In this document: positions 1 to 64,000 of the stretch, one piece after another
Numbering within the stretch: position 1 is the first letter of the stretch
How the letters are laid out: the number at the start of each line of letters is the position of its first letter
Source: Choricystis sp. odSpoLacu1
Lineage: Eukaryota > Chlorophyta > Trebouxiophyceae
Assembly: GCA_958009055.1 (NCBI GenBank)
Contig: OY253659.1
Span: 186,001-250,000 of the forward strand
Length of the DNA stretch: 64,000 bases
Reading direction: 5' to 3'
Position numbers and translations under genes: made by a program
The notes under the pieces: model-generated
The model's input: the letters and a program-made list of their open reading frames with translations, nothing else
Databases searched by the model: none
Told to the model about the DNA's origin: nothing

Positions 1-809
1 CGGCTGCTGATTTGGGGGCTGCGGCGCGGCGGGCGTGCGAGCGGGAGGCGGCCGCCGCGAGAGCGTCTGCGGACGCAGCAGCCGCTGCCCGCGCGGGCGC
101 GCGGTCGTCGGCGGACGCGATCCTGCCGAGCGGGGCACGGCGCCACTCTGCGCCTGGCGCGCCCCAAGAGGACGCGTTGGCCACTCCCCGCGCCGCGATC
201 GACGCAGCGAGTGCGGCCGCGCCGCGCTCGCCCCGCGCCTCGCCCTTCGACCACCACCCGGCCTCCTCCTCCCCGCCTCCTCCTCGCGCGACCGCTGTCG
301 CTGTCGCGTCCCGCGTGTCCCGGGTGCGCCCCTCCATGGAGGCTCGTCGCCGCCTGCTGGACACGGCCGCGCTGGCGGGGCGGCGAGTCCTCATTGCCGA
401 AGACAACCTGATCAACCGCGTCGTTGCAAAAAAGATGTGCGCCGCCCTGGGCATCAAGGTGGCGGTCGCCAACGATGGCGCGGAGGCGGTGGCGGCCGCG
501 ATGAGCGCGGCGCAGAACGGGCCGCCATTTGATGCGATCTTGATGGATTGCTCGATGCCCACTATGAGTGGTACTGATGCGACGCGCGCCCTGCGTGCGG
601 CGGGTGTCCTCACCCCCGTCATCGGGTTCACTGCCAATGCGAGCACCGCGGACCGGGACGCGTGTTTGGCGTCGGGCATGGATGGTTTTTTGTCCAAACC
701 CGTGCTGAGAGACAGGCTCGCGGAAGCCCTGCTCCTCGTGCTCACAGGGCGCGCCAAATTCCAGGATCGGGACACGTTTGCGGCGGCGCCCGCGTTTGTG
801 GGGGCGTGA
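1..809 (+). CDS. Receiver domain, C-terminal end of a hybrid histidine kinase (5' partial)
   Basis: The frame is open to the left edge, so the gene starts upstream; only about the last 268 residues are visible. The first ~115 residues are Ala/Arg/Pro-rich linker. The last ~125 residues form a CheY-like receiver: the acidic pocket is in LIAEDN, the phospho-acceptor Asp is in MDCSMP (codon at 546-548), and the conserved Lys is in SKPV near the end. Receivers at the extreme C-terminus after a long linker are typical of eukaryotic hybrid sensor kinases, which pass phosphate from a histidine to this Asp; the kinase part is not in the window, so that is inference. A stand-alone response regulator is the alternative. 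Stop TGA at 807-809. Confidence 0.8.
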   Translation, partial: AADLGAAARRACEREAAAARASADAAAAARAGARSSADAILPSGARRHSAPGAPQEDALATPRAAIDAASAAAPRSPRASPFDHHPASSSPPPPRATAVAVASRVSRVRPSMEARRRLLDTAALAGRRVLIAEDNLINRVVAKKMCAALGIKVAVANDGAEAVAAAMSAAQNGPPFDAILMDCSMPTMSGTDATRALRAAGVLTPVIGFTANASTADRDACLASGMDGFLSKPVLRDRLAEALLLVLTGRAKFQDRDTFAAAPAFVGA

Positions 810-981
810 AGAGAGAGAGAGAGAGAGAGAGTTTTAGAACCTTGATTTGTTTTTCGTTCAGTGAAAAACGTCGTCGCGAACTCACAGAAGTAAAAAAAGA
901 CTCGTCGCTCCCCCAAAGAAACACTCACCTCTCTTGCGCACCCAACTCTCTCACACTCATATCAACACACACACAACACTC

Positions 982-2479
982 TCACGCCGTCGCCTTGGCC
1001 TCGGCCCCATGCTTGGACGTCTCCCCGCCCGCGCCATACCCGAGGAACGCGGGGCGGCTCGTCAACCCCAGCGTCTCAAACAGCTTCTCATCATCCGCCC
1101 TGTCCGCGTTGGCGGTCGTCAACAGTTTGTCGCCGTCAAAGATGGAGTTGGCGCCCGCCAGGAAAGCCAGGGCTTGGTCGCCGGCGCCCATGTCTCTGCG
1201 CCCTGCGGAGAGGCGTACCATGGAGCGCGGCATCGTGATGCGCGCGGTGGCGACACACCGAACAACGTCGAGAGGGGTGGGCGGCTCAGCGTTTTGCAGG
1301 GGCGTACCAGGGACAGCCACCAGTGCATTGATCGGCACCGACTCTGGGTGGGCGGGCAGGGTGGAGAGGGTGTGGAGCAGGCCGACGCGGTCGGAGCCGG
1401 ATTCGCCCAGCCCAATGATCCCACCCGCGCACACAGAGACGCCGGCTTCACGCACAGCGGCCAGCGTGGCCAGGCGGTCGGCGTACGTGCGAGTCGATGT
1501 GATCTTGGCGTAGTGTTCGGGGGAGGTGTCGACGTTGTGGTTGTAGGCACTCAACCCTGCATCCCGCAGTTGCCCTGCTTGCTCCGCGTTCACCATGCCC
1601 AGCGTGGCGCACACTTCCAGGCCCAGGCCGCGCACTTTGGTGACCATGTCCAGGACGCGGGCCCACTGGCGGGGGCCGACTTGGTCCGGGCCCCGCCACG
1701 CGGCCCCCATGCAGAAACGCGTGGAGCCGGCCGCTTTCGCTCTCACCGCCGCCTCGAACACGGTGTCCAGGTCCAGCAGCTTGGTGGCCTCCGTCTCCGT
1801 CTTGTGGTTTGAGGACTGGGAGCAGTAGCCACAGTCTTCGGGGCAGCCACCCGTTTTGACGGAGAGCAGGGTGCAGCGCTGCACTTGGGACGGGTTGTGG
1901 TGGGTCCTGTGCACGGTGGCGGCCGCGTGGACCAGGTCGAGGAGGGGGGTGTTGTAGACGGCCGAGATTTCGTCGCGGCTGGGGTGGGAGGGTGGTGGTG
2001 GTGGTGGCGTGAGGGTGGGGTCGCGGCGCGGCGACCCCAGCCACAGAGGAAGCAACGTCTCCTTGAAAGCTTGTGTGGCCTCTGCCCCCCCCCTGCCCCC
2101 CCCACGCCAACCCAATGCACGCGGTCACTCAACGCCAGCATAGCTCCACACGTCCCCCGGGCGGGACAGGGGGGACAGGCGGCCGCGCGCGCGCGCAGCA
2201 CCACCCACCCCCGAGCAAAAAAGGGGCGGCCACCAGTCGCATTCGGCCGTCGTGCGCTCCTTGCGCCGCACCCTCTCCCCTCCTCCCTCCCAACAACACT
2301 CACGTCCAGTCCGTCCTCACAACCCCCAGCTCACGCCGCCACCGCGGCACGTCGGAGGACGCGTCCGTGGGCAGCGCGTCCTCCGCGACGGCGGGCAGCG
2401 ACGCCGCGGACCGCGTCGCGGCCGGGGCCAGCGCGCGGGTCGCGGCGCGGCGGGCCGCGTGGGCGGCGGTGGTCAGCAT
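982..2479 (-). CDS. BIO2: Biotin synthase, mitochondrial-type, two exons
   Basis: Radical-SAM enzyme inserting sulfur into dethiobiotin, the last step of biotin synthesis. Exon 1 is 2304-2479 and exon 2 is 982-1978, joined across a GTGAGT...CCCAG intron; together 390 residues, close to the family size. Exon 1 gives an Ala/Arg-rich presequence (start MLTTAAHAARRAATRAL) typical of mitochondrial import, matching the location of plant BIO2, and then RTDW, which continues as the TRDEISAVYN helix in exon 2. The 4Fe-4S motif CPEDCGYC follows SVKTGG, and YNHNVDTSPE, the SAM-site region and RLSAGR are conserved. It is head-to-head with the hydroxylase-like gene across about 210 bp and lies near BIO3-BIO1 and KAPA synthase. 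Start chosen because the upstream in-frame codons lack the presequence character. Confidence 0.96.
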
Positions 2480-2688
2480 ATTTTTTGGCGTGAGAGTGGG
2501 GACGGTGAAAATAAGAGCAACACGGAGAGGGCGCGTGCGCGGAACGGAGCTTTTGTTTTTCGCCCGCGGTTTTGGCTGCGACTGCACAAGCACACTCGTC
2601 TCTCTCTCTCTTTGCGCGGGCGTGTTTTGTCATCGGGAGAAGACGCCGAACCTCCCCCCCCCCCCCCCCCATACCACCCTCCCTCACC
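2480..2688. promoter_or_regulatory. Bidirectional promoter region between biotin synthase and hydroxylase-like gene
   Basis: Only 209 bp separate the two start codons of divergent genes, so both promoters and 5' leaders must lie here. It contains a C-run of about 17 just upstream of the + strand ATG at 2689. No TATA box or known operator was recognised. Confidence 0.5.
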
Positions 2689-3991
2689 ATGTGGCCCCCT
2701 CTCATCGGCGGCGGCTACTGGGCCGCCCTGGTGCAGGTGGCCGCAGTTTACTATGGATACGCAGCCATCCTGCACTGGCTGGTGCCCGCCCTGTTCCCCG
2801 CCTCCGCCCTGCCGTCGCTGCAGGTGGCGCCTCGGAGGCCGGGCCAGGTGGCGGCTGAAGCGGCGCACTCGTTGGGTGAGTTTGGGTTGGGGGGTGGGAG
2901 CGAGACGCATTTTTTGGCGCGCCACGGCTGGCCGCTGCGCGCCTCCCATGCCGCGCCGCACAGCCTGGACGCACCACCACGCCCTGCGTGTTGGAGGTCT
3001 GACTCACTCTCACTCGGACCAGCGGCGAGGCGGGAGCAGGCACCAGGGCGGTCGGCAAGCACGGCGGAGCAATGGCGCGCCTTTTGCTGTTCGACGGCTC
3101 GCAAACCACCACTCGCTCTCACTTCCTCCCACTACACCACCAGGCCCTATCGCCGTCAAAGCCGCCGTTCTGACCGTCGTGGAACGCCTGGCCGCGACCC
3201 CCGGCGCCTCCAAACTGTACGCCGGGTCCCTGCTGGCGTCCCCTGGCGCCTTATTGTATGGATTGGCGACGGTTGCTGTTCTCGACGTTTTGCACGACGC
3301 CTGGTTCTACTGGTCCCACCGCGCCCTGCACGCTCGCCCGGTCTACAGGTCCATCCACGCGTCTCACCATGCGTCGACGTCGCCGACTCCGTTCACCGGG
3401 TACTCGTTCCACGTGGTGGAGGCGGGGGTCGTGTTTGCGAACGAGATTCTCGTCTGCTTCCTGTTCCCCATCCACGCCGGCCTGCACCGCGCCTACCACC
3501 TGTACACGACAGGCATTCACTGCGGGGGGCACGCAGGGTACGAGATCGCGCCGTATGTGCCGTCGTTGGCGGGGCTGGTGGTGGCGGTGGTCGAAAAAAT
3601 TGCGCCGAGGCTGGGCGCTGCCGGCCGCGCCACCCTCAACACCGTCCAACACCACGACCTGCACCACCGCTTTCCGTCGACCCATTTCTCGCTGTACTTC
3701 ACCTTCTGGGACGCGCTGTGCGGCACCGAGCACCCTGGCTACAGAGCCATCGTGGCCCCTGCGCCCGCGGCCACCGCGGACGCTGCCACCAAAGCCGTCG
3801 CCCTGGCGTCCGCATCCAGAGCCGCGGCAGCTGCCAAGAAGAGGGGGGGAGAGGAGGTGCCGCCGCTGGACGCGCTGGCACCACCCGCCAAGGCCGCGCC
3901 GCCGCGCGCGCCGCGCTCGCGGCCGGCGTCGCCCGCCATCGGGGCGTGGCGCCCGCGGCGCAGTGCGCGCATGACGGCCGCGTCAGCGTAG
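2689..3991 (+). CDS. Fatty acid hydroxylase / sterol desaturase superfamily membrane protein
   Basis: Two exons, 2689-2875 and 3144-3991 (344 residues). A hydrophobic first segment (about residues 5-40) is followed by a second membrane region that runs into the three histidine boxes of the ERG3/FA-hydroxylase superfamily: HDAWFYWSHRALH, HASHHAS and HHDLHHRFP. These ligate a di-iron centre that uses O2 to hydroxylate or desaturate lipid substrates in the ER; the exact substrate cannot be told from sequence. The C-terminal ~85 residues are Ala/Pro/Arg-rich and probably disordered. The gene shares a promoter with biotin synthase and is followed by the Nudix gene on the same strand. It could be a C-5 or C-4 sterol oxidase relative, a sphinganine hydroxylase relative, or a lipid hydroxylase supplying the biotin pathway (speculative). 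Confidence 0.88.
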
Positions 3992-4284
3992 ATGAGAGGT
4001 AAAGGAAATGTGACGGTGGTTTTCATTCTGTTTTTCGGCGTGCCGGCAGCTGAGAAGGGTCGCGTCGCGCCCTTTCTTCCTGGGGTTCTCTGTTTTTCAT
4101 TTTTGCGCACACGAAACGAAACGAAACAGCGACCCCTTCTTCTTCATTGCTCTTCTGTGTGTGTGGGGTGTGTGCTTGACTTTTTTTCTCATTGTGTGAC
4201 ACTGTGCGACTTCCCTTTGCAAAAACAAACAACCGCGCGAGAGAACGAAACCACTGCCGTTCGTTTGTTTTCCTCTCTCCTTCG

Positions 4285-5530
4285 ATGGTGCTGCCCCGCC
4301 ACGCCGTCCGTGCCTACGCAGGCGGCGCCCCCGCCGCCGGCCCCGCGCCTCGGCGCCCCCGCCGTGCAGCCGCCGCCGCGCCCGCTCCTCCTCCCGCCGC
4401 GGTGGTGGGTGCTCACGATGAGCCGCGCGAAACGTGTATCTTCATTGATGAGTACAGGCGCAACGTGGGCGTCTGCCTCGTCAACTCGGAGGGGCTGGTG
4501 TTTTGTGCCCGGTGAGTCGGTGTGCCTGGGCTGTGCAGGCGAGAGGGGATAGGGAGGGGCGTGTGGCGGTGCTCAAAGCGATTGGTCGAAAAAAGCACCC
4601 CCACATCGCACCTCTCACACCCACCTCCTCCCTTTCCCCTCCCCCCTCCAGCCGCGTCGACGACACGGAGGGCACGTGGCAGATGCCGCAGGTGCGTGTG
4701 GTGTGTTTTGGGGGCGGGCAGGCCAGAGACACGTGCGCAGCACCAAAAAAGAGCGCCAAAGCGACGCTCTGTGTCCCAATGGGGGGGGGGGGGTGTCTGG
4801 GGCGCGCACACGCCAGCGCCTCTCTCGGCAGCCCACGCCGGCTTAGCGCCTGCCCTCTCGCTAGGGGCGAGCACACTGGCCTGGGCTGGAGGCAGGGAGG
4901 GCAGAGGAGGCCGGGACGGCGCGCGCCAGAGGGTGCCAAAAAAGCACGCGCGAGGGGGTCGCGCGCGCGAGAGGACGACGGCGCTCCTTTTCGCTGTGCC
5001 CCCGCACCGACCCACCCACGTCACACCCACAGGGCGGCATCGACCACCTCGAAAACCCGCTCGCCGCCGCCGCCCGCGAGCTGCGCGAGGAGACGGGCAT
5101 CGTGTCCGCCCGCGTGGTGGCGATCAGTGGGGCGTGGGTGCCGTACGACGCGCCCACCCACGTCAAGGCGCCCCCGCCCGGCACGCCCTTCACCCCCTTC
5201 TCCCCGTCCTCGGACGCCTCGGAAGCCGCCGCCGCTGCCACCCCCCTCAACGGCGCCAACGCGTCCACCACGTGGTTGCGGTACCGGGGCCAGACGCAGA
5301 AGTGGGTGCTCATGTATTTTTATGGCGACGAGCACGAAGAGGTCGACCTCGGCCCCCCCGACGCGCGCGAGTTTTCTGAATACGCGTGGCGCCCCCTGCC
5401 CGACGTCGCGTCCAACGTCGTCCCCTTCAAGCGGCCCGTGTACCAGAGGGTGGCGGCCGAGTTTGGGCCGGTCATCGCGGCGAGGCGGGGGGGCGGGTGC
5501 GAGGAGCCGTGGTGGGGGCGGTGTGTTTGA
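4285..5530 (+). CDS. Nudix hydrolase, RppH / plant NUDX26-27 type
   Basis: Three exons: 4285-4511, 4652-4691 (a 40-nt microexon) and 5033-5530, giving 254 residues. The join of exons 2 and 3 restores WQMPQ-GGID, the signature of bacterial RppH and plastid NUDX26/27 enzymes. The Nudix box follows as GGIDHLENP...RELREETGI with all catalytic Glu and Arg positions present. Members hydrolyse diadenosine polyphosphates, ppGpp or RNA 5' pyrophosphate, releasing pyrophosphate. Residues 1-50 are Ala/Pro/Arg-rich and could be a plastid transit peptide. An insertion of about 40 Pro/Ser/Ala-rich residues lies between the Nudix box and the KWVLMYF strand. Tandem to the hydroxylase gene, and convergent with BIO3-BIO1. 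Confidence 0.9.
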
Positions 5531-6076
5531 ATGGAGGCAAAAAGTTGAGGGTTTTTTTTTTTCTTAGCTGATTTTTATGCTGGCGCGAGAATGAGTTTCC
5601 CCCTCTGGGCGCCGCGGTGCGACAACGCTTTTAGCGCCCGCGAGCGGCAGTGTGTGTTTCATTTTTATGTGTGTGCCCCCCCCCGGCGCACAAGAAAGGG
5701 TTCCTTTTTTTCCACCATCGTTTGTCCGTTGCCCGCTCGCGCGGCCTTGTGCCCCGCCCGACGGAGTATTGTGTGTGTGCCGTTTTACCACCAAAAAACA
5801 TTTTCCACCAAAACAACAACGTTTCGAACCCACTTTTTACCACCACCATTTTTAGTGCTGCATTTTTTTCAACACGCACACCACACCCGTTGATTTTTTG
5901 CTCCACCTTCTTCACCCAACGAACCACAACCACCATCTCTCCTACATGTAAACTGATTTTTATGTGATGAACAATCACGCAGACACAAAACGAATGTCAC
6001 ACAAAAGAATCTGGAACAACACGCCTCACCTCAACCCCTTTCCCCAGCTGTGGAGACCTGTGCTCCACTCCCTCCC
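5531..6076. other. Convergent intergenic region
   Basis: About 545 bp between the stop codons of the Nudix gene and BIO3-BIO1. It is markedly T/A- and C-rich compared with the genes, with poly-T, poly-C and CACCA-rich stretches and no conserved coding frame. Two transcript ends are expected here; no other element was seen. Confidence 0.5.
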
Positions 6077-8942
6077 TCACCCATCCAGCGCCGCCAGCAG
6101 CGCCTCCTGCAGCGCGGCGCCCCCCCCGGGGTCAGAGGTCGGGGCGCGCATGATGTACACCGCGTCCCCCAACGGACGCACGTACACGCCCCCCCCCCGC
6201 CAGGCGGGCCACCACGCCCGCCGCCGCGGTGGAGGCGTAGCCCGCGTCCCCGGTCACGCGCAGGTGGGCGGCCAGCACGGTGCCGATGGCGAAGGCGCGG
6301 TCGACGGAGGGGTGGCGGGCAATCGCTGCCAACCCATCCTCACACCACAGGGGCGCCAGGCGGCCGCACGGCTGGGCGCAGGCACAGAGGGTGGACGTGG
6401 CACCGCCACCACACCCACGCCCCGGCACGCAGATGGCGGGGTTGAGCGTCGGATCCGTGTACGCTGGCAGCGCGGCGGCCGCCGCGCCACACCCGGCCGC
6501 GTGTGCAGAATACGAGTGCCCATGCAGCAGCGCGTTCCTGGTGCCCCCCCCCTTGAAAGAGGCGAAGACGTCATCCGTCGCCAGGGTGGCGGCCAGGGGG
6601 AGGAGGCCGCCTGTCAACAGTTTGGCAAAGGCAGCGACGTCGGGAGTGACCCCCAACAACCCGCACCCGGACACCGCGCCCAAACGCCACAGCCCCGAGA
6701 AGACTTCGTCCGCGACGACCGGGATGGAGCGGGCGCGGGAGGCGTGGACAAAGGCGATCTGGTGTGGTGGTGGTGGTGGTGGTGGGGGGGGGGGGGGGGG
6801 GAGGGGGAGCGTGAGAGAGTCCCCTCCTTTCCTCCCCTCCTCACACCCATCCGCCCCACAAGCCGAGCTCACCTGCCACGCTGGATCGATCAACCGCATG
6901 CCGCCCGCCCCTTGGAGCACGGGCTCAAACAGGGCGGCCCCCACCACCGCGCCGGCCGCTTCGTGCGCGTCCAGAGCGACATCGATCGACTCGCGGTACG
7001 CGCGGCCGACACTGCCCGACGCCCGCTGGCCGCTGAACAGGTCGGCCAGGCCGCCAGGCACGTCGTGTTCGTCACACCCGTCGCTGGCGCCCCCTGCCTT
7101 GGGCACGCGCACTGTCCAGCCGTCGGCGCTGAGACCAGCGGTGGGGGGCGCGAGCGCCAGCGCGCGCCCACTGTACCAGGGCGTCTGCCGCTCATTGAAG
7201 ACGGACGGTGGCGTCGCGTCCATGGCGGCCAGGGTGTCGCCATGGTAGCAGCCGTCCACGGTGAGCACGGTGACAGGGAGGGAAGGCGCGGACGCTGCCT
7301 CGCGCGCGGACGCAACGCGGGGGGCCGCCGCGCGGAACGCCATCTTGAGGCCGACCTCGATGGCGGTGGAGCTGAGGGAGGGTTGGAAACATGGTTGATG
7401 GTGGTTGATGGTGAGGTGTTGTGTGTGTTGAATGTTGGGCGGGTCGACGGGCAGCGCGTCTGCCGTCCCCGTCTCTCCACACGCACACTCACCCGTCGTC
7501 CGACCAAAACACTTTGCCCGCCCACCCCGCTCCCGGCCCCGCCAACAATGCTTCCGCAGCCTGCACCGCGGGCTCGTTGGCGGAGCGAGGGTGGATGACG
7601 TGGCCGTACCTGCCCACGGCCGCCGCGATCGCGCGCCGCACGGCCCCGCCCGCCGCCCCGTGCGCGCCCTGCGTCCACCACGAGGCGCACGCATCGTAGA
7701 GCGGGGTGAGGGTGGGGACGGGGGCGGCGTCGGCCGAGGGCGGGGCGGGGGCGGCGGTGGTGCCGCCGCCGCCGCCGCCGCCGCCACCCTCCCCCCCTCG
7801 CTGCCTCCACGCCAGCGTCATGTAGTGCTCCCCCGCCCTCCCATCGATGGCCATGACGTCTCGGTCCGGGACCAGCCCCTCATGCTGGGTGAAGGGCCAC
7901 CACGTGACTGCCGCGGCGCGGGCGGGGAGGGAGGCAAGATCCGCGGCCGCGGCCTCGGCAACGCCAACTGATGCATCCAGGGCTCTTTCCAACCCTTTCC
8001 GAGCCTCCCCATCCGCCCACGCAACAAAGGACGGGTCTGCGGCGTCGGCAGACACCCAGTCGGCGGGGGGAGGGGGGCAGGGAGGGAGGTGGACAACAGG
8101 GGTCCCCGCTGGCAGCCCCGCCCGCAGCGCGTCCACGTGCCCCGCCGGCGGTGCCCCCGCCACAATGACGCCGACCAGGGGGGCGTGGCCACGGTGGGAC
8201 AGCGCTTCCGCGGCGGCCAGGGTGGTGGAGACACCGCCGAGGCGCGGGGAGGCGACTAAAAGAGGGGGCAGGCGCAGCGACCCCCACGCGTCCGCCTGGG
8301 CGGTGCCGTCGGGGGAGGGGGACAGGGGACCGCCCGCGGTCTCGATGAAGGCAATCGCGGGCGCGGAGGGTGGGTGGGTGGTGGTGACAGCGTGTGCCCA
8401 CTCGGACAGCTCTCGCGCGGTTCGCGCCGCCACGTCAGCAGAGGCGACCCCCTTCCCTCCACTCGCCACCGCGGCGTGGGGAGAGGTGGGCGTGCGCCAC
8501 GCAGTCAGGGTGCGGGCGTAGGAGAGGGGAGGGGAGGCAGTGTGGTTTCGAGGCGGCGGCGCTGCACCGCCACCCTCCCACAACTCTCGTGCATGCTCCC
8601 CCGGCTGCGCCAGCGTCAGCCCCCCCCCCCCTCGCCACGCTGCGCGCGTCATCGTCGCTCGGGTACCCCGTCTGCACGGGCTTGACGTACAGGACGCGCC
8701 ACCCGCGGGCGGCAGCGACGCGCGCGAGGCCGGCACAGACCAGCGTCTTGCCGATGTCGGTGTCGGCGCCCCACACCGCCAGGGCGGGAGGGAAGAGAGG
8801 GCGGCTTGGTGGCGGGGGCGGCAGGGCGGGCGGGCGTGGGGAGTGGGGGAAGGTGGAGGGGGGGGGGGGTCGGGCCGCTGCTGCTGTGCACGCGGCGCGC
8901 GCGGCGCGCGGCCGCGACGAGGGCGGCTGTGCGCAGCAGCAT
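6077..8942 (-). CDS. BIO3-BIO1: Bifunctional dethiobiotin synthetase / DAPA aminotransferase
   Basis: Fused enzyme carrying out the two middle steps of biotin synthesis: KAPA to DAPA (aminotransferase) and DAPA to dethiobiotin (ATP-dependent carboxylation). Exons 7493-8942, 6873-7371 and 6077-6758, about 876 residues. Order: mitochondrial presequence (MLLRTAALVAAARRARR), synthetase with P-loop GADTDIGKT, VKPVQTG and IETAGG, then the PLP aminotransferase with WWPFTQHEGL, FWSDDGSTAIE, CYHGDT, ADEVFSGLWRLG and the PLP lysine in FAKLLTGG. As read the frame breaks three times, each in a homopolymer: G-run near 8858-8869, C-run 8620-8631 and C-run 6189-6198. One-base corrections restore conserved sequence on both sides, including the C-terminus around VYVRPLGDAVYIM. 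Probably an intact gene with sequence errors. Head-to-head with KAPA synthase. Confidence 0.93.
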
Positions 8943-9267
8943 GAATGGAGATTTTGGGCCCCACCGCAACCCCCGCCACACACGCCCGGAAAGCCAGAAG
9001 AGCGGCAGAAAAATGCAAGCGGCTTGTTTCGACGGCACACATGCGCCGGCTGAACCTACACATTGCGGCAACACACTTTTGCGCGCCTGAACCTGTCCCC
9101 GCGCCCAGCCCATCCACGCGAGCGGGAACGTGTCACATGCACGTGTGAAACCGCATGCTTGAAGTTGGGGCGTGTGTGTTGGCGTTGCCCCATTTTGCTT
9201 TCGCCGACCTAGCCACCGTCCCTCCCCCCCGCATTCCGCCCCTTCCCGCGCCCTTCTCCTCCTCCTA
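8943..9267. promoter_or_regulatory. Divergent promoter shared by BIO3-BIO1 and KAPA synthase
   Basis: A 325-bp interval between the start codons of two consecutive biotin-pathway genes, so common control is likely. No TATA box, riboswitch or repeated operator could be identified by eye. Green algae are not known to use a biotin riboswitch, and none is seen here. Confidence 0.55.
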
Positions 9268-10732
9268 ATGGCCTGGCCCGGCGGCTGGAGCCCCTGGCTG
9301 GCCTCCTCCCTCTCCCGCCTGACCGCGGCCGACAGGCTGCGCACCCTGCGCGCGGTCACGCCGACGACCAACGCGGTGCGCGTGACCGTCCCGTCCTCCA
9401 CGCTCGCCGCCTGGGCGGCATCGTATGATGGCGGTGAGGAAGCTGGCGGCAGTGGCCTGCCGTCGTCTTCTGCCAATGATAACAAAACGGTGACTCTTTT
9501 TTCTACCAACGATTACCTTGGCCTCTCCACCCACCCGGCCGTCCGGGCAGCCGCCGCCTCCGCCGCCGCAGCCGTGGGCTGCGGCCCCCGCTCCTCCGCC
9601 CTAGTGGGGGGTGGGTACACGGTGGCCCACGCTGAGCTGGAGGCAGCACTCGCAGACTTAAAAGAAGCAGAAGCATGCTTGCTGTTCGCCACGGGCTTCG
9701 CCGCCAACACGGCGGTGCTGGGCGCGTTTGCCAGGTGAGAGAGAAGGAGTGTGCGTGTGTGTGTGTGTGTGGAGGGAGAGGACACACAAGAGGAAGGATG
9801 GAAAACGAACACACACACGACGACGATGACCGTTTTTCCTCGAACCCCTCCCTTTTCCACTCCCTCCCCTCCCACACAGCTCCCCCGACGTCGCAATCTT
9901 CTCGGACGCCCTCAACCACGCCTCCATCGTGGACGGCGCTCGTCTGGCGTCGCGAGGAGGGGGGGCCACCCTGCACATATACCCGCACAACGACGTGGCG
10001 ACGTTGGATGCAGCTCTTTCCGCGCGCCCGCCCTCCGCGTGCCGCGCGATTGTCGTCACCGACTCCCTCTTCTCCATGGACGGCGACTTCGCTGATCTTG
10101 CCGCCCTGGCCTCCCTCAAGCGCAAGCACGGCTTTCTGCTGGTGCTGGATGAAGCGCACGCCACGCTGGCGTGTGGCCCGCGCGGCGGCGGCGCGGCCGA
10201 CGCGGCGGGCGTGTCCTCACACGTCGACATCCACGTGGGCACCCTGTCCAAAGCGTTTGGCGCGCACGGCGGCTTTGTCGCCCTCTCGCGCGACGCCAAA
10301 GCCTACCTGGCCAACGCGGGGCGGAGCTACGGCTTTTCGACCGCGCCGCCCGCGCCCGCCGTGGCCGCAGCGACCGCCGCGCTCGCCGTCTCCCGCGCCG
10401 AGCCGTGGCGAAGGGTGACCCTGGCCAAGCACGCGTCCCGCGTGGCTGCGGCCGTGGGGGCGCCCCCTCCCCCCGTCGGAGCGGGGGAGACGGCGGTGTC
10501 GCCAATCATACCAGTCGTGTTGGGACCGGAAGCCGCAGCACTCAAAGCGTCAGCGTCCCTCCTCCGCGCCGGCCTGCACGTCCCCGCCATCCGCCCCCCC
10601 ACCGTGCCTCCGGGCACGTCCAGGCTGCGGGTCAGCGTGTCGTCCGCGCACAGCGAGGCGGATGTGGAGAGGTTGTTGGTGGAGTTGGGGAGGGCGGGCG
10701 TGAGCGCGGCAGGTGGGGTGGCGCGGTTGTGA
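9268..10732 (+). CDS. BIOF: KAPA synthase (7-keto-8-aminopelargonate synthase) with PTS1-like end
   Basis: PLP enzyme condensing pimeloyl-CoA with L-alanine, the first committed step of biotin synthesis. Two exons, 9268-9734 and 9880-10732 (439 residues). Conserved landmarks of the alpha-oxoamine synthase family: STNDYLGLSTHP, GCGPRSSALVGGGY, FATGFAANTAVLGAF, SDALNHASIVDG, LDEAHATL and the PLP lysine in GTLSKAFGAHGGF. The intron joins the exons inside AFASSPDVAIFSDA. The protein ends in Ala-Arg-Leu, a peroxisomal PTS1-type tripeptide, consistent with the peroxisomal KAPA synthase described in fungi and plants. Divergent from BIO3-BIO1; a member of the local biotin cluster. The Gly-rich motifs separate it from serine palmitoyltransferase only moderately, but context settles the call. 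Confidence 0.94.
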
Positions 10733-10805
10733 AGAGGGAGAGAACTTGCAATTAAAAGCATTCGAGTTCTTTTGTTTCATCGCAAAATCAAAGGCGGGGC
10801 GGGTT

Positions 10806-10810
10806 TTACA
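10806..10810 (-). terminator. TGTAA polyadenylation signal of the HSP20-like gene
   Basis: TGTAA on the minus strand about 90 nt past the stop codon at 10902. TGTAA is the usual poly(A) signal of chlorophyte green algae. Confidence 0.5.
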
Positions 10811-10901
10811 CAAGGACAGGCACTCTCTCTCTCACATCCCTAGACAGCAAAAAAAACAAGATCTAGTGTTTTTTCTGTTATTCCACATCACCCTCTCATC
10901 T

Positions 10902-11594
10902 TCACTCGTCATCCACCGCCTCCAGCACGACCCCACTCTTCTTGGGGGCGCCCCCCTTGGCACTGCCGTCGTCGTCGTCGTCGACCCACGAGCCGTCTTC
11001 GTCGTCGTTGTTGGCGGCGGCGTCGCCGTCGGCGGGTGCAGCGACAGGCGCCACCGCCTCCTCAGTGGAGGCTGCGCCACCCCCGATCGCGACCTTGATC
11101 TTGACGGGTTTGACGGGCTCCAGCCGGCGCACTGAGATTACCAGCTCCCCGTCAGCCGCATTGGCAGCCACCGAGTGGGCATCCGCGTCGCGCTCCAGGT
11201 CGAACGCGATGTGGAGAGCGCCGCGGGAGCGTTTGCCACCCCCGCCCGGGACGGATGGAGCGGTGATGACGAGGTGGGGGGCGCCACCGTCGGTGGACGC
11301 GACAACTTCGATGTCGACGTTGCCCGTCGCCAGGGGGCGCCCCGGCAGGTCGATGGAGTACGCCCACCCGGCGTCAGTCTCCACAGCCACGACGTCGACG
11401 GGGGCGGACTTGGGGGTAGGGGCGGGTGCGGGCGCCGGCTTGGTGGAGGGCGCCTTCTTAGAAGAAGCTGAATTGGGCTTGCGGCCCGCAGTCGCGCACG
11501 CGGTCGCTCCCGGGGGGCAGCCGGCCGCGGCGGCAGCCATGGCGTTGGCCAGGTCAAAGAAAGGATAGGTGGGGTTGACGGGGAATGCAAACAT
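10902..11594 (-). CDS. HSP20-like small heat shock protein (divergent)
   Basis: Single exon, 230 residues. The start MFAFPVNPTYPFFDLANAM resembles the short aromatic N-terminus of small heat shock proteins. A Lys/Pro/Ala linker (~45-75) leads to a beta-rich segment around residues 75-165 (VDVVAVETDAGWAYSIDLPG, DIEVVAS, LVITAP, LHIAFDLERD, LVISVRRLEP) that fits an alpha-crystallin/CS fold. The last ~50 residues are very acidic (DDEDGSWVDDDDDGS) and differ from classical sHSPs, which end in an I-x-I motif. Likely role: holdase chaperone. A p23/CS-domain protein is the main alternative. Confidence 0.65.
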   Translation of the reverse strand: MFAFPVNPTYPFFDLANAMAAAAAGCPPGATACATAGRKPNSASSKKAPSTKPAPAPAPTPKSAPVDVVAVETDAGWAYSIDLPGRPLATGNVDIEVVASTDGGAPHLVITAPSVPGGGGKRSRGALHIAFDLERDADAHSVAANAADGELVISVRRLEPVKPVKIKVAIGGGAASTEEAVAPVAAPADGDAAANNDDEDGSWVDDDDDGSAKGGAPKKSGVVLEAVDDE

Positions 11595-11800
11595 GGAAGG
11601 TGTGTGGCGAGAGTTCGAAAGGAAGGAAAGGAGTGTGACGAAACAGTGGAAGCGTTTTTGTTTTCTAGTTCGTCGTTTGGATGCCTCCGGAGCGCGCCGG
11701 ACCGTGCGCGTGTTCCTAGAGTGCGTTACACCTTCCCGCAAGAGCACGCACACAAAAAATAAAGCAGGACAGAAGCACACACTAAAAGCATGTTCCACAC

Positions 11801-14800
11801 TCACCGCCTCCCCACCACGTCAGCAAACTCCCTCCGCAGCACCCACCGCTTGGCCGCGCCGCCCCCCCCCCCCCGTCAACCGCGCGACGCCGCGCAGCAC
11901 CGCCCTGAACAACGGCGCCCCCGCCTCCCCGTGCGCGGCCGCCGCGTCAGCGCAGGCGGTGAGGACGGCGTCTGACGGGGCGCCGGCGGGGCCGGCCGCG
12001 GAGAGGAAGGAGGCGACCGCGTCGGCTAGCGCCGCCGCGGCCGCGTCCAGCGCTGGATCCCCCGACGACCGGGGGGGCGCGGCAGGGGCGCCCCCGCCTG
12101 GCTCCGCGCCACGTCTCGCACGCAGGCGGGCCAGCAGGTCGGCAGACGACAGGCCGGCCGCGCCGGGCGCGGCCGCCGTGCCAAAGCGCGGGGGCGGCGC
12201 GGGCGCCCCCCCCTCGCCATGCCGCCCCGTCCACGTGGGCACGTTGACCGGGGTGGCGGCCGCGGCGGCGGAAGAGGCGGCCAGTGCGGCGGCGGCCCGG
12301 GCGGCGGCGGCTTTGGCCGCGGCCTCTGCGCGCGCGGCGCCGGGCGCGGCCGCCGCTTCCACTGCCCCATGGTCCAGCGCGCCCCCCACGCCGCCGCCCT
12401 CCAGCAGGCGGGCCAGCAGGGCGGCTTCGGCGGGGTGGGCAGGGTCGGTGGAGGGCGTGGGATCGGCTGGGGCGGCGTCGGTGTCGGGGGGAGGGGGACC
12501 GAAGCCCGTGACGTCGTCACCTGCCGCCGCCACCGCGTCGTCATCCTCCACCCCACCTCCCGTGTCCACGCCCGCGCCAGGCACAGCAGCCAGCAGCCTC
12601 GCCGTGTCGTCGCCCGCAGCACCATCACCACCACCACCCGCCGAGCGGGCAGGGCCGAGGGTAAACAGGTCGGCCAAGTCCGTCTTTCGAAAAAACCTCC
12701 TCTGCCGTGGGTCGGCCAACACCTTGTCCGCCACAAACTGCTTGAACAGTTGCCGGTGGTACACCTTCTCCTCGATCGTGCCACCCGCGACCAGGCGGTA
12801 GACAACCACAGGCCGGGTCTGGCCGAGGCGCCACGCGCGCTCGCGCGCTTGCGCGTCGGTCGCGGGGTTCCAGTCCGCATCGTACAACAAAACCCGGTCC
12901 GCCCCCGTCAAATTAACGCCCAGGCCACCCACCCGCGTCGTCAGGCAGAAGACTGGGGGAGCAGACGGGTCGGTGTTGAAGGTGTCGACCAACGCAGGGC
13001 GCGCGCGCACCGGCGTTTCCCCATCCATCCGCAAACATCCCACCCCCGCCGCCGCCAGCGCCGACTGCGCGATGTCTAGCATTTGGCGCGTCTGGCAGAA
13101 GAACAGGGTGCGGTGTCCCGCCGCGGTCCAGGCGCCGACAACGCGCAGGGCGACGGTGAGCTTGCCGGAGCGGGCGGGGTCGCCATACCCAGGCGTGTCG
13201 CCCCACCCGCCCCGGTGCAGCAGGTCGGGGTGGTTACACAGCTTGCGCAGGATGTCAATGCCGGCCAGCGGGTTGAGGCGGCCGGTCAGGGTGTCGGCGA
13301 CGTCGGGGGAGGCGAGGTAGGCTGGAAGGAAAAGGGTATGGGGTGGAAAAAAAAAAAAACGAAACTCGCTTCTTTTCTCTTTCTCTTCCCCTCTTTTTCC
13401 TCTCACTCACCTGCATACAGCGCCCTCTGCTCCGGCGTGATCCTGCAGAAAAGCACCCTCTCCGTTTTGGGGGGCAGCTGGGCTGCCACGTCCGCCTTGC
13501 GGCGGCGGAGGAGGTAGGGAGCGACGAGGTCGCGCAGCACGACTGCCGTGCGAAACGCGGTCCTCGCTTGGGCGGGCGTCGCGGCCGCGTACCCGCCCGC
13601 CGCGATGGGGAGGGCGAACTCGGCGGTGAAGACGGGGAGGGTGCCCAGCTTGCCCGGGTAGACAAAATCGAAGAGCGACCTGTGGGAAGAGGGGGTGGGA
13701 GAGAGTGAGTGAAAAGAGGAAACGAAAAACGAACGCTCTCCTTCCAACCCCCACACACACACTCTCCACACACTCACCACAGCTCCGCCAGTTTGTTCTG
13801 CACCGGCGTCCCCGTCAGCACGATCCTGTGCACGGTGGCGAGGCACTTGGCGGCGAGGGTGACGTCAGCGTCGGGGGAGCGGATGCGGTGCCCCTCGTCC
13901 AGCACGGCGCACCCCCACCGCACCGCCAGCACGTCGCCCCGCCCCCGGCGCAGGCCTTCGTACGAGGTGACGACGATGGAGGCGGGGGAGGCGGCGGCCA
14001 GGGCCAGGAGGGCGGCTCGCGCGGGGCGGGCGGGGGCGCCGGGGGCGGTCGCAGCAGACGTGTGGAGGAGCAACACCCGGGCGGACGGCACCCACCGCCT
14101 CAGTTCGCGCACCCACTGCGTCAGCAGGGTGGCGGGGGCGACAATGAGGGCGGGGCGGGAGGCACGGGAGGAGGACACGAGGCCGGCCAGGTAGGCCGCG
14201 AGTTGGACGGTTTTGCCGAGCCCCATCTCGTCGCCGACAACCCCACCCACCCTCAGGCTCCTCAACTCCCACAACCACTTGACCCCGGTGCGTTGGTAGG
14301 GAAACAAGCGGCTCCACACACAGCCGGGCACGCGGAAGCCGCCATCGAATGCCGCGTCGGTGGGGTGGGGTGGTGGGCCGGCGCGCGGCGCGACGCGGGT
14401 CGCGCCGTCGGGCCACACCGCGGCCGCGACGCGGGCCAGGTAGGTGGCCTCGTGCGCGTCATCGTACACGGCGTCGACGTCGGCTTCGACGTCGGAGTCG
14501 GAGGAGCAGGAGGAAGAGGGAGAAGAGGCGGCAGCTGCGTCGTCGCCATCACCCTCTCCCCCCTCCTCCCCCACCGCCCGCCGCGTCGCTTCAGCCACGG
14601 CGTCCACTTCGGCCGCCGCCCCCCGCCTCCGCTTGGCGCGCCGTCCCCCCACCGCCCGCGGGAGTGACGTCCGCGCCGGGCGTGCGGGCAGCGCGGCGCG
14701 CCCGCCCGCGCGCTCCGCCGCGCCGCTCGCTGCGCGCCGCCACAGCCTCGGGTCCACCCGCGCCACCCGCTCCCTCGGCGGCAGCGCGCTGGGGGGCAGC

Positions 14801-15764
14801 AGGGACGACCGCGGCTTGGCCGCGTCGGCGGCGGCCAGGGCGGCCGCGAGGCGGACGGTGGCAGCGTCTGAGGGCGCGGCTGCAACCCTCCGCTCCACCC
14901 CGCCCACCGCGTCAAAGGGGGTCAGCACCCCCACGCGGATCAAGCGGTCGCGCTCCGTCTCCACGAGGCCGGTGTCGCCCCCGCCCGCGCCGGCGGCGGC
15001 GGCGAGGGCGGCTTCGAGGGCGCCGTCGGGGGCGGGGGTGGGGGTGGGGGCGTGTGCGGCGTCGACGCGGCCGCTGCCACCACCACCACCACCACCGACC
15101 GGCGCACCACCATCCTCATGCTTCAACGCTGCCTCGAGCGCGGACCGGCGGGCGGCCAGTCCCGCCAGGCGCTCGGCCAGCAGGGCGCGCTGCAGCGCAC
15201 GCGCGGTGGCATCGTCGCGGCCGCGCGTGTAGGGAGACGCGCGGCTGCTGCCCGGCTCGCTCTTGACGCGCACCTGGGGCTCGCTCTTGACGCGCACCTG
15301 GGGCTCGGTCTTGACTCCCTCCTCCTCATCCGACCATGCTTCCACATCGGGCGCGGGCGCCCGGCGCGCGCGGCGGGGGGAGGGCGGTCCGTCGTCGTCG
15401 TCATTGTCGTCGCCGCTCACACTGTCTGCCGCCGCCAGGGCGGCCCGCACCGCGTCCTCCTCGTCCGCCAGGGCGGCCAGACGGGCCACCGCCCGCTCCC
15501 GTGCGTCGGCGGGGGCGGTGGGCGGGGCGAGGCGGGCTTGCACCTTTGTGTGTGTGGAAAAGGGGTGGGTGGAGGTTTTTTTTTTGTTGGCTATCCCACC
15601 CGACCTCCCCTCCTCTCATCTCCCACCCGCACACACACCTCTGCCGCCACCCGGGCCTCCACCGACGCCACGTCGACCGCGGTCGCGTCGTCGCCGAGCA
15701 GCGCCGCGCCGTCGTCGTCGTCGTCGGGCGGGGGGCGGGGTGGGAGGGCTGCGCCAGCCGCCAT
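11801..15764 (-). CDS. CHR8: SNF2-family ATPase, CSB/ERCC6/Rad26 type
   Basis: Transcription-coupled repair translocase. Four exons: 15639-15764, 13778-15543, 13411-13679 and 11801-13321, about 1,220 residues, the size of CSB proteins. After a long acidic N-terminal region come helicase motif I ([11 protein letters not shown]), Ia ([12 protein letters not shown]), motif II as DEGH, the variant typical of CSB/Rad26, and motif III (VLTGTPVQN). The C-lobe has [27 protein letters not shown] and [11 protein letters not shown]. The DEGH box and [11 protein letters not shown] segment favour CSB over RAD54. Near the end the frame as read shifts at a 13-C run (11862-11874) and stops at 11820; correcting one base gives a C-terminus with RWVLRREF, like the WVLKPE end of plant homologues, stopping at 11801. 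Divergent from eIF3g. Confidence 0.93.
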
Positions 15765-16115
15765 CGGTGTGCCTTTTTTGGTGGGCGCGGCGACAGCGTC
15801 CAGCACACAGCCACGGGCGGTGTGTGTGTGTGTGTGTGTGTGCGCGCGGCGAGGTGTGCCAGTTTCAGCGGTGCATTGGCGCAGAGGGGGGACCGCGCTG
15901 TCAGTGCCCAGCAGCTCTCGGCGGCGTCCTGTGCGCCGAGCGTGAGGGCAAGCGATGTGTGGTGACCGTCGCCTTCCTCAGAGCCTGTGGAGCGCAGAGC
16001 GCGCGGGGCGCGAGAGAAGAAAACGCAGAAACGCGTTTGGAGCGCCTTGTCGACAGTGAAGAAACACTATCTCTCTTTTTTTCCTCTTCTCCCCGCACAA
16101 GCCCACAGTCCCCTC
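15765..16115. promoter_or_regulatory. Divergent promoter region, CSB / eIF3g
   Basis: A 351-bp gap between start codons. It contains a (TG)n tract at about 15820-15842 and a pyrimidine-rich leader just before the eIF3g ATG. No other element recognised. Confidence 0.45.
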
Positions 16116-17351
16116 ATGGCGACCTCCCAACGCGTGCGCTGGGGCGACGCCGTCGACGATGACGACGACACCGTGCTGCCGCCGCCCTCCGTGACCGGCC
16201 CTGACGCGAAAGGGATCAAGACGCGCGTCGAGTACAAAAAGAACGCCAAAGGGGAGACGGTGAAAGTGACGACGCGGACCAAGGTGCTGAAAGTGGAGAA
16301 GAAGATGTACAAGGTAAGTGTGGGGTTGGGTGTGGGCGGAGAGGAGGGAGAGAGGCGGGGCGGGGTCGCGCGGGCGCACGGCGGCCCGATCGACGGGAGC
16401 GAAAAAAACACGCGGCCGCCTGCCTCGCGCTCGCGCCCCAGCACGACCTCCCCGCCTCCCTGGCGCAGACGCCACTGGCTCTGGAGCTGCTTCTGCGGGC
16501 GTCAATTCCTGAAAAAAACAAACTCACACCTCCTTTTTCCTCCCTCTCTCCACACTCAGATCGTCGAAGAGCGCCGCGCGTGGCCCCGCTTTGGTGACGC
16601 CGCCACCGAGTCCGCCACCGACTCCATCACGGTGCGTGCCACCGAGGAGATTCCGTTCGACCGGGTGCGCCAGGCGCGCGCGACGACGGCGGAGCGGGCG
16701 GCCGATGACATGAAGTCTGTGCTTGCCGGGTCCGACAAGTCCGCCATCGTCGGCTCCCTCAAAGACATGCTCTACAAGCGCCGCATGGAGAGGCAGCTGG
16801 CGGCTGCGCGCGGCCTCATTTCCGGGCCCGAGCTGCCGCCGTCCGAGGACGGGCCGGACGGGGGGCTGCTGCCCGCCGCTGGCGCGAAAGGAGGCTACGT
16901 CCCCCCCTCTGTCCGCAACCGGGGCGCCGGCGGCGCGGGCGAGTCCATGGCCACCGCCCGCCGCGACGAGAACAGTGTGCGCGTGACCAACCTGTCGGAG
17001 GACACGCGGGAGGAGGATGTGAGGGACCTTTTCACCCCGTTTGGCCAGGTCACCCGCGTCTACGTGGCCTACGACCGGGACACGGGGGAGTCGCGCGGGT
17101 TTGCGTTTGTCAACTTCATGTACAAGTGCGTGGTGGTGTGGTGGCGATGGGGGTGTGGTGGGAGGGGCGTTTTTTTTGTTCGCGATCGAAAAACAACACG
17201 CTCACACAACCCTTTGTCACCCTCCCACAGGCAAGACGCGCAGCGCGCCATCGACAAGCTGGACGGCTACGGCTACGACAACCTCATCCTGCGCGTCGAG
17301 TGGGCGGCGGCCCGGGACGGGCCGGGGGGTGGGCCTGGGGGGCGGCCGTGA
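16116..17351 (+). CDS. EIF3G: Translation initiation factor eIF3 subunit G
   Basis: Three exons, 16116-16313, 16560-17125 and 17231-17351 (294 residues, normal for the family). The N-terminus (RVRWGDAVDDDDD...) and KTRVEYKKNAKGETVKVTTR are the conserved eIF3g N-terminal domain that binds eIF3i. The central region lacks a clear zinc-binding CCHC. The C-terminal RRM carries RNP2 (VRVTNLSED) and RNP1 (SRGFAFVNF) and is split by the last intron after the RNP1 strand. Role: scanning and reinitiation as part of eIF3 in the cytoplasm. Confidence 0.95.
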   Translation: MATSQRVRWGDAVDDDDDTVLPPPSVTGPDAKGIKTRVEYKKNAKGETVKVTTRTKVLKVEKKMYKVSVGLGVGGEEGERRGGVARAHGGPIDGSEKNTRPPASRSRPSTTSPPPWRRRHWLWSCFCGRQFLKKTNSHLLFPPSLHTQIVEERRAWPRFGDAATESATDSITVRATEEIPFDRVRQARATTAERAADDMKSVLAGSDKSAIVGSLKDMLYKRRMERQLAAARGLISGPELPPSEDGPDGGLLPAAGAKGGYVPPSVRNRGAGGAGESMATARRDENSVRVTNLSEDTREEDVRDLFTPFGQVTRVYVAYDRDTGESRGFAFVNFMYKCVVVWWRWGCGGRGVFFVRDRKTTRSHNPLSPSHRQDAQRAIDKLDGYGYDNLILRVEWAAARDGPGGGPGGRP

Positions 17352-17465
17352 GAGGGAGAGAGGTGTGTTTTTTCTTCTTCTTCTGTTTTTGTCTTTACCC
17401 CTCGGCGTGTTGCGTCTTTGCATCCACAACAACAACAAAACTAGCCCCCAAAACTCTCTCTCCCT

Positions 17466-18125
17466 TCAACGCGGCACCTTGCCCCCCAGCGCCTCGTACA
17501 GGCCACGTGGTCCCCCCCCCCGCACCGGCAGCGTCACGATTTGAGCCACTTTCCCTCCTTCCACCCTCACCTTCACCGTCTCCGGAGCCAGCACAAACCT
17601 GCGTCCATCAGGCTGCAGCGTGGCCCAGTCGGGGTGGGAGGGCGGCGTGTAGGGCTGGGTGAAGTGGCCGCTGGGTTGAAGCTCCACGATCGACCACCCG
17701 TCTTCATCGGTCAGCCCGTCTGTCGCTGCCGCCCACGTCCAGTCGGGAGCGGACGCGTAGGCGGCGGCAACGGTGGTCACGTAGTCGGCCTTGGTGAAGG
17801 CGCGGGGGGAGCCGTCTTCTCGCAGGGTGAACGAATAGGCTAAAAGCTCTGCCTGCGCTGCGGCAGAGCAAGGCGTCGCGTAAAAAGCTTCGATGACGCG
17901 GCGGCGACGGGAGGCACCCAGGTCGAGCAGGGCGTCCATGACCAGGCGGCGTAGGCCGGCAGGGGGGAGGGGGCCGCGGGTGGGGTGGGTGGGAGGCGCC
18001 CCCATGCCGCGGCGCGGCGGGGAGGGGGCCCCGGGTGCGCCCCGCACCCGGGGCGCGGGGCGCCCGCCCGCGCGAGGGGTGGGCAGGAGCAGGGTGGAGC
18101 GTAGAGGGAGGGTGGGTGGAGCCAT
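17466..18125 (-). CDS. Probable plastid-targeted SnoaL/NTF2-like protein
   Basis: Single exon, 219 residues from the ATG at 18125. The first ~60 residues are rich in Arg, Pro and Ala with few acidic residues, as in plastid or mitochondrial presequences. The rest (VIEAFYATP..., FTKADYVTTVAAAYAS, DGWSIVELQPSGHFTQPY) resembles the small NTF2/SnoaL alpha+beta barrel in length and pattern, but no catalytic residues can be assigned. Function unknown; the fold assignment is tentative. Confidence 0.6.
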   Translation of the reverse strand: MAPPTLPLRSTLLLPTPRAGGRPAPRVRGAPGAPSPPRRGMGAPPTHPTRGPLPPAGLRRLVMDALLDLGASRRRRVIEAFYATPCSAAAQAELLAYSFTLREDGSPRAFTKADYVTTVAAAYASAPDWTWAAATDGLTDEDGWSIVELQPSGHFTQPYTPPSHPDWATLQPDGRRFVLAPETVKVRVEGGKVAQIVTLPVRGGGPRGLYEALGGKVPR

Positions 18126-18240
18126 GGAGGGCGCGTGCAACGCGGGTGGGCGAGTGGTGGTTTGAGAGAAATCGACGTACCAAAGTGTTTTGACCGTGAC
18201 CGTTCAAAAAAAAAAGCCCCTCTCTGTGTTGACCGCGGCT

Positions 18241-18295
18241 TTTTACACGCCGCCAGGGGCGTGTAAAAGTGGTTGGCTTTTTACACGCCAACCAC
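18241..18295. repeat. Two adjacent inverted repeats with interchangeable arms
   Basis: TTTTACACGCC (18241-18251) is complementary to 18258-18268 with a 6-nt loop. Immediately next, GTGGTTGGC (18269-18277) pairs perfectly with 18287-18295 around a 9-nt loop. The second loop and arm contain another copy of TTTTACACGCC (18279-18289), so the middle arm 18258-18268 can pair with either copy. It lies between the 5' end of the SnoaL-like gene and the 3' end of the next minus-strand gene. Confidence 0.75.
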
Positions 18296-18343
18296 ATCAC
18301 AGAAGAAAGATCGCGTCACGCCCTCCTCCCCTCCCTCTCTCCC

Positions 18344-18795
18344 TCACCCAGCAGCCGCGGGTGCCGGCGCGGCCGCCTTCCCGCGCGGCAGCGGCAGCCC
18401 CGCCGCCGCCAGGTCGGGCACCATGTTGCCTCCCCCCCCCACGCGCAGGCCCGCCAGGGCGGCCATCGGGGTGGCGAGGTTGCCCGGCGCGGCGACGTTC
18501 ACTGCCGTCGCCCCCCCGCGCCCAGCGCTGCGGCAGCCGACCGCGCCGTGGCAGCAGACCGCGCCGCGGCGGCCCCCCCCGGCCCCGCCGCGTTGGCGGC
18601 CACCTGCTGAATGACGGCGGCCAGATCGGCGGGCGTCTTGGGGGGGGACGGCTTGGCGTCGGACACGCCGCCAGCAGCGGTGGAAGGCGTGAGAGCCTTG
18701 GCCGACGGTTGGCGGCGCGGCGCGACCGCGGTGGACGGGGGGGGGGCGGCGGCGGCGGCCAGGAGGGTGAGGGTGAAGATGAGGGGGAGCTTCAT
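18344..18795 (-). CDS. Small secreted Ala/Pro-rich protein, unknown function
   Basis: Starts with a clear signal peptide (MKLPLIFTLTLLAAAAAPP) and continues as an Ala/Pro/Lys-rich chain including a helix PADLAAVIQQVAANAAG. As read, the frame stops near 18499 after a run of seven C (about 18510-18516); one extra base continues it through AVNVAAPGNLATPMAALAGL and MVPDLAAAGLPLPRGKAAAP to a stop at 18344, about 150 residues. Wall or extracellular matrix protein is a guess from composition. It is divergent from another secreted protein gene at 18996. Confidence 0.6.
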
Positions 18796-18995
18796 GGAGG
18801 GTTGGGGTGTGTGAGGGGTGGAAGCGTTTTGTGGGGGGGTGTCGGAGTGAGGAGAGAAAGAGGCACGCAAAAAACCAAAAAAGCTCGCGACGCTCGTCAC
18901 TTCGCTCGTCGTGACGAGCGAAGAGTTTTTCTCCTGAACCACCGCACCACACACACCACCCTCCACCACCCCCCCCCACTCCACTCCCCCACACG

Positions 18996-19635
18996 ATGAC
19001 TCGCGCCCTCGCCCTCGCTCTCAGCGCCCTGCTGCTGGTGGGCGCACTGGCCGCCCCGGCGGCAGTGACGAAGCCGGTGGCCGCCCCCACCTCGGCTCTG
19101 CACGCTGCGTCCGCTGCCCCCACCGCGGTCGCCCACGCAGGCCGCGCACACGGCCTCCACGAAAGCTGTCGCCAAGCCTGCGGCTGTCGCGCACGCGCCC
19201 ACCACCGCGCACGCGGCGGCCGAGGCGGCGAAGAAGCCGTCGACGGTGGCGAAACCAGCCGCCACCGCCCACGCGCGGACCAAGGCCGTCCACACCTCGT
19301 CTGCGACCAAGCCGGTCGCCCCTGCGACCCACGTGGCGTCCAAGGCGACGGCGTCGGTGTCCAAGGCGGCCGCGGTTCCGGCCAAGGCGGCAGCGGCCGC
19401 CGTTAAGAAACCGGTCGCTCCCGCCCCCGCCCACGCCACCAAGCCGGCCACCGTGGTAACGGCAAAGTCCACCGCCCCCCGCAAAGTGGCCGCCCCCGCC
19501 AAGGCGCCGACCGCCGCTGTTCCCGTGGTGGCGGTGGCCGGCGTGCCCCCGACTGGCGCCGCGCCCGCGCCGGCGGCCGACTCCCCGCTTACGACGGTTC
19601 AAAATTTCCTGTGCTGGATTCGCCGCGGCTGCTGA
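18996..19635 (+). CDS. Secreted Ala/Lys/Thr-rich repeat protein
   Basis: Signal peptide MTRALALALSALLLVGALAA, then a low-complexity chain built of repeated A-T-K-P-V-A-like units (for example TKPVAPATHVASKATASVSK), ending in QNFLCWIRRGC. Between about 19105 and 19140 the frame changes by one base; the repeat pattern continues in the new frame, so an indel is more likely than an intron. About 212 residues. Composition resembles extracellular matrix glycoproteins; the two Cys of the C-terminal peptide may crosslink. No known domain. Confidence 0.6.
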
Positions 19636-19923
19636 ACGACGGTTTGGTGGTGAGGAGTGAGGGGGAGGAGGGGCGGTGCGTTGACGGTTTCGTGTTTTTT
19701 TTTTTCAACCTCTGTAAAGTACGACCACCGTGCCCCCCGCCCTCTCCTTTGGGAAGGGTGTCAATGCGACATTTACAACATGCACAGCGAGGGCAGTCCG
19801 AGGGAAAAAGGGGCTGTTGGTTGGTTCGGCCGTGTCTGTTTTTTCACTCTCATCGTCCCTTTCACTCTTCACTCTCGTCTGCGCAACACACCCCGCTCTC
19901 TGGCTTCACGACAGCCACACACC

Positions 19924-20903
19924 ATGCGCCTCGCCACCGCCTCCCTCCTGCTCACCGCCCTGTCGGCGGCCGCCGGGGCGGGCGTCGCCCCAACGCACGC
20001 GCCGCACGCCGAGCCGGTGCGTGCGCCGCCGCCAACCGCCACCGCCAAGCCTCCTCCCGCCTCCATTCCCGCCTCGGCGGCCGCTGTGGCGGTGGTGGGT
20101 GCCCCCAAGCCCGCCCTCACGCGGCCGCCTGGTGATGCCGGCCGCCGGGGCGGCCCCCGCGCGCCGTCGCCGTCGCCCGCAGACGGCGACTTCCCTCGCC
20201 GCCCGCCGCCGCCGCCGTCCGACTCGCCCTTCTACCCGTTTTACTGTTTCTTCTTCCCTCATCAGTGCGGCAGCACGCCCCCACCTCCGCCCCGGCCGAC
20301 GCCGCAGCCCACGGTGACGCCGCAGCCTACGCCGGCGCCGTCGGCGACGCCTCCCCCCACCACGCCTCCCCCCACCACACCCCCCGCCACCACGCCTCCT
20401 CCTCCGCCTCCTCCCCCGTCTGACGCCACCACCATCCTGTCCCTGCACAACGCGGCCCGGGCCAAGCACTCTGCCCCCGCGCTTGCTTGGGACACAGCTG
20501 CTGCTTCATCCGCCGCGTCGTGGGTCGCCAAGTGCAACTTCCAGCACTCGGGGTCGTCCAAGTATGGCGAAAACCTGTGCCTGGGGTGAGTGAGAGAGCA
20601 TGTGTGTGGACGGGCGGTAGGGAGGAGTGGATCCTCTTCATTTTTTGTCTTCCCCCAACCCTCAGCTACTCCACCTGGACCGACTGCATCGACGCGTGGC
20701 TGGATGAGGAGAAGCAGTATGACTTCTCCCAGCCTGGCTTTTTCGAGGCCACCGGCCACTTTACCCAGTGCGTGTGGAAAGGATCCACCCACATCGGTTG
20801 CGCGACCAAGTCCTGCCCCGACGGCGTTCTTTACAGCTGCAATTATGCTCCCCCGGGCAACGTGATCGGCCAGTTCCAGCAAAACGTGCTGCCGCCGGCG
20901 TAG
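19924..20903 (+). CDS. Secreted CAP (SCP/TAPS, PR-1-like) domain protein 1
   Basis: Two exons, 19924-20585 and 20666-20903 (299 residues). Signal peptide (MRLATASLLLTALSAAAG), Pro/Thr-rich stalk to about residue 165, then a CAP domain: LHNAARAKHSAPALAWD, WVAKCNFQHSGSSKYGENL, GHFTQCVWKGSTHIGCA, YSCNYAPPGNVIGQF. The CAP cavity residues (His in LHNAAR is not the usual first His, but GENL and GHFTQ are conserved) and paired Cys are present. PR-1-like proteins bind sterols or act in defence; specific role unknown. Ends QQNVLPPA, like the paralogue at 26847-28294. Confidence 0.93.
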
Positions 20904-20929
20904 AGGAGAACGTGCTGCCGCCGGCGTTG
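20882..20929 (+). repeat. Tandem duplication spanning the CAP1 stop codon
   Basis: AACGTGCTGCCGCCGGCGT occurs at about 20882 and again about 27 nt later, with the stop TAG lying between the copies. The second copy is 3' untranslated. Confidence 0.7.
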
Positions 20930-21011
20930 AGGGGGCAGTGCAGGTTTGTGTGTGCGAAAGGGAAAGTGCGCCACCCCGAACAAATGAAAAAAAACACCGT
21001 GACGCCCCGCC

Positions 21012-21016
21012 TGTAA
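21012..21016 (+). terminator. TGTAA polyadenylation signal of CAP1
   Basis: TGTAA about 110 nt downstream of the CAP1 stop codon. Confidence 0.5.
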
Positions 21017-21078
21017 ATGAAAATCGCACCAGACCTACAGACAGAAAAGCATGAACGCAAACACACACTCAACCACAA

Positions 21079-22755
21079 TCACAGCGTCGGCACCGGCTCA
21101 AAGTTGACCATGCGCGACCGCGCGCACGCCTCCCACGCACTCACCCCGGGCGCCCTCGCCCCCGCCGCCGCATAAGCCAGCGCGGCCGGCGCCTCCCCCA
21201 CCCCCACCGCCACCAAGTGAGCCGCCACCGCGCCCGCCACCGCGGCCGCCACGTCGGCGGCGCGGTCGAGGGGGGGGAAGAGCAGGCCAGAGGTGATCTC
21301 GTCGTCCGAGGCTTGCGCCGCCAACGCTTCCGCCGCCACCATGAACGCCGTGTCCGGCAGGGTGGCCGCCCGCGTCAATAGGGCAGCGTGGCCGAGAGGA
21401 GGGAAGATGTAGGCGTTGTTGGCCTGGGAGGCGGCGCGCCCGCAGCGCGCGGGGGGGAAGGGCGACCCCGTCGCCACGATGGCGGCCCCTCCCGTCGCAT
21501 CCAGCGCTTGCTGCAGCGTGCACTCTGCCAGGTCGGTGGGGTTGGACAGCGGCATGATGACGGGGCGGCGGCCGGCGGTGGCGGCGACGGACGCGGCAGC
21601 AGAAAGCACGTTGCTGTTGAATGCACCACCCACGCCACTCACCCCGATGAGAGCGGCAGGGCGGACAGTTTGAATGATTTTGATCAAATCAGTCTCAGGC
21701 TGCAGTCCCGCGTGCGCCCACGGCCGTTTGTGGGGCGGCAGCAACGCCGCGTCGGACCGCGCCGCGCACACGATGCCCTTGGAGTCCACAAAGACGCACG
21801 TCCTGCGCGCGTCCGCCTCCGCCATCCCGCGCCGAGACACCAGCCAAGCCACCACCAGGTTTGCAATGCCGGTGCCGGCTTCCCCTGCACCGTAAAACAA
21901 GAGTGCCCCCCCCAGGATCGGCGCACCGCGCGCCGCGCGCGCCGCTGCCAGCAGCGCCGCCAGCGCGACGCCCGCCGTGCCCTCGACATCGTCGTTGAAG
22001 CAGCAGAAGGTGGCCTTGTGGGCGGCCAGCAGGCGGAAGGCGGAGTGGTTGGCAAAGTCCTCAAACTGGAGGAGCGTGTGTTGGGGGGTGCCGCCGGCGC
22101 GCGGAGCCCGCAGCGCCTCCACCACCTCCTGCACCAGCGCGTCCAGCTGGGCCGGACTGCACCGTTTTTCCCGCACACCAGTGTAGGCAGGGTCGGCCAA
22201 CAATTTCTCGTTGTTGGTGCCGACGTCCAGGGCGAGGGGGAGGCATTGAAAGGGAGGGACGCCCCCGACCGCGGTGTACAACAAAATCTTGCCCTCCGCA
22301 ATCGCAGCGCCGCCGACGCCGAGATCACCGAGGCCCAGGACACGCTCCCCATCCGTCACGACGACGACGCGGACGGAGTGCCAGGCGGGCCAGGCGGCCA
22401 GTTTGCGCGCGACGCCGCCGCCCAGGTCTGCGAGTGTCAACACAATTCCGCGAGGCTTTAACCCCAGGGCCGACCACCGGGCGCAGGCTTCGCCCACGGT
22501 GGGGGTGTAGACGTAGGGCAGGACGAGGGTCGTGTGGCGCAGCAGGAGGGAGGTGAAGGCGGGCGGGTGGGTTCTATGTGGGGAGGGGGGGGGGGGAGGG
22601 GGTGAGAGAGAGGGCCCCGCCTTGTGCGCGTGTGTTTCGCTGTTGTGACTGCTTCCCACTCACTCTTGCAGGCGGCGGAGGGCGAGGTACTTGTCTATGG
22701 GGGGTGTGTGGTCGTCGCGCAGCGTCACGAGCGCGGCCGCCGCGGGCGACGGCAT
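21079..22755 (-). CDS. ME: Malic enzyme (oxaloacetate-decarboxylating)
   Basis: Converts L-malate to pyruvate and CO2 with reduction of NAD(P)+. Two exons, 22664-22755 and 21079-22573 (528 residues). Landmarks: tyrosine motif VLPYVYTPTVGE, dinucleotide/malate region LGLGDLGVGG and KILLYTAVGG, LDVGTNNEKLL, metal-binding FEDFANHSAF and CFNDDVEGTAGVA, then the Rossmann motif YGAGEAGTGIA. At 528 residues it is slightly shorter than plant enzymes and lacks an obvious transit peptide, suggesting a cytosolic form. Coenzyme preference cannot be settled by eye. Divergent from the ARM-BTB gene across about 500 bp. Confidence 0.95.
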
Positions 22756-23249
22756 GTTGGGGAGGGGAGAGTTTTTGTTTCCAGCACGGCGGTGGTGCAC
22801 ACACGCTCACACACACACACACGCAGCGTGTGCGGAGGCACCGCAACAATGGGTCGAACGCCTTTTCGAAGAGTGTGACGGCGTTTTTTTTTTTCGCGGC
22901 GCACACACTCGCGTTTTTGTGCGTCTCCCCGCGCAGCCTTCCTCCTCCCCCGCGCCTCCCCCCGCGCGCGCCCCCCCGCGTGCGCATTTGACGCACAGCC
23001 GGCGTTTGCCTCACCGGCGCTCCGGCCTCCCCACCTCCGGCGGCCCCTGCTGTGCCGACGCGCCCGCCGCGTCTGCCCTCCCGCCTTCCCCACCGTGCCG
23101 CTCGCGTTCTCCCACCCCCCGCACGCGGCCGTTCCTCCCGGCCGCCGCTGAAGAGAGACCAAGCTCTCTCTTTAACTCCCTCCCCAGCGGGCGCCGAGGC
23201 GGCGGCAGTGTCCCCTGCCGTCTCCCCCGCACGCCCGCGTGTTTCAAAA
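22756..23249. promoter_or_regulatory. Divergent promoter region, malic enzyme / ARM-BTB gene
   Basis: A 494-bp gap between start codons with a (CA)n tract near 22809-22824 and strongly C-rich stretches. No defined motif recognised. Confidence 0.45.
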
Positions 23250-25935
23250 ATGCCGTCCCAAAACGACTCCCAGGGCGCCGCCTCCAAGGGCACCAAGCGC
23301 AAGCTGGACGTCACCCTGGCTGACGCTGAAGAGATGGAGACGACCGCGGAGCAGGTGAGAGGAGAGAGGAGGGGAGGGAGGGAGGGCGGGGCGTTTTTTG
23401 AAGAGGGGAGGACGTTCCCCCGCCCGTTTCGCGCACCTCACCGAGCCTCCCCTCCCCTCCCCACCACCAGGTCTCCCGCATCGTCGCCACCATCAAGACG
23501 CTGACCGAGGCGGGCCCCGCCTCCCTGGACCGGCCCGCCCTGCGCCGCGCGACGCACGCGCTGGCCGACCTGGCCAAGAGCGGTGAGCGTTGTTTTTGTT
23601 TGAGGGCGATGAGGAAGGAGCGGGAACGGCGCGCCCCCTGCCGTGCCACCGCGCGTCCATTCCCACTCCACGAGGCTGGCAGGCAGTGCCCTGCTTGCGC
23701 TGAGCACGAGTTGGGGTGGGCGGCGGCCGCGGGAGGCCGCGCGTTCGCGAGTCCAGTCACGCTCGCCAGCATCATTCGACGTCTGCCTGCCCGCTTGTCA
23801 GCACCCTTCGCCAGCACCCACCGTGCCACCACCCCCTCTCACCTCCTTCTCTCCCCCATACCCTACAGAGGACAACGTGGACGCCGTGGTCGAAGGCGGC
23901 GCCGTCGCCGCCATCGTGCCCCTGCTCACCCTGTTCCCCGTCGACGCGTCGCGCGGCGTGTCCGCCGGCGAAGACGTTGAAAAAGAAGCCTGCTTCATCC
24001 TCGGCCTCCTCGCCATCAAGCAGGAACACCAGCACGCCATCGCGGACGCGGGCGCCCTGCCCGGCCTCGTCACCCTGCTCGGCCGCCACAACCCGGCCGC
24101 CCCCTCCCCCCCGGGTGGCGGCCCCCCCGCCGGCGCCTCCGTCGTGCGCCGCGCCGCCGACGCCGTCACCAACCTGGCCCACGAGAACGTGGTCATCAAG
24201 TCGCGCGTCCGCCAGGATGGCGGCATCCCCCCCCTCGTCGCGCTGCTGGAGTCGCCCGACGCCAAAGTCCAGCGCGCGGCGGCGGGCGCCCTCCGCACCC
24301 TGGCCTTCAAAAACGAGGACAACAAGCACCAGATCGTGGAGTGCGGTGCCCTGCCCACCCTCGTCCACATGCTGCGGTCTGATGACGCGGGCATCCACTA
24401 TGAAGCGGTGGGCGTGGTCGGCAACCTTGTGCACTCGTCGGCCGGCATCAAGCTGCGCGTCCTGCATGAAGGCGCCCTCCAGCCCGTCATCGGCCTCCTC
24501 TCGTCTCGGTGCAACGAGAGCCAACGCGAGGCTGCGTTGCTGCTGGGCCAGTTTGCGACTGTCGACGACGGCGCGTACCGCGCGCGCATCGCGCAGCGCG
24601 GTGCGGTCCCCCCCCTCGTCACCATGCTGGGCGCGGCCGACGTCCAGCTGCAGGAGATGGCCGCCTTCGCCCTGGGCCGCCTGGCCCAAAACCTGGACAA
24701 CCAGGCGGGCGTCGTCCAAGCGGGCGGCCTGCCCCCCCTCCTCGCCCTCCTGCGCGCGCGCAACGGCAACCTGCAGCACAACGCCGCCTTTGCCCTCTAC
24801 GGCCTCGCCGACTGCGACGACAACGTGGCGCCGTTGGTCCGTGAAGGTGGCGTCGCCGCCCTGCTGGAGTGCGAGCTGCTGGTGCAGGCGTCCAAAGACT
24901 GTGTCCAAAAGACGCTGAAACGCCTGGAAGACAAGCTCGCGCGCCCCGCCGTCCTCGCCCAGTGCCTCCACGCCATGCGCGGCCCCGACCGCACCGTGCG
25001 CGAGCGCACCGCCGCCGCCCTCGCCCGCCTGGCCAAGGAGGGCGACCTGGGCACCGTGTTTGTGGAGCGGAAAGGGGTGGACGTGTTGTTGGGCGTGGTC
25101 ACGGACCCAGCGCGCGACCCGCGCGCGCAGCGCGAGGCGGCGGGCGCCCTGTTTGAGCTGGCGCGCAAGGCGAACGCCACGGCGCCCATCGACTGTGCGC
25201 CGGCGCCGCCGACGCCCCAGGTGAGATGGATGGAGAGAGGCAGGGAGAAAGAGTTGTGTGTGGGTTGACAACAAGGGGCGTTTTTTTAACCCTTTTTCCC
25301 CTCCCACCCACCCCCCAAAACCCTAGGTCTACCTCGGCGAACAGTACGTCAACAACCCCACCCTCTCCGACGTCACCTTCGTCGTCGAGGGCCGTACCTT
25401 CCACGCCCACCGCATCGCGCTGCTCGCGTCGTCCGACACGTTTCGCGCAATGTTTGACGGCGCGTACCGTGAGAAGGATGCCTCCGAAATCCGCATCCCC
25501 AACATCCGGTACGACGTCTTTGAGGCCATGATGCGGTGCGTGTACACGGGGTCGGTGGAGGTGGAGGCGGCGATCGCGGCGGACCTGCTGCGCGCGGCCG
25601 ACCAGTACATGCTCGACGGCCTCAAACGCCTGTGTGAAGCCTGCCTCGCCTCCTCCCTCACCGTGGACACCCTGCACGCGGTGCACGACCTGTCGGAAGC
25701 GTTCGCCGCGCCGTCGCTGGGGCGGAGGTGTGTGCTGTACGCGCTCGAGCGGTACGACGACGTCGCGGCCGCGCTGGAGCCCGCGGGATACACCGCCCTC
25801 ATGCGCCGCATGGTGCCCAAGCTGAGGGAGGGGCTGACCGAGCAGCTGCTGACGTCCGTGGCCAAGCCGATGGAGGAGGAAGGGGCTGGTGGTGGTGGTG
25901 GTGGTGGTGGTGGTGGCGACGCGGTGGCGGCGTGA
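23250..25935 (+). CDS. ARIA: ARM-repeat plus BTB/POZ protein, ARIA/ABAP1-like
   Basis: Four exons: 23250-23354, 23471-23582, 23869-25220 and 25327-25935 (725 residues). A basic N-terminus is followed by about ten armadillo repeats (residues ~75-515), recognisable as repeated (G-G/A)-(I/L/V)-PPLV-x-LL units such as GGIPPLVALLESPD and GAVPPLVTMLGAAD. The BTB domain follows (LSDVTFVVEGRTFHAHRIAL to about residue 660). Plant ARIA and ABAP1 have the same layout and link ABA signalling or DNA replication licensing factors to CUL3 ubiquitin ligase. The C-terminal tail has a run of ten Gly, encoded by (GGT)n. The domain order is specific to the green lineage, supporting the organism call. Confidence 0.94.
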
Positions 25936-26846
25936 AGCCCCCCCCCCCACCCTCTTCCTTTCCCCACCTGCTTTTATTTGCACACACTTTGCGCCTCGTC
26001 CCACCACGCGCGCGCGCCCTGCTCTGTTTTTGCTTTAGCCTCTGCTGCACCGCTTTTTTTTTTAGAGATCGAGACTTCCCCTTTTTGCCTTGTCCCCACA
26101 CAATCACCCTCCCCACACAAACTCTTTTTTCTCTGGCCAACCACCGCGTCGCTCACACATCCCCCCCCTTCCTCGAGGGACTCGGGGAGGCGCGCGCGGT
26201 TTGTGGCCAGAAAAAAAAAAAACCCTTTTTCGCAGTTTTTTCCTTCTTCCGCTTTTCCACAACACAAGAGAGACACAGCACGGCCTCCACAGAGGCGGTG
26301 TAAAAGACACACACAGCGCGCTCTCGTCCCCACACGAGAGTCGCTCGCAGAAAAAGGAGGGGCAGGCAGAGCGAGAGAGAGTTCGCGCGAGAGAGAAGCG
26401 CGCGCGGGGCGACGAGGCACTCTCTTCTTTGGTTCTTTCTTCTGGGTTGCCGTCGTCCGACGCGCTTGCCCTCCTCCACACAAGGTGCGTGCGTTGCGCG
26501 GTCAGCCACCCCAGCTGGGAAAGCCGGGCGGAGAGAGGCAGGCGGGCAGCCGCGGGCGGCTGCGCGCGCGCGCGGCTCATGCGCGCACGACGCTCGTCCG
26601 CATGGGGGTCCGCGCCGCCCCCTCCGCCCGCCACGACACCCCGCACGCACCCCCGGAAGGGAGGCGCGTATGTCGGCTCGGCGTTGCACGCGTTGCGTGG
26701 ACGAAACCAGCGCCAACCGCCGGGGAGGAGGCGGCATCGTGCCTCCTTCCCAGGGTGCAAAAAACGTGGCCCGCCTCCCCCTCCACCCGCCCCCCCACCC
26801 ACCCTCCACCCCACACAGAACCAGCCCTCAAACAACCCCCCAGGCC
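25936..26846. other. Intergenic region upstream of CAP2
   Basis: About 910 bp between genes on the same strand. The first half is T- and pyrimidine-rich and should hold the ARM-BTB transcript end and the CAP2 promoter; the second half is GC-rich. No conserved coding frame, RNA gene or repeat array was recognised. Confidence 0.5.
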
Positions 26847-28294
26847 ATGCGCGCCATCACCCTCCTCCTGCTGGCCGCCACCGCCGCCGTGGCGTCCGCC
26901 GCCATCGCGGCCGCGCCGGAAGGCACGGTCGACGTGGCAGGCGCCCTGATTGACGCGGGCGTCCCCGCCGACAAGGCGGCGGAGCTCGTGCACGCGGAGC
27001 AGCTGGCGGCCGCTGAATCGTTGAAAGGCCCTTCGAGCGCCGTGGCGGCGGCTGAGGCCGCGGCTGCCGTGCGCGCGGCCGCGGGCGACCCGGCCGCCGC
27101 GACCGCCCCCCTCCTCAAAGCCACCCCGGACGCGTCCCAGCCGGACGCATGGCGGTGGCGCCCGGGGGTGCGCCCATCGTTGTCGCGGCGGGCGCCCCGT
27201 CCTCGGCTCCATGCTGGGCGGCCTCGGCAACCTGGCAGGCGCGGCCGGCGGCCTCGGCAACCTGGCTGGCGGCCTCGGCGGCCTGGCGGGTGGGCTGGGC
27301 GGCCTGGGCGGCCTCGCCCAGGCGATCCCCGGCCTCGGCTCCCTCGCGGGGTTCGCTCAAGGCCTCCCCTTCCTCGGCGGCATGGGCGGTGGCGGCATGC
27401 CCCTCGACCTGGGCCAACTGTCCGGCCTGCTGGGCGGCCTGGGCGGCGGCGGCGGTGGTGGCGGCGCCCCCGCCCCCGCCGACGCGCCCCCGGCCGCCAC
27501 CCCCGCCGACACGCCCTCCCCCGGGGACGCCCTCCCCCCGGACGCGTCCTCCCCCACCCCCGCCGCCACGGAGGCCGCGCCCGCCGCCCCGTCCGACCCC
27601 ACGTCGCTGACCAACGCGGCCGGCATCATTGGCACCCTGGCCCAGCAGGGCGCGATCGACAACGCGCTGCTCGCGCGCATCACGGCCGCGCTGACCGGCG
27701 CTGGCGGTGGCGCCGCCCCGGGCGCGGCTGGCACCAACCCGGCCGCCGGCCTGGGGGGGTTGGGCGCCGGCCTGGGAGGGCTGGGCGGCCTGTTTGGCGG
27801 CGCGGGCGCGCCGCCCGCGCGCGCGCGCCCGCGCCCCGCCCAAGCCGGGGCCCGCCCCCCCGCCCCCCGGCCCCGCGCCCCCGCCCCCGCCCGCGGGCAC
27901 GCCCGCCCCCCTCGTCATGCACAACACCGCCCGCGCCCGCCACCGCGACACCCCCGCCATGGTCTGGGACGACAAGATCGCGGCCCAGGCGCAGGCGTAC
28001 GCCAACAGGTGCCAGTTCTCGCACTCCGGCACGCCCGGCGTCGGCGAAAACCTGTGCATGGGCCACGGCGACTGGAACGCCTGCATCTCCGCCTGGTACA
28101 ATGAGGGCGCCAACTACAACTACGTCAATGGCGGCTTCTCGGGGGCCACGGGTCACTTCACCCAGATGGTGTGGAAATCGTCGGTGCGCCTCGGCTGCGC
28201 CGTGGGGGCCATGTGCAAGCTGTACGTGTGCCAGTACGCGCCCCAGGGCAACGTCATTGGCTCGTTCCAGCAGAATGTGCTGCCGCTCAAGTGA
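26847..28294 (+). CDS. Secreted CAP (SCP/TAPS) domain protein 2, Gly-rich stalk, frame breaks
   Basis: Signal peptide (MRAITLLLLAATAAVASAAIA), an Ala-rich helical region, a Gly/Leu-rich repeat stalk of GGLGNLAGG-type units (about 27210-27460), a Pro/Ala linker and a CAP domain (MHNTARARHRDTPAMVWDD, GENLCMGHGDW, GHFTQMVWKSS, CQYAPQGNVIGSF) ending QQNVLPLK. As read there are frame changes near 27150, near 27197 and at about 27800-27840, all in GC-rich simple sequence, while coding character continues on both sides. Either assembly length errors or an eroding gene; the CAP domain itself is intact in one frame. Paralogue of the protein at 19924-20903, with a different stalk. Confidence 0.82.
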
Positions 28295-28305
28295 TGAGGT
28301 GATTT

Positions 28306-28331
28306 GGGGGGGGGGGGGGGGGGGGGGGGGG
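28306..28331 (+). repeat. 26-nt G homopolymer
   Basis: An uninterrupted run of 26 G a few bases after the CAP2 stop codon, the longest homopolymer in the window. G-quadruplex formation is plausible; its length in the read data is doubtful. Confidence 0.85.
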
Positions 28332-28831
28332 TCGTGTGATTGTGTTGGTTGGATTGGGGGTGTGCCGTGGTGTGGGCGTCCCCCTCTTTTTTTATTTTCT
28401 TTACATCTACGTACCAAAAAACAACGAGCTTGCATGCCTTTTTGACAAAACACAGTTTTGCGGCCCCTCCCACCGGCCGGTTTGGTTGTGGTTGTCCCCC
28501 CACCCTCGTCGTCTTTCCTCCCCTTTTTTTCTTTCCCTCCTTGCCCACCACCACCCTATTTTGCGTGTACCCCGATAACAAAACCCTCACACATCAACGC
28601 TGTCGCTGCTCCCACACGACGGCTCTGTTGAAGAGAGAGAGAGAGAGACAAAAAAAAACGCACTGGAGAGGGTGTGGGGGGGTGCGCCTGTGCCCCCCCT
28701 CCCCCCACCAAGCTGCGCCTGCGCGGTCCAACGTGTAAACAAAAAAAGTATGTGAACTAACGTAACACACACACGACAAAAAAACACTGGGCTGCTCGAA
28801 TCTACGCACACTGACAAAGAGAAAAACACAC
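28332..28831. other. Convergent intergenic region
   Basis: About 500 bp of T- and C-rich sequence between the CAP2 and GCNA-like genes, with a (GA)n stretch near 28633-28648. No gene seen. Confidence 0.45.
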
Positions 28832-30376
28832 TCACGCTGCAGTCGCGCCGCCACCGCCCCCTCTGGCCTTCTCCTCCCGCCACGCCGCCCCCAGCGCCTT
28901 CATGACGTCCTTGTGCGGCGTGCCGGGCGGCATGGATGCTTTGACGGTCGCAAAGCGGGCAGCAACAAACTGTGCAAATGGGTTGGGCGGGCGAGAAGGC
29001 TGACTCGTCCCTCCACCCCCACCTCCACCCTGCACCGTGCCGTCCGCGTCCACCCGCCCCACGAACGCCAGCCGCCCTCGGCACGCGCTGCACGCGTGGC
29101 GGGCGACGTCGATGGACTTTGAGTGGCGGCGGTAGACGCGGCCACACCCGCGCGTGGTGTCGCCGCCACCGCCACCATCCCCACTTATCCCACCCCCCAC
29201 GCACCTCCACTCAAAGGGCGCGTGGACAGCATAGCTGTGGCACGTCGTGACGCGGGGCGCGCCGGGTAGGGCGGCCGCCGAGGCGGCCGCCCATTTTTGA
29301 AACGCAGGGCCGTGGGGCGGGCGCGCCGCGCCGTCCACCACCCACGCCGCCACGTGGCACAGCTCGTGCAGCAGGGTGGTCTCCAGGCGGGCGTCGCTGT
29401 CGATGACTTTGGTGGACAGCTCGACGCGGGCCAGGCGGGTGGGGGGGAGGGTGGGGGGGTCGCCGCCCCCTCCTCCACTGCGCCGTTTCAAAAAGTGGGT
29501 CACCCCCGCCGTCGTGCGCAGCCTCGGCGACCAGGTCACCTGGGTGTCGGCCGGCAGCTTGCCCCCAAACACGGCCTCATTGTAGCGCGCAAACAGGGCG
29601 GCCGCCGCCGCGTCGCGCCGCCGCCGAAACGCGGCCGCCGCGGCGCGCGGGGCGGGGGTCAGGGGGCCGGTTAACGGAGGCGGGCGCGATGGGCCGGGCG
29701 GGGCTCCCCCGCGTCCACCCCCTGGCGTCCAGTCGGACGCGGTGGCGGCGGTGTCGCCGTCGTCTGACAGCACAAAGTCAGAGTCGTCGTTTTTGCCACC
29801 CTCGCTGCTCTCGTCGTCGTCGTCCACCACGCACACTTCGTCACCACAGTCAGAATACACGGGCAGTGCGTACGGATCGTTTTCCGGGGGCGGCAGCTGC
29901 GGCGGCCGCCGCCGCCGCGGCGGCGGCGGCGCGGGCGCCGGCTTGACGATCGGCGGCGCCGCGGTGGCGGCTGGAGCCGGCACAGGGAACAACGGTCGCC
30001 TCGTACCATCCGCCGTGGCCGGTGGGGCCCGCCCAGACACGGCGCCGTCGCCGTCGCTGTCGGACGACGACGACAGCACGATCAAAGAAGACGGCGACGC
30101 GGCGCCGTCACTGACACCTCCCTCCTCATCGCCCTGCACACTCAGCCTGCCCATCAAGTCGGTCACGACAGCCCCGCCCGACCCCACGCTGGAGGGCGGG
30201 GACGGCGGGGCCACCGTGCGTCCGCGCGCGGGCACGCGCTTGACCGGGCTCCACCACTGCGGCGACTCGACGTCGCTGCGTGCGGTGCGGTAGGATGCGG
30301 GTGACGCTTCCGGAGGGTTGGGGGAGGCAGCCGGCGGCGCCGGCAGGCGGGCGACGTGCCTCCACCACGCCCACAT
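28832..30376 (-). CDS. GCNA: SprT-like metalloprotease with acidic SIM-rich region (GCNA-like)
   Basis: Single exon, 514 residues. The N-terminal half is disordered and acidic, with hydrophobic clusters flanked by Ser/Asp (SSLIVLSSSSDSD, EVCVVDDDDESSE, SDFVLSDDGD) that look like SUMO-interacting motifs. The SprT domain follows: FARYNEAVFGGKLP, then the zinc-binding LLHELCHVAAW (HExxH with Glu) and HGPAFQKW. A zinc ribbon has four Cys (WRC, GCG, CSAC). The last ~45 residues (NPFAQFVAARFATVKASMP...) resemble the HMG-box-like tail of plant SprT proteins. GCNA and SPRTN proteases remove DNA-protein crosslinks; the SIM-rich acidic region favours GCNA over SPRTN. Confidence 0.9.
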   Translation of the reverse strand: MWAWWRHVARLPAPPAASPNPPEASPASYRTARSDVESPQWWSPVKRVPARGRTVAPPSPPSSVGSGGAVVTDLMGRLSVQGDEEGGVSDGAASPSSLIVLSSSSDSDGDGAVSGRAPPATADGTRRPLFPVPAPAATAAPPIVKPAPAPPPPRRRRPPQLPPPENDPYALPVYSDCGDEVCVVDDDDESSEGGKNDDSDFVLSDDGDTAATASDWTPGGGRGGAPPGPSRPPPLTGPLTPAPRAAAAAFRRRRDAAAAALFARYNEAVFGGKLPADTQVTWSPRLRTTAGVTHFLKRRSGGGGGDPPTLPPTRLARVELSTKVIDSDARLETTLLHELCHVAAWVVDGAARPPHGPAFQKWAAASAAALPGAPRVTTCHSYAVHAPFEWRCVGGGISGDGGGGGDTTRGCGRVYRRHSKSIDVARHACSACRGRLAFVGRVDADGTVQGGGGGGGTSQPSRPPNPFAQFVAARFATVKASMPPGTPHKDVMKALGAAWREEKARGGGGGATAA

Positions 30377-30718
30377 TGGAATTTGGGAAGAGTGTGGGGG
30401 TGGTGGTCGGCGCGCGGCGCGGTGTGCGCGGCGTGGAGGAGGGAGGAGCGGCACACAGGCGCTCTCTCTCGCAAGGTGTGGGCGCGCGCTGCCCCCACGA
30501 GAGGGGAGAGAGTCGCTTGCGCTGTTGTGAAAAACGAGCCATAGCTCCACACACAAAACGCGCGTCTTCTTCCTCATCGCGCGCCCACAAGGGCTGCGTA
30601 TCGCGATACGCAGCGCGCGCGTGCGCGCCTTTGTGTGCACACGCACACAACCGCCCAGCGACGGCCGCGGGCGACAGGCGAGAGACCCGGAGGCCTTTCC
30701 CCCATCCAACACACGAAG
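30377..30718. promoter_or_regulatory. Divergent promoter region, GCNA-like / SEC8
   Basis: A 342-bp gap between start codons. It contains the self-complementary CGTATCGCGATACG at about 30597-30610, a possible binding site or cruciform. Otherwise GC-rich without a recognised motif. Confidence 0.45.
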
Positions 30719-33667
30719 ATGACGACGGCCGACCTCCCCCCGCCCCGCCCCCCTCCCCCCGCCACCGTCGACTGGAACGACATCGAGGCCGAGCTGGCGG
30801 CCCTGCCCTCCGAGCTGCGCGACCCGGCGGCCGACCCGCTGCGCCTGGCGGGGCGCGTCCTGGCCCGCCCCGACGCCGATGCGGCGCTCGCGGCCCTCTC
30901 CACCACCTCTGCCCGCCTGGACGCCCTCGTGGACGCCGTTGTGGATGCCCACCACGCGGGGTTTGCGCGAGCCCTGCGCGCCTACGGCGCCGCCACCCGC
31001 ACCGCGGACGACGCGGCCGACGCAGCGGCTGGTCTGGCGACCGCTCTTGGCGACGCCGCCGCCCGTGTGGGCGCCCCCCCCGCCGGCCTGTCCACCTTGT
31101 GGCGGGATGGTGTGCGGCTGGACGCGGCGGCGTCGTTGTTGGCGGACGTGGATGCTGCCGCTGCCGCCCCTGCCGATGCACGTGCGGCCGCGGCCGCGCG
31201 CGACTGGCCGTCCGCCGTCGCCGCTCTCTCCGACGGCGCCGCCCTGCTGACCCGGCCTGAGGTGGCCGCCGTGGGCGCCCTGCGCGATGCACGGGCAGAG
31301 TTGGCTGCCGCCGCCGACAGCGCGGTGGCGGGGCTGTGTGTGGCTGCGGTGGAGGGGGCTGCGGCCCCCCGCGTGCGCCGCGGCAGCGCGGTGCTGTCGT
31401 CAGATGAGGAGGAGGAGGGTGGCACTGCTTCCGATGACCTCCCACCCTCCATTTCCGACATAGCCGCCTGGCTGGCGAGACTGGGGGCGGTGAGCGACGC
31501 TGCCGCCGCGCTGCGGTCCGCGCTGCCGCCCCGCGCACTCGCCGCGGTGCGGGGCGCTCACACCGCCGCCCTGGAGGCGGGGGAGGCGCCATCGGCAGCC
31601 CTGACCACCGCCATCACCGCGGGCGTGGACCTGGTGCGCGGGGTGGGTGGCGCGCTGGCCGCGCTCGCGGCCGCGCGCGCGCGCCGCCCCCCGCAGGCGG
31701 GGCAGCTGCTGCCGCCCTGCTGCGCGGCAGCCGGCCAGACCCACCGGGCGAAGCCAAGATTGACGTGCGTGCGGGCGCAGCCGCCGCGTGGGACGCGGTG
31801 CAGGACGCGGCGGCGGGGTTGCTGGGGGAGGTGTTGCCTCCGTTTGGGGGGGGGCGGCGTGTGTCCGCTCCACCCGCCGCCACCCTGGCCACCACCTCGC
31901 TGGCCTTCTCCTTCAAAGCCGAGCTGGACGCGCTCGCCGCCGCCGCCGCGGCGCCCGCGTCGCCGCCAGGGTCTCCTGGTACGCGGGGTGGCGGTGGCGG
32001 CGGAGGCGGCGGCAGCAACAGCCTGCAATCCGCCCCGCCACCGCCACCATCCGCCCTGGCCCCTGCCGCCCTGGAAGCGGCTGCCTCCGCCACCGCGGCC
32101 GCAGAGCACGAGCTGGCCGCCCTGGAGGCGGGCGGCGACAGCGCGCCGTCGTCGCCGACTGCCCGCGGCGCGCGCCGCAGCGCGCCGTCCACCAAACAAC
32201 CTGCCCCCCCTCCCCGCCGCCTGCTGGCCGCGGCGGAAGCAGCTGTCGCGGGCTCCTTTCTGCCCGCCCTGTTTGCCGACGTGCGACGCCGCACGGCGGC
32301 CGCCCTGGGGGACGCGTCTTCCCTGCGCCCGCGCCGCGGCGGCGCGCCCGCGGCGGCCGCCACCACCCGAGCCTCGCTGCCCGCTCTCGCGGTCGCGTGC
32401 GACGCCATCGACGAGCTGGCGGGGTGGGGCGGCGTGCTGCCTCCCTTTGGGGCGCCACTGGCGGGGGCGGTTGAATCAGTCGCTGTCGCCGCGACGCGCG
32501 CGCTGCGGGCAGCGCTCGAGGGCGCGGCGGCTGGGTCCGCCGCCCTGGCGGTCGCAGATGCGCCCACCATGGTGTCAGTCATGGACGCCGAGCCAGAGGC
32601 TGTGGATGGGGGTGCGGAGGCGGGTGGCGACAGCGGCAGCGACAAAACCTCCTCCACCCGCGTCCCTGCTGCCGCCTTGGTGGACGCTCTCCTCGCCTCC
32701 CGCCCCCCAGGCGACGTGCTGGCCGCGCGGGATGACGGCGGCAAAGCGGCAGCCACCCTGGCGTCCGTGGCGGCCAGCGGGCAGGCGCTGGCGGCCGCGT
32801 GCGCGCGCGCGCGGCGGCCGCGCTCGCGCGCGCGCGCCGCACACGCGGCAGCCGTCCACGCCCAGCCTGGGCCGGGCCCGGCCGTCCGCGCTGGCGTGGC
32901 TGCCGACAGCGGCGCCTGTGGCGGCGGCAGCGGCGGCGGCCGTGTCCCTGGCCACGCCGCCGCCTCCGCCTGATGGTGTCCGAGCGGCGGGGGCGGCCGC
33001 GCGCGCGGTCGCCGTGACCGCCCTTCGCACTCTCCGCGCCGACGCCGCTCTGCTCGCCATCGATGCGGCCGCGACCCTGCCCACCGCCGCGGGCGCTGCT
33101 GCCGACCGGGGCGCGGTGGCGGCCGTCGCGCCGCCGTCGCCGCGGCCGGCGTCGGCGGCCGCCGTCGCCGCCGCGGCCGACGGGGGTGCGTGGGCGGCCG
33201 CCCTCACCCGCCGCGCCGCCCGCGCAGACGCAGCGGTGGCCCCCCTCCTCCCCCCCTCCCGCCGCTCCTACGCGGTGGGCGTGGTGGCGCCCGCCCTGGC
33301 GGCCGCGCTGGCGGCGACGCTGGGCGGGGTGCGCGGGTTGGACGCCGCCACCGCGGCGCGCGCGTGCCGCGCCCTGGCAGCCGCCCAGCCCCCCCTGGAA
33401 GCCGCGGGCGGGGCGGCGCCGAGGCAGGCGCCAGCTGGGGGCGCTGCCCCCGGGCCTGCCTCGCCGTTGGAGCGCGCGCGCGCGCTGCTGGCGATCGCCG
33501 CGCTGCCCCTCGATGAGATTCCCGCCGCCGCGGCCGCCGCCCCGGGCGGCTGGCCGCGTGGCGCGTACTGGGCCCTGCTGCGGGCGGCGTCGCCCGGGGG
33601 GGAGCCGCCGCCGGCTGTGAGGGCGGCGGCTGTGAGGGCGCTGGGGCCCGAGCCGAGGAGGGGTTAA
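30719..33667 (+). CDS. SEC8: Exocyst complex subunit SEC8
   Basis: Tethering subunit for exocytic vesicles at the plasma membrane. One exon, about 982 residues, as in plants. The N-terminal segment matches SEC8 closely: VVDAHHAGFARALRAY (residues ~75-90), LSTLWRDGVRLDAAASLLADVD and PEVAAVGALRDARAEL. As read, the frame shifts at a GC-dinucleotide run near 31670-31686 and shifts back at another near 32800-32840. The middle frame restores SRPDPPGEAKIDVRAGAAAAWDA, as expected for the family, so two compensating length errors are likely. The C-terminal third is Ala-rich and divergent. No introns seen. Confidence 0.88.
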   Translation: MTTADLPPPRPPPPATVDWNDIEAELAALPSELRDPAADPLRLAGRVLARPDADAALAALSTTSARLDALVDAVVDAHHAGFARALRAYGAATRTADDAADAAAGLATALGDAAARVGAPPAGLSTLWRDGVRLDAAASLLADVDAAAAAPADARAAAAARDWPSAVAALSDGAALLTRPEVAAVGALRDARAELAAAADSAVAGLCVAAVEGAAAPRVRRGSAVLSSDEEEEGGTASDDLPPSISDIAAWLARLGAVSDAAAALRSALPPRALAAVRGAHTAALEAGEAPSAALTTAITAGVDLVRGVGGALAALAAARARRPPQAGQLLPPCCAAAGQTHRAKPRLTCVRAQPPRGTRCRTRRRGCWGRCCLRLGGGGVCPLHPPPPWPPPRWPSPSKPSWTRSPPPPRRPRRRQGLLVRGVAVAAEAAAATACNPPRHRHHPPWPLPPWKRLPPPPRPQSTSWPPWRRAATARRRRRLPAARAAARRPPNNLPPLPAACWPRRKQLSRAPFCPPCLPTCDAARRPPWGTRLPCARAAAARPRRPPPPEPRCPLSRSRATPSTSWRGGAACCLPLGRHWRGRLNQSLSPRRARCGQRSRARRLGPPPWRSQMRPPWCQSWTPSQRLWMGVRRRVATAAATKPPPPASLLPPWWTLSSPPAPQATCWPRGMTAAKRQPPWRPWRPAGRRWRPRARARGGRARARAPHTRQPSTPSLGRARPSALAWLPTAAPVAAAAAAAVSLATPPPPPDGVRAAGAAARAVAVTALRTLRADAALLAIDAAATLPTAAGAAADRGAVAAVAPPSPRPASAAAVAAAADGGAWAAALTRRAARADAAVAPLLPPSRRSYAVGVVAPALAAALAATLGGVRGLDAATAARACRALAAAQPPLEAAGGAAPRQAPAGGAAPGPASPLERARALLAIAALPLDEIPAAAAAAPGGWPRGAYWALLRAASPGGEPPPAVRAAAVRALGPEPRRG

Positions 33668-33705
33668 AGTTTTAGTTTTGAAAATTGTTTTTGACACGAA
33701 ACCAA

Positions 33706-34157
33706 TCATCCGCCGTGCAGCGTCGATATGAACACCACGCGGTCTCCCTGGCTCACGGGCGCATCCATGGCGCCGCTGCGTGGGGGTGGTGGTGATGCAA
33801 GGGTGAGACAAAAGAAAACAAAAACAACCTTCCCCCCTCCCACCACCACACCTCCCAAAACACTCACCACAGCTCCCAGTCGGTGTCGTTGACCAGCACC
33901 AACACGCCCGGACGCACCCGCCCCCCGTTGGCAAACAAGTCGGCGCGGTCGGGGTCGGCCGCGGCCGCCGCGGCCGCGACGACAGCACCGACCGTCGTTG
34001 AGGGGGCGTCGGCGGCCGACGACGACGAAGCCAGCACATCGAACGAGCGCTGCTTGTCGCCGCCAAACACGGACTCGAGGCCGCCGCTGTGTGGGTTGAG
34101 AGGGGGTCGGTTGAGGGGTGGTGTTTTTTTCGCATTGGCCGCCGCGGTCGGGGGTCA

Positions 34158-34203
<46 letters not shown>

Positions 34204-34237
34204 ACCTGAACTCGACGATGATGGGTAGTGTGGCCAT
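33706..34237 (-). CDS. URM1: Ubiquitin-related modifier URM1
   Basis: Sulfur carrier for tRNA thiolation and a protein modifier. Three exons: 34206-34237 (only 32 nt), 33868-34086 and 33706-33775, 106 residues, close to the usual ~100. The beta-grasp core is recognised by [10 protein letters not shown], the GG-loop region, [16 protein letters not shown] and the C-terminal FISTLHGG; the terminal Gly-Gly is the thiocarboxylate site. The exon 2/3 join makes WEL-C rather than the usual WELSG. The first intron begins with a long (TG)n tract on the coding strand (+ strand CA repeat). Confidence 0.95.
34164..34205 (+). repeat. (CA)n microsatellite in URM1 intron 1
   Basis: About 20 CA units on the plus strand, starting directly at the 5' splice site of URM1 intron 1 (GT repeats in the transcript). 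Confidence 0.85.
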
Positions 34238-35224
34238 GGGATGCGGGCGGGAGCAAAGATAGCTGGAGAGGACGCACGAGCGGAGCCGCAATTGGTAGGA
34301 AAAAACGCTGCCGTCGAGTGAAGAAAAAACTGTTCTTTCGCCAACCCGGTTTTCCTCTTTTCACAAGTCTCACAACAACAAATTCTACAGAGCCCGGGAC
34401 TGCGGCGGTCAACCGTGGCAAACAACATCAACACCCCAGTCGATGAAATGTTCTTTGGGGGGGGGCAAAACGGGTGGTTTTGGGTGGTTTTCTCTCGATC
34501 TCTCATACGGCGCGACACCTGCGTCCAGCGCCTCAAAGGGGATTTTCTCACTCGCATAAAAGACGGACAAAGGGGGGGACTCTCGACACTCGGAACAAAA
34601 CTCTCTCTCTCGATCACTCAAACAGGGGGGCGCACCCGACCACACATCCACGTGTCCGTCCCCTCCGCTGCCGCCTGCGCGCAAACACGGCATCTTGCCG
34701 TCCCTCATCCAGGGTGTGGACGGAGTCAAAAGCAGAAAAGGCGCGCGCAGGCGGGTGCAAGACAAAGAGGAGGGGGCACCGGGGTGGACGAGGCGACCAA
34801 CCTAGCAAAAAAGGGGGGGGGGCCCTGCCGCCGCCGCAGCCGCGACACACCGCAGGCGCGCGCGCGCGGGCGCAAACTCTCGATTCAAAAAAATGATGGA
34901 GTTTCTAAAAAAAAAAGGGGGGGGGCCACAGGGTGGTGTGATGTGTGGGGTTGGTTTTCTGGAGACAAAAAAAAAAACGCAAGCACATGAAAAAAACAAA
35001 GGGCGTCAAAATCCGTCCGCACGAAACGCACTTCGGCGGGGATGTAAAAAGGGGGTGTCAACGAAAAACAAAGAGGCGTTGGTGTATTCCATTCTCAGGC
35101 AAGCCCACACGCGCAGGCGTGGAGAATCAAAAGGTATTGTCCATGTGGGAGTTTTTTGGGGGTGGTTTTTTTTTTTGGGGGGGGGTCCGTCGGTCGCGTG
35201 GCCCTCGACCACATCGCTCTCTGT
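34238..35224. other. Intergenic region, 1 kb, G-run rich
   Basis: Nearly 1 kb between URM1's start and the stop of the next minus-strand gene. It is unlike its surroundings in having many A-runs and G-runs (for example near 34455, 34812, 34916 and 35176) and no conserved coding frame. It should hold the URM1 promoter and the downstream gene's transcript end. Nothing else recognised. Confidence 0.5.
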
Positions 35225-36520
35225 TCACAGCAAGGCGGTCGCGCTCGCGGGCGCCACGGGGGCGCCATCCAGGTCGTCAAACAAAAAAGCGCGCCTGTCG
35301 GCCGCGGCGCCTGCGGCCGCGGTCAGTTCAGCGGCCGCGGCCGCGAGGGACGCGCGGTCGGCTTCGGCGGCGGCGAGCTCGGCCAGCAGGCGGGCGGCGC
35401 CGGCTTGGCCCTGGGAGGGGGTGGGGTGGGGTGGGTGGAGGGTGTGAGAGGGCCTGCACGACAGGTAGCGCGCCCACCTTCTCCCGGCTGCGCGCGCCGA
35501 GTGACCCACCAGGGCGCCCTGTCCCCTCCCCCTCCCCGCAGTGCCGCCCGTCTGCCTCTGCACGTCCCGCATTTGACTCAGCACGACACGTTCACAACCC
35601 TCTCTCCTCTCACCTCTTTGTCCAGGCGGGCCTGCAGGTTGGCGAGCGAGGAGGCGCCGTCAAACGAGCCCGCGCCGGCCGGCCGCGCGCCGCGCGGCGC
35701 TGGCGTGCCTGGGAAGCACCCCCCCGACTCCACGGAGGACAGCTCCTCCATGAGGGAGGGGTCGGACCGCATCATGACGCTGCGTGTGAGGTGTGGGGGG
35801 GGAGGGTTGTGGGTGGGCGGGGTGTCGAGGAGGGGGGGGACGACAAATCGGCGACAGTCTGGAAAAGCGGCAAGCGTCGGGTGGCGGCGCCCCGCGGTCT
35901 CCGCCGCCTTGCCCACCAACCACACTCCCTGGCACGCAGTGTACGGTGTCTACAGTCGCGTCCACAGCAGAATGGGGGGCAGCGGAGGCGCAGGGGGGGG
36001 GGGGCGCGCGTTGCCGCCGAAACAGAACGACCCGCACGGGTCCCGAAAAGAACCACGCGGACCGGGTTGCACACCCGCCCCGCCGCCCCCTCGGCAGCCT
36101 CGTCGGCCCCTCCGCCACCCCCACAAGGCGTCAAACAAGCAGACGCACCCACACCCGCCCTCAATTCCACACTCACCGCACGGGCGGAATGGCGACCGGC
36201 CCCGAGAACGAGCGCGCCAACACGCGCTCGCCACGCGCCGGCGTCGCGGCGCCCGGGCTGCCCCCCCGGCTGCCGCCACCCGGACCCGACGCGCACGCTG
36301 GCGATTTGGGCCGCCGAATGGCGAGGGCGGGCAGGCAGGGAAAGGAGGAGGCGGAGCGCAGCAGCGCGCCGAGAGGGGACTCGGGGGGGGCGAGTCCTCG
36401 GCGGCGGGCGGCCGCGGACGACCGTGGCGTCGCGTCGCCCGTGTCGATGAAGCCAACGACACGCAACGACGGCGTGCCGGGAGTGGACGCCTCGGAGGTG
36501 GGGGTCGAGCCGCCGCCCAT
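35225..36520 (-). CDS. Ser/Pro/Gly-rich protein with short C-terminal coiled coil, unknown
   Basis: Three exons: 36177-36520, 35614-35779 and 35225-35410, 231 residues, with good GTGAGT/GTGAGA donors and CAG acceptors at the joins. The N-terminal ~115 residues contain many Ser-Pro and Thr-Pro sites (SEASTPGTPS, GLAPPESPLG), suggesting a proline-directed kinase substrate. The middle has MMRSDPSLMEELSSVESGG; the end forms an Ala/Leu/Glu helix (ARLLAELAAAEADRASLAAA) and FLFDDLDGAP. No family recognised. Confidence 0.6.
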
Positions 36521-36608
36521 GATTTTTTTGTGGAAACGAAACGCGAGGAGTGACAGTGGCCTGGGGTTTCTCGCGAAAAATCGTGATCTCATGTCCACAC
36601 ACTCAAAA

Positions 36609-37793
36609 CTACCCCTCCCTGACCACCCCCACCACCACCGTGATGTCGTCCTGCTTGCCCCCCACCGGATCGGCCGCCGCCACCGGCTGCCCCAGCTCGC
36701 TGGCCACAAACGCGCCAAAGCGGGCAGCGGGCGTCGGCTCCACACCGCCCAACACCACGCCCGCCGCCGCTGCATCCGCAGCATACGGTGACGGATAGTC
36801 GGCATCCGCCGCGTTGGTGGCTGCCAAGGACACCAGGGCGGACGCCAGGTCGGCAGCTGCGACAGTCGACGAGGCAGAGGGCGGGCAGAGGGCGGCCGCC
36901 TCGGCCGGCCACACATTATCAAAAAAGCCGTCACTCGCCACAATGACGACGTCTCCCGGGGCCACGGGCACCGCAAACCTCACCGCCTCGTCCACGGTGT
37001 CGGTCTCGGGGGCGTGGTCGGGAGCGGCGGCCAGTTGGTGGGGAAAGTCAAACCCGTGGCTTTTCCCCGCCGACCGAAACACGGGCTCCCCGCCCCTCAC
37101 CACCATCGCGCCCGCGTCTCCCACGACGGCGCCGTGCAGGGTGGAGGTGGACGGGTCCAGGGCGACGATGCACGCGGTGGCGCTGCCAGGGAGGCGGGTG
37201 GCGGCGTGCGCGGCGGTAAGAGCAGCGAGAGGAGCGTCGGCGGGGGGAGGTGGCGTGCGGGGTGGGGAGGGTGGCGGTGGTGCCACGCCTCCGTCTTCAC
37301 CATATTCTGCAGCGGGCGTTTCGGCGGCTGCTGCGGCGGTCGGCGCTGCCGGCGGTGGCGGCGCAGGCCCCCCCGCCGGCGTGGGCGGACACACCCCCAC
37401 GTCCGCCGGCGTCACGACGGCCACAGGGACCGCCCCCTCCACCGCCGCCCTCGCCAGGCGCATGAGGGTGCGGGCGTACCAGGCGGGGTTGACGCCAGAG
37501 TCTGCCCAGCCTCCCACACCGTCGGCGACGCCGACAGCAGCGCTGGACAAAAAGTACGCGTCCTCGCCGCCGTAGTGGGCTTTGTCGGGGTGGGGTCGAG
37601 CCTCAGCCGCGGTGTGCAGTGTGAGGCGTTGCCTCAGCTCGCCACCACCCTCCCCACCCGGAGGGGAGGGAGGAGTCGCCGCGGTCGGGGGCGCGGAGGC
37701 CGCGTCGGCCGACGCGGCGCGCGGCGGGCGCGGCAGGGGGTGGGGCCGGCGGCCCGCGGCCGGCGCCGCTCGTTTGTGGTGTGAGATGCGCAT
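36609..37793 (-). CDS. PP2C-type protein phosphatase (PPTC7/PBCP-like)
   Basis: Single exon, 394 residues. After an Arg/Ala/Pro-rich N-terminus (~1-55, possible organelle targeting) come HPDKAHYGGEDAYFL, GVADGVGGWADSGVNPA, CIVALDPS, LHGAVVGDAGAMVVRGGE, VIVASDGFFDNV and KQDDITVVVG. The Asp residues of GVADG, VASDG and QDDI are the metal ligands of PP2C phosphatases. The GEDAYF/GVADGVGGW pattern groups it with mitochondrial PPTC7 and plastid PBCP rather than ABI1 types. A Pro/Ala-rich insertion of about 70 residues separates the first two blocks. No frame problems seen. Confidence 0.9.
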   Translation of the reverse strand: MRISHHKRAAPAAGRRPHPLPRPPRAASADAASAPPTAATPPSPPGGEGGGELRQRLTLHTAAEARPHPDKAHYGGEDAYFLSSAAVGVADGVGGWADSGVNPAWYARTLMRLARAAVEGAVPVAVVTPADVGVCPPTPAGGPAPPPPAAPTAAAAAETPAAEYGEDGGVAPPPPSPPRTPPPPADAPLAALTAAHAATRLPGSATACIVALDPSTSTLHGAVVGDAGAMVVRGGEPVFRSAGKSHGFDFPHQLAAAPDHAPETDTVDEAVRFAVPVAPGDVVIVASDGFFDNVWPAEAAALCPPSASSTVAAADLASALVSLAATNAADADYPSPYAADAAAAGVVLGGVEPTPAARFGAFVASELGQPVAAADPVGGKQDDITVVVGVVREG

Positions 37794-37908
37794 GGACTGG
37801 GCGCGTGGTAGAGAGAGAGAGAGCGGGGTCAGAGGGGTGCGCGGGGGCCGCGAGAAGAGTGTTTTTGACCAATTTGGGTCGAAACAAGTAAGACGAGCCC
37901 GAGCCGTT

Positions 37909-38613
37909 TTACGCGAGCCCCAACCCCCGCGCACGAAACTGGCAGCTCGTGCACATCCACCCCGTGACTTGGCCGCCATCGTCAAGCACAGCGTTGCCAC
38001 TCCACACGTCCCTTCCGTTGGCTTGGGCGCGCCGCACGCCGCCTGGCATCGTCACCGCCACGCCGCACCCGCAGCAGCACGTGGTCGCATCGTCAAGGTT
38101 GCGCAGCGCCAGGGCATGCCCAGGGCACCCGGCGTGTTGTGGGCGTGGCACACGCCGACGACGACGCGGCTGCCGTCAGGCTGGGTGTCGTGGCGCAGAC
38201 CGATCCCGCGCGCGCGGCCGTGCTTGTACGTCGGAGTCGACAGCCCCAGCCCCTCACGCACGCGCACGTCGGCTGCAGCTGTTTCCACGTCGTCAAAGTT
38301 GCCAAAGACGGGGCGCGAAGGGTTGGGGCGCCGCGCCACAGCACACGCGGTCGCGGCGCCACCCGCCGCGGGTCGGGACGCCCCCTGACCGCGCCAACAG
38401 CGCGCTCGTTGTAACGGCCAACAAGCGCGTGACACAGCACACAGCAAGCTGTCGCTTGCTGGGCCGAGCGGAGTGGCAGGCGGTGGCCCGGGCACGCTGC
38501 GTCGCCTCACGCGCACACACACCCAGGACAGCGTCAAGCGGCTGCGCACCCGGCACCTCACGCAGGCCGATGTATCCTGGAGTCACTTTGTTGCCGCCGT
38601 GAGGTTTTGACAT
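37909..38613 (-). pseudogene. Unknown zinc-ribbon-like gene, reading frame disrupted or mis-modelled
   Basis: Coding character is spread over three frames. The start MSKPHGGNKVTPGYIGLREV is at 38613. Another frame carries FGNFDDVETAAADVRVREGL and RHDTQPDGSRVVVGVCHAHN (about 38290-38130), and a third, ending at 37909, carries HALALRNLDDATTCCCGCG, GRDVWSGNAVLDDGGQVTGW and MCTSCQF. The two Cys pairs suggest a zinc ribbon. A small intron near 38515 and a one-base error near 38130 could link these parts, but no full model could be supported. Family not recognised; it may be a functional gene with indels rather than a true pseudogene. Confidence 0.4.
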
Positions 38614-38911
38614 GCTCCAGCCCCCAGCAGCGCGTATGTGTGTCAGGGCTGTTGCGTGATGGCTTCGTCAATCGGTGGTGAAGGGGACGTCCCACGTGAC
38701 CATCGTGGCGGGGCCGATTTTTGACGTGTGCGTGAGGGTGAGAGGGAGGGACAACAAGGTGTGGTGGGGTGGGTGCGGAAACCCGAGGGCGGGCGGAGAG
38801 GTGGGAAAATAGAGGGGTGTGAGTGGGCGAGCGAGCGTTTCAACCTCTTTTGCTCACCACACCCACCGTCTGCGTCAAAACCAACATGCAATCGTTCTAC
38901 ACTGCCGTCAC

Positions 38912-39280
38912 TCACTTGCCTCCCTCCTCCCATCCCGGCGCCAGCCTCAACCTGATCGGCCCCCTCGCGCTCTTACCATCCACCCTCTTCCCTTTCTGCG
39001 TCGCCCACACCCTCCCCTGCGCCTCCAGCCTAACCGCCGCGTCCCGTGTCGCCTGCATGAGGGGGCGCCACGCCCCCTTCTCCCCCAGCAGCCTGCGCGG
39101 AATCTCGCTGGGGCAGCAGGAGGCGCCCGGGCGGCGAGAGGCGAGAAGGGACAGGATTGTGTGCTCCAGTGTGTCTCCGTCGGGCGTGGGCGGCCGGTGG
39201 GGAGTGGTGGGAGGGGGAGACCGAGACCTGACGCGTGACGGCGGCGGGGACGGCGCCGCCGGGGCGCGACGCGGAGGCAT
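38912..39280 (-). CDS. DUF3253 small winged-helix-like protein
   Basis: Single exon, 122 residues. After a basic Pro/Arg/Ser-rich N-terminus (~1-35) the DUF3253 signature runs LEHTILSLLASRRPGASCCP, WRPLMQATRDAAVRLEAQGR, TQKGKRVDG and ARGPIRLRL. The family is mostly bacterial, with a winged-helix-like pattern and unknown function. The stop TGA overlaps a good donor (AAGTGAGT), so a further 3' exon cannot be excluded. Divergent from the COQ8 gene over 164 bp. Confidence 0.82.
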   Translation of the reverse strand: MPPRRAPAAPSPPPSRVRSRSPPPTTPHRPPTPDGDTLEHTILSLLASRRPGASCCPSEIPRRLLGEKGAWRPLMQATRDAAVRLEAQGRVWATQKGKRVDGKSARGPIRLRLAPGWEEGGK

Positions 39281-39444
39281 AGAGAGGAAAACGTCAAACG
39301 GAGGTGTGAGTGCACACGCGCGTCCACCATCTGTTCACTGCTACTCCCGAAAAAAGCAAGGCAGGGCGCGGGGACTCCCCCGCGCGCGCCTCTCCCGCGT
39401 GCGCATCTGAGCCACAGTGTTATCCAGGACGACACACAGTGTCC

Positions 39445-41229
39445 ATGCACGCTGACTGGCGCCGCGTCGCAGAGGGGGCGGCCCTCGTGCTGGCGCGCGT
39501 CGCGGCGGAGAGGTGAGTGGAGAAATTGGGAGCTCCGGCTGCCTCTCTTCCCGCCGGCCCACGGCCCTGCCTCGCACTGCCACAGAGAGCAGGAAGACGA
39601 GAAAGTGCGTGCCAACCCTTTTTTTCCTCACCCCAGCAAACTCGCCACGCGCCTGGCCGACGCGGCGACGCCCGTTGCTCGCGCGACCGCGGCTGCCACC
39701 ACCACCACCACCACTCCACCTCGTTCCCGCCACCCCCCCAAATCCGCCCCTGCACCCCTGCCCTTTGACTCAGCCGGCCCCCGGGTCGCCCTAGAATTTT
39801 GTGTGGAGCGTGGCAATGGCGCCGCGCGCGCGTGGTCGCCGTCGCCGCCGTCGTCTCCATCACCACGCCCGGGGCGCGAAGCCAGGGTGCCGTCCTCCGC
39901 GCTGGGGCGGGCCCTGGGGTTTGCCAGCCTGGGGGCGTCTCTGGCGGCGGGGGCGGCGGCGGAGAGGGTGGCTGCCGTGTTTGGTGGTGGCGACGACGCC
40001 ACCACCTCCCGCCCCGCCGTGTCCGAAGCCAACGCGGAACGGCTGGCCGCCGCCCTGTGCCGCATGCGAGGGGCGGCCCTGAAGCTGGGCCAGATGCTGT
40101 CCATCGCGGATGACGCGATGCTGCCGGGGCCGCTGGCGGCCGCGCTGGCGCGCGCGCGCGGGCGGGGGCGGACACCATGCCCCCCGCCCAACTGCGGGCC
40201 GCTTTGACCACCGAGCTGGGGCCGGGTTGGAGGTCGAGGTTCGCCACGTTTGACGATGCGCCCATCGCGGCGGCGTCGATTGGGCAGGTGCATCAAGCCA
40301 CGCTGCCCGACGGACGGTCCGTCGCGGTCAAGGTTCAATACCCGGGGGTCGCCGACTCCATCGTCGCCGACGTCGACAACCTGCTGCGCGTGGCGTCCCT
40401 GACAGGCGCCCTCCCGCGCGGCCTGTTTGTGGAGGCGGCGGCGAGCGTGGCCAAGGCAGAGTTGACGCCCGAGTGTGACTACTTGCGCGAAGCCGCATCA
40501 GCAGACACGTGGCGCGCCCACCTGCTCGCCGACACCACCGGCCTCGCGGACGCAGTCTCCGCCCCCCGCGTCATCCACCCGCTGACCACGAGCCGGGTGC
40601 TGGTCACAGAATTTGCTCCCGGCGGTGCGATCGACGCGGCCGCCGACGCGCCGCAACCCGTGCGCGACGCGCTGGGCACCACCCTGCTGCGCCTCACCCT
40701 GCGCGAACTTTTCTCCTGGCGCTTCATGCAGACCGACCCCAACTGGGGCAACTTTCTGTATGACCCTGAATCGGGCGTTTTAACGTGCATCGATTTCGGC
40801 GCGTGCCGCGCGTTTGACGCAAAGTTTGTGTCCACTTACCTCGCCATGGTGCGCGCCTGCGCCGCCCGGGATGATGCCGCCATCCTGCAGTACTCGCGGA
40901 CGCTAGGGTTTTTGACGGGGGATGAGTCGGGGGCCATGAATGAAGCCCACGTGGCAGCCGCGCGCGCGGTCGGCGAACCTTTCACCCCCTGCCCCGACGG
41001 CATCTACGACTTTGGCGCAGCGCGCGGCCTGACCGCCGCCGTCACGACACACGGCCGCGTCATGCTGGAGCACAGGTTGACGCCGCCGCCTGAGGAAACA
41101 TATTCGCTGCACCGGCGGCTGTCGGGCGCGTTCCTCGCCTGCATCAAGCTGGGGGCGCGCGTGCCGGCGGCCGCGTTGCTAGAGGAGCAGGTTGAGCTTT
41201 GTGAAGCGGCGGCGGGGGTGGGGGCGTAG
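39445..41229 (+). CDS. COQ8: ABC1/ADCK/COQ8-type atypical kinase
   Basis: Atypical protein-kinase-like ATPase needed for ubiquinone synthesis in mitochondria (COQ8 branch). Two exons, 39445-39512 and 39637-41229. Landmarks: KxGQ motif [13 protein letters not shown], Ala-rich loop [14 protein letters not shown]-site Lys [14 protein letters not shown] in [23 protein letters not shown] and DFGACR. The KxGQ and AAAS motifs mark the COQ8 group. As read, the first frame stops at about 40205 after a GC-dinucleotide run (40146-40162). One base restores [18 protein letters not shown], which matches the family, so a length error is likely. The 3' end lies 44 bp from the end of the convergent hexosaminidase gene. 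Confidence 0.92.
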
Positions 41230-41273
41230 AGCAGGTGTGTTCTTTTAACGTGAATGTTGTGTCGTTAACAGTC

Positions 41274-43325
41274 TCAAAACCATTGTTCTTTCCACATCAC
41301 CTGTGCGGCCGCCGCCTCATGCCTTTGGCCTCCAACCCTTACCCTTACCGAGCTGTCCAGCCTGTCCAGGAAGCTCGCGTAGTCTCGGGCGGGGGCGCCA
41401 CCCAGGGGGAGGGGGGTCCACAACGCCTCCGCCAGCGCATGCAGGCGGGGGAACAGCAGGTACTCCCCCCCCCATCATCCGCCACCGTCTCCGTCCAGAG
41501 GCACGCCTGCCCCCCCAGAATGGAGGCCAGGGAGGAGGACGGGAGGCGGGGCGGGGGCGGGCGGGGCGGGCGGGGGGAGCGAGTGTCGGGGTGCGAGTGT
41601 CGGGGGGCGGCGGCAGCGGGTGGTGCCGACGACGCGTCATCCTCTGTCGCCCCCCCGGCGGCGGCAGCGGGTGGTGCCGACGACGCGTCATCCTCCGTCG
41701 CCCCCCCGGCGGCGGCAGCCCGCCCCCCATCGTCCGCGATCGACATGGTGGTGCCGTCCGCCGAGTCGGGGGGGTGGACCCCATGGCCAGGGAGACGACG
41801 GTGGTGCGGGGTGGCGGCGCGGCCGCGCCCGCCGCGCGCCCCTCCCCCCCCCCCCCCGCCGCCGCCGCCGCCCGGCCCCCAGTCCCCCGCCCCCGGGTCG
41901 AACCGGAACGCGGTCTCCAGGTCCAGCACCCCCCCCCACCACGCCCCGGGCTCGTCGGGCGTGTCGGCCTGGCGGTAGTCCAGGTAGCAGCGCGCCGCGG
42001 GGGCCATGACGGTCGGGCGCCCCGCGCGCGCACCCGCGCCCCCGCCCCGCCACGCCACCACGCCGGCGTCGGTGGGCAGGCCTCCCGGTTCCACGTCGTC
42101 CCACACGAGGGCGGTGCGGTGGGACGCGGCCAGGCGGGAGGACGCGCGCGCGACAAACCACGAGTGCAGATCGTCGCCCGCTGTCGCCGACGGTCGCGGC
42201 CCGCCCGGCTCCCCAGCCGGCGGCACACCCGGTGGGGCAGCCCCCGGTGCCCCCAGTCCCAGCGCGGTCGCGCGAGCAGCGCAGGATGAACAGGCCTCCC
42301 ACGCGGTCTTCGGCACTTCGTCCCCCCCCACGTGCACCCACCGCGCGTCGGGGAACGCGGCACACACGCCGTCCAGCACGTCGTCTACAAGGGTCGTGGC
42401 GGCCTCGGACCCTGCGCAGAGGACGGTGTCTGTATGGACGCCGATCGTTGAGGGTACGGCGCGCGGGGGTGGTGGTGGTGGGGGGGTGCCTGCGTAGTCA
42501 TCACCCTCCTCCCCCTCCTCCTCCTCCTCCTGCTTCCCACCGCACGCACACTCTGGGTACGCCGCCAGCGCGGCGCCGCAGTGGCCGGGGACGTCGACCC
42601 CAGGCACGATGGCCACGTGGCGAGCTGAGGCGGCAGCACGCAACACTTCAATGTCGCTGCGTCGATACGCGCCCCTTGTGCTGGCCGCTCCCCCCACCTC
42701 CACCAGGCGGGGACGGCCGGGCACGGGCAGGCGCCAGCCCTGGTCGTCGGTGAGATGGAGGTGTAGCACGTTGAGTTTTAATGATGCAGCAACGTCCAAA
42801 ACAGACACCACCCACTCCACCGACGCCCTCCGCCGCGCGGTGTCGAGCAGCAGGCCTCGCCACCGCCAGGAGGGGGCGTCCACGATGGCCCAGGGGGGCA
42901 GGGAGACGGCGCCCCGGGCGGGGGCGTCGGTCGCGGCCAAGAGTTGCTTCAGGGTTTGCACCCCGTAAAAAGCGCCCGCCGCCGTTTCAGCGCGTAACTC
43001 GGCGCCCGCGGCATCGACGGACAGTTCGTAGCCTTCTGCCGCGGCGGACGGTGTGGTGCGCGCGGTGAGGGTGGGAGCGGCGCGAGGGCCGACAACAACA
43101 ACCACCGACGCGGCGGGGGAGACAACTCCATCCTCCCCCGCCGTCATGGCACTGGCCTCCACGCCGGCTTCAGAGGCCAGCAGGTCGGCCAGCAGGCGGG
43201 CTGCGGGCGTGGCGGCGGGGGAGGAGGCGGCTATGAGGACGGGACCGGGCCCCAGTGCGAGCGGGGGGCCCGACCGGCGCTCGTGGAAGGCGGGCAGCGG
43301 GACGACGGGGGGGGGGGGCGTCCAT
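41274..43325 (-). CDS. GH20 beta-N-acetylhexosaminidase
   Basis: Releases terminal GlcNAc/GalNAc from glycans. Landmarks: GH20 N-terminal domain (ELRAETAAGAFYGVQTLKQL), WRGLLLDTARRRASVEWV, LHLTDDQGWRLPV, RHVAIVPGVDVPGHCGAAL, the catalytic Asp-Glu pair in VHVGGDEVP, and LGGQACLWTE. A ~110-residue Gly/Ala/Ser-rich insertion lies before LGGQACLWTE. As read the frame ends at 41345; correcting a 9-C run (41465-41473) continues EYLLFPRLHALAEALW and FLDRLDSS to a stop at 41274. The N-terminus is uncertain: the ATG at 43325 is one base out of frame because of a 12-G run (43307-43318). No clear signal peptide is seen, which is unusual for a lysosomal or secreted enzyme. Confidence 0.9.
41606..41718 (-). 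repeat. 51-bp tandem repeat inside the hexosaminidase gene
   Basis: Two full copies and part of a third of a 51-bp unit (starts at about 41606, 41657 and 41708), keeping the frame and encoding AAAAGGATEDDASSAPP twice. The copies differ at one base. Confidence 0.85.
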
Positions 43326-43692
43326 GCGTTGCTGTGCGTTGAGGCGAGATGGCACTGGGGGTGTGTTCCCTCGCTCTCTCTCTCGCGTCTCTCGCTCACA
43401 GTCACGGCCCCAATGCGATGGTTCTTCGTCCGTTTTTTTTGTGCGACGGCTTGTTTTTTCGGTCAACACAAATTCGAGGCTCGAGCGCGTGTTTTGGCGC
43501 CCGCCCGCCGTGTGGACGAGAAGAGTGGCAGAGAGACTCTCTCTCTCTCTCCTCTCTTGCGCCGGGCCACACAAAGGCGGGGGAGGAGGAAAAACACGCC
43601 GCCCATTTGCCAACGTCCCTGGCCCGCTGCCGTCGGACCCCCTCTCTTTTCCTTCCCTCTCCACACAACAACCCACACATACACACACACTC

Positions 43693-44328
43693 ATGTCCTC
43701 CTTCCGCGTCGTCGACATCCAGGACGACGTCCGCCTCCCCCCCTCCGACCTGGGGCGGCCGACGGGGACGGCGTTGGTGGCGGCGCTGGAGCGCGCGTAC
43801 GTCGGCCGAGCCCTCCACGGCGTCGGCCTCGTCTTTTCCATTATTGCCCTGCTCTCCGCTGAGGGAGGCGACGTCGCCCCCGGGGATGGCGCCGCCCACT
43901 GGACCGCCTCGTTTCGGGTGGCCGTGTTTCGGCCGGCCCCTGGGGACGTGCTAGTCGGCAGCGTCGCGTCTGTCGGCGCGACCACTGGCGCCCGCGTCTC
44001 GCTCGGCTTTTTCGACGACGTTTTAATTCTGCCCGACGGCCTGCCCCCACCCTCCATGTTTGACGCGGGGAGAGGCGTGTGGCTGCACACACCCCCTGAT
44101 GCGGCTGCCGATGGAGACGATCCACCGCTTGACATTTCTGTGGGCGCTGCGGTGCGGTGCCGCGTCCGCGACGTTCGCTTCGAACGCCCCCCCGCTGGCG
44201 GCGGCTCCGGCGAAGAAGCAGCCACCCCGCACGCGCCCTTGGTGGTGACCGCTGATTTCATTGGGGTGGGCATGGGGCCGGTCGCGTGGTGGGCCGAGTG
44301 CGACGACGGCGACGGCGATGGTGGGTGA
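43693..44328 (+). CDS. RPC8: RNA polymerase III subunit RPC8 (Rpc25/POLR3H)
   Basis: Stalk subunit of RNA polymerase III, paralogue of RPB7. Single exon, 211 residues, the family size. The N-terminal RPB7-like domain (VVDIQDDVRLPPSDLG, VFSIIALLSAEGGDVAPGDG, FRVAVFRPAPGDVLVG) is followed by the S1/OB domain, where RVSLGFFDDVLILPDGLPPP is a strong RPC8 marker, and by APLVVTADFIGVGMGPVAWW at the end. It lies divergent from the hexosaminidase gene. The frame is clean. Confidence 0.94.
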   Translation: MSSFRVVDIQDDVRLPPSDLGRPTGTALVAALERAYVGRALHGVGLVFSIIALLSAEGGDVAPGDGAAHWTASFRVAVFRPAPGDVLVGSVASVGATTGARVSLGFFDDVLILPDGLPPPSMFDAGRGVWLHTPPDAAADGDDPPLDISVGAAVRCRVRDVRFERPPAGGGSGEEAATPHAPLVVTADFIGVGMGPVAWWAECDDGDGDGG

Positions 44329-44689
44329 GAGAGAGAAGAAAAAAAACGTGTGATACACCCTCAGAACAAACACTTGCTCCCCTTTTTTGTCGACAAATCG
44401 GTTTTGTTTCCTCGCATGGTTTTACACACACGCGCCAAGCAAGTGTTTTTTTGTCTCTCTGCGGGCGGGAAAAAAAAGATCGTTTCGTTTTTTTGGTCCC
44501 GGGGGGGCGTTTGTTGTCGGGGTCAAAAATGCAAAAATACCGCTCAAGACTCTGGCCCTGCCCAAACACCCAACTTTCACGAACACAAGGGGACTCCCGG
44601 GGGGGCGGAGTGAAAAGAGAAGGGAGCGCGTCCACATTTGTGTTTTTTTGTTGTTTTTCGTCGCCTTCTCTTCTCACTGCCAAAAATGC

Positions 44690-44719
<30 letters not shown>
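44329..44719. other. Convergent intergenic region with (CT)n tract
   Basis: About 390 bp between convergent genes, rich in T- and A-runs, ending in a CT repeat (about 44694-44720) that runs up to the stop codon of the minus-strand gene. No gene seen. Confidence 0.5.
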
Positions 44720-44727
<8 letters not shown>

Positions 44728-45977
44728 GCGACGCCACAATGGCCAGCACGTTACCATCCACCGTCCCCGCCTTGGGCGAGGCCGGCGTGGCGGGCGCTAG
44801 GCCAGCCGCCTTGGCCGCGGCAGCGTCGAAATCGTCAGCCAGCGGCGTGGCCACCGCGGGGGACGGCTCCACGTCGTCGGCCGCGGTGGCGATCGCGGGG
44901 GAGAGCACGTCGCTCGCGTCGGTCAGGCGGTGGGAATGGAGGCTGCCGATTGTGGGGAGGGCGGTGGCGTCGTCGTCGGCGTCCGCGGTCGCGGTCGCCG
45001 TCGTCGTCGCCCGTTCCTCCTCGTCCGCCGCCACAATCTCCTCCTCCTCCGCCACCGACGGCAGCGCGGGCGGCGTGGGCGCCATGTCGTCATCGTCATT
45101 GCTCGAGGTCGACGCTTCCAGCGTCGCGGGCGCCAGCACCAGAGCAGGCAGCGGCGGCTGCAGAAGCCCGCGCGGCGGGGGCGGCGCCACGGGCGCGGCC
45201 GACCGCCACGACGCCCGCAGCGCGGCCGCCAGGGTGGGCTCATCGCTGGCCAGCAGCCCCCGCAGCACGGACGTCAGTTTGACGCGGGGCAGAATGCGCA
45301 GGCGGCGGGCGGAGGAGGGCGGCGGTGTGTCGAGAGTGCGGGAAAACGTGGGCACGACCGCCGCGGTGGCCGCACCCTCGCTCACGCCGGCCTCGGCCGC
45401 GGCTTCCGCGGCGCCGGCTGCAGCGGCAGCAAACAGAATGTAAGTCGCTTCAATGGTGGTGGCGGTGGCCACGTCCACGGGGGGTGGCGTGGGCGCGCGC
45501 GCCTCCGCAGCGGCACGGGGCGTCTCTGCCCCCGCGTCGCACGCTGGCCACGCGCCGTCAGCCGATGCACGCGCCCTCGCCGCCGCCGCCGACAGGCGGG
45601 GCGCCACCCGCGGCGCGGGAAGCGCAACAACGGCCAGTGCCGCGCGCGCGGTGGCGGCCGCCGCGCGCGCGGCGTCGCGCTCTGCGTCCCTTGCGACGCG
45701 CGCGGCCGCCGCGCGCGCGTCGGCGGCGGCCCGCTCCGCCGCCACCGCGTGCGCGCGGGCGGCGGCCAACGCCGCCCGCCTCTCCCGGGCGGCGGCCCGC
45801 TCGTCGGCCTGGGCGGACTTGACGGCGGAGGCGATGGCTCTCTGAGTGAGGCGGCGCGCGGCGCCCGCCACCGCCCGCTCCTCGGCCGCGCGCGCTGCCT
45901 CGACCGCGGCAGCCGCCTTCCTGGCGGCAGCCGCTTCTTTGGCGGCCTGCTTCTCAGCAGCCGCCCGCTCGCGAGCC

Positions 45978-46012
<35 letters not shown>

Positions 46013-47006
46013 CGCGCTGTCGGCGGTGTCGTCGTCGCTCGTCGTGACGGCCGCCGGCGCGGTCGCCGACGACAGCGATGCAAACCTTTCAGCCAGCGAC
46101 CGCACCCGCCCCCCGCCCCGCACCAGGGTGCGCCGGGACGCGGTGGCGCCCGCCACCCCGCGGGGCGGCGGGTGGGGGGCGGCGGTGGCGCGGTCGCAGC
46201 CCGCGAGCGCGGCCGAGGCGGCGCGCAGGGACGCGGGGGGCGGCGCCACCCTCCCGCCCCCGCACAGAGCAGCCGCAGCCGCGGCAGCCGCCCGCCCCCG
46301 AGCCGCCGCTTCATCGGCAGCCGCCTTGACGGCGGCGTCCAGGGCGGCGCGGCGGGCGGCCAGCGTGGCGCGGCGCGGGGTGAGGGGGGGCGTGCGCAGC
46401 ATGCCGCCCCCCCAGAACGCGCGCTCCCGCACGCGGGCGAAGACGCCGTCCATGAGGTCGCGCACGGCTTGTTGGTCGGGCTGGGGGAGGGGGTGTGGGG
46501 GAGGAGGGGGAATGGTGTGTGTTTTTTTGGGTGGGTCGCAAGAGAGAGAGGGGGGTCGCAAACAAACAAAAACGCACGACAGGCGTTGGGGCGAGGGGCA
46601 CGAGGGGACCCACCCTTCCCGCCTCCACCTCGGTTTCCCACCGCTGTTCCGCCCCCACTCATCGCACAACGACACCCTGAAGTGCTGTCTGCGTGCAACT
46701 GGGGGCGCGCGCCCGCGTGCCGCGGCGCCCCCAGCGCGAAACACCGTGCCTAGTGCGTGCAATGCGACCCCCTCCCCATCAACTCACCGTCAGCCGCGAC
46801 GCCGCCGCCTCCCGCTCCTCCTCCGCCACGCGAGCCAGCAGTTCTGATGCTTTGAACCGTTTGCGGTTGAGCCCAAAAAAGTCTTCCGCGTCGAAGGCGT
46901 CGGGCGCGGGCGCCGCGGGCTCCGACCAAAACGACTCGGCGGCGGACCCGGGGCGCGCAGACGGCGCGAGGCGGGGGGAGCCGAGCGGCCCCCAGTCGGA
47001 GGCCAT
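44720..47006 (-). CDS. Large Ala-rich coiled-coil protein, unknown function
   Basis: Two exons, 46788-47006 and 44720 to about 46480 (659 residues). Exon 1 starts MASDWGPLGSPRLAPSARP and has DFFGLNRKRFKASELLARVAEEE; exon 2 begins PDQQAVRDLMDGVFARVRER. An Ala/Arg/Glu-rich segment (about residues 240-380) with a run of Ala is predicted to be one long helix or coiled coil. Downstream is an ordered-looking stretch (RILPRVKLTSVLRGLLASDE) and an acidic tail. No family recognised; cytoskeletal or basal-body roles would be guesses. Confidence 0.65.
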
Positions 47007-47158
47007 GGTGGTGTGTGCTGATGTGTGTGTGAGGTGTGGGCCAGGACCAGTGTCGAAACGCGCGAGAGAGAGCGGAGCGAAGAAACACAAGAGGTGATGT
47101 GAAAGAAGGCGCGAGTGACAATACACTTCTCTCGTGAGCGCACGCGCGCGTCGAACGA

Positions 47159-47983
47159 ATGCCGCCTCTCGCCCTGCTGCACCGCTGCTGCGCGCCCCGC
47201 CGCCCGGCGCCGGCGCGCCCGCTCCCCAGACGCGTGCCACGCCCCCTGCTGCGCCCGCCCCCGCCAGCCGCCAGCGGGGGCGGGGACGGGCCCTCCATTT
47301 GGGACAGCGACGTCGTGCGCTCCGAGTTCGAGACCCTGATGCGCGACTTCAAGGAGGTAGGCGTGCGTGTTTTTGTGAGAAAGAGAGAGAGAGAGTCTGT
47401 GACCTGCGTGTCCCGCGGTGCCAGAACGACACACAGCAATGGAACCCGCAAAACACCAAACCATCCACCCCCCTTTCAGCTGATGAACCTGCAGCGCCGC
47501 TTCCCCGCCTTCGACCCCGACGGCAAGACCATCTACCTGAACAACCTGGACGGCCTGGCAGACAGGATGAACGTGTTTGTGACGCGCATGCGGCTGAGTG
47601 ACGACGCGTCCTCGCGCGCCTGGCTCCACACGCTCAACGTGCAACTCCTGGAGGCAGGCCTGTCGGTGGACACCCTGGCAGCCGGCCTGAAAGCCTCCAC
47701 CGACATGATGCGGAGGTGGGTGGAGGAGGAGGCGGCAGTGGCACACGACCCCGCGGCTCGGGCTGCCCTGCGCTCCAAACTGGAAGCCTATTTCGATGCC
47801 GCCCCCGACGTCGAAGCCCTGCTGGCCGACCCCGCCGTCGCCCCCGCCCTGGCGGATCCGTTGGTGTTGGCAGCTTTAAGGGACGCGGTGGCTGACTTGG
47901 ACGCGGCAGAAAAAAAATATGGTGACAACCCCGCCGTCGCCGCCCTGCTGCGCCGGTTGAGGGAGGGGAGGAAGGGGCGGTGA
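47159..47983 (+). CDS. DUF1825 protein, plastid-targeted, with STI1-like C-terminus
   Basis: Two exons, 47159-47356 and 47480-47983 (233 residues). Residues 1-42 form a basic Pro/Arg/Ala transit-like peptide. The DUF1825 region follows, with SIWDSDVVRSEFETLM, LMNLQRRFPAFDPDGKTIYL and FVTRMRLSDDASSRAWL; the domain is otherwise typical of cyanobacteria and plastid-bearing eukaryotes, and its function is unknown. The last ~80 residues (VEALLADPAVAPALADPLVL, KKYGDNPAVAALLRRL) look like an STI1/DP helical unit as found in TIC40 and HOP, which is not part of the cyanobacterial protein. Confidence 0.87.
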   Translation: MPPLALLHRCCAPRRPAPARPLPRRVPRPLLRPPPPAASGGGDGPSIWDSDVVRSEFETLMRDFKEVGVRVFVRKRERESVTCVSRGARTTHSNGTRKTPNHPPPFQLMNLQRRFPAFDPDGKTIYLNNLDGLADRMNVFVTRMRLSDDASSRAWLHTLNVQLLEAGLSVDTLAAGLKASTDMMRRWVEEEAAVAHDPAARAALRSKLEAYFDAAPDVEALLADPAVAPALADPLVLAALRDAVADLDAAEKKYGDNPAVAALLRRLREGRKGR

Positions 47984-48191
47984 ATTGATGTGTGTGAGAG
48001 AGGGTTTTTGTGAAAGCGCTTAGTTTTTGTGTGTGTGCCAGAGGCGAGAGAGACGCACGTGTGATTATTTTTTTTCCACCCCACCCACCCTCAATCAAAA
48101 CCCAGCCGCAGCACCAGCAAACCCACTGGCGTTTATGACAGAAAGAAGAAAACCAAAAACACACAGACACGCCACCACCCTTTTTCCTCCT

Positions 48192-49125
48192 TCACCCCCC
48201 CACCCGCCGCCGCCGTGGCGGGCGCGCCAGCGCCGCCCTCAGCGCCTCCACCGCCGCCGCCTCCGCTCTCTCCGTCTTGGGCGGTCCATCCAGCAGGGCT
48301 AGGGAGGCGCGCTCTCCTTCGAACGCTTTGGCGGGGTCGGCGGGGCCGGGCCCCACGGGGCCGCCCGCGCCGCCTCCCATCGCCGCGCGCTGGGCCTGCA
48401 TCTCATCAACCACTCCCTCCCTGAACGCCAGCAAAAAGGCGCCCCTCAACCCAAACAGCAGCAGCATGTAGAACGACAGCGCCGTCATGTAGGTGACGTC
48501 CAGGGAGGGGAGGTCGAGGCCGCGTTGGAGCATGAGGCGGAAGGAGGGGGAGAGGGGGAAGGGCACGCGGCCGAGGACAAAGCCCGAGAAAAAGTAGCTG
48601 GAGAACGCGCCCATGGCGATTTGGGGCACGATGCCGGACAGAGACTGTTTGAGCATGCCGGTGACGGCGTCCGGGTTGGTCATCATCTGTTCGTGGGCGG
48701 GGCGCGAGGAAGGTGGTTTGGTGAAGAGGCCGCACTCTGGGGCTGCTAAATAGGCCACCCGCGCCGCCCGCCCCGCGGGCGTGATCCAGTCGCCCGTAGC
48801 GCGCAGCAGGGCGGACCGAGTCAGGGCGGTGCGCTCCCGCGTCTCGGGGAGTGAGGGTTTGGTGGTGGGCGGGGTCGCGAGCAGCGTCTGTGGGGGTGGG
48901 GGTGGGGGTGTATGTGTGGGCTCGCATCCCTTGCTCCCGCCACTTGCTGCACTCCCTCTCAAGCGCGCTGAGGCGCGCGCGAGGGAGTGAGAGGGTTGAA
49001 AAGCCCTTCTTTTTTCGACGCACCGTCGCGTACTGGCGCATCAGCATCATGAGCGCGATGCACGCGGTCAGCGGGGCCAGCACCCAGTTCCGCACGTCGC
49101 GGTCGAGCGCGATGTCTGCTTGCAT
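48192..49125 (-). CDS. EMC3: ER membrane protein complex subunit 3
   Basis: Membrane insertase subunit of the EMC (Oxa1/YidC superfamily). Two exons, 49024-49125 and 48192-48887 (265 residues). Exon 1 has IALDRDVRNWVLAPLTACIA and the first membrane helix; exon 2 contains MMTNPDAVTGMLKQSLSGIV, SSYFFSGFVLGRVPFPLSPS, MLQRGLDLPSLDVTYM and a third membrane segment SFYMLLLFGLRGAFLL. These match EMC3, including the FxSGFVxxxVPFPL signature. Donor GTGCGT joins QYAT to TLLATPP. Confidence 0.93.
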
Positions 49126-49320
49126 TGGGGAAGGTGGGAGGAGCGCCCGCGCCCGGATGGGGGGAGAGGGGGGAGAGGGAGGGCGCGATTGCGGGCTCTT
49201 CGCTCGAGTGTGGTGTGCCACCGACCTTCCCTGCGTTTTCGGCACCACGGTCAGAAGAGAAAAACCACACAGCGATACAACACACAAACAATCAGAATCG
49301 CGTCACACACACACACCCTT

Positions 49321-50185
49321 TCAGACCGCCACCCCCTCCAAGTGGGCCGCGTCATTTACGCGCAGCACGTGCCACGCGTCCCGCACCCTCCCCTCAGCCA
49401 CCGCGCCGCCATCCCACGCGACCTCCACGATGCCCGTGTTGTCCAGAGCAAAGTTGCGGGCGGCAAAGGAGGCGGCGTCCGCCCCCGTCACCGCGCGCAG
49501 CAGGGTTTTGATGGCCAGGCCGTGTCCGACAACAATCGCAGGAGGACCCCCCGGCACCGCGGTCGGCAGCACACACTCCGTCACGTGCGCCACCATGCGC
49601 GCCTCCACCGTCGCCTGGCTCTCCCCCCCGGGCGGCGCAAACCCGGTGGGATTGGCCGCGATGGACGCCAGCGCAGTGGGTGTGTAACACTCGCCGCGCG
49701 GCTGTCCGCTCCACTCCCCCATGTCGATCTCTAACAAGCGATCTGACACCATCGGCCCAGGCAGGCCGCACGCGTCTGCGATGGCGGCCGCCGTATGCAT
49801 CGCCCGCACCGCGGGCGATGCGTGGATGGTGGTGGGGGCGCCAGCGAGCATCCGCTTGACGCGCACGCCGACAGCGGTCGCCTGGGCCACGCCGAGCGGG
49901 GTTAAAGGGGAGTTGTTGGCACGGCCGCCTACGTGGGTAGCGAGGCGCAGGTTCATGTCGCATTCTGGGGAGGCGGAGGGGGGGTATTGAGGTTAGAACG
50001 AGCGAGAGGCATCAACAGCAGGACGTCACCCAACCTCCCGGCGTCTTCTCCTGCATCACCACACACACACACACACACACACACTCACCCGCGTGCCGCA
50101 CCAGCACCACCCTCTGCAGCGCGCTGCCGGGAGGGTCGTGCGGCGGCGCGGTCGGCGCGGCGGCAGCAGCAGCAAGCGGCAGCAT
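49321..50185 (-). CDS. Histidine phosphatase / phosphoglycerate mutase-like protein
   Basis: Two exons, 50089-50185 and 49321-49964 (246 residues). The splice creates the catalytic motif VVLVRHAECDMNLR (RHG/RHAE with phospho-accepting His), followed by LTPLGVAQA, IHASPAVRAMHTA, LLEIDMGEWSGQ and the second catalytic His in AIVVGHGLAIKTLLRA. This is the cofactor-dependent mutase/broad-range acid phosphatase clan; substrate (sugar phosphate, alpha-ribazole phosphate or other) cannot be told. The intron begins with GTGAGTGTGTG repeats. An Ala-rich N-terminus of ~25 residues may be a targeting sequence. Confidence 0.92.
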
Positions 50186-50359
50186 TGCGGGCGCGCGAGC
50201 GCGGGCGGGGTGGTGGGGAGAGACTCGGATCGTCGCCGTGGATCAGTGCGTGTGTCGCGGTGCGAAGAGAACAGATGACAAGAAACACGCAAGTTGTGGG
50301 GAGCACAAACTTCGCAAAACCTTTTTTTCGCGGGCGGTTGCCCCTCTCCGCCACAAACC

Positions 50360-51845
50360 ATGCCCACCACGCGATCGTCCTTGCGGCGACGCGGTGAAGC
50401 AGACGCCCCGGACGAAGCCGCCCCCCCTCGCCGCCGCCCACGCCAGCGCGCTCGGTCGGTGTCGCCGCTCGGCGCGGTCGACCCCGCGACGCGCTGGCTG
50501 TATGAACCGCACACGGTGACGGGGCTGGTGATTGGTGAGTTGTGTGTGTGTGTGTGTGTGTGTGTGTGGATTTGAGGCGAGAGAGTGGGGCGCGGGGGAG
50601 GGAGGGCGGTGGTACTAGGCTGCATTCGTTTTCGTCGGCGGCGGCGGCGTCTCGACCCTCTCCCTCTCCACCCCTCCCCCAGGCGTCGCCCTCCTCGTCC
50701 ACTACACCGGCGCCCTCTCCCGAGCGCCGCCAGCGCCCATCCACCCTCGCGACCCCCACGCCGGCCTCCGCCGCGGCCTGGGCGGCGCCGCCGCCGCGTG
50801 GGCGGTCTACAGCGTGCTGCAAGGGCCCCCCCTCATCCTCGCGCGCCCGCACCCCGCCCTCTGGCGCCTGGTCCACGGCAGCGCGGTGGCCTACCTGCTG
50901 ATCCTGGTCTACATCGCGTGCCAGAGTGCCCAGGATGCGAGGCGGGTGCTGACCCCCTGGTTTCCAGAGCTGGGCGTGCCGCTCCCCGAAAAATCCTACG
51001 GCGGAGACTGCAGGGTGTTGCTGCCGCCGTCGTCTGCCTCTGCCTCCTTTTTTTCACGTCTCAACACGCCCCTCCTACATTCTACTCTGTTTGACGAGTT
51101 TGTGGTGGCCCACGTGCTGGGCTGGTTTGTCAAGGCGGTGCTGCTGCGCGATCGCGCGCTCCTGTGGCCGCTGTCCATCGGGTTCGAACTGGCAGAAGCC
51201 TCCCTTCACCACATTCTCCCCAACTTTCACGAGTGCTGGTGGGACTCCTGGATCCTGGACGTCGCCCTCTGCAACTTCATTGGGCTGGAGGCGGGGTTGG
51301 CGGCTGTCCGCCTGGCCTCCGCGCGCGCACCATGCTCATGGCCCGGCCTCTCCTCCCAACCCTCCGCCGCCGCCAAAGCCAGGCGAGCGGCCGCCCAGTT
51401 CACGCCACGCTCGGTCACGCTGTACGAGTGGCGCCCCACCGCGTCCAGGAGGCGGGGGGTGGCATCCTTGTTTTTGGTGGCTGTGTTGCTGCTCTTCGAC
51501 CTGCACGCCTTCTTCCTCAAAACCGCGCTCTGGATACCCTCCCTCAACCCCCTCGTCACCGCCCGCATCGCCCTCATCTTCCTGCTGGGCGTGCCCGCCG
51601 TCAAGGAGTACTATGCTGCGGCTACAAGGCCGCGTGGGTCCCCCCCCGCGCGGCTGGGGCGGTGCGCGTGGTTGTTACTCGCCATCGCGGCCGCTGAAGC
51701 CTTGGTGTGCGTCAAGTTTGGGCCGGGGGCGGCTCACCCGCCTGGTCCCGGCATCGTGGCGGCGTGGTGGGTTGCGGGTGGGGCGGTGGCGGCGTTGAGC
51801 GCGGTGTGGGTGGGGGGGGTGGGGGTGACAAGGAGTGACGCGTGA
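50360..51845 (+). CDS. PSS1: Phosphatidylserine synthase (base-exchange, PSS1/PTDSS type)
   Basis: ER enzyme exchanging serine for the head group of phosphatidylethanolamine or phosphatidylcholine. Two exons, 50360-50534 and 50683-51845 (445 residues). Recognisable parts: RWLYEPHTVTGLVIGVALLV (first membrane helix), LPEKSYGGDCRV, LFDEFVVAHVLGWFVKAVLL, LSIGFELAEASLHHILPNFH and ECWWDSWILDVALCNFIGLE, which carry the conserved acidic and His residues of the family, then several further membrane helices. About 20 residues after GGDCRV are not family-like and might hide a small splicing or sequence error. Confidence 0.94.
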
Positions 51846-51886
51846 TTTTGTGGTAAAACATCGATTTCACACACGCTCACGCTCTT

Positions 51887-51891
51887 TGTAA
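51887..51891 (+). terminator. TGTAA polyadenylation signal of PSS1
   Basis: TGTAA about 42 nt after the PSS1 stop codon. Confidence 0.5.
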
Positions 51892-52044
51892 TCAAAGGAG
51901 CAGTCCGCACTCGCACCAACCCGAGGGGGGCGCGCCGTTTGTTTTTCGGGGCGGATAGAGACGACGGCCGTTTTTTGGGCGCTCCTACAAACGCGTATTT
52001 GCAATCCCCGTTAGCTCCCCCTCAACCAATCCAAAGAACTCAAG

Positions 52045-52424
52045 GTGCGTGTCCCCGCCCCCAATCGCAGTCGCCGCGCACTGCCGCGCCATCCGCGCGC
52101 GCGCGGATCGGGGCGCCCGCGGCCGCGGCACGCGCATCAGGCGGCCGCCGGCGGCCGGAGGCAGCGCGCGCAAAGGCAGCGGCTGCGCGGCAGCGCCCCC
52201 CTCCACCGCCCTGCCCGGCGCGCCCGCTCTCCCTGTATTCAGGCCGATGCAGGCGCCCTGCGCCCCTGGCCATTGGCCGGGCGGGCTGTCCCCGCCCGCC
52301 AGCCTGGTGGGCGGCGCGTGCTTGGCCGGCGCACGCGTTTCGAAACGACCCCTTCCCGCCGGTTTTTCCTCACCCCCGCGCCGCCCTCGCTCACCCTCCC
52401 TCCCTCTCCTCGCCCCTTCCATAG
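52045..52424 (+). other. Probable 5'UTR intron of the MAT gene
   Basis: A GTGCGT donor after CTCAAG at about 52044 and an acceptor CCATAG that ends directly before the MAT start codon at 52425 fit an intron of about 380 bp in the 5' leader. The interval is very GC-rich and has no conserved protein-coding frame. Confidence 0.5.
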
Positions 52425-53823
52425 ATGGCGGACACCGACACCTTCCTCTTCACCTCGGAGTCGGTCAATGAAGGCCACCCCGACAAGCTGGCGGACCAGG
52501 TGTCCGACGCGATCCTCGACGCGTGCCTCGAGCAGGACCCCGATGCCAAGGTGCGTGGGGAGAGAAAAGGGGAAGGATCTCGTGTGTGCCTGTGCCTCGC
52601 TTCGTCCCCACGCGATGGTAAACCATTGCGTGCGTCTCTGTGGGGGGGGAGGCGCGGGCCCGAGGGGACGGAGGGGGGCGGGCACGCGGGGGAGGGGGGG
52701 GGGGGAACCGAGCGCGCGCGCTTTTTCGACTGCGAGCGTCCCACACTCACCCTCCCCTCCCTCCCACCACCACCAGGTCGCCTGCGAGACCGCCACCAAG
52801 ACCAACATGATCATGGTGTTCGGCGAGATCACGACGACCGCCAAGGTGGACTACGAAGCCGTCGTGCGCAAGACGGCTCGTGAGATCGGGTTCACCTCGG
52901 ACGACGTCGGCCTCGACGCCGACAAGTGCAAGGTGCTCGTCCACCTGGAGGAGCAGTCCCCCGACATCGGCCAGGGCGTGCACGGCCTGGGCACCAAGAC
53001 GCTGGAAGAGATAGGCGCGGGCGACCAGGGCCACATGTTTGGCTACGCGACGGATGAGACCGACGAGCTCATGCCTCTGACCCACGTGCTGGCCACCCAG
53101 CTGGGCCACAGGCTGACCGTCGTCCGCAAGGACGGCACCGTCCCCTGGCTCCGCCCCGACGGCAAGACCCAGGTGACCGTCGAGTACAAAAAGGACGGCG
53201 GCGCCATGGTGCCGATCCGGGTGCACACCATCCTGATCTCCACCCAGCACTCGCCCGACGTGACCAACGAGCAGATCGCCAAAGACCTGCAGGAGCACGT
53301 CATCAAGCCCATTGTGCCCGCCAAGTACCTGGACGACAAGACCATCTTCCACCTGAACCCGTCGGGGCGCTTCGTCATCGGCGGCCCCCACGGCGACGCC
53401 GGGCTGACTGGGCGCAAGATCATCATCGACACGTACGGCGGCTGGGGCGCGCACGGCGGCGGCGCGTTCTCGGGCAAGGACCCGACCAAGGTGGACCGGT
53501 CGGGCGCCTACATCGCGCGCCAGGCCGCCAAGTCGATCGTGGCCTCCGGCCTCGCGCGCCGCGCCCTCGTCCAAGTCTCCTACGCCATCGGTGTCGCCCA
53601 ACCCCAGTCCGTGCACGTGGACATGTACGGCACCGGCAACATCCCGGACAAAGAGATCCTGGCCAAAGTGCTCAAGGCCTTCGACTTCCGCCCGGGGCTG
53701 ATTGCGCGCGCGCTCGACCTGTCCAAGCCGCGCTACCTGAAGACGGCCGCCTACGGCCACTTTGGGCGGGAGCCGACGGACGTGTTCACGTGGGAGAAGA
53801 CGGTGGACCTGAACAAGGTCTGA
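52425..53823 (+). CDS. METK: S-adenosylmethionine synthetase
   Basis: Makes SAM from methionine and ATP in the cytosol. Two exons, 52425-52550 and 52777-53823 (390 residues, the normal length). Exon 1 has [20 protein letters not shown] with the catalytic His and Lys; later come [37 protein letters not shown], the hexapeptide GGAFSGKD and [13 protein letters not shown]. Very similar to plant enzymes and the best conserved protein in the window. Supplies SAM to, among others, biotin synthase and aminotransferase steps. No frame problems despite high GC. Confidence 0.98.
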
Positions 53824-54091
53824 GATGGATGGGCTGTTGGGTGATCAACATAAACACACCGAACAAGGGAGAGAGAGAGAGAAAACGCAGGTGCGCAACG
53901 CCTACGCAAACGCGGTGGGTGCGGTGGGGGGGGGGGACAGCCCGCCCTTTCCCCCTTCCCTCCCCCCATTTTCTTCTTAATTCCCTTCCCTCTTTTTAAA
54001 CCACAAAAAAAGGAAAAAACACAATACAATCGGATGACAAAATAAATGACAAAAAAAAAAACAGAGAAAAAAACAATTTCATCTCATCATC
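53824..54091. other. Convergent intergenic region
   Basis: About 270 bp, A/T- and homopolymer-rich (poly-A near 54050, poly-T, poly-C), separating the MAT stop from the stop of the next minus-strand gene. Confidence 0.45.
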
Positions 54092-57000
54092 TCACACCTT
54101 GCCCTCAAACCGCCCCCCCACCTCCCACGCCCCCCGCACCTCAGCCAGCGCCGCCCGCGCCGCCCGCGCGTCGTCCCCCCCCATGAGAGCGTGCACGGAT
54201 TGGGCGGTGGCAGGGGGGAGGGCGCCGTAAGCTTCGGCGACTGCGACGCGCGCTGCGAGCGCGGCGGGAGACGCTGCGAGTGCGCCCGATTGAGGGCGGG
54301 CGGCAGCCGACGCAGCCAGGGCGGCCGCCGCATCCGCCACCGCGTGCGGCAGGTAGGGCGCCGCCCAGGCGGAGGGTGGGGAGGCGGCTTCCCGCAGTGC
54401 GGCCAGGAGGCGTGACGCTTCGCCCGCGACTGCGGCCACGTCTCCATCGTCGCCGCCGCGGCATGGCGTCAACCAGGCCAGCACGCCGCGGGCGACGGCC
54501 AGGGCGGGGGTGGCGGCCCTCGCCGCGCCGCGCGCGCGGCGGCGCAGCGCGGCCGTTGTCAATGACGCTGCAGCGGCAACACAGGCAGCGTCCGGGCACG
54601 CCACCACCGCCGCCGCCGCGTCCAGCGCGTCCACGATGAGCGCTACTGGCACATCATACGCGCGCGGGCGAGCCAGCACCGACTCCGCGACGCGCAGGCC
54701 GGAGACGGCGGCGGCGGGGCAGCCGCCGCGCGCGGCTGCCGCGCGCGCGGCGGCCAGCGCTGCCGTCGCGATCGCCACCCCGCCGGGTGGCGGATTGGCC
54801 GGATCGGCTTCCAGCACAGCCAGCGCGACATCCAGGGCGGCGGCGGCAGCCAGGGAGGAGGGGGCGGCGTCCAGGTCGGCAGCCAGGGCGGGGAGGAGGG
54901 ACGAATCAACAGGGGACGCTGCCACGATCGCCTGCACCCCCGCAAGCACCGCGCCCCGCACGCCGCCCGGCAGGGGGGGCACGCCCACACCCCCAACTGC
55001 AGGCAGAGGAGGCGGAGGCGGGGGCGACGCGGCCAGCAGGGCGAGGGCGGCGCCCGTCCCTGCGCGAGCGTCGCGCGGCGCGGCGGCCGAAAGAGCATCG
55101 ATTGCTCGGCGGGCGGCCAGCGGGGGGCCGGTCGTCAACACGCCCGACGTCAGCAGAAAGTCGAGGGCGGCAGTCGCGGTGGAGGGGGCCGGCGTGGCGG
55201 CGGCCAGCGCGGTGGCAGTGGCGAGGAGAGAGGAGGCGTCGGCGGCGCGCCCGTCCCACTCGCGCGGCGGCGCGCCCGCCCTGACGGCCGCCAGCCGCAG
55301 CTCAGCTGTGGAAGCAGCCGAGCCGGCGTCGACAGGCAGCGTGGCCCCGCCCGCCGCCACGCGGTGGAGCAGCGCGCCCGCGGCCGCCACTCCGGCCGGG
55401 TGGCCATCCCTCTCAAACGCGCCCACCGCGCCCGCCAACCACGCCGCGTCGGCTGGCGTCACCCAGGCCACGCCACAAGCGGCCGACACGGTGGCCGCCG
55501 CCGCGAGGCAGGCGGCCGCCGCAGCCGGCGCGGCCGCGAGCGACGCCGCCGCGGCGCGCGCCGCGGCCGCCGCGACGGTCGCGCCGGCGTCGGCGGGCGG
55601 TGGGCACGCGGTCACGCCGGCCTGGATGACGGCGGCTGTGCGTGCGAGTGCGTCGGCTTCGTCGCTGCGTGCCGTCAAGGCGGCAGCTGCTGCTGACGCC
55701 CAGCCAGCCGCCAGCGGGGCAGCCTCGAGGACATCAGCCGACGTGAGAGTGAGCGTCGCCTCGGCGCACGCGACGGCGTTGGCAGCCGCCTCAAAAACGG
55801 GCCCCAACCCAGCCGCCACGGCGGTCGCACACGCCCACTCCCCCACCAACGCCAGCGCGGCTCGTCCGTCGGGCTCGGCGAGTAAGGGAGGGGTGACAGT
55901 GGCCGTGGTCGCGGTGGAGAGCAGCCAGGCCGCGAGGTCGGCCAGCTCCGAGGCGGCGGCCGCGGCCGCGGCGGTCGCGGCGGTCGCTCCATTCTCTTCC
56001 TCCTCCCCAAACACGCACGCCACCGCGTGCGCGTGCCGCTGGTGCAGCACGCGGGCCCGGGTGGCGGCGGCGGCCACGCCCGCGAGGGCGAAGTCGGGCG
56101 CCGGCGGGGCGCAGGAGGCGAGCGCGGTGGCAAGAGGTGGAGACGACAGCCCCACGACATCGAAAAAGCCACCGCCGAGACCGCCACCGCCATCCCCCGC
56201 GCCCGCTCCAGCCAAGGGATCAATGGATGGGTCCATGCCCACGCACGCGGCGTGCAGGTCGTGAGCGGCAGCATAGACGCGCAGCGCGGGCGGGGTGGGG
56301 GGAGAGCTGCCGATCGCCACCACGCCCGCGGCCGCTGCCAGCGCGGCGGCCGCCGCCGCGGTGGCCGACGCCGTCGCGGGCTCGGGCGGGGGGCGCGTCA
56401 CCGCGGTCAACACGGCGCCGAGGGCGCGACCGGCGGCGCAGGCGGCCAGGGCGGGGGCAGCGGCGGCGGCCGCCGCGACAACCGCGGGGCGCGCCAACGG
56501 CGGCGCGCGCGCGGCGGCCGCCGCCAGGGCGGCCAGGGCGGGGGTGCCGTCCCCAAACACTGCGTCTGCCGCGGCGGCGGGCACGTCGTGCGCGGACAGG
56601 GCGGCGGTGATGGCGGCCACACCTTCCGCCAGGCGGCGCGTGTCTGCCGCTGCCGCGACGGCGGCGCACGCTGCGGCGGACGCAGCACCCACATCCCCCT
56701 CCGACGCAGCGCCCCACACGACACGCCACAGGGCAGCCGCGGGCGCCCCCACCAACGCTCGGTGCTCGGCGTCCAGCAGGGCGGCCGCACCGCGCGCCGC
56801 AGCCGCCGCGCCGCCGGCCGCGCGCGGAGGCAGCAGGGCTGCCGCCACCCGGCCAAAGAACGCGCGCTGGGTGGTGTCAGCGTCATCGGTGGCGGTGTAC
56901 AGGTGGGGCAGCACGGTGAGCAGGGTGGCGAGAGCGTCAGCGGCGGCGGGCCAGGAGGAGGGTGTGCCACCACCCCCTCCCTTCACGCGCTTGGGCGCAG

Positions 57001-58075
57001 GCTCCCCGCCCTCCTCTTCCAACCTCGCTATCAACAGTTCGGCCAACGTGCGCCACAACGCCACAGCGCGCGCCCCTGGACCCGCCGCCGCCCGGCGGGC
57101 CAGCCAGGCGGCGCCGGCTGCAGTGCGCGAAGCGTCTGCGCCGCGCGTGTCGCTCAGTGCACCCACCAGGGCGCGCGCCAGGCCCCACTCGTGGCCGGTG
57201 GTGGATGGCACTGTGCCGGTCGCCACAGCTGCCGCCGCCGTGTCCAGCAACGTGGCTGCCTGGCCGCGGGACAGGAAGGCCGCGTCTGCTGCACGCGCAG
57301 CCGCGTCACGCACTGCGGGCGGCGTGTCGCGGTCCACGCCTGACGCAGTGACCAGCACGTGCGGCACCAACCACTTGACCGCAGCGGCGTGCGGTTTGCG
57401 GGGGGTGGGGTGGGAGGAGGCGAGGGTGGCGACCGTCGTCAGTGTGACGACCGCTAAAGACACACCATCCACCCCCGCCTGCAGCGCCGCCGCAGCCGCG
57501 GCTGCAGCATGGTCCACACTGGCTGCCGCCAGGCCGCCTCGGTCGCGGGCGGCGGTGAGGGCGGCGGCGGCAGCGGTGGCGGGCGCGGCGCCCGCGCGTG
57601 CGGCCGTCGCCGCGGCGCCTATCAAGGCCGCGTTGGGCGGGGGGCCGCCCCGATCCAGGGACAGGGCCACGTGGGCAGCCGCCCACAGACGGGCGTCTGC
57701 CGCGGGAGGCGGGTCGGCCCGGCGCAGGAGGGAGGAGACAGTGGCGTCGGCTAGCGCGGCAGCGGCCGCGGCCGCGATGCGCGGGGGCAAGGTGATGTCG
57801 CCACCATCAGAACAGGCACCTGGTGCCGCTCTCGTCAACGCCTCCACCAAGTCGGAGCGGCCGGCTGCGGTGGCGAGGTGGTGGGCGAGGGTGACGGCAG
57901 CGGCCGCGCGGCTGATGGTGGGGAGGGGAGGCGAGAGTGTGGGCAATTGGAGGCCGTTCCGTTCCCCACGGAGCAGCGGCTCAGACTACACAGATCACAC
58001 TCACCTGTCCACGTCGGCATCTGCTGCGGTCACGCGGCGCAAGGCGGCCGCCGCCGCGGCGGCAGCGTTTGACAT
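54092..58075 (-). CDS. Very large Ala-rich protein, probable alpha-solenoid, unknown function
   Basis: Two exons, 58005-58075 and 54092-57911 (1,296 residues). No enzyme motif is recognised. The protein is about half Ala/Val/Leu/Arg with regular spacing of helices (for example WVTPADAAWLAGAVGAFERD, FDVVGLSSPPLATALASCAP), compatible with a HEAT- or ARM-like solenoid such as a focadhesin-, importin- or TTI-type scaffold. It reads in one clean frame for 3.8 kb, which together with the splice makes it a real gene. Its antisense frames also give long ORFs only because of the GC content. Confidence 0.7.
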
Positions 58076-58233
58076 GCGAGGGGCCGCGACTCCTCTCCTT
58101 CCCTCCGCCGGCGCGATGGCAGCCACTTCTCGCGCCAGAGGGGCTGCAGAAGACGACAGTCTCCACAGCGCCCGGAGAATGCGGTCGTTTTAGGTTGGAG
58201 AGTGCGAAACTAAACAAAAAAAAACACTTCTTT

Positions 58234-59259
58234 TCACTCCGACACTCTGACCCGCCCCCGCACCCACGCCACCCTCTCCCTGGCCACCTCCAACGCCCGT
58301 CCCTCCAGCACAGGGTTGTCTGGCACACCTAAGCATTCAGTAATCAAGCTTGCCACCGCTGTGGCCACCGCTAGGGCTTCTTGTGGTGATGCTTGTGAAG
58401 CATCCGCCGCTAGCAACGCACCGAGCATCGCGTTGCCTGCCCCTGTGGTATCTACCACGGACGCGTGCGTCACCGCAGGAGCCGTGTACACCGGCTGACC
58501 CCGTTGCTGCAAAAACAGTGCGCCGTCCGCGCCACAGCGTACGGCGACGGAGGGCGCGCCGGCGGCCGCCAACCGAGCGAGCGCGCCCGCCGCGCCGCCG
58601 TCGGCGCCGACCAGGGACGCTGCTTCCTCGACGTTGGGGGAGAATCTGTCCACGTGTTGCAGTACAGCCGCCAGCTCGGCGGTTGACGGACGCCGCGGCG
58701 CGGGGGCAAAGGTTTCAGCAGAGATCCTTGCGCCCGGCACCGCCGTCGCCCGCAGCGCCGCCAGCCACGACCCCGCGTGCGCCGGGTTGAGGGGGTCGAC
58801 GCCTACATGGTGGGCGGCTGCAGCGAGGACGGTGGATGGTAGGGAGGCAACCGGGGGCAACAGGGCGTCGGCCAGGGCGGGAGTGAACGGCGTTCTCCAC
58901 ACCTGCACCCTGCGGCCGTCGCCATCCACCAGCTGCCACGCTCTCGGCGTGGGGCCACCGTCCGGCCTCGGCAGCAGGGTCGTCGTGTCGGCGACCAGGG
59001 CGGCCAACCAGGCGGTGGCGGAGGGAGGGAGGTCGGGACCGACGCGCGCGCAGACAGAGGTCCGTTGAGGCGGCAGGCCGAGGAGAAGTGCAGCAGCTGC
59101 AACCCCCCACGCCGTTTGGGGGCCCGACCCGCCGATCACGCCCATGCGAGTGGACCCATCGTCAAACACCAGGTCGTCCAGGATGAAGGTGTAGGCGGCG
59201 AGGGAGGGAGGAGGAGGGGGGGGGGGGGGGGGGCGTCGGCGTGGCGGCAGGGGCCGGAG
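58234..59259 (-). CDS. PfkB-family carbohydrate kinase (MAK32-like), possibly the C-terminal part of a MOC1 fusion
   Basis: ATP-dependent sugar-kinase fold. Coding starts directly at an acceptor (TTTCTCCGCAG, exon from 59259) with no ATG before FILDDLVFDDG; the first ATG is inside the conserved N-terminal strand (GSTRMGVIGGSG). Landmarks: GGSGPQTAWGVAAAALLLG, VGVDPLNPAHAGSW, FSPNVEEAASLVG and DTTGAGNAMLGALL. In the last motif Asn replaces the catalytic Asp of classical DTxGAGD; the Mak32-type subfamily also has Asn here. The region 59216-59233 is an 18-C run, so the upstream frame is uncertain. Either an N-terminal exon is missed or this is joined to MOC1 (see findings). Substrate unknown. 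Confidence 0.82.
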   Translation of the reverse strand, partial: LRPLPPRRRPPPPPPPPPSLAAYTFILDDLVFDDGSTRMGVIGGSGPQTAWGVAAAALLLGLPPQRTSVCARVGPDLPPSATAWLAALVADTTTLLPRPDGGPTPRAWQLVDGDGRRVQVWRTPFTPALADALLPPVASLPSTVLAAAAHHVGVDPLNPAHAGSWLAALRATAVPGARISAETFAPAPRRPSTAELAAVLQHVDRFSPNVEEAASLVGADGGAAGALARLAAAGAPSVAVRCGADGALFLQQRGQPVYTAPAVTHASVVDTTGAGNAMLGALLAADASQASPQEALAVATAVASLITECLGVPDNPVLEGRALEVARERVAWVRGRVRVSE

Positions 59260-59375
59260 CTGCGGAGAAAAAAAGCAGGCAAGGGGTGGTGAGAAAAGCT
59301 CGTGCAGTGTGATCACAACAGAGACAAGCACGGGGGGCACGCCACACAACCGAAGCAAGAAAAACAAAAAAACAA

Positions 59376-60226
59376 TCACGCACCATCACTGCTGCTGCTG
59401 TCGCTCGGTGTTGTCGTTTCGTCGTCGTCACCACCACTGACGACCGGCTCCACGCTCAACCCCGTGTCCCCTCCTTTGGCCCGCCACAGCCCGATCAACA
59501 GGGCGTCCGCCCGCCCGTGATCTTTTTTGCGGGTGAGAAGAGGGGCTGCGGCGGGCAGTTCTGCGACCGCCGCCGCCCGAGCCGCGTCTTTCGGCACACC
59601 TTCCAGCCCCGCCGCCCCCTTCCACGCGCGCGCGGTGACGAGGGTGGTACGCACGCCGTGTGAGGCGAGGGCGCCCGCCCACAGGCCGTAGGCGTAGCCC
59701 GACCCAAACCAGGACTGTTTCCCGTTTAAAGAGTTGGGGGTCGGCCTCTCCAGTGCCGCCTCCACCGTCAGCCCCGCCGCGCGCGCGGTGCGGGCCGCCT
59801 CCCCCACCGCCGCCGCCAGGGCGGCGGGGTCGGGGCGGCGGCGGGTGCGGCCGCCGACAATGGCTTCGATGGTGGGTGTGTCGACCAGGGCAGCCAGGCC
59901 GTGGGTCAAGGAGGGAGGGGTGGAGGCCGGGTCTCCACCCTCTGCCGCAGCGCGAGACAGAATGGCCAGGGCGCCGTTGGCGTCGGGGTCGATGCCCAGC
60001 ACGACGTCGGCGACGGGGGTGGGTGGGACGGGGGGGACGGACGAGCGAGCGCGCGCGTGGGGCGGCGCAAAGCGGCCTGTGAAAAGAGAGGGAGAGGGGT
60101 GAGTGTGGCAGTTGCCCCGCTGCTTGCAGCACCCACACATACACACACGCAATCAAACTCACTGACTGTGCGGCGCCAGGCGCCCCGCATCGAGGGCCGC
60201 GGCGTCGGGGGGCGGGCGCAGTGCAT
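59376..60226 (-). CDS. MOC1: MOC1-type plastid Holliday junction resolvase
   Basis: Resolves Holliday junctions in plastid DNA so nucleoids segregate. Two exons, 60163-60226 and 59376-60076 (254 residues as a separate protein). Exon 1 begins MHCARPPTPRPSMRGAWRRT, a basic transit-like peptide. The RNase H-fold resolvase has LGIDPDANGALAIL (first Asp), a catalytic Glu in VEAALERPTPNSL, NGKQSWFGSGYAYGLWAGAL and RKKDHGRADALLIGL with the last acidic residues, all as in plant MOC1. The Asp/Ser-rich tail ends DSSSSDGA at a TGA that overlaps a GTGCGT donor (59383). This family is limited to plastid-bearing green organisms. Confidence 0.93.
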
Positions 60227-60497
60227 GCGAATTTGGGATGGGCGCGCGGTGGTGTGTTTCACCCGCGCGCAGCACCAAGAGGGTGGGGAGCCGCCTCCCG
60301 CTTGGCCTGTCGGCGCGCGGGGAGTGCGCAGCAGCACCGGCGAGGGGGAGGTGACGCGAGAGGGGGAGCGCGAGAGGGGGAGGAAAAGAAACACGCAAAT
60401 CGTGTTGCTTTGCGTCGGGCTCTCCCTCTTGGAAACGCGCCCAGCGTCACGACAAGCACAAATCAAAAAACAAACTCACCTCTCTCTCTCTCTCTCT

Positions 60498-63157
60498 CTA
60501 CACGTACGGCGTCGGCCGCGCCTCCATCCTCACCGTGCGCGTCTCCTTGGGCGGGTCGCGCGGCCCGGACACAACCTCCACCCTCACCCCTTCCACCTCC
60601 AGCGGCACCGCCGCCCGCCCCCCGCCACACGTGGACAGGAAAAGGTTGAGGCGGGACTGCAGGTCGGCCCGGGCTTCGTCGGTGGCAAAGCCGGCGGGGT
60701 AGGTGTAGAGTTCTGTGCGCACGCCCCGCTTTCGCGCGTCACTGTTAAATTCCTCGACCTCTTTCACGCGGTCGCCGGTGTCGCCCGCCACCGCTTGAAA
60801 CGTGGGGGCTTTCAGATTCCCCACATTGTGCAGTGGCGAGATGGAGCGCGCCAGGGCGGCGTCGGCCTTGCCTTCGGGCGAGTTGCGCGGGGGGGGGAGG
60901 GAGTTTTGCAAACCCGGGCGGCTGCAGCGGCGCCACGCTGTCAACCGCGACCGCGCCATTCACAGAGGCGGCGCACCCGGTGACGGAGGTGGCTGTGGCG
61001 TTGGACGTGGCGGCATCCAGGGAGGCGTAGCCGCCGAAGTCAAAGCCCAGGAAGGACACGCGCGAAGGGTCGGCAACCCCCGCCTCGACCGCCCACGCGG
61101 CCGCGTCGACCAGGTCCGTCGTCATGCCACGCCCCCATTGATCCACGCCAGCCTTGGAGAACGCGCGCCCAAACCCACCACTGCCCCTGAAGTTGACGCG
61201 CAGCACGGCGTAGCCTCGGTTGGCGAGGGCCTGGGTGGTCGGGTCCCACCCCCACGCGTCGCGCGTCCAGGGGAGGGGGCGGGTGAGCACAACGAGCGGC
61301 ACCCGGCCTCCGCTCGCGTTCCACCCAGGCTGCAGTTTGGGGAGTGTCAGGTAGGAGGGCAGCTTCAGGCCGTCCCGCGCCACCGGCGTGACCGCGCGCG
61401 TCGGCACGAGCGGCGCGGTCGCGAGGGACGGCGCCTCCGACACCTGCCGCGCGACGCTGCCCGCCACCACGTCAAACAGGTAGTAGGTGGGAGGCTCCAC
61501 ATCGCTGGTCAGCTTGAGGATGGACAGGCCGCCCGCGGACGAGGCGACCGCATAGTCTTGCGACCCGTTGAACGCGGACTTGAGGGTGGCCACGTTTTTT
61601 TCGGCAAACGCGTCGAGCGGAATCCATTTGCGGCGCTCAACCTCGGTCGCCACCGCCACCAGACTCCCATCCGTCGCGTCGAACGCGGTGTCCACGATGC
61701 CGGCGTCCGGGGAGGAGGCGAGCACGGGCCACGGGGTGGAGCCGTTGACCGGGACCTGGTGGAAAGAAAAGAAGGCAGCACGGGTGAGTGCCAAGGTCGA
61801 GACGCGCGCGGTGGTGGCCTCCCTCCCTCACACCCTCTTCCCCGCCCCTGTCTCTCTCTCTCCCACTCTCTCTCTCTCTCTCTCTCACACACACCTTGAC
61901 CAACCGCACATAGTCCGCCCCCACGCTCGTCAACACGTACAGCGCGGCGCCCGTGTCGGTGAATGCAAACGCGTGCCCCGCGGACGACACCGGCAAAAAT
62001 GTGTCGTCCGCGCTCCAGCTGGCCACGTCCCTCCACTCAGTCGTTGGCCCATCATCCGCAGGCGAACCAACCAGCGTGTCGTTGTCAAACCCGCCCCTCA
62101 CCGTGCGCACGCGCAGGGTGCCGCCCCCACCCTTGGTGAGCGCGCGCGCGCCACGCACGCGCAGCCACTTGTCTGGAATCGACGCTCCCACGTCCCCCGG
62201 GTTGGTGGTGTCCAGGGCCAGGGTCCCCGTCGTCGTGTTGAGGCGGTAGACGTCAAACAGGCCGGGGGAACGTTCGTCCAGAGTGACAAGCGCACCCCCG
62301 GGCACGCGGTCCGACAAAAAGAACTCGCCCACGTTGATGGTGCCCGTCGTCAGGCCCTTGGGCAGCACCTGGGCGGGCGCCTTCTTGGAGGGTGGCCGGG
62401 GCGCGCTGGCCAGGGGCACCAAGTCGCGTGGGGTGGAAGCACTGCCGTTGGCACTCAACGACACTGCGTAGATTTTGTATCGATCCCCGCCCTTGGGGTC
62501 GGCCAGAAACAGGATGCCTTTCGAGTCGGACGTCCACAGGTACTGCCCCGGCGCGATGTCTGCTTTCGTCGCGTTGGTGATTTTGATCGGGGGCGGCCGC
62601 TTCGCCTCGTCCGGCCGCTCCCCGCGCGACGCAGCCGCAGCCGCCGCGTGGTCTACCCGCGTCACATACACGTTGAGCGTGGAGGAGGCGGGCTCGGGGG
62701 CCAGGTAGGCCAGCCAGTCGCCGTCGGGGGACAGTTTTGGGTCGGTCGCGACGGGGGGGGCGTACAGGTCCTCCAGTGGAATGAAGGGCACGTCGGCCAG
62801 GGCAGCCTGTGGTGTGTGTGTGTGTGTGTGATTGTGGGATTGGTTGCGAGTGAACGCCAGTGGGGAAGGCGGGCGGCGACACACACGGCCCCCAACACAC
62901 GGCGACACGGCGGGTCCCGTCCCCACGGTATGTTTTTCTTTCGCTCGCGTGCGCGCACTCGCTCCCACGCACCCAAACCCCGCCTCCCTCCCCCCACATT
63001 CACGCACCTTCATGTTCATACCGCGCGTCCCGTTGGCGGGCGCGGTCGGAGCGGGCGCGGGAGCGCCGGCCGAGCGCGCGGGCGCCGGCGACGCCACGGG
63101 GGCGGCGGCCGCGAGGGTGGCGGCCGTGGCCAGGGCCACCGCCAGGAGGTGGCGCAT
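60498..63157 (-). CDS. Secreted prolyl-oligopeptidase (S9)-family protein lacking the catalytic Ser and His
   Basis: Three exons: 63008-63157, 61895-62806 and 60498-61755, about 773 residues. Signal peptide MRHLLAVALATAATLAAAAP. Exons 1-2 give a seven-bladed propeller (WTSDSKGILFLADP, WLAYLAPEP). Exon 3 has the alpha/beta-hydrolase part: LANRGYAVLRVNFRGSGGFG and LGFDFGGYASL. In active S9 enzymes this last motif is GxSxGG; here Asp (residue ~593, codon GAC at 61039-61041) stands in place of the nucleophile Ser. The conserved His loop (usually EGHGF) reads YPAGFATDE and has no His. One frame change at a 9-C run (60890-60898) is probably a length error. Likely a catalytically inactive family member; several Asn-glycosylation sites. 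Confidence 0.85.
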
Positions 63158-63374
63158 TGTGGAGACGGGGCCTGCAGCCGCGCGCGTGCTCCAGCGCTGC
63201 AGTTGACTGCTAGCCTGAATTTGGCAGCAGGGGGAAACAGGACGAAAAACGAAGCGACGTGTTTTTTTCGGTCGGCCCCGCCGCTCGCAAACACCACACC
63301 ACGACCAGCTTCTTGCGACGTGCATTTCGATCGCCCCCTCCTCCTCTCTCGAGCCGCTGCACCCCCTCCTCGCC

Positions 63375-63839
63375 ATGCCGTTCACGGCGTCACCGCCTCC
63401 ATCCACCTGGACCCTCGACAACGGTTACATCTCGGCGGCCGCGGTCAAGCGCGAAGCGACGCTGCCGCCCGCTGCTGTCTACACGCCCCCCCTACCCCCC
63501 ACCCCCCACGCCACCGCCCCCCACGTCATCATCCCCCACCTTACCCCCTCCGACATTCGCGACTTTCTGAGCCGGGCCCTGGGCCTGGCCGCCGACGGCG
63601 TGGACGCCGCACGCGCGGGGGTGGACGCTCTGCGCGCGCTGCACGACGCCCTGGCCGACGGCGTGGCTGAGCTGGCTGCCACCCGGGAAGCTTTAACCGA
63701 GCTGGCGCGTGAAGCCACGCTGGTGGGGCGGCGCGGGCGGGCGGGTGAGGGCGCGCGCAGGCGGGCGGGCAGGGGCGCGCGCGGGCGCGGCGGGCTGGGC
63801 GTGCGCACGCGGGCGCAGGCGCGGCGTGGTGGGTGGTGA
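63375..63839 (+). CDS. Short unknown protein, helical middle, basic C-terminus
   Basis: Single exon, 154 residues. The N-terminal ~55 residues are Pro/Thr-rich with STWTLDNGYISAAAVKREAT; then IPHLTPSDIRDFLSRALGLA and an Ala/Leu helix (residues ~60-115); then Arg/Gly-rich repeats. Basic tail could be an artefact if a splice donor in the GC-rich end (GGCGGGTGAGG) is used. TGTAA at 63891 lies 52 nt after the stop. No family recognised. Confidence 0.5.
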   Translation: MPFTASPPPSTWTLDNGYISAAAVKREATLPPAAVYTPPLPPTPHATAPHVIIPHLTPSDIRDFLSRALGLAADGVDAARAGVDALRALHDALADGVAELAATREALTELAREATLVGRRGRAGEGARRRAGRGARGRGGLGVRTRAQARRGGW

Positions 63840-63890
63840 CTGCTTTTTTATGTAGGGGAAGAGAGAGAGAGAGAGAGCGCACCGGGGTTT

Positions 63891-63895
63891 TGTAA
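63891..63895 (+). terminator. TGTAA polyadenylation signal
   Basis: TGTAA about 52 nt downstream of the stop of the preceding gene. Confidence 0.5.
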
Positions 63896-64000
63896 ACAGC
63901 ACATCAATCATGTTGTACACGCGCGGGCGGGGGGTGGGTCGAAACAAAACCTCTCCCTAATCGCGGCGCGGCCGCCGCCAGCGCACGCCGCCACCAGCCG

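Follow-up and report, generated by a model that had tools for sequence, protein, structure and literature searches.

Linked biotin synthesis genes in the green alga Choricystis sp. odSpoLacu1, a gene cluster probably common to other Trebouxiophyceae

The genes for biotin synthase (BIO2), the bifunctional enzyme BIO3-BIO1 and KAPA synthase are located together at positions 982–10732 of the analysed stretch of DNA (64,000 nt, hereafter the window) from Choricystis sp. odSpoLacu1, an alga with a 14.6 Mb genome of ~70% GC. A preliminary description of this DNA had claimed a complete set of genes for the route from pimeloyl-CoA to biotin inside 10 kb, and family matches and gene models bear this out. 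We think it rather probable that the locus is a vertically inherited nuclear biotin cluster of a trebouxiophyte-like green alga, common to other Trebouxiophyceae, in which the transcription of one gene pair is probably coupled. The genes are arranged in the order BIO2-x-x-BIO3/1-KAPA and use both strands. With 7,000 genes assumed, a formula puts the chance that three given genes fall within five consecutive ones at P ~1.2e-6 and a simulation puts it at 1.7e-6, before any correction for the number of pathways that might have caught attention. The locus unites KAPA synthase, BIO3-BIO1 (BioDA) and biotin synthase, the gene content of a eukaryotic biotin cluster. The linkage described earlier is real, but the cluster is interrupted, since two genes lie between BIO2 and the BIO3-BIO1/KAPA synthase pair. 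One belongs to the FA_hydroxylase (sterol desaturase) family (2689–3991, plus strand; PF04116, 68.3 bits), and a sequence search to E 1 gave no relative of known structure for it; the other encodes a NUDIX hydrolase (4285–5530, plus strand), whose last exon matches PF00293 at 54.3 bits. The exon borders of both were set by eye and are approximate, and neither gene has a known tie to biotin.

BIO2 (982–2479, minus strand; exons 2479–2304 and 1978–982) has one intron and encodes 390 aa. The open frame holding its main exon matched TIGR00433 (BioB) at 361.9 bits, over the family cut-off, and the BATS and Radical_SAM domains as well as a CxxxCxxC motif were found in the protein. Its first 30 residues contain four R/K and no D/E, with a muH of 0.55, which suggests an arginine-rich presequence of the mitochondrial type. 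KAPA synthase (8-amino-7-oxononanoate synthase, BIOF/BIO4) is encoded on the plus strand at 9268–10732 (exons 9268–9734 and 9880–10732; 439 aa), starting at the first in-frame ATG. The joined model scored 352.5 bits with bioF, ~100 more than with any other NCBIfam family, although this is under the bioF cut-off of 426, which is tuned to prokaryotes. Its top solved relatives are 8-amino-7-oxononanoate synthases, and the TLSKAFG motif is present. The preliminary description had given all three proteins organelle presequences; this holds, as a prediction, for BIO2 and BIO3-BIO1 but not for KAPA synthase, whose N-terminus on inspection carried no presequence and which ends instead in ARL, a tripeptide that we take to be a peroxisomal signal of the PTS1 type. 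A PTS1-like C-terminal tripeptide is also present in 22 of the 30 KAPA synthase matches named to eukaryotes and in 84 of the best 120 matches overall, and in none of three rows assumed to be bacterial, of which two are named and P0119 is not. Targeting of the window's enzyme to peroxisomes is accordingly a prediction from its C-terminus.

BIO3-BIO1, the bifunctional dethiobiotin synthetase/DAPA aminotransferase, occupies 6077–8942 on the minus strand (exons 8942–7493, 7371–6873 and 6758–6077), and in the gene model its intron donors are GTGAGT and GTGAGC. Each of its frames aligns in two stretches with the 831-residue bifunctional enzyme of PDB entries 4a0f/4a0g, presumably that of Arabidopsis. 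The BioD and BioA domains are fused as in the plant-type enzyme and carry GADTDIGKT (P-loop) and AAFAKLLTGG, which we regard as catalytic motifs. Full-length relatives include P0242 (50%), P0243 (50%) and P0244 (42%). The start at 8942 is a choice, because upstream the frame continues without a stop as far as 9512 and includes one other ATG; it is backed by P0241, a relative with 84% identity across 52% of the query, whose resemblance to the window, judged by eye, begins only at MLLRT. From this start, a mitochondrial-type presequence is predicted.

In the assembly, BIO3-BIO1 does not form a single open frame. Three frame changes interrupt its coding sequence, as they might in a decaying pseudogene of an alga that is losing biotin synthesis. 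All of them fall at G/C runs of 10–12: a G12 run at 8858–8869, a C12 run at 8620–8631 and a C10 run at 6189–6198. P0241 is open at the places that match the first two, and at the third the shift was also called from codon usage, with a training set that included the gene's own exons. The window alone held too few runs for codon-usage frame scoring, so 200 kb were added. Apparent frame shifts were then seen at 4 of 10 scored sites with runs of at least 9, compared with 16 of 471 sites with runs of 5–8. When the two scored sites inside BIO3-BIO1 were removed, shifts remained at three of eight such long runs (p 0.0026). Given the unbroken frame of P0241 at the first two sites and the frame breaks at such runs elsewhere in the genome, the breaks are likely errors of run length in the assembly. 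The joined model is free of stops. BIO3-BIO1 would be functional despite its assembled frame breaks, and the loss of the pathway is improbable.

The genome contigs were searched for further copies with six-frame profile searches in which introns were disregarded, and these revealed no further KAPA synthase, biotin synthase or BIO3. BATS matched two loci, and the one outside the window is HydG (280 bits). Both bioD matches are inside the window. The bioF profile matched three loci elsewhere, and all three were typed as other enzymes. The C2 locus outscored the window's exons in this profile but is a glycine C-acetyltransferase (614.5 bits). At the C12 locus, bioF was the best NCBIfam family (238.3 versus 222.2 bits), but the solved relatives pointed to serine palmitoyltransferase subunit 2; C12 and C16 are the two subunits of that enzyme. 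Of the eight bioA matches that lie elsewhere, the highest-scoring one, on C14, is of the argD type, and one on C7 lies in a frame that by eye resembles ornithine aminotransferase. The window's biotin genes are therefore the only copies found, for BIO1 to the extent of these two typed matches of the eight.

Bacterial bio genes are often found in operons, and the transfer of such an operon would bring the genes in together. Some bacterial KAPA synthases, ~50% identical to that of the window, occur among its best 120 matches, and in the KAPA synthase tree a bacterial clade joins close to the group that contains the window. The three bacterial rows nevertheless form a clade of their own, and the named best matches of all three genes (among the best 120 each) are green algae, with no fungal names in these sets. 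When prokaryote genomes were scanned with KAPA synthase, bacteria and archaea were returned, whose best 80 of 594 loci were 33–47% identical to the query's first algal sequence and displayed no algal synteny. All three genes contain introns and both strands are used, unlike the co-directional, intronless genes of a bacterial operon, and the BIO3-BIO1 fusion is of the eukaryotic type. In the BIO3-BIO1 tree the window groups with environmental rows and then with Prototheca and Chlorella/Micractinium, and in the BIO2 tree it falls within a mixed green-algal group; neither tree held bacterial rows. Among viral contigs searched with BIO3-BIO1, none of 61 pattern matches was confirmed. Horizontal transfer from bacteria is thus already disfavoured and very improbable, and the earlier statements that the DNA is eukaryotic rather than bacterial and that the genome resembles that of a green alga both stand.

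The preliminary description had proposed a comparison of synteny across chlorophytes, and for Trebouxiophyceae the outcome was positive, as judged from hit tables (locus tags and sizes of shared contigs) rather than from reading the DNA. All five Trebouxiophyceae assessable in these tables show linkage of KAPA synthase with BIO3-BIO1, as against none of three other green algae, and KAPA synthase is on the same contig as BIO2 in 4/5 Trebouxiophyceae versus 0/8 other assemblies. In Micractinium tetrahymenae all three genes lie within seven locus tags (007525, 007530 and 007531), in Nannochloris the linked tags are g03439 and g03440, and KAPA synthase is four tags away from BIO3-BIO1 in Trebouxia C0010 (005731 and 005735). 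Four metagenome contigs of 5.9–9.0 kb also bear this pair. Shared contigs of 5–20 kb numbered 4 for the pair (0.039 expected) and those of >20 kb numbered 5 (0.0005 expected); for KAPA synthase and BIO2, there were 6 of >20 kb (0.0 expected). Several cases count against tight linkage. Large contigs that hold the genes at distances not given come from Coccomyxa (4.0 Mb), Myrmecia (4.7 Mb), Picochlorum (1.1 Mb) and Chlorella variabilis (1.6 Mb). In Elliptochloris and Myrmecia the tags are thousands apart on the same contig; in Apatococcus both BIO2 rows are on contigs other than that of KAPA synthase and BIO3-BIO1; and in Bryopsis these two share a contig at 351 tags. As far as tags and shared-contig sizes go, the linkage is conserved beyond one species, and the cluster is therefore not peculiar to this genome. 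This suggests a biotin cluster common to a class that includes many lichen partners. A misassembly that joined unlinked loci is hardly credible: the probable run-length errors do indicate an imperfect assembly, but the same linkage recurs in other assemblies and metagenome contigs, and the host contig is 730 kb long and even in composition.

The divergent starts of BIO3-BIO1 and KAPA synthase are separated by 325 bp (8943–9267, ATG to ATG of the chosen start codons), the spacing given in the preliminary description. Divergent genes <1 kb apart are counted as bidirectional promoter pairs, and this pair falls well under that distance. The region contains CACATGCACGTG with a CACGTG palindrome at 9140, a candidate for an element shared by the two genes. 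No words beyond chance (P 0.16) were common to this region and the region upstream of BIO2. The latter result, together with the two unrelated genes within the cluster, is also what would be expected if a rearrangement in an early trebouxiophyte had by chance brought the genes together and they had stayed close, without function, in compact genomes unshuffled since. Such neutral inertia is possible, if unlikely. Against it, the order of tags differs between this genome, Micractinium (BIO2-x-x-x-x-KAPA-BIO3/1) and Trebouxia C0010, so neighbours appear to change while the linkage stays, provided that tags follow gene order. Selection may be the cause of the linkage. Under the preferred reading of a vertically inherited cluster, KAPA synthase would be imported into peroxisomes through its C-terminal signal and make KAPA there; KAPA would pass to mitochondria, where BIO3-BIO1 would produce diaminopelargonate and dethiobiotin and BIO2 would insert sulphur. 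The 325-bp promoter would couple the transcription of KAPA synthase and BIO3-BIO1, with BIO2 kept nearby, and the clustered genes are probably co-regulated.

The class is of ecological importance. Biotin is secreted by Botryococcus braunii, apparently in larger amounts when bacteria are present (PMC7813871), and a large release of biotin has been reported for a lichen Coccomyxa growing next to a fungus that requires the vitamin (PMC11542873, citing Bednar). A broader proposal is that in Trebouxiophyceae an ancient, selectively maintained cluster, surviving local rearrangement, constitutes one biotin-output module of a peroxisomal and two mitochondrial enzymes that underlies biotin release to bacterial or fungal partners; we put this forward as a doubtful conjecture. 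Conserved adjacency would in any case aid the annotation of algal biotin genes, on which more work has been asked for (PMC11542873).

It is an open question why genes form clusters in eukaryotes, and a class that seems to hold a vitamin pathway together while its relatives keep it apart offers a natural comparison. Clusters of primary-metabolism genes are uncommon in photosynthetic eukaryotes, and plants, to our knowledge, keep their biotin genes dispersed. BIO3-BIO1, BIO2 and BIO4 of Arabidopsis lie at separate loci, whereas those of the window are clustered. Its BIO3-BIO1 is 35% identical to the Arabidopsis protein P0286 over 98%, and Arabidopsis likewise has a bifunctional mitochondrial BIO3-BIO1 and a BioF bearing a PTS1 (PMC3713238). 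Conserved functional gene neighbourhoods in chlorophytes were described by Foflonker and Blaby-Haas for a species set including Coccomyxa C-169, Picochlorum SENEW3 and Chlorella NC64, but in the excerpts of that study biotin is mentioned solely in an example that cites a yeast study and in the entry for that study (PMC7826186). No report of an algal biotin cluster was found among the matches listed for biotin and algal clusters, to the extent of their excerpts. Fungi are known to have clusters of these genes, and the linkage in Trebouxiophyceae is a new result here. In Saccharomyces, biotin genes are also clustered (PMC7267198), but the BIO1-BIO6 cluster has two genes, is subtelomeric and contains a different gene set; biotin prototrophy was regained there through horizontal transfer and duplication (PMC3713238). 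The locus is also paralleled in Aspergillus nidulans, with a three-gene cluster of bioF, bioDA and bioB (PMC7653285); BioF, the BioD/A fusion and BioB of fungi correspond to the three enzymes encoded here (PMC3713238), although that cluster is fungal and the window's genes resemble the proteins of green algae and plants.

The genome of Choricystis sp. odSpoLacu1 comprises 14.59 Mb in 19 contigs with about 70% GC, and the window sits in a contig of 730 kb (C11). Family and structure searches agree on the identities of BIO2 (2479-982, minus strand, one intron), BIO3-BIO1 (8942-6077, minus strand, two introns) and KAPA synthase (9268-10732, plus strand, one intron). The intron-bearing three-enzyme cluster of the preliminary description is thereby upheld, and the gap of the divergent KAPA synthase/BIO3-BIO1 pair is again 325 bp, start codon to start codon. 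Upstream of 8942, the BIO3-BIO1 frame is still open, with one earlier ATG; the start was set at 8942 because the presequence begins there and P0241, an environmental relative, is similar to the window only from there on. An FA_hydroxylase gene (2689-3991) and a NUDIX gene (4285-5530), as far as can be told unrelated to biotin, lie between BIO2 and the pair. By eye, a response-regulator receiver-like reading (about 358-809) stops just before BIO2. S-adenosylmethionine is used in the BIO1 and BIO2 steps; our own reading of the search output places an S-adenosylmethionine-synthetase-like frame at about 52000-53823 on the same contig, which is probably a coincidence.

Linkage in other genomes was read from contig sizes and some locus tags in the match tables. 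The best 120 rows per protein were compared (of 7,974 matches for KAPA synthase, 8,000 for BIO2 and 374 for BIO3-BIO1); rows without a contig size (4, 6 and 7, respectively) were dropped, and some rows are clusters of several contigs represented by the longest alone. Among these rows, identical contig sizes above 5 kb occurred nine times for KAPA synthase with BIO3-BIO1, six times for KAPA synthase with BIO2 and twice for BIO2 with BIO3-BIO1, and jittered sizes gave a chance expectation of at most 0.052 per size class above 5 kb. Below 5 kb, two more KAPA synthase/BIO2 matches are no more than chance would give (0.9 expected). Four of the KAPA synthase/BIO3-BIO1 matches are environmental contigs of only 5.9-9.0 kb, so the two genes are close neighbours there.

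The comparison of synteny with other chlorophytes that had been proposed bears the linkage out: by tags and contig sizes in the best 120 rows, KAPA synthase is linked to BIO3-BIO1 in 5/5 Trebouxiophyceae versus 0/3 others. Class assignments were checked for Micractinium, Apatococcus, Elliptochloris and Nannochloris and follow common usage for the remaining genera. The tags are 7530 and 7531 in Micractinium tetrahymenae (BIO2, 7525), 3440 and 3439 in Nannochloris 'desiccata', and 5735 and 5731 in Trebouxia C0010; Chlorella variabilis offers a common 1.6-Mb contig only. Apatococcus fuscideae has both in a single 1,181-residue model, with BIO2 on a different contig. This model (P0291, WJX84_008815) joins KAPA synthase, BIO3 and BIO1 with no PTS1-like (peroxisomal) end at the junction, and is either a gene-caller merger of co-directional neighbours or a genuine trifunctional fusion. 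The unlinked cases are Pedinophyceae YPF-701, Haematococcus (counted despite doubt over mixed assemblies) and Bryopsis, counted as unlinked with 351 tags between the genes on one contig. Pleodorina, Chlorella vulgaris, Trebouxia C0009 and Sanguina were excluded from the species counts under equal doubt, as their rows possibly come from different assemblies. A contig common to KAPA synthase and BIO2 is found in four of five Trebouxiophyceae (Micractinium, Picochlorum SENEW3, Elliptochloris and Coccomyxa C-169, with Apatococcus the exception) versus none of eight other assemblies in the best 120 rows (Volvox africanus twice, Edaphochlamys, Chlamydomonas eustigma, Bryopsis, Pedinophyceae, Scenedesmus NREL and Haematococcus). 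Rough Fisher p values, which ignore shared ancestry, are 0.018 for KAPA synthase/BIO3-BIO1 and 0.007 for KAPA synthase/BIO2. In Myrmecia, one 4.7-Mb contig carries both BIO2 and BIO3-BIO1. The arrangement is real and probably class-wide.

Provided that locus tags track the order of the genes, the orientation of the pair towards BIO2 in Micractinium is the reverse of that in this genome; the linkage would then have survived a local rearrangement, a point for selection rather than inertia as its cause. The observed arrangement suggests that KAPA synthase and BIO3-BIO1 are probably co-expressed from the common 325-bp region, BIO2 being retained nearby. Within the divergent promoter lies CACATGCACGTG, carrying a single CACGTG palindrome (at 9140, within CACATGCACGTGTG, 9134-9147); both CACGTG and CANNTG are absent from the 210 bases upstream of BIO2.

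Organelle presequences had been ascribed to all the genes, and this stands for two of them. The first 30 residues hold four R/K in BIO2 and five in BIO3-BIO1, without D/E and with helical moments of 0.55 and 0.54, resembling mitochondrial presequences. KAPA synthase (four R/K, one acid, moment 0.31) does not fit; by eye, its N-terminus looks like those of KAPA synthases from other algae, and the last three residues of the protein are ARL. PTS1-like tripeptides end 84 of its 120 best matches, including 22/30 named to eukaryotes and 0/3 taken as bacterial. These predicted signals fit the peroxisome-mitochondrion division of biotin synthesis described for fungi and plants (PMC3713238).

A recent bacterial transfer of the genes is argued against by their introns, by the plant-type BIO3-BIO1 fusion and by top named matches from green algae. 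Quick trees were built for all three. BIO3-BIO1 clusters first with environmental rows, next with Prototheca and after that with Chlorella/Micractinium (SH-aLRT 86-100), and the four-row BIO2 group (99) lies inside 18 green-algal and environmental rows (92), Chlorellales being intermingled with Chlorophyceae and Ulva; both trees were sampled without bacterial rows. The five-row KAPA synthase group is firm (97). The three bacterial rows make up a separate clade (96), and the window's protein is thus not nested among them; this clade joins a 12-row fork (90) with the window's group, Auxenochlorella and haptophytes.

Copy number was assessed with family profiles. Besides BIO2, BATS found one locus (C6:18878-19225), the [FeFe]-hydrogenase maturase HydG (TIGR03955, 280 bits against a cut-off of 312; frame incomplete), which suggests hydrogen metabolism in the alga. 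Two of five bioF matches are the KAPA synthase exons. The one on C2 is a glycine C-acetyltransferase (614.5 bits versus 364.3 for bioF), and those on C12 and C16 have serine palmitoyltransferase subunits 2 and 1, respectively, as closest solved relatives; on C12 the typing rests on these relatives, since bioF was the top NCBIfam family by a small margin. Three of eleven bioA matches come from the window; two of the other eight were typed, the best as argD-type and one on C7, by eye, as ornithine-aminotransferase-like. Both bioD matches lie inside the window, and the profile search of the genome found none outside it.

In the assembly, the reading frame of BIO3-BIO1 shifts at G12 (8858-8869), C12 (8620-8631) and C10 (6189-6198). 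P0241 (497 residues, 84% identity over 52% of the query) is open through the sites matching the first two; the third lies past its end. Sites flanked on either side by a clear coding frame were scored in 264 kb of the genome, made up of the window plus two stretches of 100 kb; shifts occurred at 4/10 G/C runs of at least 9 versus 16/471 runs of 5-8 (Fisher p 0.0004), and with 150-base flanks at 3/5 versus 19/475 (p 0.0008). Two of the ten scored long runs are inside BIO3-BIO1, one being the C10 break, and excluding both leaves 3/8 (p 0.0026); both 12-base runs fell below the scoring threshold, and BIO3-BIO1 was among the training sequences of the codon model. Long G/C runs in this genome thus tend to break the frame, as length errors would, and some calls could reflect an undetected intron edge. 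Gene models may therefore be artificially broken in many places. Further long runs with apparent shifts lie near 108569 and 136398 on C6, near 114250 on C2 and at 60889 in the window.

Among the matches listed in open-licence literature, which lacks most subscription journals, there was no report of an algal biotin cluster; in the accessible part of a green-algal neighbourhood survey, biotin comes up solely in an example that cites work on yeast (PMC7826186). The arrangement merits a direct synteny and expression test. The enzymes themselves are ordinary, and what is new is a variant of a gene cluster type already known: Aspergillus nidulans has a cluster of three biotin genes, as in the window (PMC7653285), and yeast has one of two (PMC7267198).
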